The notes beneath the pieces were generated by a model that saw nothing but the letters and a program-made list of their open reading frames with translations, did not search any database and had not been told where the DNA came from. The translations under genes and the position numbers were made by a program. A stretch of DNA of 37,021 bases from Candidatus Edwardsiibacteriota bacterium (GTDB lineage Bacteria > Edwardsbacteria > AC1 > EtOH8): NCBI GenBank assembly GCA_025453955.1, contig JALOPJ010000013.1, forward strand, positions 1 to 37,021, written 5' to 3'. Within the stretch, counting starts at the first letter, position 1, and each line of letters starts with the position of its first letter. Shown piece by piece: positions 1 through 37,021 of the stretch.

Positions 1-1053
1 CCCGGCGGCCACCGATCCCATCCCGGCGCCGAAGGGATCGTGCTGGACGATGTAGAGCCAGCCCCGGAAGAACCCGCCCATTTTCGCGCTGGTGTAGCTT
101 TCCTCGGGCGAGACCATCAGATTGACGCGCTCCCTGAACACCTCGGGACCGAGCAGGTACGAGGCCAGCACGATGACGATCAGCAGCGCCCACAGCCGGC
201 GGTCGCGCATCGAGCCGAGGAACAGGACGCCGATGATGATCGAAAGCCACGATATCCGCAGCAGCGTGTACCCCACCGCCAGCAGGGTGACGGCCATGGC
301 CGCGGCCAGCACCGGCCGGTGTTTCCGATCGAGCGAGGTCCACAGCGCGATGATCAGGAAGACGTTGATCACGCCGTAGGGTCCGACGTTGGTCCAGTGC
401 AGGCGCAGCGCTCCGGAGGCGATCGGCGGATTGACGACCCGGTCGGCGCCGATGATCACCGGGAACAGGTCGTAGCTTCCGTAATACTGCAGGAACCCCC
501 ACAGCATCCGCAGGGTGCAGGCCGCCGCCAGCACGACCAGCAGCCGCTTCAGCCATGGTTCATCCAGATCGAACGATGCGGCGAAGACATACACCGGCAG
601 GAACATGAAGTACCATTTCCATCCGACCGCCGCCACCAGCGGCCCGCTGGACTTGACCGTGGCCATCGCCGCGGCCAGCAGGAGCAGGGCGATCGCCGCA
701 TTGATCCTGCCGCGCTCCACCAGCGGACTGACCGATACGATCCGCTTCACCACCCAGATGCCGCCGAACGCGAACAACAGCAGTTCCTTGGTCCCCCCCA
801 CCAGGGACTGCGGGAAGTATGCCAGCACGACGTCATGGAACGGCATGTACCCGACCAGCAGGGCCAGCCCCAGGCGCTCCTCCCTGAAGAAGACGATGAA
901 CAGCAGGAAGGCGAGCAGCAGGCCGACGGCGTACACCCGGTGGTTGAGGAACAGCCAGCCGGCCGTCAATCCCAGCACCAGCAGGCCGAAGACGACCAGG
1001 GACCGCCGCAGCGGGGTCTCGCTACCGGCCGGCCAGTTGCCGATAGAAGGCAT
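1..1053 (-). CDS. O-antigen polymerase/ligase-like multi-spanning membrane protein (partial, C-terminus beyond left edge)
   Basis: Own translation of the minus strand from ATG at 1053: MPSIGNWPAGSETPLRRSLVVFGLLVLGLTAGWLFLNHRVYAVGLLLAFLLFIVFF..., hydrophobic and open to the left edge. Not listed in the ORF track because no stop lies in the window. Overlaps the upstream GT stop by about 32 nt. Confidence 0.75.
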   Translation of the reverse strand, partial: MPSIGNWPAGSETPLRRSLVVFGLLVLGLTAGWLFLNHRVYAVGLLLAFLLFIVFFREERLGLALLVGYMPFHDVVLAYFPQSLVGGTKELLLFAFGGIWVVKRIVSVSPLVERGRINAAIALLLLAAAMATVKSSGPLVAAVGWKWYFMFLPVYVFAASFDLDEPWLKRLLVVLAAACTLRMLWGFLQYYGSYDLFPVIIGADRVVNPPIASGALRLHWTNVGPYGVINVFLIIALWTSLDRKHRPVLAAAMAVTLLAVGYTLLRISWLSIIIGVLFLGSMRDRRLWALLIVIVLASYLLGPEVFRERVNLMVSPEESYTSAKMGGFFRGWLYIVQHDPFGAGMGSVAAG

Positions 1054-2155
1054 GCGATCTCTCCGCCACCGCGTTCCAGCTGAACTGCCGCCGGGCGCGA
1101 GCCCGGCCCTCGGCGATCATCGACCGGCGCAGCGCGGCGCCGGCCATCACCCTGTCGATGGCCGCGGCCAGCGCGGCCGGGTCCCCCTCCGGCACCACCA
1201 GCCCGGCGTCACCGACGATGTTGGGGATCTCGCCGGACGCCGAGCCGATCACCGGGACGCCGCAGACCATCGCCTCCACCAGCACCAGTCCGAATTGCTC
1301 CTTCAGCTTCGGCATGGTGACCGAGGGAAGCACGAACAGGTCCATCGCGGACAGGTAGGCATGGACCAACCGGTGCTCCGGCAACGCTCCGGTGAAGAGC
1401 ACGCGGCCGTCAATGCCGAGTTCCCCGGCACGGCGCACCAATCCGGCGCGCGCCGGCCCCTCGCCCACGATCAGCAGCCGGTGCGGCCGGGCCACCCGGG
1501 CCGAGGCCTCGAGCAGATGGCGCAGTCCCTTCTGCTCGGTCAATCTGCCGGCGTACCCGATCGTGAAGCGATCCAGGCCCAACCGGGCCCGCAGCCTGGC
1601 CCGGTCGGCTGGGACCGCAGGCCGGATCGAGGGATCGTATCCCTGTCCCGCGACCACCGCCGGCCCCCGGTACCCCTTGGCCCGCAGCACGTCGATGCCG
1701 TCATGGTTGCCTGTCAGGATGCCGTCCGCGCCGCGCAGCACGGCCCGCTCGATGGCGGAAACCGGCCAGGGGAACCGCAGCACCAGGTTCTGCCAGGCCA
1801 GCAGCGCGTACTTCGCCCCCACCGCCCGGGCAAGCATCAGGCCCTGCAGCGCGGTCAGGCAGTACGGCTCGACCTCGAACTGCACGAGGTCCGGCCGGAA
1901 GTCGCGGAGATGCCGGTAGATCGCAGGATAGTAAAGATAGCTGATGTTCTTGACGTTGGGCGTGACCGGCACCGCATGGACGGCGAACCGGCCGGCGTTC
2001 CCCAGGTACGCCCGGTATCCCTGCCCCAAGTGGAGGGCCGGCCAGTACGCCGGCGCGATCAGCTGCAGCTCGAGATCGGGGTACACCGACAGCGCGACCA
2101 GTTTCTCCTGGTTGGTCGCGATCACCGCCGCGTGGCTGACGATGCTGATCCTCAT
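1022..2155 (-). CDS. Glycosyltransferase family 4 (GT-B fold)
   Basis: 377 aa; contains IGYAGRLTEQKGLRHLLEA and FGLVLVEAMVCGVPVIGSASGEIPNIV, typical of GT4 C-domains. Confidence 0.88.
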   Translation of the reverse strand: MRISIVSHAAVIATNQEKLVALSVYPDLELQLIAPAYWPALHLGQGYRAYLGNAGRFAVHAVPVTPNVKNISYLYYPAIYRHLRDFRPDLVQFEVEPYCLTALQGLMLARAVGAKYALLAWQNLVLRFPWPVSAIERAVLRGADGILTGNHDGIDVLRAKGYRGPAVVAGQGYDPSIRPAVPADRARLRARLGLDRFTIGYAGRLTEQKGLRHLLEASARVARPHRLLIVGEGPARAGLVRRAGELGIDGRVLFTGALPEHRLVHAYLSAMDLFVLPSVTMPKLKEQFGLVLVEAMVCGVPVIGSASGEIPNIVGDAGLVVPEGDPAALAAAIDRVMAGAALRRSMIAEGRARARRQFSWNAVAERSHAFYRQLAGR

Positions 2156-3303
2156 GGCCGGTCCCCGTAGATCCGCTCCGTGGCCGCGGCGATCGCGTCC
2201 CAGGAATACCGGGCGCTCAGGGCGGCCGCACCCCTCCCCAGACTCGCGCGCAGCGCGGCCGACCCGGCCAGCGCGGCGATCGCTGCGGCCATCGCCGCAG
2301 GATCACCGGGCGGCACCAGCAGGGCATTGCCGCCCGACCGGACCGCGTCTGGCTGGTCGGTCCCGCTGGTCGTGATCACCGGCAGCCCGAACGCGGCGAC
2401 CGTGGCGAAGCTGCTGCGGGCGTCGCTGACGCCTCCTCCGTAAACCTGGATCGCCGCATCGGCGACCGCCAAGTATTCGCGGGCCGTCTCTTCCGGCAGG
2501 TATCCGGTCAGGCGCACGGTCCGTTCCAGCCCCATTCCCCGGAGCTGTCGCGCCACCCAGTCGCGGGTTTGGGTCCCGGCGCCCCGGCCGCCGCCGCCGA
2601 TCAACAACAGCTTCACGTTGCCACGCGCGGTCAGGGCCTGCTTGAATCCCTCGAGCAACGAACGGTAGTCATGGTCTGGATGGATCACCCCGAATGTGAC
2701 GAACATCATGTCGTGGGGGCCCACGCCAATCCTCCTCCGGAACTCCGCGCGCCGCCCCCCGTTCCGCCGCCTGGGCAGTATCCCGGGACCGACCGGGACC
2801 ACTGCCGCATGCTTGTCCACGCCTGTCAGGCGGGCGATCTGGCCGGCCTGCCCGTTGGTGGTCGTGATGACCGTGTCGCTGCCACCGGCCAACAGGCCGA
2901 ACAGCCGGTCCCGCCAGCGTCCCGCCCTCGGGAACCAGTACGGCCCCTTGGGCGTATGGACGGTGGTCACCATCCTGGCCTGCGGCAGCGCCGTCCGGCA
3001 CGCCGCCGGCAGCAGGCAGATGGACGCTTTCTCGTCGAATGCGATGGTGCCGTATTGCAGATGGACGACGTCCGGGCCGAACGACCGCAGTCGGGAGAGC
3101 AGCGTCAGCACGCCCAACGGGCCCCATTGCGCGGCCACGCCCAGCACCGGCGGACCATCACCGGCGAGGATGCGGTGATCGCGCCGGGTCAGCACGGCGA
3201 TCTCGTGGCCGCGCGCCCGGATGGCGGATGCCAGGTTGCGGGTATAGTCGCCGACCCCGCAGTCCATGCCGGGATAGCTCCCGGACACCATGGCGATCCT
3301 CAT
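2152..3303 (-). CDS. Glycosyltransferase family 4
   Basis: Start set at internal Met (MRIAMVSGSYPGMDCGVGDYTRNLA), giving an ATGA overlap with the upstream deacetylase. Has a GT4-like C-domain (FGLPVITTSGTDQPDAV). Confidence 0.85.
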   Translation of the reverse strand: MRIAMVSGSYPGMDCGVGDYTRNLASAIRARGHEIAVLTRRDHRILAGDGPPVLGVAAQWGPLGVLTLLSRLRSFGPDVVHLQYGTIAFDEKASICLLPAACRTALPQARMVTTVHTPKGPYWFPRAGRWRDRLFGLLAGGSDTVITTTNGQAGQIARLTGVDKHAAVVPVGPGILPRRRNGGRRAEFRRRIGVGPHDMMFVTFGVIHPDHDYRSLLEGFKQALTARGNVKLLLIGGGGRGAGTQTRDWVARQLRGMGLERTVRLTGYLPEETAREYLAVADAAIQVYGGGVSDARSSFATVAAFGLPVITTSGTDQPDAVRSGGNALLVPPGDPAAMAAAIAALAGSAALRASLGRGAAALSARYSWDAIAAATERIYGDRP

Positions 3304-3998
3304 CCCCGCAGCTCCCGGCACAGCAACCGCAGGCGGAACCGCCACAGCGGTTCGCCACGGGTGATCGTCATCCTGGGAAGATCGTAGCGGTCTGGATTAC
3401 GGGTCCACGACACGCCGAACCCCAGTTGGTATCCCTCCTGCTGCACCAGCTGCCGGACCACCGGCGAGCTGAAGCCGTAGGGATAGGCGATGCTCGGCAC
3501 CTGCGGCGCCAGTTTGGACATCAAGGATTCTTTCGCGTTCCTGAGATCGAGCGCCGCCTGCTCCGGGGTCAGTGCTCGCAGGTCGACATGCCGTTGCCCG
3601 TGGCTCCCGAATTCCGCGCCTTGGGACGCCATGTCGGCCGCCTGGTCCCAGCTGATCATCGGCAACGATAGGTGCCGGTTGTAATCCGATACCCCGCCGA
3701 CCCAGGCGGTGGCAAGGAAGAATACCGCGCTGAAGCCGTGCTCGCGCAATGTCGGCCAGGCGATGTCATGGTTGTCGCGGTACCCGTCATCGAACGTGAT
3801 CAGCAGTTCCCGCCGTCCGAACCCGGCGCCTTCGGCCAACCGGTCCCGCAGCTGCCGCAGCCCGATGGTCCGGTATCCGAGCCGGCGCAACAGGTCCAGC
3901 TGCCGCTCGAACTGGTCCAGTGAGATGCGGGTGGGCTCCCCGCGGTCGTCGGCATCGGCGGCGATGCTGTGATAGAGCAGGATCACCGGGAGCTTCAT
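3300..3998 (-). CDS. Polysaccharide deacetylase (NodB/CE4-like)
   Basis: MKLPVILLYHSI...LLITFDDGYRDNHDIAWPTLREHGFSAVFFLATAWVG...EFGSHGQRHVDL, with CE4 motifs TFDDG and SHGxxH. Confidence 0.88.
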   Translation of the reverse strand: MKLPVILLYHSIAADADDRGEPTRISLDQFERQLDLLRRLGYRTIGLRQLRDRLAEGAGFGRRELLITFDDGYRDNHDIAWPTLREHGFSAVFFLATAWVGGVSDYNRHLSLPMISWDQAADMASQGAEFGSHGQRHVDLRALTPEQAALDLRNAKESLMSKLAPQVPSIAYPYGFSSPVVRQLVQQEGYQLGFGVSWTRNPDRYDLPRMTITRGEPLWRFRLRLLCRELRG

Positions 3999-5047
3999 GC
4001 CGCCGACCCCTGGAGCGCTTTCCGGTACACCTCGCAGTACTGCTCGGCGATCCTGCCCCACGTGTGCCGCTCCGCGGTCAGCCGGGCCGCTGTGCCGATG
4101 CCGCGCCGCAGCTCCGGGTCCATCGACAACTTCAGCATCAATCCGGCGATGGTTTCCTCATCGCGCGGGATCAGATACCCGTTGCTGCCCGTCGTGATCA
4201 CATCCTCCGAACCGCCGGCCGCCGTCGCCAGCGCGGGCAGGCCGGCCGCCATCGCCTCCAGCAGCGTCAGCGGCATGCCGTCGTAATACGAGCAGTTGAG
4301 GAATCCGTCGACCAGTTGGTACAGCTGGGCCAGCTCGTCGTCGGCGAGGCTCCCGGTGCCGCTCACTCCGTCCGGCCAGCGGCGCTGTTCGGCGGTGACC
4401 ACCAGCAGCCGGCCGCGGGGGAACTTCGCACGGAACCTCAGGAACGATCGTTCCGCCAGCCGGTAGTTCTTGATCGGGTCCTCGGTGCGGCCGATGAACA
4501 GCCAGTGGATCGTCCCGGGATCGAGCAGCAACCGCTGCCGCACCCGGGCGGCGGCGACCCGGTCGGGACGGGCGGGCGCACAACCGTTGGGGACGACCGT
4601 GATCCGCCGCCGGTCGACCCCGTACCAGCGGTGGGCGCTTTCGCGGGCGAACCGGCTGACCGCGGTGACCTGCGCCGCCCGCCGGCCGCTGGCAAATTCC
4701 CTGGCGATACCGGCGCGGAACCACCGCGCGCGCAGATTGGCGAAGGTCGGCGGGAACGACAGCCCCAGGCTGATGATCGTGCCCAGATACGTGTGGACCG
4801 TGCCGGGCGTCCGCCGCCGGAACAATTCCGGCAGGCCGAAGGAACCGAACGTATGGACCACGTCCTGCTGGCCGGGATCGAGCCGTTCCACCGGGATGAA
4901 CGCCACGGGTCCGCGCCGGCCGCCGGCCGCGCCGCAGATCGCCACCTGATGGCCCAGACCCGACAAGGCCTGCGACAGGAAGCCGATCAGACGGGGGATC
5001 CCGCTGACCTCGTTCAGGTCGAGCGCGCCCGCCAGCGCGATCCTCAT
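3995..5047 (-). CDS. Glycosyltransferase family 4
   Basis: 350 aa; IHWLFIGRTEDPIKNYRLAERSF...DGMPLTLLEAMAAGLPALATAAGGSEDVI. Confidence 0.87.
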   Translation of the reverse strand: MRIALAGALDLNEVSGIPRLIGFLSQALSGLGHQVAICGAAGGRRGPVAFIPVERLDPGQQDVVHTFGSFGLPELFRRRTPGTVHTYLGTIISLGLSFPPTFANLRARWFRAGIAREFASGRRAAQVTAVSRFARESAHRWYGVDRRRITVVPNGCAPARPDRVAAARVRQRLLLDPGTIHWLFIGRTEDPIKNYRLAERSFLRFRAKFPRGRLLVVTAEQRRWPDGVSGTGSLADDELAQLYQLVDGFLNCSYYDGMPLTLLEAMAAGLPALATAAGGSEDVITTGSNGYLIPRDEETIAGLMLKLSMDPELRRGIGTAARLTAERHTWGRIAEQYCEVYRKALQGSAA

Positions 5048-5746
5048 CTAGGGCCTGACCCGGCGGTGCTGCACGTCGTCGACCGCCTTCTGGAAGTCCT
5101 CCAGATGGCCGATGTCCATCCAGTACTCCCGGATCTGATGCGTGCCGACGCGCCGACCCCGGGCGATCGCCTTGGTGATCAGCTGCGGCATGTCGTACCG
5201 GCCGGAGGCCGGGATCAGCCCGATGACGTCGGGGCGGATGAGGTAGACCCCGGCGCTGATCAGCGACCGGACGCGGGGTTTTTCCGTGATCGCCCGGACC
5301 TCCCCGTCGCGGCATTCCAACACGCCGTACGGTATCTCGGTCTCCAGCATCCGGGCCCCCACCGTGATGTCCGCGCCGGCCGCGCGGTGGGCGCGCAGCA
5401 TCGAGCGGAAATCGAGCTCGGTCAGCACATCGCCGTTCATCACCAGGAAATCGCCGCGTAGCCGCCGGCGCAGCTGGCGGAGGACACCGGCCGTCCCCAG
5501 GGGCTTGCTCTCCCGGGCATACCCGATGCGGACCCCCCATTTTTTCCCGTCGCCGAAATAGGTCTCGATCAGCTCGGAGCGGTACCCGGTGGCGATGATG
5601 ACATCGCCGATCCCGGAGCGCTTGAGGCGCTGCAGGATCAGCTCCAGGATCGGTTTCTCGCCGATCGGCAGCAGCGGCTTGGGGATGGCGTAGGTCAGCG
5701 GCCGCAGACGCGTCCCCATGCCGCCGGCCATGATCACAGCCTGCAT
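5048..5746 (-). CDS. Sugar-1-phosphate nucleotidyltransferase
   Basis: MQAVIMAGGMGTRLRPLTYAIPKPLLPIGEKPILELIL: NTP_transferase signature GGxGTRLRPLT...PKPLLPI. Confidence 0.93.
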   Translation of the reverse strand: MQAVIMAGGMGTRLRPLTYAIPKPLLPIGEKPILELILQRLKRSGIGDVIIATGYRSELIETYFGDGKKWGVRIGYARESKPLGTAGVLRQLRRRLRGDFLVMNGDVLTELDFRSMLRAHRAAGADITVGARMLETEIPYGVLECRDGEVRAITEKPRVRSLISAGVYLIRPDVIGLIPASGRYDMPQLITKAIARGRRVGTHQIREYWMDIGHLEDFQKAVDDVQHRRVRP

Positions 5747-5756
5747 GGGCCCGGCC

Positions 5757-6749
5757 TCATATCGTGTACTCGTCGGCCCGGAACTGGTCCAGGTTCTCCC
5801 GGATCCAGTCCACGGTCTGTTCCAGCCCCTGGTCGAATCCGCACCGCGGTTTCCAGCCCAGCAGCCGCGCCGCCTTGCGGTTGTCCGCCAGCAGCCGCAG
5901 CACCTCGCTGGCGCCGGGCCGGATCCGCTGCCGGTCGGTGACGATCCTCGTCTTCCGCCCGGACAGCCGGATGATCCGCCGCGCGGTCTCGCCGATGGTG
6001 TGGTACTGCCCGGTGCCGAGGTTGATGACCTCGCCGCACACCGTGTCCGGCGCCTCGGCCGCCGCGATGAACCCGGCCGACGTGTCCTTGACGTACGTGA
6101 AGTCCCTTTTGGGCGCCAGGCTGCCCAGCCGCACCGTATCGCGGGTCAGCGCCTGCACGGCGATGGTCGGGATCACCGCCCGGGCCGACTGCCGCGGACC
6201 GAACGTATTGAACGGCCGGACCGTCACCAGCGGCAGGCCGAACGAGGCGTGGAAGCTCTCGGCCAGCTTGTCGGCGCCGATCTTCGAGGCCGAGTACGGG
6301 GACTGCCCCTTGAGCGGGTGGCGCTCGTCGATCGGCACGTACTGCCCCGTCCCGTAGACCTCGCTGGTCGACGTGTGGACCAGCCGCGTCACCCCGGTCT
6401 CGCGCGCCGCCATCAGGACGTTGAGGGTCCCCATCACGTTGACCTCGGCCGTCTCCACCGGATGGCGGTAGGAATAGGGGATGGCGATCAGCGCCCCCAG
6501 GTGGAACACGTACCGGCAGCCGGTCATCGCCGCCCGGACCGCATGGAAATCCCGCAGGTCGCCGCGGTAGACGTCGACCGTCCCCAGCAGCTCCGGCGGC
6601 AGACAGCGCAGGTTGCCGATGGCGCCGCCGCCGGTGTAGCGCACGAAGGCCCGCACCCGGGCGCCCCGCGCGGCCAGGTCCTCGCACAGGTGGCTGCCGA
6701 TGAACCCGGCCGCGCCGGTCACCAGCACCGTCTTGTTGTTCCAGTTCAT
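5757..6749 (-). CDS. NAD-dependent epimerase/dehydratase (extended SDR, LegB/GDP-sugar 4,6-dehydratase-like)
   Basis: MNWNNKTVLVTGAAGFIGSHL (Rossmann), TSTSEVYGT, YSASKIGADKL (YxxxK). Confidence 0.87.
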   Translation of the reverse strand: MNWNNKTVLVTGAAGFIGSHLCEDLAARGARVRAFVRYTGGGAIGNLRCLPPELLGTVDVYRGDLRDFHAVRAAMTGCRYVFHLGALIAIPYSYRHPVETAEVNVMGTLNVLMAARETGVTRLVHTSTSEVYGTGQYVPIDERHPLKGQSPYSASKIGADKLAESFHASFGLPLVTVRPFNTFGPRQSARAVIPTIAVQALTRDTVRLGSLAPKRDFTYVKDTSAGFIAAAEAPDTVCGEVINLGTGQYHTIGETARRIIRLSGRKTRIVTDRQRIRPGASEVLRLLADNRKAARLLGWKPRCGFDQGLEQTVDWIRENLDQFRADEYTI

Positions 6750-6787
6750 CGCTCCCTCGCTCTGATGCCGCATCGCCTGGCCGCCGG

Positions 6788-7726
6788 CTACCCGCGGTAG
6801 CGGCGCCGCCAGTAGTTGAGAATGTCCGCCAGCGTCTGTTCCATCGCGATCTCCTTCTTCCAGCCGGTCAGCGCGTTGAACCGGGCCGGCGACCCGACGC
6901 TCACCGGCACGTCGCCGGTCTGGAACCGGGCGGGGTCCACCTCGACCGCGATCCGCCGGTCGGTCATCGCCAGCAGTTGGTCCAGCACGAACTGCCCCGA
7001 GTAGCCCTGCCCCCCGGCGATGTTGTAGATGCCGCCCTTGAGCCCCCGCTCGGCCGCCGCCAGGTAGCCCCGCACCACGTCGCGCACGTCGATGATGTCG
7101 CGCACCGAGCCCAGATTGCCGACCCTGATCACCGGCGGTTGCGAACCGTTCTCGATCAATGCGATCTGCGAGGCGAAGGCCGAGGCCATCGACACCGGCT
7201 TGTTCTGCCCCGGCCCGATGTGGTTGAACGGCCGCAGCCGCACGATGTCCATGTCGTGCAGCAGGTGGTACATCTGGGCGGTGTAGTCCTGGCTGACCTT
7301 CGAGAGGCCGTACACCGTCAGCGGCTTGAGCGGCGCGGTCTCGGCGATCGGCACCTCGTCGGGCCGCACCAGGCCGTACTCGGCGCTGGAACAGATGACG
7401 ATGAATCGGCTGCCGGGAAAATGATGCCGGCCGGCCTCCAGCAGATTGATGGTCCCGAGGACGTTGGTCCTGAAGAAATCCTCGGCGCTCTGGTGCGGCA
7501 GTGCGACGGTCAGCCCGGCCAGGTGGAAGACGTCGTCGAACGACCTTCCCCGCAGGGCCCCATCGACTTGGTCCCGTTCGCAGATGTCGCAGACCAGCGT
7601 CTCCGTCGCGCTGCCGGGATCGGCCGCGGCGTCGAGGCCGGTGACGCCCCAGCCCCGCGCCGCCAGCAGTTCGGCCAGGTGCCGGCCCGCGAACCCGCTG
7701 CTGCCGGTGATCAGCGCCTTCCTCAT
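6788..7726 (-). CDS. NAD-dependent epimerase/dehydratase (GDP-6-deoxy-4-keto-mannose reductase/RMD-like SDR)
   Basis: MRKALITGSSGFAGRHLAELLAARGW...YGLSKVSQDY...RPFNHIGPGQ. Confidence 0.86.
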   Translation of the reverse strand: MRKALITGSSGFAGRHLAELLAARGWGVTGLDAAADPGSATETLVCDICERDQVDGALRGRSFDDVFHLAGLTVALPHQSAEDFFRTNVLGTINLLEAGRHHFPGSRFIVICSSAEYGLVRPDEVPIAETAPLKPLTVYGLSKVSQDYTAQMYHLLHDMDIVRLRPFNHIGPGQNKPVSMASAFASQIALIENGSQPPVIRVGNLGSVRDIIDVRDVVRGYLAAAERGLKGGIYNIAGGQGYSGQFVLDQLLAMTDRRIAVEVDPARFQTGDVPVSVGSPARFNALTGWKKEIAMEQTLADILNYWRRRYRG

Positions 7727-7727
7727 C

Positions 7728-8621
7728 TCAATCCCTCCACTCCCCGGGCGCGCGCGCGAGCCCGCGCCACAGGCCGAGCAGCCCCGCGGCCAGCAGCGAC
7801 CCTTCGCGCTCGCCCTTGGCCCATCCCGCCGCCTCCCGCAGCCGGGCCGCGATGAACCGCGTCCGGTGTTGCCGCCCGAGATGCTTGGCGCACAGCAGCA
7901 CGTAGTTATGGAACCGCCAGTAGACCATCCGGCGCAGCGTGGTCCGGTTCCCGCCGCCGCCTGCCAGCCGGTGCTCGGCGCTGGCGGCGGGATCGAAGAC
8001 GATCCGGTACCCGGCCCGGCCGATGGCGAGGCCGAGGTCCGTCTCTTCGAACATGCCGCTGGCGACGAATCGCTCGTCGAAGCCGCCGGCCGCTGCGAAG
8101 GCCGCGCGGCGGAAGGAGAAATTGCAGCCGTAGGCGTGGTCGACGAATGTCCTTCGCTCAGCGTTGAAGTTGGTCGCCATGTTGCCGGTGCGGCGATCGA
8201 ACGTGCCGATCGGATGATGCGGGCCCACCAGGATGTCGTACGGGGTCGTCACCCGCCCCGCCACCGCCCCCACGGCCGGGTCCGCATAATTCGCCAGATG
8301 CGCCGCCACCAGCGCCGGGCAGGCGATGATGTCGTCGTCGATCGACAGGATGATCTCCCCCCTTGCCAGCGCCACGCCGTAGTTGCGGGCCCGCGGCGAG
8401 CCGCATCTGGGTATATGGCAATACCTGACCCTGGGCCAGGCGGCTGCGCGCCGTGATAGCTGGTCCCCGATCGGCCGGTCGCTCTGGTCGATGACCACGA
8501 TCTCGAACCGCCGGCAGGTTTGCGCCAGCAGGGACCCCAATGCCGCGCCCGCGGTGCCCGGCCTGTTCAGCGTCGGCATCACGACCGAGAGCGTCGGCAA
8601 GGGGCGCTGTCGCACGATCAT
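7728..8621 (-). CDS. Glycosyltransferase family 2
   Basis: MIVRQRPLPTLSVVMPTLNRPGTAGAALGSLLAQTCRRFEIVVIDQSD...SIDDDIIACP. Start at 8621 gives an ATGA overlap with the upstream methyltransferase. Confidence 0.88.
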   Translation of the reverse strand: MIVRQRPLPTLSVVMPTLNRPGTAGAALGSLLAQTCRRFEIVVIDQSDRPIGDQLSRRAAAWPRVRYCHIPRCGSPRARNYGVALARGEIILSIDDDIIACPALVAAHLANYADPAVGAVAGRVTTPYDILVGPHHPIGTFDRRTGNMATNFNAERRTFVDHAYGCNFSFRRAAFAAAGGFDERFVASGMFEETDLGLAIGRAGYRIVFDPAASAEHRLAGGGGNRTTLRRMVYWRFHNYVLLCAKHLGRQHRTRFIAARLREAAGWAKGEREGSLLAAGLLGLWRGLARAPGEWRD

Positions 8622-9292
8622 CGCGCTACCCGGGCGGAAAAGATGTGCTGCGATGCGAACACCCCGGGGTGTCTGCGGCGCCATCGGCGGAACAGCGGCA
8701 GCCACGCCAACCTGCTGCCGGTGGCATCGATGAACACCGGTTCCACCAGCGTGACCGTGAACCCCGCACGCTCCAGCAGCGACCGGCCGGAATCCCGGGT
8801 GAAGAACCGCAGATGGTTGCGGTCAAGGATTCCCCAGTCGGCATACTCCCACCTGCCCCGGAAGAACAGGTCGCGCCGCACCTCCCAGTAGGCGACGTTG
8901 GGCAGTGACACGATCAGCGTCCCCGCGTCCGTCAGCGCCCGCCGGATCCTGTCCAGGGCGACCTCCGGCCGCCGCAGGTGTTCCAGCACGTCGGCCGCGA
9001 TCACGGCGTCAAACTTGCGGGGCAGTCTCTCCCAGACGCCGGCGTCCTCCGCGTCGCCCTCCAACATCAGATCGTAATGCGCACCGGCTTCACGCGCCAG
9101 CCGGCCGTCGAGTTCGATGCCGGCGAGGTAGCTGGCGCCATGGCGCCGCCGCAGGTGTTCGCCGATGTACCCGTTGGCGCACCCGACATCCAGCACCGCA
9201 GCGGCGCCGGCCGCCAAGTCGGCGATCCGCAGCCGGGAGCCTGCGGCGCGTTCGTCCATCGTTCCCCGGTAATCCGTCGTCGCGGTGGTCAT
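8618..9292 (-). CDS. Class I SAM-dependent methyltransferase
   Basis: MTTATTDYRGTMDERAAG...AAVLDVGCANGYIGEHLRRRHG...FDAVIAADVLEHLRRPEVAL. Only this C-terminal part of the 1030-aa ORF 8618..11710 is coding. Confidence 0.88.
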   Translation of the reverse strand: MTTATTDYRGTMDERAAGSRLRIADLAAGAAAVLDVGCANGYIGEHLRRRHGASYLAGIELDGRLAREAGAHYDLMLEGDAEDAGVWERLPRKFDAVIAADVLEHLRRPEVALDRIRRALTDAGTLIVSLPNVAYWEVRRDLFFRGRWEYADWGILDRNHLRFFTRDSGRSLLERAGFTVTLVEPVFIDATGSRLAWLPLFRRWRRRHPGVFASQHIFSARVAR

Positions 9293-11577
9293 CACCGTTC
9301 CCCGATCGTCCGCAGCAGCGAGCTGTCCTCGTAGGTCCGGATGCCCCACAGGCGGAAGTAGGCGCGGGCCAACCCGTTGACGGCGTCGCCGACCGCGCCG
9401 CCCTTGTTGACCAGCCTGCTGGTCATCAGGGCGTACATCTGCCGGTGCGGGATGACGCGCTCCGATTGCAGGCGCCGCCGCTGGCGGACGATCCATGGCA
9501 GATTTCCGATCAGCCAGCCGTAGGCGCCGAAATGGTTGGCCCACTCCCGCCGCCGGAACACGGCCAGCCGCACCAGGGCCTTGATCGTGTTCCATGACTC
9601 CAGTGCGATTGCCAGCGGCAAGACGGCCGCCAATCCGCGCCGGGAATGGAACAGCATCAGGTTCAGCAGGCGGTTCTTGGAGCTGTGCAGGATCACCAGC
9701 GGGAACAGCTTCCCCGCCGTCACGCCGCCCTTGTGCTGCACCACCGAGCTCCGCACCAGCACGGTCTTGTACCCCAGCAGCAGGGCGCGGCGGCAGAGGT
9801 AGGTGTCCTCGAAGTACGCGAAGTACTCGTCCAGGAACGGCAGGCCCAGCAGGTCGCGGCGGAAGATCAGGCCGCAGCCCGACACGCCGAGCACCTTGGC
9901 GCCGCCGGGATCGCGGTAGACGTTGTCGATGGTCATCCCCAGCAAGTTGGGGGCGCCGGCCGTCCGCTGCCGGCCGACGTCGACGTTCTCGTTGTAGACC
10001 ATCGAGCCCGCCACGGCCGTGGTGGGGTGCCGCACCAGCTCGTCCACCAGTTCGCCCAGCCAGTCGCCCGGCACCGTGGTGTCGTTGTTCAGCAGGGCCA
10101 CCAGCTGCCCGGCGCAGTGGCGCACCCCCAGGTTGTTGCCGCCGGCGAAGCCCAGGTTGCATTCGCTGCGGACCAGCCGCACCTCCGGGAACTCCCGCGC
10201 CAGCAGTTCGGCCGTCCCGTCGGCGGAGCCGTTGTCCACGACGACGGTCTCGAAGTTGCCGTACCGCTGCCTGCGCAGCGACGGCAGGCAGTCGCGCAGC
10301 AGGTGGGCCCCGTTGTAGGAGACGATCACCACCGACACCAGCGGGCGCGGTTCGCGGGCGATCCGCGCCTCCCGCCCGGCGATGCCGGTCCAGCGGGCGA
10401 TCTCGGCGTGCCAGCGCTCGACCACCCCGTCCCAGCCGTAGCCGGCCCGGTAGAACGCACGGGCGCTGGCCGACACCGCCGCTGCGGCCGCGTCGTCGCC
10501 GGCCAGCCGGACCACGGCATCGGCGAAGGACCGGGCATCGTCCGCCACGACCATCTCGCGCCCCGGGGTGGCCAGGATCCCCTCGTTGGCGATGGTGGTC
10601 GCCACCACCGGCAGGCCCCGGGCCATCGCCGCCAATACCTTGATCTTGATGCCGCTGCCGCTCAGCATCGGGCAGATCATCAGGCGCGCCCGGTCGAGGT
10701 AGGGTTCGATCGACGGCACGTACCCGGTGACGGCGATCGCCGGGTCGGCCGCCGCGGCCGCCAGCAGCTCCGGGGCGGGATCGAGCCCGACGATCGTCAG
10801 CCGGGCCCGCGGCACCCCGGCCTTGACCCGCGGCCAGCAGCGGTCGATGAACCAGCGGACGCCCTCGACGTTGGGCAGGTGCGCCATGTGGCCGACGAAG
10901 ATGATCTCCGCGCCGGGCCGCGGCGCCGCCGCGCCGGTGCCGCCGCCGTCGTCGATCGGGCTGCCGAGCGGGACCACCGCGATCCTGGCGTCGCCGCGGC
11001 TGATGTGGTCGCGGTCCCTGGGCGACACCACCATGGCCCCGTCGTAGCGCCGCAGCAGCCGCCGCTCGTGGCGCCCCGTCTTGAAGGCCTCCCAGCGCTT
11101 CAGCCAGCGCGCCACGCCCCGGGCGGCGGCGGCCTCGCGGCCGATCGCCAGCGAGAAGGCGTCGATCAGGTCGATCACCTTCCAGGTCTCGTCGAACCGC
11201 TCGAAGTAGGGGGCCATGATGATCTGCGACACGTAGACCAGGTCGAACTCCTCGCGCTCGGTGATGGCCTCCAGCTTGCGCCGGGTGCGGTCGTCGATGT
11301 TGAGGTACGAGGCGTAGTCCAGCCGCGAGCAGAAGCGCGGGCCGACCTGCTGCAGCCACGACAGCTCGGGCGTGTCGCTCACCACCTGGGTCACCACCTG
11401 CCGGCACAGCGGCCGCAGGTTCGCGGCCAGGGCGTCGTCCTCCGGCTTCTCGATGTTGGAGAACAGGTGGATCTCGTGCCGGGCCGACAGCCGCCGGATC
11501 AGCTCGTAGTTGCGCAGCCGGTCGCCGCCGTTGTAGGGCGGCCAGGGCAGGCGGGGCGTGACGAACAGGATCTTCAC
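9292..11577 (-). CDS. Bifunctional glycosyltransferase: N-terminal GT4 fused to C-terminal GT2
   Basis: 761 aa. N-terminal MKILFVTPRLPWPPYNGGDRLRNYELIRRLSARHEIHLFS with a GT-B domain; C-terminal PLVSVVIVSYNGAHLLRDCLPSLRRQRYGNFETVVVDNGSADGT...NLGFAGGNNLG. GTG start. Confidence 0.88.
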   Translation of the reverse strand: MKILFVTPRLPWPPYNGGDRLRNYELIRRLSARHEIHLFSNIEKPEDDALAANLRPLCRQVVTQVVSDTPELSWLQQVGPRFCSRLDYASYLNIDDRTRRKLEAITEREEFDLVYVSQIIMAPYFERFDETWKVIDLIDAFSLAIGREAAAARGVARWLKRWEAFKTGRHERRLLRRYDGAMVVSPRDRDHISRGDARIAVVPLGSPIDDGGGTGAAAPRPGAEIIFVGHMAHLPNVEGVRWFIDRCWPRVKAGVPRARLTIVGLDPAPELLAAAAADPAIAVTGYVPSIEPYLDRARLMICPMLSGSGIKIKVLAAMARGLPVVATTIANEGILATPGREMVVADDARSFADAVVRLAGDDAAAAAVSASARAFYRAGYGWDGVVERWHAEIARWTGIAGREARIAREPRPLVSVVIVSYNGAHLLRDCLPSLRRQRYGNFETVVVDNGSADGTAELLAREFPEVRLVRSECNLGFAGGNNLGVRHCAGQLVALLNNDTTVPGDWLGELVDELVRHPTTAVAGSMVYNENVDVGRQRTAGAPNLLGMTIDNVYRDPGGAKVLGVSGCGLIFRRDLLGLPFLDEYFAYFEDTYLCRRALLLGYKTVLVRSSVVQHKGGVTAGKLFPLVILHSSKNRLLNLMLFHSRRGLAAVLPLAIALESWNTIKALVRLAVFRRREWANHFGAYGWLIGNLPWIVRQRRRLQSERVIPHRQMYALMTSRLVNKGGAVGDAVNGLARAYFRLWGIRTYEDSSLLRTIGER

Positions 11578-12239
11578 TGCTTGCGGCCCACAATGTAGAC
11601 GGCGCCGGCAGCATGCTCGAACTGGTCGAGGGATCGCCCGATGAACAAGCGGCGCACGCGGCGCACCAGTGCATCGACCGGTGTTTGCCGGCCCCGGGTG
11701 TCGGGATCATCTCCCGCTGCGATGACGTCGAAACCTGACCGCTCCATCATCTTGCGCAGCAAAGCCAACGGATACGGCCGGACATGGGTCGTATCCAGCC
11801 AGAATGCCTCGTTCATCACCTGCCGGGCGATGCAGTTCGGCGTGATCACAATAAGCGCACCGCCGGGTTTGAGCGCAGCGTGCGACAATGCGATCAATTG
11901 TTCCGCATCGCCGGGGCACATGTGTTCTATCACATGGCTGGCGAAAATACCGTCGAATAGGCCTGACTTGTCAGCAAGATACTGCAGGGCGTTCGCGCAA
12001 GCGACATCACAACCGACACGCGTACCCGAGCGTCGGGAACGGTCCGGGTCGAGGTCCAAACCGTAAGGCCGGAACCCATGCGACTGCAGCAGTTCCAGGA
12101 ATAATCCCAGCCCGCAGCCGAGATCCAGCACCGCGCCGCCCGGGGCGAAGTATCGCAGGTACTTCTCCTGGATCCGCCGTAGCGCCGCCTCCGGCGTACC
12201 GAAGGCTTCGATGTTGTCAAACCGCCTTGAGCGTGCCAT
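11574..12239 (-). CDS. Class I SAM-dependent methyltransferase
   Basis: MARSRRFDNIEAFGTPEAALRRIQEKYLRYFAPGGAVLDLGCGLGLFLELL...GIFASHVIEHMCPGDAEQL. Confidence 0.85.
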   Translation of the reverse strand: MARSRRFDNIEAFGTPEAALRRIQEKYLRYFAPGGAVLDLGCGLGLFLELLQSHGFRPYGLDLDPDRSRRSGTRVGCDVACANALQYLADKSGLFDGIFASHVIEHMCPGDAEQLIALSHAALKPGGALIVITPNCIARQVMNEAFWLDTTHVRPYPLALLRKMMERSGFDVIAAGDDPDTRGRQTPVDALVRRVRRLFIGRSLDQFEHAAGAVYIVGRKQ

Positions 12240-13686
12240 CTTTTTGACGGTGCATGAACGTTCGCAACAACCTTGTTTCGTCCGCCGACAGCGGGCGCAA
12301 CATCCAAAGGATCGAGCAATACGACCCGATGCCAGCCGGGATCGTCCACCAGAAACCAACGTAGCGCATTACCGGATACATAACAACCGCCATGACCAGA
12401 CAGGCTAGCGCCGGCTTTGCCAGGCAGGAAACGGGATCGAACACCGCGTAGATGCTGTCCCGGAGCCAGCGCCGATACTGGAACCAACAAAAGTAATGGG
12501 TAACGACCATGGTGACGGCGGCGCCGAGCGCGCCCCAGACGGAGATCAGGACGATGTTCCCGATGGCGTTAAATAGCGTGTTGAAAGCGGCGATCTTGGC
12601 CACGGCCGTTTCCTGGTTGCGCGCCGTGGAAATGGCTCCCATGGCGCTGGTGACGAAAATCGCCGGCAACGCCCAGCACAGGATCCGAAACACGTCGGCT
12701 GATGAATGGTACTCGGCCCCGTACAACTTGGCGATCACGTCCGTGGCCATCAACGCCCCCCCGACCGCCAGCGGCAGGCTGATGAACAGCAGTCCCTTGA
12801 TGAGGCTGGCCGCAGCCCGGGCGCTCGCCATTTCCGATCCCTGTCCGTATAACACGGAAAACCTTGGGTAGACGGCGCCGGCCACCGCGCCCGGGAGAAA
12901 GATCAAGCCCGTCACCAGCGCCAGCGCTGCGTTGTACGTGCCGACCGATGCCGCCCCTTTCAGCTTGTACAGCAGTACCGAATCGATTCGCACGTAGAAG
13001 ACCATCATCAGGTTGGCCACGGCGAACGGGAATCCCGCCACGATGACGCGTTGCCAGCGCCCCCGCATCCCGCCCAGCCGGGCGGCCATCTGCCGCCGGT
13101 ACCGGGCAGCGGCCGCGGCCGCGAACATGATGGCGCGGGCGACCAGCGCGACGACGCCGTACCAGATGAAGAACAGCCGCAGGTCCGCGCCCCCGCGCAG
13201 CACCACCGCGCCCACCGCCACGCCCAGCAGGTTGCCCGCCGTCTGCAGCAGGCTCTGGAACCCCATCTCCTCGAACGCGGCGAACAGCATGAAGAACCCG
13301 TTGGACAGGTTGGCGATGCCCTGCCCCACCAGCCCCCACACCAGCAATTCGGCCACCAGCGGGTCCTTGACGAGGACCGGCGCCAGCGCGGCGGTCAGCG
13401 CCACCTCGGCCGCCAGGATCAGCAGCTTGAGCGCGGTGATGTCCAGCACGTACTGGCCGGCCAGCCCGCGGGCCCGCGCCACCTCGCGCACCAGGATGTT
13501 GCTGAAGCCCAGGTCCAGCGGGATCGACAGGAACGTCAGCGCCGCCAGCACGAAGCTGTAGCGGCCGAAATCCACCTGGCCCAGCGTCCGCGCCACGTAG
13601 GCGAAGAAGAACAGGAAGATCACCTTCTCGGCCAGGCTGGCCAGGGTCAGGAACAGCGTGTTCCTGATGATCAGCCGGCCGCTCAC
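12217..13686 (-). CDS. Polysaccharide biosynthesis flippase (Wzx/MATE-like)
   Basis: From GTG at 13686: MSGRLIIRNTLFLTLASLAEKVIFLFFFAYVARTLGQVDFGRYSFVLAALTFLSIPLDLGFSNILVREVAR. About 489 aa, multi-spanning. Confidence 0.87.
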   Translation of the reverse strand: MSGRLIIRNTLFLTLASLAEKVIFLFFFAYVARTLGQVDFGRYSFVLAALTFLSIPLDLGFSNILVREVARARGLAGQYVLDITALKLLILAAEVALTAALAPVLVKDPLVAELLVWGLVGQGIANLSNGFFMLFAAFEEMGFQSLLQTAGNLLGVAVGAVVLRGGADLRLFFIWYGVVALVARAIMFAAAAAARYRRQMAARLGGMRGRWQRVIVAGFPFAVANLMMVFYVRIDSVLLYKLKGAASVGTYNAALALVTGLIFLPGAVAGAVYPRFSVLYGQGSEMASARAAASLIKGLLFISLPLAVGGALMATDVIAKLYGAEYHSSADVFRILCWALPAIFVTSAMGAISTARNQETAVAKIAAFNTLFNAIGNIVLISVWGALGAAVTMVVTHYFCWFQYRRWLRDSIYAVFDPVSCLAKPALACLVMAVVMYPVMRYVGFWWTIPAGIGSYCSILWMLRPLSADETRLLRTFMHRQKDGTLKAV

Positions 13687-15698
13687 CGCGCGACACCGCC
13701 CCGGGGCCAGACCTTCAGCCGCGCCAGGATGCGCTGGTCCGACCACGGCATGATCTCCGCCGTTTCCGTGACGATCGGCGCCTCGGGGATGGTGGACGTC
13801 ACCATGACGATGCTGTCGGGCGCTTGATCGGTCCTGATCTGATAGGTCTCCATATAGCCGTGCCCGCGCTTCCAGCCGGCGGTCCGGCGCAGCAGATACG
13901 ACGGCCAATGCACGGCCTTGATGCACCTCGTCCCGTAATACAGCTCGTCGATCATGATCAGGTCCGGCACGGTGTCATGCACGGCCCATTCGGCCGTGAC
14001 GGAAAGCACGCCCTGGCCCTGCCGCAAGGCATATTGAATGAGCTCCGGGCCGTTTCCGGGCCGCACCGTCAGCGGGCCGCCCCGTTTCAAATCGTGCTCT
14101 CTGACGTCGCCGGCCAGCCCCTGCGGCTTCCTGTCCAGCAGCAGCACGCCGTCTCTCAGGTCGCGGACCGCCCAGGCCGTGTCGGCCAGCAATCGCGCCA
14201 GCGTTTCGCGCTCGCGCGCCCGGGAGAAGTTGGGCAAGGGGAACCGCTCCAGCAGGTCGACGCACACCACGTCGACGCGTGAACTGGCGACGGGATCAAA
14301 ACGGCCGGCATCCGTCCCGACGAATGTGATCCAGGGAGACGGGAACATGTAGCAGTCGCGACGGTGCGTCAGGTGCGGGCAGATCTCGGCCGAAGCGGAC
14401 ACCGGGACTGACGATGGGATGCGCGCGATCATGCTGTCGGTGATGGCGTCGTGCCGGGTGACCCGGTACTGGTGGAGCTGGCCGTGGTAGTACCAGTCGC
14501 TCGTTTTCCAGAACCGCAGCGCCAGCGGCGACCCGCCCCAGAAGAACGTGCAGGACACCGAGGCGGCGAGCACCCCGGCCGACATCCCGCGGCGGACCCG
14601 GGCCGGGGACAACGACGTGCGCCGGCCGAGCAATCCCGACAGCCGTCCCCATCCGGCGATCGCCGCGTACGCCAGGAACGGGACCAGCACCGCGTTATGG
14701 TGGTTGTGCAGGTCGAACGTCCCCTGTCCCGTCATCAGACCGCCGAGGATCGGAATGAGCGGCAGCAGCAGCCAACCGGACAGCACCGGCAGCAATCCCA
14801 TCGGCAGCAGCAACAGCACGAGCGTGCCCAGGTTCCTGACCGACAGCACCCGGGCGATCATCGCCGGCACGTCGCCGTAGATCAGGTCCGTATATTCCAG
14901 GTACAGCCCGTCGCGCATCCTGAAGTGGGGTATGACCCAGAACTGGGCGGCGGCGAACCAGATGATCCCGGCGATCAGGACCGCGACGCCCTGTTTGCGC
15001 TGCCCGGTCAATGCCATCGCCAGGCCCAGCCCGGCCGCGGCCAGCGAGACGTACTCCTTGCAGGCCAGCGCCAGCAGCAGGGACGCCGCGAACAGCGGCC
15101 AGCGCCGGCGCTCCATGAAATGCAGCGCCCACAGCAGGAAACCGGCCGCCAGGGCGTCGCCGTGGAACTCGAACAGGTTGGCGAACTGCAGCGCCGGATG
15201 CAGCAGGTACGCGCCCAGCAGGGCGATCCCGGCGCCGCCTGAGCCCAGCCGGCGCCGCGCCATCAGGTACAGCGGGATCCCGCCTGACGCGATCACCGCC
15301 GTCTGCAGCACCAGCAGCATCCTGGCGTCGTCCCAGATCCGGTACAGCGGCGCGATCAGGAAATACACCGGCTCGAAATGGATGCCCAGCCGGCTGACGC
15401 GCTGGCCGGTCTCGTAGAAGGTGAAATCCAGCGGCCGCCCGTCCAGCACGCCCCGGATCGCCTGGTCCATGTGACCCAGGTCGACCATCCCCATGTTGTA
15501 GGCGGCGTAGGAGCAAAGCGGCAGCACGGTGAACACAGCCGCATATCCCGCGATCAGCGCCCCGGCTACCCACGGCCAGCGTTTCGCCGCCTGCGGGTCG
15601 CCCGGCCCGGCCCGGCGCGAGGCGAGCAGGAACGCGGCGACGGCCGCTCCCGCGACCAGCGACACGCCCAGCAGATTGTCAATGAGCGCGTGGCCCAT
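13683..15698 (-). CDS. DUF2079-family membrane protein
   Basis: 671 aa multi-TM; DLGHMDQAIRGVLDGRPLDFTFYE...RLGIHFEPVYFLIAPLYRIWDDARMLLVLQT, typical of DUF2079, with a soluble C-terminal region. Confidence 0.82.
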   Translation of the reverse strand: MGHALIDNLLGVSLVAGAAVAAFLLASRRAGPGDPQAAKRWPWVAGALIAGYAAVFTVLPLCSYAAYNMGMVDLGHMDQAIRGVLDGRPLDFTFYETGQRVSRLGIHFEPVYFLIAPLYRIWDDARMLLVLQTAVIASGGIPLYLMARRRLGSGGAGIALLGAYLLHPALQFANLFEFHGDALAAGFLLWALHFMERRRWPLFAASLLLALACKEYVSLAAAGLGLAMALTGQRKQGVAVLIAGIIWFAAAQFWVIPHFRMRDGLYLEYTDLIYGDVPAMIARVLSVRNLGTLVLLLLPMGLLPVLSGWLLLPLIPILGGLMTGQGTFDLHNHHNAVLVPFLAYAAIAGWGRLSGLLGRRTSLSPARVRRGMSAGVLAASVSCTFFWGGSPLALRFWKTSDWYYHGQLHQYRVTRHDAITDSMIARIPSSVPVSASAEICPHLTHRRDCYMFPSPWITFVGTDAGRFDPVASSRVDVVCVDLLERFPLPNFSRARERETLARLLADTAWAVRDLRDGVLLLDRKPQGLAGDVREHDLKRGGPLTVRPGNGPELIQYALRQGQGVLSVTAEWAVHDTVPDLIMIDELYYGTRCIKAVHWPSYLLRRTAGWKRGHGYMETYQIRTDQAPDSIVMVTSTIPEAPIVTETAEIMPWSDQRILARLKVWPRGGVAR

Positions 15699-16491
15699 TG
15701 CGACTCTTCTTCATGGCGGTCACCATCAGGCCGCCGGCTTCACGGTCATCCGGCAACAGGCGGTCCAGCCAAGCCAGCGCGAACAATGGCGGGAACGAGG
15801 CCACGGCCAGCGCCGGCCAGCGCAGCAGCATCCGGTTGGCACGCCACGCCAAGCGCCCCGGCCCCTTGAAGTACTGCCGGTGCCGGACCACGTCGAGCCC
15901 GGCCGCGTCCAGCAGCTGGCGCAACGCCTCCGGCGTGTACCCGTCGCGCTTGTGGTCGAAATCTGCGGCCACCGAGGACGAGAACCGGCTCGCCGCCGGG
16001 ACGGTGATCAGCAGGCGGCCGCCATCGCCCAGGGCAGCCGCCAGGGACATGATCGCCGCGCCATCGTCCGCGATGTGCTCGAGCACGTCCGAACAGATGA
16101 TGAGATCATGGCCGTTCCCCAGCCTCGCCGTCGTCAGGTCGGCCCGCAGCAGCGCATGGGGGACACCCAGCGCCGACAGCACTGCGTCCGCCTGGTCCAG
16201 TTTTTCCTGCTGCAGGTCGATCCCCGCCAGGTCGGCGCCGGGGAAGACCCGCGCCAGCTCCGCCAGGTACAGCCCCGGCCCGCAGCCGGCGTCGAGGATC
16301 CGGCGCGGCGGTGGCGCGCATCGGGCAGCTTCTTGCATGATGAGCGCCGCCCGGATCCGCAACCCCAGGTGCGGCACGCCGATCGCGCGCAACGCCATCC
16401 GCGCCGGCCATGAGCCGATCACCGCCGTCCGGCCGTCGGCCGTCGACAGGACTGCGCGGGAGCGCTTCGCCAGCACCGATCCGAACGGCAT
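15679..16491 (-). CDS. Class I SAM-dependent methyltransferase
   Basis: From ATG at 16491: MPFGSVLAKRSRAVL...RRILDAGCGPGLYLAELARVFPGADLAGIDLQQ...LIICSDVLEHIADD. The upstream part of ORF 15679..17376 is non-coding antiframe. Confidence 0.87.
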   Translation of the reverse strand: MPFGSVLAKRSRAVLSTADGRTAVIGSWPARMALRAIGVPHLGLRIRAALIMQEAARCAPPPRRILDAGCGPGLYLAELARVFPGADLAGIDLQQEKLDQADAVLSALGVPHALLRADLTTARLGNGHDLIICSDVLEHIADDGAAIMSLAAALGDGGRLLITVPAASRFSSSVAADFDHKRDGYTPEALRQLLDAAGLDVVRHRQYFKGPGRLAWRANRMLLRWPALAVASFPPLFALAWLDRLLPDDREAGGLMVTAMKKSRNGPRAH

Positions 16492-17408
16492 CAGCGCGAC
16501 CCCCGCCGGCTGATCGCCGGCACCGCGGCGCCGGCCAGCTCGCAGGCCATCCACATGACCCGAGACACCAAAGAGACAGCCAGCCCGGCCGTCAACGGGA
16601 CGACCGGCGTCAGCAAAACCACCAGGGCGCCCTCGCGGACGCCCAGTCCGCCGGGGACCACGAAACTGATCAATCCCAGCAGCCATGAAAAAACGAACGC
16701 CGGCATCGCCGCCGCCGCGGCGGACCAGGACAGGCCCGTCATCCCCTTCACCAGCAGCATGCCGGACAGCCCGTACACGGCCCACGCCGCGACGTACATC
16801 GCTGCCAGCGCCAGGATGCGCCCGAACGCGAGGTCGATCGCGACCGGGTCCCGCCGCAGCAGCCGCAGCGCCCGGTTCAGCCCCCAGGTCATCAGTTTCG
16901 GATGCAGCGCGGGCACCGTCAACGCGGCCAGCAGCGGCAGCCACAGCGCCAGGGAGCCGTGGACCAGCCGGCGGGCGAACAGCAGCTCCAGCGCCGCCGT
17001 CGCCGCCAGGTTGGTGACGACCAGCAGGACCAGTTCGACGTACGTCGCCGCCAGGGCGATCGCGCCCCGCAGACCCCGGCGCTGCGACAGGAAGATCCGC
17101 CCGATGATGGTCATCACCCGGCCCGGCACGTACTTCCCCAGTTGCGAGACGAACCAGATCTCGAAGGTGTCCCGGCGGGCCGGCCGCTCGCCCATCGACC
17201 GCACGGTCCGGTGCCAGGCGTCCCACAACAGCACGAAATAGAGTCCCAGTGCGGCCAGCGCCGCCAGGCACAGCGGCCAGTCCACGGTCGCCAGCATGCC
17301 GGAGAGGGCGGGCCGCTGCCGCGCGACCAGAGCCGCCATCGCGGCCAGCGCCGCCAGGAAGAACGCCGCCGTCCACAGCGCGGCGCGGTTGAATGACCTT
17401 ACTTCCAT
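16491..17408 (-). CDS. Lysylphosphatidylglycerol synthase-like/UPF0104 membrane protein
   Basis: From ATG at 17408: MEVRSFNRAALWTAAFFLAALAAMAALV...WFVSQLGKYVPGRVMTIIGRIFLSQR...GLGVREGALVVLLTPV. Confidence 0.82.
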   Translation of the reverse strand: MEVRSFNRAALWTAAFFLAALAAMAALVARQRPALSGMLATVDWPLCLAALAALGLYFVLLWDAWHRTVRSMGERPARRDTFEIWFVSQLGKYVPGRVMTIIGRIFLSQRRGLRGAIALAATYVELVLLVVTNLAATAALELLFARRLVHGSLALWLPLLAALTVPALHPKLMTWGLNRALRLLRRDPVAIDLAFGRILALAAMYVAAWAVYGLSGMLLVKGMTGLSWSAAAAAMPAFVFSWLLGLISFVVPGGLGVREGALVVLLTPVVPLTAGLAVSLVSRVMWMACELAGAAVPAISRRGSR

Positions 17409-17992
17409 TTTTCCGCCAGCACGATCGTCCAGGGGAACGAGCCCGCCGTCCTGATGATCGTGGCCTGGCGCGACACGAACGAGCGGAACGCCGCCGCGCC
17501 CCAGCTCTGGACGTGTTCCGGGTGGTTGCCGAGGCGCGACAGGTATTTCCCGCGGCCCAGGTTCGCCAGCCGGAACCACGGCTCGTGCGGGACCGACAGC
17601 AGCAGGTACCGCCCCGTCACCCGCACCAATTCCCGCAGGCCGTCCTCCGGGCGGGCCAGGTGCTCCAGCACCTCGCTGGCCACCACCAGGTCGTACGAGC
17701 CATCGGGCTCGGCGAGGGCGTAAATATCCCCGGTGGCGAGCGTGACGCCGGGCAACGATCGCCGGGCATAGCCGATGGCCTCGCCGTCGATGTCCACCCC
17801 CTTCCACTGCCATCCGGGATGCCGGTCGCGCAGGTGCCGGATCAGGAAGCCCTCGCCGCAGCCGACCTCGAGGGCGCGCGACACACCGACACCCGCCAGG
17901 ACGCCGGACGCCGCCTCCATGAACCGGCCGATCATCAGACGCTGGATGGGGTTCGCCGAGGTGTGCTTCCGCAGGTTAGTGCTTGCCATCAC
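17399..17992 (-). CDS. Class I SAM-dependent methyltransferase
   Basis: ALEVGCGEGFLIRHLRDRHPGWQWKGVDIDGEAIGYARRSLPG...DLVVASEVLEHLARPEDGLRELVRV. Confidence 0.87.
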   Translation of the reverse strand: MMASTNLRKHTSANPIQRLMIGRFMEAASGVLAGVGVSRALEVGCGEGFLIRHLRDRHPGWQWKGVDIDGEAIGYARRSLPGVTLATGDIYALAEPDGSYDLVVASEVLEHLARPEDGLRELVRVTGRYLLLSVPHEPWFRLANLGRGKYLSRLGNHPEHVQSWGAAAFRSFVSRQATIIRTAGSFPWTIVLAEKWK

Positions 17993-18935
17993 CCGGTCCC
18001 TCCGTGGTCTCCGCGATCGAATAATCCTGCTCCGGCCGCGTGCGGGCCGCGATCATCTCTCCCAGCAGCCCGATCGAGACGAACTGGATGCCCAGGATCA
18101 TCAGTAGCGTGCCCAACAGCAGCAGCGGCCGCTGTCCGATGGCCTGATGCCCGACGAGCTTGACCAGGGTCAGGTATATGTTGATCAGCAGCCCGACCCC
18201 AAAGGCGACCGACCCCACGGTACCGAAGAAGTGGCCCGGGCGGCGGCCGTAGCGGGTGAGAAATACGACCGTCAGCAGGTCGAGGTATCCCTTGACCAGT
18301 CGGCCCCACCCGTATTTCGACCGGCCGGTGACCCGCGGGTGGTGCCGCACCGCGATCTCCGCGATGCGGTAGCCGCGTTGGTGGGCCAGCACCGGGATGT
18401 AGCGATGGAGCTCGCCGTAGATGCTCACCTCGCGCAGCACCGCCGCCCGGTAGGCCTTGAACCCGCAGTTGAAATCGTGCAGCCGGACGCCGCTGGTCCT
18501 CGCGGTGGCCCAATTGAACAGCCTCGAGGGAACCGTTTTCGACAAGGGATCCTGGCGCGACTGTTTCCAGCCCGAGACCAGGTCGAATCCCTCTCCCAGC
18601 TTCTCGATGAACCGCGGGATCTCCGCTGGATCGTCCTGCAGGTCGCCGTCCATGGTGATGATGATGCCGCCCCCGGCCCGGGCAAAACCGGCCGTCAGCG
18701 CCGCGGCCTTGCCGAAATTACGGCGGAACGATATCGCCGCCACCCGCTTGTCGCGGCGGGCGAGCGTCTTGATGATCTCCCACGAGCCGTCGCTGCTGCC
18801 GTCGTCGACGAAGATGATCTCCCCCGCCAGCTTGTTGGCGGCCAGCACCTCGCGGACCTGGCGGTACAACGGCTCCAGCGTCTGCCGCTCGTTGCACACC
18901 GGGATCACGACCGAGATCGATGTTTTCTTACCCAT
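17976..18935 (-). CDS. Glycosyltransferase family 2 (DPM1/GtrB-like) with two C-terminal TM segments
   Basis: MGKKTSISVVIPVCNERQTLEPLYRQV...IFVDDGSSDGSWEII...ITMDGDLQDDPAEIPRFI, with C-terminal hydrophobic segments. Confidence 0.92.
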   Translation of the reverse strand: MGKKTSISVVIPVCNERQTLEPLYRQVREVLAANKLAGEIIFVDDGSSDGSWEIIKTLARRDKRVAAISFRRNFGKAAALTAGFARAGGGIIITMDGDLQDDPAEIPRFIEKLGEGFDLVSGWKQSRQDPLSKTVPSRLFNWATARTSGVRLHDFNCGFKAYRAAVLREVSIYGELHRYIPVLAHQRGYRIAEIAVRHHPRVTGRSKYGWGRLVKGYLDLLTVVFLTRYGRRPGHFFGTVGSVAFGVGLLINIYLTLVKLVGHQAIGQRPLLLLGTLLMILGIQFVSIGLLGEMIAARTRPEQDYSIAETTEGPGDGKH

Positions 18936-20124
18936 CTGCGACACCCTCCAGCACGTCGTTGATCCGCGCCACCATGCCGGCCATCGAGAACCGCCGCCCG
19001 GCCATCTCCCTCGCCGCCGCGCCCAGTGAGGCGGCCCGCCGGGGTTGTTCCAGCAACATGGCCAGCGCCATCGCCAGCGCCCGGGCGTCGCACGGCGGCA
19101 CCATGATGCCGGTCTTCCCGTCGGTGATGATCTCGTCGATCGCACCGCCGCTGGCGGCGACGACCGGCACGCCGAGGGCCATGGCCTCGATCACGATCCG
19201 TCCGAACGGTTCCGGTTCGACCGAGCAATGCGCCAGGGCATCCAGCGCTCCGATGCGCGACAGCACGTCATGATGATGCCCCGGCAGGATGATCCGTTCG
19301 GCCGGTCGCAGTTCCCGGATCAGTCCGATCAGTTCTGTTTTGTACTCCCACTCGTCGAACTGCACTTCACCGATGATCGGGAACCGGACGTCCGGGAAGC
19401 GCGGGGCCAGCAGGGCCGCCGCCCGGATGAAGTGCTCCTGCCCCTTCCAGCGGGCGATCTGCCCCACCATCCCGACCAGCCGCGCGCCCTCCGGCACGCC
19501 CAGCTCGCGGCGCAGCGCCAGCCGGTCGCCGGCCGCGGCCTGCCGGCGTACCTCGTCGCCGTCGATCGCGTTGTAAATGACCTCGATCCTCGAGGCCGGA
19601 TAACCTGCGCCGAACTGGTCCTTCACCGCGCCGGAGATGGCGATCACCCGGTCGCTCAGCCGGCGGGACAGCCATACGATCAGCCGGCGCAGGCCGGGCC
19701 GGACCAGGATGTCCCGGAAATGCCAGACCACGCGGCAGCCGCACAGCCGGCCGGCCAGGCCGCCGATCAGGTGCGCCTTGAGGGTGTTGGTGTGGACGAC
19801 GCCGATCCGCTCCCGGCGGCAGAGCGCCGCCAGCCGCACGACCACGGGCAGCAGCCGCAGGGCGTCCCGGAACGACCGCGGCGACAGCAGCCGGATGGCA
19901 TACCGTTTGCGCCGCAGCACCGCCTCGGGAACGGTTATATAGCGCACAGCGACACCGATGGCCAAGGCCCGTTCGGCCAACGGTCCCGGACTGGTCACCA
20001 GCAGCAACGGCTCGAAGCGCTCTCGGTCCAGGCCGCGCAGGATGTCCAACAGGCTCTGCTCGGCCCCGCCCAGGAACGGGACGTGGTCGAAGAACAGGAC
20101 CCTGGTCTTTTTTCGCTGGATCAA
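18928..20124 (-). CDS. Glycosyltransferase family 4 (first gene of the cluster)
   Basis: 398 aa; LFFDHVPFLGGAEQSLLDILRGL...GQIARWKGQEHFIRAA...EPFGRIVIEAMALGVPVVAASGGAIDEI. Predicted start codon at 20124 is TTG. Confidence 0.88.
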   Translation of the reverse strand: MIQRKKTRVLFFDHVPFLGGAEQSLLDILRGLDRERFEPLLLVTSPGPLAERALAIGVAVRYITVPEAVLRRKRYAIRLLSPRSFRDALRLLPVVVRLAALCRRERIGVVHTNTLKAHLIGGLAGRLCGCRVVWHFRDILVRPGLRRLIVWLSRRLSDRVIAISGAVKDQFGAGYPASRIEVIYNAIDGDEVRRQAAAGDRLALRRELGVPEGARLVGMVGQIARWKGQEHFIRAAALLAPRFPDVRFPIIGEVQFDEWEYKTELIGLIRELRPAERIILPGHHHDVLSRIGALDALAHCSVEPEPFGRIVIEAMALGVPVVAASGGAIDEIITDGKTGIMVPPCDARALAMALAMLLEQPRRAASLGAAAREMAGRRFSMAGMVARINDVLEGVADG

Positions 20125-20145
20125 CGGTTTTCGCTGTTTTCCCGT

Positions 20146-20168
20146 GGACCGTTCCTTGATAACGGTCT
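20146..20168 (-). promoter_or_regulatory. Leader hairpin of the glycan operon
   Basis: GACCGTT (20161-20167) / AACGGTC (20147-20153) perfect 7-bp stem with 7-nt loop between the predicted TSS and start codon. Confidence 0.45.
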
Positions 20169-20198
20169 CACATCTATATATATCTATTGTAACAGATT

Positions 20199-20227
20199 AT
20201 CATATCATAGGTTTAGAATTGATTCAA
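20199..20227 (-). promoter_or_regulatory. Sigma70-type promoter for the glycan cluster
   Basis: Minus strand TTGAAT (20227-20222), 17-nt spacer, TATGAT (20204-20199), in an AT-rich intergenic region about 75 nt upstream of the first ORF. Confidence 0.7.
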
Positions 20228-20252
20228 GGCATTAATGCGAATATTTTTGTTG

Positions 20253-20278
20253 AAAAAAACGCCCATAACGGGCGTTTT
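20253..20278 (-). terminator. Rho-independent terminator after the antiporter gene
   Basis: Minus strand AAAACGCCC-GTTAT-GGGCGTTTT followed by further T (7 T in total): 9-bp stem, U-tract. Confidence 0.8.
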
Positions 20279-20340
20279 CGTACCTGCGTCCGGGCTTTGG
20301 CCGGGACCAGGCGACAACTTCGATCATGGACGTGGAACTG

Positions 20341-21810
20341 TCATTCCTCGGGCCTTAGCTTGGACAACTGGGCCACGATCTCGGGCAGCCGGGCCTTGGC
20401 GGCGAGGATCAGCAGGGTGTCGCCCTCCTCGATCACCGTCCCGCCGCTGGGGACCAGATAGCCGTTGCCGCGGCCGATCAGCGTCACCAGACAGTCGTCG
20501 GGAATGCCCAGCTCGACCACGGTTTTGCCCGCCTCTTGCGAACGATAGGGCACCGTTAGGTCCACCAGCTCGGTATCGCCGCCCGGCGCCGGCTCGAACT
20601 CCATGGGGCAGACGCAGCGGGCCGGCAGCGGCGCGTCAACCCGGAGCAGCCTGGCCACCAGCGGCACCGACCAGCCCTGCACCAGGGCCGAGGTCAGCAC
20701 GATGAAGAACACCAGATTGAAGATGGTCTCGGCGTGGCCGATCCCGGCCAGCAGCGGGAAGGTCGCCAGCACGATGGGCACGGCGCCCCGCAGACCGACC
20801 CACGACACCAGCAGCTTCTCCCGCCACGCCATGCCGGTGAAGGACAGGATGGCGAACACGCTCAGCGGCCGGGCCACGAACACCAGCGCCAGCGACACCG
20901 CCAGCCCCGGCACCAGCACCCGCGCCAGGTGCGACGGGTAGACCAGCAGGCCCAGGGCGATGAACATGGCGACCTGGCTCAGCCAGGCCAGGCCGTCGAA
21001 GAAGCGCAGCAGGCTCTTCTTCTGCACCACGTCGCCGTTGCCGAACACGATGCCCGCCAGGTACACCGCCAGGAATCCGCTGCCGCCCAGCACCGCCGCC
21101 AGCCCGTAGGACAGGAAGGCTCCGGCCAGGACGAAAACGGGGTACACGCCCTGGTGGGAATACCGCAGCTTGTTGATGGTGAAGACCATCGCCCGGCCCA
21201 GCGCCAGGCCGACCGCGGCCCCGATGACCAGCTGCCGCACGAAGAACAGCGCGTAGCCTGCCGGCGTCTGTCCCGAGCCGGTTATCGCCTGCAGCAGCAA
21301 CAGCGTCAGCAGCACCGCCATCGGGTCGTTGCTGCCGGATTCCAGCTCCAGCAGCGGGCGCAGCCGGCCCCGCAGGCTGACGTGCCGGGACCGCAGCACT
21401 GCGAACACCGCGGCGGCGTCGGTCGACGAGATGATCGCCCCCAGCAGCAGCGATTCCAGCAGCGGCATGCCGGCGGTCAGGTACGTGACCGCGCCGATCG
21501 CCAGGGCGGTCAACACGACGCCGACCGTGGCCAGGGCGGCCGCCGGACCGGCGACGGGCCGCACCGCGGGCCAGCCCGTGGACATACCGCCGGCGAACAG
21601 GATGAGGCTGAGGGCGGCGATCCCCAGCGCCTGGGCCAGGGCGGCGTTGTCGAACGCGATCCCGCCCGGCCCCTCCGACCCCGCCAGCATCCCGACGCCG
21701 ATGAACAGCAGCAGCGTGGGCACGCCCAGGTTGTCGGTGGCCTTGGCAACGGCGATGCTCACCAGGATCAGCATCGCCCCCATCAGCAGGAAGTACTCGA
21801 TGGAGATCAT
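20341..21810 (-). CDS. cvrA: Potassium/proton antiporter (CvrA/NhaP2-like CPA family) with C-terminal TrkA_C-like domain
   Basis: 489 aa; VPTLLLFIGVGMLAGSEGPGG...SSTDAAAVFAVLRSR...LELESGSNDPMAVLLT. Confidence 0.86.
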   Translation of the reverse strand: MISIEYFLLMGAMLILVSIAVAKATDNLGVPTLLLFIGVGMLAGSEGPGGIAFDNAALAQALGIAALSLILFAGGMSTGWPAVRPVAGPAAALATVGVVLTALAIGAVTYLTAGMPLLESLLLGAIISSTDAAAVFAVLRSRHVSLRGRLRPLLELESGSNDPMAVLLTLLLLQAITGSGQTPAGYALFFVRQLVIGAAVGLALGRAMVFTINKLRYSHQGVYPVFVLAGAFLSYGLAAVLGGSGFLAVYLAGIVFGNGDVVQKKSLLRFFDGLAWLSQVAMFIALGLLVYPSHLARVLVPGLAVSLALVFVARPLSVFAILSFTGMAWREKLLVSWVGLRGAVPIVLATFPLLAGIGHAETIFNLVFFIVLTSALVQGWSVPLVARLLRVDAPLPARCVCPMEFEPAPGGDTELVDLTVPYRSQEAGKTVVELGIPDDCLVTLIGRGNGYLVPSGGTVIEEGDTLLILAAKARLPEIVAQLSKLRPEE

Positions 21811-21828
21811 CGCGCGGCGACCCCGGCG

Positions 21829-24220
21829 TCACTCATAGCGCACCTGCCCGGTCTTGGGGATGTTGAGCTTGATCTCTGGTATCTTCTTGATGTTGATCCG
21901 GAACTCGTAGGACCAGTAGACGCCGCTCTTGGTGCTGGCGAAGCTGGCCTCCCAGCAGTGCAGGTCGCGTTTTATGGAATAATCACGGGAAACGGTCTCC
22001 CGGCGCTTGATGTCGTAGTACTGCCCGTAGCTGACGGTCCAGTTCCTGGTCAGCTGCAGGTCGGCGCTGCCGCGGATCCCCGACCCGGTGACCCCCTGGC
22101 CGGTCAGCCAGTTCTGGTCGTAGGACAGCGCCAACGACCAGGGCAATCCGGCGCTGGCGGACGGGGCCGGCGGTCCCGGCGGCGCCGACCAGGTGGTATC
22201 GGATTTCAGCCCGGCCGTGTCCGGCGCCGGGGCGAGGGAATCGGCGATCGGCGGGACCGGGCCGGGCGCTGCCGGCGCGGCGCCGACGGCGCCGCTGTCC
22301 GGCGCCGCTGCCGCGTCCGCGGCCGCGACGGCGGGAGCCCCGCCGCTGCGGCCGCCCGACCAGGCGCCATTGCGTCGCAACCCCAGCGACAGCGTCGTGT
22401 ACTGGTTCATCCGCCGCCGCCAGTCGTAGCTGGTGGACACGTGGCAGTCGACCAGCGGGTTCCCCGGCAGGACGTTGAAGTTCGAGCTTAGCGCCGACCA
22501 GCGCCGCGGCCGCGACAGCAGGTCGAGGCCGGTGCCGGCATGCCACGTCAGCAGGTCGGCCTTGCGGGTCTTGCCTCGCCGGTCGAACTTGACCGCGAAG
22601 GTGTTGCCGGCGGATACGTACATGCTCTGCTGCTGGCCGTAGGACGACACCGCCGAGCCGACCTGGTGGAACCGGCCCTGGTCGATCCGCGGCGCCCAGG
22701 AATAGGTGACGGACGGCTGGAACTGGTGCCGGAAGGCCAGCAGCGGGCCGATGCCCACGGGCAGCAGCCCGTAGAGGGTGGTGCCGGCCGATACCCCGCC
22801 GGAATAGAAGTAGCGCACCGGGTTGCGGGCACCGGCCGTGTCGCGGTCGTACCAGGTGGCCACCAGCCGGGCGCTGGGCGACAGCCGGATGTGCCGCAGC
22901 ACGTTCAGTCCCGAGGACAGGCTGACCTGGTTGTCCCACACCTGGTGGCGGTCGCGGGCCAGGGTGTCGCTGGTCAGGAACGAGGCCAGGTACGACCGGC
23001 CCGAGGCCTGCAGCCGCTTGCCGAACAGGTCCTTGCCGTAGGACTCGAACGAGGCCTCGGGCAGCCGCGCGCTGGCGGTGCGCGTCACCAGGTTCTTGCT
23101 GTAGTCGGCGACGACGCCGGCGCTGGCGCTGGTCCAGTTGTGGTTCAGCGCCAGATAGGAGCGCAGCTCCTGCTGCATCCGGACGTCGCGGTCCTCGGAG
23201 TAGGACGAGTAGTAGGACTTGTCGCTGACGAAGTTGCCGCTGCCCGACAGCCGGCCGCTTGAAGGGGTCGGTCTCCTCCAGGTACGTGTAGTGGGCGTTG
23301 CTGGCGAAGCGCGGCAGCCGCCACCAGCGGCCCTCGACCGCGCCCTGCCAGCCGACGTACTCGTAGAGGTCGGCGGCCACCGTGACGTCGGCCTGGTCGC
23401 CCAGCACCTGGTAGTAGGCCAGGTTCTTGACGAACATGCCCTGGTAGTTGTTGGAGCCCACCCGCGGCATCAGGAAGCCGGAGTGGCGGTCGCGGCGCAG
23501 CGGGAAGAAGTAGAACGGGATCGCCAGCACCGGGATCCCCGAGAAGCACAGCGCCACCGGCTCGGCCACCATCTTGTCGTCGAGGTAGATCTTCATCCGC
23601 CGCGACCAGAAATAGAAGTGGGGCGTGTCGGCGTCGCAGGTGGTGAACCGGCCGTGGTCCACGTTGAGGGTGCGCTCGCCCACCTGGCGGATGCGGCGGC
23701 CCCAGTAGCGGCCGTTGGCGAAGGCGGTGGACCCGTTGTAGATCCAGCCGCGCCGCGCCTTGAAGTCGTAGATCATCCGGTCGCCGGTGATGGCGTCCTC
23801 CCGGTCGTGCAGCACCGGGTGCGAGCGCACCACCATCTGCTGGTCGCGGGTGAAGAAGTCGATGCTGTCGGCCGTGATGCTGATGTCCTTGTACCCCACC
23901 CGGGCGTGTCCCACCAGCCGGATCAGGTTCCGGTCCACCTGGTAGTCGATGGTGTCCGCCCGGTAGCGCACCGCCGTCTCGTCCGGCCGGTCGTCGCGCA
24001 GCAGGTCCCCGGCCGCGGCCGAGTCGGCGCCGGCCGCTGCCGAATCGGGCGGGACGGCGGCGCTGTCGGGACCTGGCGCGGCCGCCGTGTCCGGCGCCGC
24101 CGCGCCGCCGCCGGACGTACCCTGGGCCGGCAGCGGGGCCGCGCCCAGCAGCGCCAGGAACGCGAACAGCGGCCAGGCTCTCGCCCGCCGCCGTCCGGTA
24201 TGTCGGGGCCGCCGTGCCAT
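21829..24220 (-). pseudogene. lptD: LPS-assembly protein LptD, interrupted by an apparent +1 frameshift near 23255-23275
   Basis: N-terminal frame (MARRPRHTGRRRARAWPLFAFLALLGAAPLPAQG...IRLVGHARVGYKDISITADSIDFFTRDQQ...RRDRHSGFLMPRVGSNNYQGMFVKNLAYYQVLGDQADVTVAADLYEYVGWQG) continues in another frame (LSGSGNFVSD...MQQELRSYLALNHNW...). Total length 2392 nt = 3x797+1. Could be a sequencing error rather than a true pseudogene. Confidence 0.75.
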
Positions 24221-24240
24221 CGCGGGTCGCCGCGGCGGCG

Positions 24241-24816
24241 TCAGGGCGCCGCCGGTCCCTGCGGTGCCCGCTGCGGGGCCAACGCGGTCATCGCCAGCAG
24301 CACCGCCACGCCGCACAGCACCGCGCTGTCGGCCACGTTGAAGATGTACCAGCGGTCCAGGTAGTAGCCGGGGAACCGCAGGAACAGCAGCCGGAACGCC
24401 GGGACCGCGATGTCCGGGATGTCGCAGTCGATGAAGTCGATCACGGTGCCGAACCGGAACCGGTCCAGGAAATTTCCCGCGGCGCCCGCCAGGATCAACC
24501 CCAGCGCCGCCACGCCGACGGTGCCGGGATTCTTCCACTGGTAGTAGTAGTAGACGATGGCCGTGATCGCCAGCAGCGACAGCGGCAGCATCAGGTAGCG
24601 GGCCCAGGGGCCGTAGGAGATCCCCATCAGCCCGTTGGGGTTGACGATGTAGGTGAACCGCACCAGCTCGCCGATCACCGGCCGGCTCTCGCCCAAACGG
24701 AACGACGACTGCACCAGCATCTTGGAGGCCTGGTCCAGCACGAAGGTTCCCAGCGCCACGGCCGCCAGCACGATCCTGTTCCGCATTCCGGTCGGCGGCA
24801 CGGCCCTAGGCGCCAT
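24241..24816 (-). CDS. lspA: Lipoprotein signal peptidase (prolipoprotein signal peptidase II)
   Basis: VLDQASKMLVQ...AGAAGNFLDRFRFGTVIDFIDC...RWYIFNVADSAVLCGV: catalytic GNxxDR and FNxAD motifs. Start could be 24816 or 24786. Confidence 0.94.
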   Translation of the reverse strand: MAPRAVPPTGMRNRIVLAAVALGTFVLDQASKMLVQSSFRLGESRPVIGELVRFTYIVNPNGLMGISYGPWARYLMLPLSLLAITAIVYYYYQWKNPGTVGVAALGLILAGAAGNFLDRFRFGTVIDFIDCDIPDIAVPAFRLLFLRFPGYYLDRWYIFNVADSAVLCGVAVLLAMTALAPQRAPQGPAAP

Positions 24817-25198
24817 GGCTCCGGCGCTGCTCCTCCTCGCCCAGGCGGCGGCACTTGACGCACTGCTGGGCGTAGGGTACGGCCTCCAGCCGCTCCTTCT
24901 CGATCTCCTTGCCGCAGCGCTGGCAGGTGCCGAACTTGCCGTCCTTGATCCGCAGCAGCGCCTGGTCGATCTCGTAGAGCTCGTTGCCCTTGGCCGAGGC
25001 CAGGAACACGTTCTTCTCCTTCTCCATGGTGTCGCTGCCCTGGTCGGCGGGGTGGTAGGAGTACGAGGACAGGTCGCCCGAGCTCTCCTTGGGGTTCGAC
25101 ATCAGGCCTTCGTTCTCGATCTGCGTCAGCTCGGTGATGAAGCGCTTGCGCTCGTCGAGCAGCAGCTTTTCGAATTGCAGGACGTCCTTCTTGTTCAT
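24806..25198 (-). CDS. dksA: TraR/DksA-family zinc-finger protein
   Basis: From ATG at 25198: MNKKDVLQFEKLLLDERKRFITELTQIENEGL...ALLRIKDGKFGTCQRCGKEIEKERLEAVPYAQQCVKCRR (C4 zinc finger). Confidence 0.9.
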   Translation of the reverse strand: MNKKDVLQFEKLLLDERKRFITELTQIENEGLMSNPKESSGDLSSYSYHPADQGSDTMEKEKNVFLASAKGNELYEIDQALLRIKDGKFGTCQRCGKEIEKERLEAVPYAQQCVKCRRLGEEEQRRSHGA

Positions 25199-25215
25199 GT
25201 CGGGCGTTCTCCGGA

Positions 25216-28200
25216 TTATGGGTTGACCTGTTGGATGCTGATGGTGATCTGCTTGCCGTTGATCTCGGCCGACTCCCGGTGGCTGCCCCCGGGCGTTCCC
25301 GGCGCCAGCGAGGTCGCCAGGGTCTCGGCCATGATCTCGGCGGTATGTGATCCGATCGCGGCCGCCAGTGCGGGGTCCGCATCGTAGCGCACCGCGATCC
25401 GGTCCGACACCGCGAAGCCGGACCGCTTGCGCAGGTTCTGGATCGCGTGCACCAGCTCGCGGGCGTCGCCCTCGGCGGCCAGTTCGGGGGTCAGCGCGGT
25501 GGCCAACGCCACGGTATCGTCGCCGTCCCGCTTGGCGCTGAAGCCGGGCTTGGATTCGGTGCTGACCTCCATATCCTCGGCGAGCACCTCGAACGGTCCG
25601 CCCGGGAGCTCGATCGTGCACTTCCCGTCCCGTACCAGCTCCTTGACCCGTTCGCTGGCCAGGGCGGCGATGCCCTCCTTCACGGCGCCGGCGTTCTTCT
25701 GGTACTTCGGACCGAGCTTCGAGACCAACCCCTTCGCCCGGTAGACGATGATGGCGTCGGGATCCGCCAGCGGCGCCACCCGCTTGACGTTGACCTCGTC
25801 CTTGACCAGGTCCTGGTACTTCTCGATCGTCCGCCAGTCCTCCGGTTTCCCGCCGGCATAGAGCAGCTCGGCCAGCGGCTGGCGCACCTTGAGCTTGGCG
25901 TCCTTGCGGGCGGCGTGGCCCAGCGAGACCACCGTGCGCACCAGCGCCATCTCGGCGGACAGGTTCGCGTCGATCAGTTCCTGGTCGGACTCGGGATAGG
26001 CGCAGAGGTGCACGCTCTCCGGCGCGGCGGCGTCGACCGAGCGCACCAGGTTCTGGTACATCTCCTCGGTCCAGAACGGCATCAGCGGGGCCATCAGCCG
26101 CAGCAGGGTCGCCAGGCACTGGTGGAGCGTGACGTAGGCCGCCTGCTTGTCGCTGTCGGACCCGGACTTCCAGAACCGCCGCCGCGAGCGCCGCACGTAC
26201 CAGGTGGAGAGGTCCTCGACGAAGGCCTCGATCCGCCGGGCCGCCGCCGCGGCGTCGTAGTCGTCGAGCCGGGCGCGCACGAACGCGACCAGCAGGTTGA
26301 GCTCGGACAGGGCCCAGCGGTCGAGCAGGGTCAAGGCGCAGTCCGCGGGCGGTCTGCCGGCCGGGACGAAGCCGTCCAGCTTGGCGTAGGTGATATAGAA
26401 CGAGTAGACGTTGTGCAGGGTCAGCAGCTTGCGCTTGAACTCCGCGGCCATGTGGTAGCCGAAGTTCAGGTTCTGGACCGGGTTCTGGCAGCAGAAGATC
26501 CAGCGCATCAGGTCGGCGCCGATCTTCCCGGCGGCCTCGTCGAAGGGGATGGAGTTCCCGGCCGACTTGTGCATGTCCGCGCCCTGTTCGTCCTTGACCA
26601 CGCCGTGACCCAGCAGGCATTCGAACGGCGGTTTCCCCTCGAGCACGGTGCTCATGGTCAGGATGGCGTAGAACCAGTTGCGGAACTGGCCCTGGAGGCA
26701 CTCGGTGATGAACTCGGCCGGGAACCATCGCTCCCAGTACTCACGGTTGGCGGGATAGGCCTGGGCGGGATCGTACGCGTACTTCCCTGACCGCTCCTTG
26801 TCGGGGGTGTAACACTTCTCCGGGGGCATCACCGTGGAGTACATCACGATCCCGGCGTCCAGCCAGGGGTTGCCCACGTCGCGGATGCGCGCGGCATCGT
26901 TGCCGCAGGCGGAGCACTTGACGGTGATCTCGTCCACCCAGGGACGATGAGGTGTGTGGCCGGCGAAGGTGTCCCAGCCGGAGACGGCGCGGGCCTTGAG
27001 CTCGTCGTGCGAGCCGATCACCTCGAAATTGCCGCAGGCGCACTCGAAGATGGGCAGCGCCAGGCCCCAGTAGCGCTTCTTGGAGATGCACCAGTCGCCC
27101 ATGTTCTTGAGCCAGTCCAGCTCGCGGTCCAGGCCGTAGTCCGGGATCCAGCGGGCCTGGGCGACCGAGTCCATGATGCGGTAGCGCAGGCTGCGCTGCT
27201 TCTCCCCGGCCGTCACCTGGCCGTAGGGCTTGTCGTAGACCGGGCCCATGCTGATGAACCATTCGTCCACCAGGCGGAACACCAGCTCGGAGTGGCAGCG
27301 CCAGCACTCGGGGTAGCGGTGGGTGAACTTGTGGGCGTAGTACAGCACCCCCCGTTTCTTCAGGTCCTCGATGATGTCCTCGGCCGCGTCGCTGACGTTC
27401 CTGCCGCTCAGCCAGTCGAATCCCGGCAGGTAGATCCCGGCCTCGTCCAGCGGGGCCACCACGGCCAGGTGCTCCTCCTTGGACAGGGCGAAGTCCTCCT
27501 TGCCGCAGCCCGGCGCGATGTGCACCATGCCGGTGCCGTCGGCCTCGGTGACCTCTTTCCAGGCCACCACCCGGTGCTCGATGCCCTGCTGCGCGGCCAA
27601 GTGGTCGAACGGCCCCCGGTAGCGCAGGCCGGCCAGCTCGCGGCCCGGCAACTCGGCCAGGACCTCATAGTCCTTCCGGAGTATCTCCTTGCGGTTCTTC
27701 GCCAGGTAGTAGGTGTTCCCGTCCTGCCGCACCTTGAGGTAGGTGAAGTCGGGATGCACGGCCACCGCGGTGTTGGAGGTCAGGGTCCAGGGCGTGGTGG
27801 TCCACACCAGCAGGTATTCTTTTTCCCGGCCGACGATCGGCAGCTGGATGTAGACGCTCTTGTGGGTCATCTCCCGGTAGCCCTCGGTGGCGATCTCCAT
27901 GTCCGAGAGGGCGATGCCGCAGCGGGTGCACCAGGGCATCACGTCGCGGCCCTTGTAGATCCAGCCCTGGTCGTGGCATTTCTTGAGGAAGTGCCAGATG
28001 GCGTAGTTGTTGTCCGGCGCCATCGTGAAGTATGAGTTGTCCCAGTCCATCCAGTAGCCCAGCCGCACCGACTGCGCCGCCTGGACCTTGGAGAACCTGT
28101 CGACCCGCGCCTTGCACTGCTCGACGAACCGGTCGATGCCGTAGGTCTCGATGTCGCGCTTGGACGTGAACCCCAGCTCCTTCTCGACCTCCACCTCCAC

Positions 28201-28476
28201 CCACAGCCCCTGGCAGTCGAAGCCGTTCTGGTAGCGGGCGTCGCAGCCCTGCATCGCCCGGTAGCGGTGCCAGAGGTCCTTGTAGGTGCGGCCCCAGGCG
28301 TGGTGCACCCCCATCGGGTTGTTGGCCGTGATCGGGCCGTCGACGTAGCGGAAGCGCTTGGCCGAGCCGCGGTTCTTGGCGACCAGCTTGCCGAAGATGC
28401 CGTGCTGCGCCCAGAACTCGAGGATCCGTTGCTCCAGTTCCGGGAAATCAAGGTCTTGTGGGACGTCTCGATACAT
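25216..28476 (-). CDS. ileS: Isoleucyl-tRNA synthetase
   Basis: 1086 aa; LVWTTTPWTLTSNTAVAVHPDF, WFISMGPVYDK, PITANNPMGVHHAWGRTYKDLWHR and DEQGADMHKSAGNSIPFDEAAGKIGADLMRW. Confidence 0.95.
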   Translation of the reverse strand: MYRDVPQDLDFPELEQRILEFWAQHGIFGKLVAKNRGSAKRFRYVDGPITANNPMGVHHAWGRTYKDLWHRYRAMQGCDARYQNGFDCQGLWVEVEVEKELGFTSKRDIETYGIDRFVEQCKARVDRFSKVQAAQSVRLGYWMDWDNSYFTMAPDNNYAIWHFLKKCHDQGWIYKGRDVMPWCTRCGIALSDMEIATEGYREMTHKSVYIQLPIVGREKEYLLVWTTTPWTLTSNTAVAVHPDFTYLKVRQDGNTYYLAKNRKEILRKDYEVLAELPGRELAGLRYRGPFDHLAAQQGIEHRVVAWKEVTEADGTGMVHIAPGCGKEDFALSKEEHLAVVAPLDEAGIYLPGFDWLSGRNVSDAAEDIIEDLKKRGVLYYAHKFTHRYPECWRCHSELVFRLVDEWFISMGPVYDKPYGQVTAGEKQRSLRYRIMDSVAQARWIPDYGLDRELDWLKNMGDWCISKKRYWGLALPIFECACGNFEVIGSHDELKARAVSGWDTFAGHTPHRPWVDEITVKCSACGNDAARIRDVGNPWLDAGIVMYSTVMPPEKCYTPDKERSGKYAYDPAQAYPANREYWERWFPAEFITECLQGQFRNWFYAILTMSTVLEGKPPFECLLGHGVVKDEQGADMHKSAGNSIPFDEAAGKIGADLMRWIFCCQNPVQNLNFGYHMAAEFKRKLLTLHNVYSFYITYAKLDGFVPAGRPPADCALTLLDRWALSELNLLVAFVRARLDDYDAAAAARRIEAFVEDLSTWYVRRSRRRFWKSGSDSDKQAAYVTLHQCLATLLRLMAPLMPFWTEEMYQNLVRSVDAAAPESVHLCAYPESDQELIDANLSAEMALVRTVVSLGHAARKDAKLKVRQPLAELLYAGGKPEDWRTIEKYQDLVKDEVNVKRVAPLADPDAIIVYRAKGLVSKLGPKYQKNAGAVKEGIAALASERVKELVRDGKCTIELPGGPFEVLAEDMEVSTESKPGFSAKRDGDDTVALATALTPELAAEGDARELVHAIQNLRKRSGFAVSDRIAVRYDADPALAAAIGSHTAEIMAETLATSLAPGTPGGSHRESAEINGKQITISIQQVNP

Positions 28477-28521
28477 TGTATATCTGGACCAGTCAGTATC
28501 GTTGTTGTTCCGGCGGCCGCG

Positions 28522-28701
28522 TCACGCGCCGACCGACTTCAGCGCGTGGTACACCAGGAAGGCCGGCCAGACGATGGCCTTGAGGAGGCCCAGCACGCCC
28601 GCCCAGAACCCGGCGGCGTGGCTGATGAAGTAGATGGCGGCGCCGATGAATCCCAGGCCGTAGATCGCGCCGGTCGAGCCCTCGTGGATGTGGTTCGCCA
28701 T
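28522..28701 (-). CDS. Small (59 aa) hydrophobic protein
   Basis: Own translation: MANHIHEGSTGAIYGLGFIGAAIYFISHAAGFWAGVLGLLKAIVWPAFLVYHALKSVGA*. Shine-Dalgarno AAAGGAGGACGGACC just before ATG. Absent from the supplied ORF track, probably because it is below its length cutoff. Confidence 0.8.
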   Translation of the reverse strand: MANHIHEGSTGAIYGLGFIGAAIYFISHAAGFWAGVLGLLKAIVWPAFLVYHALKSVGA

Positions 28702-28732
28702 GGTCCGTCCTCCTTTATGTCTCGATCTGTGG

Positions 28733-29605
28733 TCAGAACGTGCCGGTCAGCGCCAGCGCCGGCCGCGTGTCGAACGGGCTGGGAACCATGGTCAGCCCGT
28801 ACTTCTGCCGCACCTTCTTGTTGTGCCTGCCCACGCTGCGGGCGGCGACCACCATGTCCGCGACGCGGATCCCGAGGTGGATCAGGCCCCAGGTCCCGGG
28901 GTTGGTCGTGCTGTCGCCGTCTGTATTCGAGTTGACCCACGCACCGAACGTGATGAAGCCGGCCACACAGAACCCGGACGCTCCCCAGTAATTCCTGGCG
29001 TACAGGTTCCCGGCCCCGGGAAAGATGGACCATGTCACGGCCCAGAACTTCGATTTTGACTCGCGCTCCACCTGGGCCATGATCAGGCTGCGCATCATCG
29101 CCTCGGACTGGGGCGACGCGCCGGCCGGCTGGGCCTGGGCCTGCGCCTGGGGGCCGATCTTCCCCGCCAGCTCCTCGGCCGTCTCCCGCATCCCCACCGT
29201 CAGCAGGTACTCCAGCTCCCCCTTGTAGTCGCGCGTGGCCGTCCGCTCCACCAGGCCGGTCCGCAGGTCGATCAGCCGCAGCTGGGCCGAGTAGACGCTG
29301 CCGACGTGTCCCACCGCGCCGCCGATCATCTTCTCCACCGGCAGCAGCCGGCCGACCTCCACCAGGCAGGCCGTCTCGTCGCAGGCGCCGGTCTGCTGGA
29401 ACCCCTGCTCCCTGAGGATCTCGGCCATCTTCTCCCGCTCCAGCAGGTCGAAGGCGCCGGTGCGCGACAGCTCGATGCCCAGCCGCTCGGTCAGGAACCG
29501 GGCATCGGCCTCGGACACCGCCGAGCCGCGCAGCGACATCACCGCCACCGCGGTGCGCTTCGCCGGCTGGGCCCTCCTTCCGATCTGGTGTGCCGGCGAA
29601 CTCAT
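28733..29605 (-). CDS. CsgG/LpoB-like protein with C-terminal membrane-associated region
   Basis: TAVAVMSLRGSAVSEADARFLTERLGIELSRTGAFDLLEREKMAEILREQGFQQTGACDETACLVEVGRLLPVEKMIGGAVG, then IFPGAGNLYARNYWGASGFCVAGFITFGA. Confidence 0.78.
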   Translation of the reverse strand: MSSPAHQIGRRAQPAKRTAVAVMSLRGSAVSEADARFLTERLGIELSRTGAFDLLEREKMAEILREQGFQQTGACDETACLVEVGRLLPVEKMIGGAVGHVGSVYSAQLRLIDLRTGLVERTATRDYKGELEYLLTVGMRETAEELAGKIGPQAQAQAQPAGASPQSEAMMRSLIMAQVERESKSKFWAVTWSIFPGAGNLYARNYWGASGFCVAGFITFGAWVNSNTDGDSTTNPGTWGLIHLGIRVADMVVAARSVGRHNKKVRQKYGLTMVPSPFDTRPALALTGTF

Positions 29606-30510
29606 GCCGGGAACGAGGTCAATTTCCGGAACTGCCGGTACCGGGCCCGGATCGCCGGCTTGCGCAGCATCCGCAGGCGGTCGGTCGAGAACCGTTCCAC
29701 GATCAGCGAGGCCATCGCGCTGCCGTAGACCATCGCCCGGCGCAGCACGGCGTCGTTGATCCGGCCCTGCGAGGCCAGGTAGCCCATGAAGCCGCCGGCG
29801 AAGCTGTCGCCGGCGCCGGTGGGGTCGAACACGTCGGCCAGCGGCATTCCCGGCACCGCGAAGGCGCCGGAGGGCGAGAACAGCAGGGCGCCGTGCTCGC
29901 CCTTCTTGATCACCAGGATGCGCGGGCCCATCTGCCGGATCGCCCGGGCCGCCCGCGCCAGGTTGGTCTCGCCCGAGAGCATCCGGGCCTCGGCGTCGTT
30001 GACGAACATGATGTCGACCCGCCTGATCGTCCTCAGCAGCTCGGCCCGCTTGCCGCTGATCCAGAAGTTCATCGTGTCGCAGCCGATGGCCCGCGGCCGG
30101 TCGACCTTGGCGATCACGTCGCGCTGCAGCACCGGGTCGATGTTGCCCAGGAACAGGACGTCGGCCCGGCGGTGGTGCGGCTGCAGCTTGGGCCGGAACG
30201 CCTCGAACACGTTGAGGTGGGTGGCGTGGGTGGTGGCCTCGTTCATGGCCCCGGCGTAGGAGCCGGACCAGCGGAAGGTGCGGCCCGGCACCGTCTCCAG
30301 GCCGGACAGGTCCACGCCCCGCCGCGCCAGGAAGGCGATGTCGCGGCGGGGGAAGTCCTCGCCCACCACGCCCACCAGGCTGACCGGGGCGAAGAAGCTG
30401 GCCGCCGCCGAGAAGTACAGCGCGCTGCCCCCCAGCGCCTCCTGCTTCTGGCCGAAGGGCGTCTTGATGGTGTCCAGGGCGATGGAGCCGACGGCGACGA
30501 TCGACATGGT
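29602..30510 (-). CDS. PfkB/ribokinase-family carbohydrate kinase
   Basis: MSIVAVGSIALDTIKTPFGQKQEALGGSALYFSAAASFF...VFDPTGAGDSFAGGFMGYLA (GAGD motif). Confidence 0.9.
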   Translation of the reverse strand, partial: TMSIVAVGSIALDTIKTPFGQKQEALGGSALYFSAAASFFAPVSLVGVVGEDFPRRDIAFLARRGVDLSGLETVPGRTFRWSGSYAGAMNEATTHATHLNVFEAFRPKLQPHHRRADVLFLGNIDPVLQRDVIAKVDRPRAIGCDTMNFWISGKRAELLRTIRRVDIMFVNDAEARMLSGETNLARAARAIRQMGPRILVIKKGEHGALLFSPSGAFAVPGMPLADVFDPTGAGDSFAGGFMGYLASQGRINDAVLRRAMVYGSAMASLIVERFSTDRLRMLRKPAIRARYRQFRKLTSFPA

Positions 30511-30549
30511 TCGTCTCACTGTTTGACCTGTTGGAATCGTTTCAAACGT

Positions 30550-31377
30550 TCAAACGGGAATTTCGGCGACGGTGCGCGCGACCAGCCGCACGAACGCGGG
30601 CTCGGTGGCCGCCGCCACCTGCAGGATGTGCTCCAGGCTGGCCGGCTGCAGGGCGTCGGGCAGTCCCATGTCGGTGACGATCGACAGCCCCAGCACCCGC
30701 AGGCCGGCGTGGCGCGCCACGATCACCTCGGGCACCGAGGACATCCCCACCACGTCGGCGCCCATCGCCCGCGCCATCCGGTACTCGGCGGCGGTCTCCA
30801 GGTTGGGGCCGGAGAAGGCCATGTACACGCCCTGCTGCACCTTGATCCGCTCGGCCAGCGCCACCCGCTGGGCCAGGGCGATCAGCTCCGGGTCGTAGGC
30901 CCGGCACATGTCGGGGAAGCGCGGGCCCAGCGATTCCTCGTTGCGCTCCAGCAGCGGGTTGTCGCCCATGAAATTGATGTGGTCGGCCATGATCATGATG
31001 TCGCCGGCCGCGTAGGAGGGGTTGACCCCGCCGCAGGCGTTGGACACCAGCATCGTCCGGGCCCCCAGCGCCTTCATCACCCGCACCGGGAAGGTGATCT
31101 GCTGCATGGAGTAGCCCTCGTAGTAGTGGAAGCGGCCCTGCATCACCATCACCGCCCGGCCCGACAGCGTCCCGAAGATCAGCCGGCCGGCGTGGCCCTC
31201 CACCGTGGAGACCGGGAAGTTGGGGATCTGGTCGTAGGGGATGACCTCGGCGGCGGCGATCTCCTTGACCAGGCCGCCCAGGCCCGTGCCCAGGATGATG
31301 CCCAGCGAAGGCATGACCCGCGTGCGGCCCCGCAGGTACCCGGCGGTCTGATCGATCCTGGCGATCCACTCCTTCAC
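30550..31377 (-). CDS. Purine-nucleoside phosphorylase (trimeric PNP/MTAP family)
   Basis: LGIILGTGLGGLVKEI...GRLIFGTLSGRAVMVMQGRFHYYEGYSMQQITFPVRVMKALGARTMLVSNACGGVNPSY...GPNLETAAEYRM. Confidence 0.94.
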   Translation of the reverse strand: MKEWIARIDQTAGYLRGRTRVMPSLGIILGTGLGGLVKEIAAAEVIPYDQIPNFPVSTVEGHAGRLIFGTLSGRAVMVMQGRFHYYEGYSMQQITFPVRVMKALGARTMLVSNACGGVNPSYAAGDIMIMADHINFMGDNPLLERNEESLGPRFPDMCRAYDPELIALAQRVALAERIKVQQGVYMAFSGPNLETAAEYRMARAMGADVVGMSSVPEVIVARHAGLRVLGLSIVTDMGLPDALQPASLEHILQVAAATEPAFVRLVARTVAEIPV

Positions 31378-32030
31378 GGCTGGGGCTCCGCGGGCGGCAG
31401 CGGTTGCGCGTCGGCAGCCGTATCGGGGGCGGCCTGGGCCTCCTGCCTGATCAGCTCCTCGATCAGCCCGCCCAGGGCCGGCGCCGGCCGGGGCTCCGGC
31501 GCGGCCGGCCGCGGCTCGGGCCGGGCCGGCTCCTCCTTGCGGGCCGTCCCGAAGATGTTGGTCTGGATGCGGACGCCGGAGTCCATCTCCTGGTACTGCA
31601 GGATCTCCATGTGCGACTCCAGCAGGCTGCGGAACTTCGCCAGGTACGACGACCGCAGGTTCTTGAGGTCGGCGATCTGGCGCTGCAGGTCCATCAGCCG
31701 GGCCCGGGCCTCGCTGATGATCTGGTCGGCCTTGAGCTGGGCCTCCTTGACCAGCAGGTCGCCGCGCTGCTCGGCGTTCTTGCGCAGCTCCTCCGAGGTC
31801 TTCTGGGCCGAGAGCAGGGTGTCCTGCAGGGTCTTTTCCATCCGGCGGTAGTCGTCGACCTTGCCCTCCAGCCCCGACATCCGCTCGGCCAGGCTGGTGT
31901 TCTCGCGCGACAGCTCCTCGAACTCGCCGGCCACGGTCTCCAGGAAGGCGTGGACCTCGGCGGGGTCGTACCCGCCCATGCCCTTCTTCTTGAAGGTCTG
32001 GCGGCGGATGTCCAGCGGTGTCAGCTTCAT
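31374..32030 (-). CDS. divIVA: DivIVA-domain coiled-coil protein
   Basis: MKLTPLDIRRQTFKKKGMGGYDPAEVHAFLETVAGEFEEL (DivIVA N-domain), then coiled coil. Confidence 0.88.
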   Translation of the reverse strand: MKLTPLDIRRQTFKKKGMGGYDPAEVHAFLETVAGEFEELSRENTSLAERMSGLEGKVDDYRRMEKTLQDTLLSAQKTSEELRKNAEQRGDLLVKEAQLKADQIISEARARLMDLQRQIADLKNLRSSYLAKFRSLLESHMEILQYQEMDSGVRIQTNIFGTARKEEPARPEPRPAAPEPRPAPALGGLIEELIRQEAQAAPDTAADAQPLPPAEPQP

Positions 32031-32075
32031 GCCGGTGCTCCTTTATAACAGATTCCTGACGACGGCAAAGGGAAT

Positions 32076-32110
32076 CTCCGCGTCCTCAGTGTCCTCTGTG
32101 CCTCTGTGGC
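32076..32110. repeat. Imperfect 9-nt-period repeat
   Basis: Minus strand GCCACAGAGGCACAGAGGACACTGAGGACGCGGAG, i.e. CACAGAGG(C)/CACAGAGGA/CACTGAGGA/CGCGGAG, in the yggS-divIVA gap. Confidence 0.6.
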
Positions 32111-32116
32111 ATGGCA

Positions 32117-32812
32117 TCATCCCCTCGGCCCGAAGATCGCGCTGCCGATCCGCACCATGGTCGAGCCCTCGGCGATGGCGTCCTCGAAGTCGCCCGACAT
32201 CCCCATCGACAGGTGCCGCATCTCGATGTTCGGGATGCGCTCCGATCGCACCAACTCGAACAATGTTCTCAGCGTCCGGAATGCCGCGCGGACTCTCCCG
32301 CGATCATCCGTCAGCGGGCCGACCGTCATCAGGCCCAGGACATGTATCCCCTTGACGTCCCCGATCTCGTTGAGGACCTCGAGAATGGTTCGATCGCCCG
32401 GCCCGATCCCGTACTTCTGCGGCTCGCCGGAGGTGTTGACCTCCAGCAGGATGTCCTGGACCTTGCCGGCCTCGGCCGCCCGCCGGCCGATCTCCCGGGC
32501 CAGGTCCACGGAGTCGACCGAGTGGATCAGCGAGAACAGCTCCACCGCCTTCTTGGCCTTGTTGGACTGGAGGTGGCCGATCAGGTGCCATTGGGCCCGC
32601 GAGCCGATCGCCGGGCGCTTCCCCAGGGCCTCCTGCACCCGGTTCTCGCCGATGGCCGTGATCCCGGCGGCGATCCCATCGAGCACGGCCCCGGCCGGGA
32701 CCGTCTTGGTGACCGCGACCAGCGTGACGTCGTCCGCCGACCGGCCGGCGGCTGCCGCGGCCCGCGCGATCCGTTCCCGCACGGCCGCCAGGTTCTCTCT
32801 GATCCCGGCCAT
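32117..32812 (-). CDS. yggS: YggS-family PLP-binding protein (PLP homeostasis)
   Basis: MAGIRENLAAVRERIARAAAAAGRSADDVTLVAVTKTVPAGAVLDGIAAGITAIGENRVQEAL...WHLIGHLQSNKAKKAVELFSLIHSVDSVDLA...LSMGMSGDFEDAIAEGSTMVRIGSAIFGPRG. Confidence 0.95.
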   Translation of the reverse strand: MAGIRENLAAVRERIARAAAAAGRSADDVTLVAVTKTVPAGAVLDGIAAGITAIGENRVQEALGKRPAIGSRAQWHLIGHLQSNKAKKAVELFSLIHSVDSVDLAREIGRRAAEAGKVQDILLEVNTSGEPQKYGIGPGDRTILEVLNEIGDVKGIHVLGLMTVGPLTDDRGRVRAAFRTLRTLFELVRSERIPNIEMRHLSMGMSGDFEDAIAEGSTMVRIGSAIFGPRG

Positions 32813-32820
32813 AACCGGTA

Positions 32821-32850
32821 ATTATACCTTATATATCCGGGCCTTTTCAA
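32821..32850 (-). promoter_or_regulatory. Sigma70-type promoter for yggS
   Basis: Minus strand TTGAAA (32850-32845), 18-nt spacer, TATAAT (32826-32821). The ATG at 32812 is only 8 nt past the -10. Confidence 0.75.
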
Positions 32851-32868
32851 TAATAAAAGAAATACCCC

Positions 32869-32897
32869 TTGACAAAACGCTCGAAATATGGTATATT
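32869..32897 (+). promoter_or_regulatory. Consensus sigma70-type promoter for the CxxC protein gene
   Basis: TTGACA (32869-32874), 17-nt spacer, TATATT (32892-32897). Confidence 0.85.
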
Positions 32898-32934
32898 GTT
32901 CTCGTTCATCAACCATAGGCCCGGCGACATAACG

Positions 32935-32975
32935 CTCCCCGTTCTGTCGTACGCACAACGGGGGGATTTTTATTT
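32935..32975 (+). terminator. Intrinsic-terminator-like hairpin inside the 5' leader (candidate attenuator or small-RNA terminator)
   Basis: CTCCCCGTT-ctgtcgtacgcac-AACGGGGGG followed by ATTTTTATTT, about 30 nt downstream of the predicted TSS and 47 nt before the ORF. Confidence 0.65.
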
Positions 32976-33021
32976 GCCGGCGGCCTGGTTACCCAACAAC
33001 CCCAACTACCCAAGGAGAAAC

Positions 33022-33297
33022 ATGAGTTTCACGGACAAGACCCTGACCTGCAAGGACTGCGGGAAAGAATTCACCTTCACTGCCGGCGAGCAGGAATTCT
33101 ACCAGCAGAAGGGCTTCCAGAACGAGCCCGGGCGTTGCCAGGACTGCCGCAAGAATTTCAAGCAGCAGAAGCGCGCCAGCCGCCAGATGTACAGTGTCAC
33201 CTGCGCGGACTGCGGTCAGGAGACCCAGGTACCCTTCAACCCGACCGGCAAGAAGCCGGTGTATTGCCAGGACTGTTTCAGCAAGCACAAAGAGTAA
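33022..33297 (+). CDS. CxxC-x17-CxxC zinc-ribbon protein
   Basis: MSFTDKTLTCKDCGKEFTFTAGEQEFYQQKGFQNEPGRCQDCRKNFKQQKRASRQMYSVTCADCGQETQVPFNPTGKKPVYCQDCFSKHKE. Exactly 17 residues between the last two CxxC motifs; SD AAGGAG precedes ATG. Confidence 0.9.
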   Translation: MSFTDKTLTCKDCGKEFTFTAGEQEFYQQKGFQNEPGRCQDCRKNFKQQKRASRQMYSVTCADCGQETQVPFNPTGKKPVYCQDCFSKHKE

Positions 33298-33313
33298 GCA
33301 ATATACTACGGGC

Positions 33314-33350
33314 AAGACCCCCGACGAACGTCGGGGGTCTTTTCTTTTCT
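33314..33350 (+). terminator. Rho-independent terminator
   Basis: AAGACCCCCGACGAACGTCGGGGGTCTTTTCTTTTCT: about 12-bp GC-rich stem with T-rich tail. Confidence 0.9.
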
Positions 33351-33373
33351 CACGCAGCGGGATTGCGCCGCCG

Positions 33374-33586
33374 TCAGCGGATCCGTCCCGCGATCACGTC
33401 CAGCAGGTCCTTGATCTCATGGACGACGCACCTGCCCGACAACGTCAGCCGGCCGCTCATCTGCCGACCAGGTTTGATCGCATACCACTGGCACGATTCG
33501 CCGCATATCCGCCCTTCATCGAACGCACACCGCCCGTTGAGGCGGTCCGCTCCCCTCGCGGTGCGTTTCGTCCCCTTCGTTGCCAT
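33374..33586 (-). CDS. Small cysteine-containing protein of unknown function (70 aa)
   Basis: MATKGTKRTARGADRLNGRCAFDEGRICGESCQWYAIKPGRQMSGRLTLSGRCVVHEIKDLLDVIAGRIR; strong SD GAAGGAGGAGGCAA before ATG. Confidence 0.65.
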   Translation of the reverse strand: MATKGTKRTARGADRLNGRCAFDEGRICGESCQWYAIKPGRQMSGRLTLSGRCVVHEIKDLLDVIAGRIR

Positions 33587-33669
33587 TTGCCTCCTCCTTC
33601 TTCGGGCGCCGGCCGTTCGTTCGGCGATCCCTCGGGACGACACCGGTCACCGGCCTGGCGCGATTGATG

Positions 33670-34287
33670 TCATCGGTCCCGCTTTGTGCGTTCGGTCTTC
33701 TCGCGCATCCGCTCCCGCTGCGACCTGAGCAGTTCGTTGCCGGGGTCGAGGTCGACCGCCTGGTCCAGGTATTTCAGCGCCGCCCGGTGGTCGCCCAGCT
33801 CGGAACAGGCCACCGCCAGGTCGGCCAGCAGCGCGGTGTTGGCCTCGTCCAGGGTCAGGGCCTCGGCCATGATGGCCCGTCCCTTCTTCTGTTCGCCGGC
33901 CATGAAGGTGGACCAGCCCAGCCGGTGCAGGTGCCCGGGGTGCGACGGCTCCAGCTCGCTGGCCCGCAGGAAGGCCTCGGCCGCCGCCGCGAACTCGCCC
34001 TTGTAGCTGCGCAATTCGCCCAGCCGGTGGTGGAGGTCCGCCTCCTGGGGGCTGACCGCCAGCGCCTTGCCCAGGTGGTACTCGGCCAGCTCGATCCGCC
34101 GCAGTTTCAGGTAGATGTCCGCCAGGCCGGCGTGGGCGCTCTCCAGCGCCAGCGGCTCGTCGTGCTCGATGCCCGGCAGGGCGGCGACCTCCAGCAGGGC
34201 CTGCGCCGCCTCGTCCGTCTTCCCGGCGCGCAGCTGCCGCTGGGCCGCCGCGAACAACCGTTCAATCCTTGCGGGCAGGCTGGGCAC
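33670..34287 (-). CDS. TPR-repeat protein
   Basis: 205 aa; repeated helical pairs (ELAEYHLGKALAVSPQEADLHHRLGELRSYKGEFAAAAEAFLRASELEPSHPGHLHRLGW). Confidence 0.82.
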   Translation of the reverse strand: MPSLPARIERLFAAAQRQLRAGKTDEAAQALLEVAALPGIEHDEPLALESAHAGLADIYLKLRRIELAEYHLGKALAVSPQEADLHHRLGELRSYKGEFAAAAEAFLRASELEPSHPGHLHRLGWSTFMAGEQKKGRAIMAEALTLDEANTALLADLAVACSELGDHRAALKYLDQAVDLDPGNELLRSQRERMREKTERTKRDR

Positions 34288-34456
34288 GGTTGGCCTCGGA
34301 GATCCTCCTGATCTCGTCCATGATCTCCTCCCTGGTGCAGACGTTCTTGCGGATCAGCACGCTGATCAGCGCCTCGGTGGTCAGGGCGTTGGCCACCACG
34401 CCGTGCTGCACCGTGATCCCCTTGCCCAGGGGCGGGGCCTTCTTCTTCCAGAACAT
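34262..34456 (-). CDS. Small protein of unknown function (64 aa)
   Basis: MFWKKKAPPLGKGITVQHGVVANALTTEALISVLIRKNVCTREEIMDEIRRISEANRAQPARKD, in the middle of the coupled gene chain. Confidence 0.65.
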   Translation of the reverse strand: MFWKKKAPPLGKGITVQHGVVANALTTEALISVLIRKNVCTREEIMDEIRRISEANRAQPARKD

Positions 34457-34458
34457 GG

Positions 34459-34602
34459 TCACTTCTTCCGCCGCTCTTCCCAGGCGCGGCGGTCGGCGGC
34501 GCTGACCTTGCCCTGCTCGATCAGCCTGCGGAACTCGGCCTCGGAGAGCTTGGTGCGGCGGTCGCCCGTGCGCGGGGCCGGCTTCTTCTTCTTGGCGGGC
34601 AT
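34459..34602 (-). CDS. Small basic protein (47 aa)
   Basis: MPAKKKKPAPRTGDRRTKLSEAEFRRLIEQGKVSAADRRAWEERRKK; SD ACGGAGGGAACC before ATG. Appears only as the C-terminus of a spurious longer ORF in the track. Confidence 0.65.
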   Translation of the reverse strand: MPAKKKKPAPRTGDRRTKLSEAEFRRLIEQGKVSAADRRAWEERRKK

Positions 34603-34613
34603 GGTTCCCTCCG

Positions 34614-35336
34614 TTACTTCTTCTTCAGTTTTTCCCGGGCCAGCAGCGCCTCCGGACTCTTGGGGTATAGCCCGAGCAGCTGCCGCCACCACCGGTCGGC
34701 CCCGGCCTTCTCGCCCAGTTCCTGCCGGCACAGGCCGGCCTTGAGCATGGCCGCCGGCACCTTGTCCTGGCCGGGGTATGCCGAAACCACCTGCTCGAAC
34801 TCCGTCCCCGCCTCGCGGTACTTGCCCTGCGCGTAGAGACATTCGCCGATCCAGTACCGGGCGTTGTCGGCCAAACTGCTGGCGGGATGGGCGGCGATGA
34901 AGGCCTTGAACCCGGCGATCGCCTGTCCATAGTTGCGGCGGGTGACCTCCAGGTAGGCCGCGTCGTACGCCGCCTTGTCTCCCGCTCCGGCCGCGCCGGG
35001 CTTGGCGGCTGGGGGCGTCTCCGGGCTGGCCTGGCCGATCGGCAGCAGGTCGACCTTGGGGCGCGCCGTGTCGGCCGCCTTCTGCAGCTGGTCCAGCACC
35101 TCGGCCTTGGCGCCCATCCGCTCCGACAGGTCCCACAGCGCGGCCCGGATCTCGGCCAGGGTCCTGGCCTGCGCCTTGCCGGCGCTGTCCGCCGCGGCCA
35201 GCCTGGCCTGGGTCTCCTTCTGGCCGGTCTCCAGGTAGTCGATCTGGCGCTGCATCTTGGCGAAGTCGCGCTTCATCGAACAGCCGGCCAGCAGCGGCAG
35301 CAGCAGCGACGCGATCAGGATCCTCTTCATGCGCAT
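34614..35336 (-). CDS. YbgF/CpoB-like lipoprotein (Tol-Pal associated) with C-terminal TPR
   Basis: MRMKRILIASLLLPLLAGCSMKRDFAKMQRQIDYLE (lipobox LAGC), coiled coil, AYDAAYLEVTRRNYGQAIAGFKAFIAAHPASSLADNARYWIGECLYAQGKY. Confidence 0.86.
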   Translation of the reverse strand: MRMKRILIASLLLPLLAGCSMKRDFAKMQRQIDYLETGQKETQARLAAADSAGKAQARTLAEIRAALWDLSERMGAKAEVLDQLQKAADTARPKVDLLPIGQASPETPPAAKPGAAGAGDKAAYDAAYLEVTRRNYGQAIAGFKAFIAAHPASSLADNARYWIGECLYAQGKYREAGTEFEQVVSAYPGQDKVPAAMLKAGLCRQELGEKAGADRWWRQLLGLYPKSPEALLAREKLKKK

Positions 35337-35349
35337 CTCCCGGTCGTTC

Positions 35350-36687
35350 CTAGGGTCTCTGCCCGGTCAGTTTCTCCAGCGCTTCCAGGTATTTTTCGCT
35401 GGTCTTCTTGACGATCTCCTCGGGCAGCTGCGGGCCCGGGACCTGCTTGTCCCAGTCCAGCGTGCCCAGGTAGTCGCGCACGAACTGCTTGTCGAAGCTG
35501 GGCTGGGAAACGCCCTGCTGGTAGGCGTCCTTGGGCCAGAACCGGGACGAGTCGGGCGTCAGCACCTCGTCGATCAGGATCAGCCGTCCGTCGTGGTCGC
35601 CCATCTCGAACTTGGTGTCGGCGATGATGATGCCCTTCTGCTCCGCGATGCCGCGCGCAGTGGCGTACACCGCCAGCGAAAGGTCGCGGACCCTGGTCGC
35701 TTTCTCGCGGCCCAGGATCTCCGACATCCGCTCGAACGAGATGTTCTCGTCGTGGCTGCCGATCTCGGCCTTGGTGGACGGCGTGAAGATGGGGTCCGCC
35801 AGCCGCGAGGACTCGACCAGGCCCGCGGGCAGCGCGATGCCGCAGACCGCGCCGGTCTTCTGGTAGTCCTTGAGGCCCGAGCCGGTGAGGTAGCCGCGCA
35901 CGATGCATTCCACCGGCAGCGGCCTGGCCTTCTTGACCAGCATCGAGCGGCCCGCGAGATCGTCCGCGTAGGGCCGGCAGGACGCGGGAAATTCCGCGAC
36001 ATCGGTCGCGACCAAATGGTTGGGCATGATGCCGGCCACTTGCCCGAACCAGTAGCGGGAGATCTGCGTCAGCACGTAGCCCTTGAAGGGGATGGCGTTG
36101 GGCAGTACCACGTCGAAGGCCGAGATGCGGTCGGTGGCCACGATCAGCAGGTGCTCGCCCAGGTCGTAGATGTCGCGCACCTTGCCCTGGGAGATCTTCT
36201 TCAGGCCGGGGAAATCCGTCTGCAGGATGGTCTTCATCGGTGTCGAGGGCGCTGTTAACGATTGTGAATGAATGCAGTCGTTGACGTACCAGGACAGCCG
36301 CTTGCCGCAGCGGCAGGTGTGCGCGGCCTCTTGTTCCGCCTGCCAACGCTGCGGCCCGACCCGCCGGATCCGCTCGATATTCGCGATCGTCTCAGCGTGG
36401 TGCGGCGCCCCGTCCGAGGTGAAATTGCTGGAGCGCTCGCAGGGGAACTCCCCGCAGTCGCCACAGTGGGCGACGCCCCTGGCCCGGGCGCAGGTCTTGA
36501 TGGCGCAGTCGCCGCAGCGGTCGTCGACCCGGCAGCCCCGGCACTCCTCCAGCGGCTGGTCCTTGAGGCGGTCGTACGTGGCGGGCATGGCCGCCAGGTG
36601 CCGCCGGTCCTGCTCCGAGGCCGCGACGCGGAAGCTGCAGGCCCCGCAGTACAGGCCGCAGTATGCCAGCAGGTCCAGGTCCGCCAT
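35350..36687 (-). CDS. purC: DUF3795-like Cys-rich domain fused in frame to phosphoribosylaminoimidazole-succinocarboxamide synthase (PurC)
   Basis: Residues 1-150 [61 protein letters not shown]...; residues 151-445 [53 protein letters not shown]...[16 protein letters not shown]. No stop between; PurC alone would be 35350..36237. Confidence 0.88.
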
Positions 36688-36705
36688 GGATCGCAGCGCA
36701 CGTTT

Positions 36706-36730
36706 AAATAGGACTAATATAGTCCTATTT
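36706..36730. promoter_or_regulatory. 25-bp palindromic operator-like site with IscR type-1-like core
   Basis: AAATAGGACTA-ATA-TAGTCCTATTT: 11-bp perfect arms; core GACTAATATAGTC. Confidence 0.6.
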
Positions 36731-36742
36731 CAATACGGGCCG

Positions 36743-37021
36743 TCACTCCGCGAACCGCTTCTCGATCTCCTCGGACTTGCGCTCGACGTCGGCCTTCATG
36801 GTGTCGCGCATCACCTCGAGCTTGCGGGCGATCTCGGGGTACTTGATCGACAGGATCTGCCCGGCCAGGATCGCCGCGTTGCGGGCGCCGTCCACCGCCA
36901 CCGTGGCCACCGGCACCCCCGGCGGCATCTGCACCGTGGCGTAGAGCGCGTCCACGCCGGACAGCGCGCCGGACTTGAGCGGCACGCCGATCACCGGCAG
37001 GGTGGTGTGGGCCGCCACCGC
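36743..37021 (-). CDS. purE: N5-carboxyaminoimidazole ribonucleotide mutase (PurE), partial (N-terminus beyond right edge)
   Basis: [62 protein letters not shown]. Confidence 0.93.

Follow-up and report, generated by a model that had tools for sequence, protein, structure and literature searches.

A palindrome in the gap between purE and purC

What is a perfect palindrome doing in the short gap between two purine biosynthesis genes of an uncultured bacterium, and which protein, if any, would bind it? The window analysed here (the whole stretch of DNA, 37,021 nucleotides) carries the sequence AAATAGGACTAATATAGTCCTATTT at 36706–36730 (no strand assigned), matched exactly and consisting of two perfectly complementary 11-base arms flanking ATA. 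As a sequence-only reading had stated, this 25-bp palindrome sits in a 55-base gap, bounded by the purE stop codon (36743, minus strand) and the ATG of a DUF3795-purC ORF (36687, minus strand). The upstream neighbour purE (AIR carboxylase; 36743–37021, minus strand; Pfam AIRC, 100.7 bits) is represented by its 3′ part, being cut by the window end. The DUF3795-purC ORF (35350–36687, minus strand), the presumed target, encodes 445 amino acids with matches to Pfam SAICAR_synt (253.3 bits) and DUF3795 (48.2 bits), and its purC part keeps an internal ATG of its own. The fusion reflects loss of a stop codon (window 36255–36320); in the sister species the two ORFs are separate, with a TAA between them and no indel.

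The window has a G+C content of 68%, and just two inverted repeats with arms of at least 10 bases and a loop of at most 8 occur in it, the palindrome being one of them. The other is a G+C-rich, terminator-like hairpin with 13-base arms, AAGACCCCCGACGAACGTCGGGGGTCTT, at 33314–33341. Among 15 first-order Markov shuffles of the window, arms of at least 11 bases with loops of 0–8 arose in 2, and with a loop of 3 in none. A single palindrome, taken alone, would be mildly unusual at most. The weak promoter-like TTGAAA that the same reading had noted beside it is present (36728–36733, minus strand) and could serve as a weak −35 element with the palindrome as spacer, but this is doubtful: a sigma-70 scan at the palindrome found no promoter, and the only −10 candidate, TATTTA (36705–36710, minus strand; chosen by eye), 17 bases beyond TTGAAA, is poor. 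A terminator scan at the palindrome was likewise empty and no T run follows on its 3′ side, which rules out an intrinsic terminator at this place.

Copies of the palindrome across the lineage

Copies were sought by pattern alone, with up to three mismatches, in the assembly of the window's genome (G000; 2.52 Mb, 88% complete), its sole congener (the sister species G001) and the other members of a family set of 10 genomes. The family's regulator gene also occurs on a contig named Candidatus Edwardsbacteria, and the window's genome probably belongs to that lineage. With ATAGGACTANNNTAGTCCTAT and at most 3 mismatches over 18 fixed positions, 11 places were found in G000 and 0 with the reversed control. 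Ten of these (at most 2 mismatches) are strong copies of ATARGACTANNNTAGTCYTAT, again against 0 for the control, so that the genome scan suggested by the sequence-only reading did return further copies. The eleventh copy, on contig C193, is weak, and the orthologous place in G001 has a better site. At up to 2 mismatches the motif was present in 9 of the 10 family genomes and in none of 51 genomes outside the family. Because the pattern recurs at 11 places against 0 in the reversed control and is missing from all 51 outside genomes, its repetition is far beyond chance, and a lone chance palindrome is ruled out.

An Rrf2-family regulator with the palindrome in its own promoter

The copy on contig C95 lies in the promoter of a gene for an Rrf2-family regulator (943–1353, minus strand; 136 amino acids), with yjbQ divergent. 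That such a regulator would be encoded in the genome had been anticipated, and this protein is the sole full Rrf2-family regulator found in the G000 assembly. It scores 93.7 bits with Pfam Rrf2 (cut-off 30) and 92.3 bits with TIGR00738 (cut-off 73.3), which places it in the superfamily, yet it belongs to no named equivalog and falls far below the IscR, NsrR, RirA and CymR cut-offs. Its promoter reads TTGACA, 16 bases, TATAAT, and the 23-mer begins with the last AAT of the −10 element. The same arrangement, TTGACA-16/17-TATAAT with the −10 end inside the 23-mer, was found in all 9 readable Rrf2 promoters (G000, G003 to G009 and the locus L108), each of which carries the palindrome; the corresponding region of G001 is a run of N and unreadable. 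Judged from sequence, a palindrome abutting the −10 element in this way is the classic arrangement for the operator of an autorepressor, and comparison of the promoters supports well the prediction that the operator covers the −10 end and the start region. Since one near-identical copy lies in the Rrf2 gene promoter, the palindrome in the window is most likely a site of this regulator. We therefore consider it likely that the palindrome is the operator of a homodimeric Rrf2-family regulator encoded elsewhere in the same genome.

Within the family, G002 (89% complete) alone lacks a motif match, and it alone lacks a full Rrf2 hit. A wide search for the same Rrf2 protein returned four loci, one of which, at 38% identity (Hydrogenedentota), had no palindrome. 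The locus L108, whose contig is listed in a MAG assigned to Sideroxyarcus, contains an Rrf2–ferredoxin–rubredoxin–hybrid cluster protein operon with the same promoter as in Ca. Edwardsbacteria; this contig was probably mis-binned.

In eight aligned Rrf2 proteins, C92, C98 and C103 (spacing C-x5-C-x4-C) are invariant, as is E8, a pattern that would fit an Fe-S cluster. The genes behind the Rrf2 gene encode a 4Fe-4S protein, a rubredoxin or flavin reductase-rubredoxin, cupin-like and YedF-like proteins and a hybrid cluster protein, and this gene set suggests redox or NO defence.

Genes adjoining the copies and conservation of the sites

Besides the window palindrome (contig C83) and the Rrf2 promoter, strong copies in G000 were located at purB (C100), at the purL/deoD and deoD/purF junctions (both on C208), at recA/recX (C179), at a DNA polymerase III delta′-like gene (C210), between a cheC-like gene and a TPR protein gene (C79), between an M20-like peptidase gene (named by eye) and a SET-domain protein gene (C31), and inside a DTW-domain gene (C162). 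The weak copy on C193 lies between a MOSC-like gene (named by eye) and a gene of no assigned name. Purine genes (purC, purB, deoD and purF) thus adjoin 4 of the 10 strong sites, and deoD and guaA adjoin sites in G001. The purine loci are not independent, because a single contig of the sister genome carries purB, purL, deoD and purF close together; the best count is one cluster and purC, to which the sister adds guaA. The weight of this association, and of the association with stop codons described below, was judged from counts.

Several features of the G000 assembly were recorded at these loci. Its guaA contig (L117:1–20) starts a few bases past the end of the equivalent G001 guaA site; G000 may also have a guaA site that was cut off by the contig end, and the assembly may break at palindrome repeats. 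The purB gene is spread over three frames (L016:728–1929) and deoD is shorter than in G001 (L019:2283–2954), both of which are probably frameshift errors in the MAG.

Sites occur at the same places in G000 and G001 for deoD, recA/recX, cheC/TPR, M20/SET, the DTW-domain gene and the C193 locus. At deoD the arms are identical in the two genomes, both changes fall in the central spacer, and the site lies equally far from the deoD start in both (about 13 bases); the upstream flank is not alignable. The copy in the DTW-domain gene is in frame (L018:6301–6323, L076:2646–2668), a strong site in G000 that has decayed in G001, and the copies in both genomes may be mere coding sequence. Conservation in close relatives therefore holds for the Rrf2 site and several others but not for the one in the window: the palindrome is absent from the purE/purC gap of G001, and a scan upstream of purC in the relatives found no site, so that a conserved purE/purC site is ruled out. 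In favour of the proposed link to a purine biosynthesis gene, several copies lie at purine genes. The regulon predicted for the genus includes purine genes, and the expectation is therefore that it takes in DUF3795-purC as well.

Sites at stop codons and alternative explanations

The stop codons of recA, deoD, the M20-like gene and the MOSC-like gene lie inside or just before copies of the palindrome (recA-stop copies at L017:6574–6596 and L075:1432–1454). In G003, G005 and G007 a copy is found at the ilvE stop, facing a convergent rsuA. Copies at ilvE stops were recorded at L080:3010, L085:2218 and L086:2814, with another at L072:2836; a copy on contig C14 of G001 resembles these and is followed by a terminator-like hairpin (seen by eye). 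Some of the stop-codon copies are flanked by convergent genes and lie out of promoter range of any downstream gene, and neither these nor the stop-codon copies in general are explained by a simple promoter operator. An ordinary reason may be that a G+C-rich genome seldom has the TAG/TAA of the half-site other than at stops, where new sites would then tend to arise.

Such placement is what would be expected of a small repeat, mobile or REP-like, that has spread in the genus, favours stop codons, contains or mimics the Rrf2 operator and has no regulatory role in most of its copies. The G000 copies are indeed very alike, and the stops of four genes in this genome and of ilvE in three relatives fall at the repeat. 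We nevertheless regard this explanation as unlikely. Only about 23–29 bases are common to the copies, whose flanks are unrelated; the purE/purC gap is of similar length in G000, where the palindrome is present, and in G001, where it is absent, which indicates that there was no clean insertion; and purine genes recur beside the copies. Hits to Y1_Tnp, the REP-transposase family, run opposite to the number of sites (G004, 5 hits and 1 site; G000, one weak partial hit and 10 sites), and a REP element with its RAYT is ruled out on these counts.

Alternatively, some other dimeric regulator, such as a purine repressor of unknown type, might bind the palindrome, with the Rrf2 gene as merely one of its targets. 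In the genus, purine genes turn up often among the targets, the presence of a site at the promoter of a regulator is by itself no proof of autoregulation, and the G000 assembly is incomplete, so that another regulator could be absent from it. This reading appears improbable, given that the genomes with a single site (G004, G008 and G009) have it at the Rrf2 promoter and that the GACT-AGTC core is that of characterised Rrf2 regulators (PMC9973013, PMC6599224). It is very improbable that the element acts as RNA, through a transcript hairpin shaping the 3′ ends, stability or translation of its neighbours: several copies do lie at gene 3′ ends and the hairpin is stable (11 pairs, −12.3 kcal/mol, z −5.1, as expected of any perfect palindrome), but the element overlaps the −10 at Rrf2 promoters, leaving its first bases untranscribed from that promoter, neither a T run nor a predicted terminator accompanies the window copy, and the copies agree in the very sequence of their arms, which pairing alone would not demand.

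A predicted regulon that includes purine genes

The palindrome is thus very probably a real operator, predicted for an uncharacterised Rrf2 subfamily whose sites adjoin purine genes unusually often. Several observations count against this explanation: the congener lacks the window site, no good promoter was found at it, one site lies inside coding sequence, several others overlap stop codons or lie between convergent genes, the purine loci are not independent, and the assembly, at 88% completeness, could be missing another regulator. The Rrf2 protein would hold an Fe-S cluster through its conserved Cys and Glu residues, and in its cluster-bearing form would bind the palindrome and repress by covering promoters. 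At operon junctions, it may cover an internal promoter or block elongating RNA polymerase. Damage to the cluster or its shortage (oxygen, NO, iron) would lift repression, and in the window's genus the regulon would have grown to take in purine genes.

A reason for joining such a sensor to purine synthesis is offered by PurF. When the PurF proteins of both congeners were aligned with the Bacillus subtilis enzyme (1ao0), Cys was present at all four positions that we take to be the Fe-S cluster ligands of that enzyme. The predicted Fe-S type of PurF offers such a reason short of proof. We propose tentatively, and with somewhat more doubt than confidence, that in this candidate phylum an Fe-S-sensing Rrf2 protein has turned purine regulator, tying purC, purB, deoD, purF (the predicted Fe-S enzyme) and guaA to the redox or Fe-S state, and that it may block polymerase at operon junctions and not only act at promoters. 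Bacterial purine synthesis is mostly under purine-sensing repressors or riboswitches. If an Fe-S sensor does act on purine genes, a cell with a predicted Fe-S PurF could adjust its purine synthesis to the supply of clusters or to their damage. Text searches of an open library turned up no title or abstract describing an Rrf2 purine regulon, which is weak evidence of absence. The sites described here also give a first predicted regulon for the uncultured candidate phylum, testable in vitro with synthetic DNA.

Comparison with IscR, RisR and RsrR

The core of the palindrome had been likened to the centre of the IscR type-1 site, with differing flanks, and this description is borne out. The window site shares the central GACTRWWWYAGTC and the total length of 25 with the IscR type-1 consensus ATASYYGACTRWWWYAGTCRRSTAT (PMC6599224), and 17 of 25 positions agree, 13 of them being the inner core, as against 4 of 12 outer positions. 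The family assignment that was drawn from it is supported by promoter comparison at the level of a predicted Rrf2 operator, but not for IscR: the Rrf2 protein of G000 scores 51.9 bits against an IscR equivalog cut-off of 207.55, and its cysteines are C92/C98/C103, unlike the C92/C98/C104 of IscR (PMC6599224). Whether copies precede isc or suf genes had been suggested as a check, and no such copy was found: a SUFBD profile gave no hit in G000, G001, G003 and G009 and the NifU_N (NifU/IscU) loci of six genomes had no palindrome nearby. The low score, the SUFBD result, the NifU/IscU loci without a site and the poor flanks together rule out a strict IscR with an isc/suf regulon, and on these sequence comparisons the IscR label should be dropped.

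The best PDB match of the Rrf2 protein profile is RsrR of Streptomyces venezuelae (6hsd, 6y45; E 1.6e-13, residues 7–92 only). A Glu residue serves as a cluster ligand in RsrR, according to the title of a cited reference, and E8 is invariant in the Rrf2 proteins described here. RisR of Myxococcus xanthus, a member of Rrf2 group IS6, represses isc and suf and recognises the operator T(T/G)GAC-N7-GTCC(T/A), placed over the −10 (PMC9973013). It differs from the present case in that no isc/suf site was found here, and the likeness is drawn from its operator and description rather than from its protein sequence. The two have in common a GGAC-N7-GTCC core, seen in the window site and its copies, as well as A+T-rich flanks, an operator over the −10 and a three-Cys Rrf2 protein. 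By its GGAC-N7-GTCC core, the predicted operator appears closer to that of RisR than to IscR type 1.
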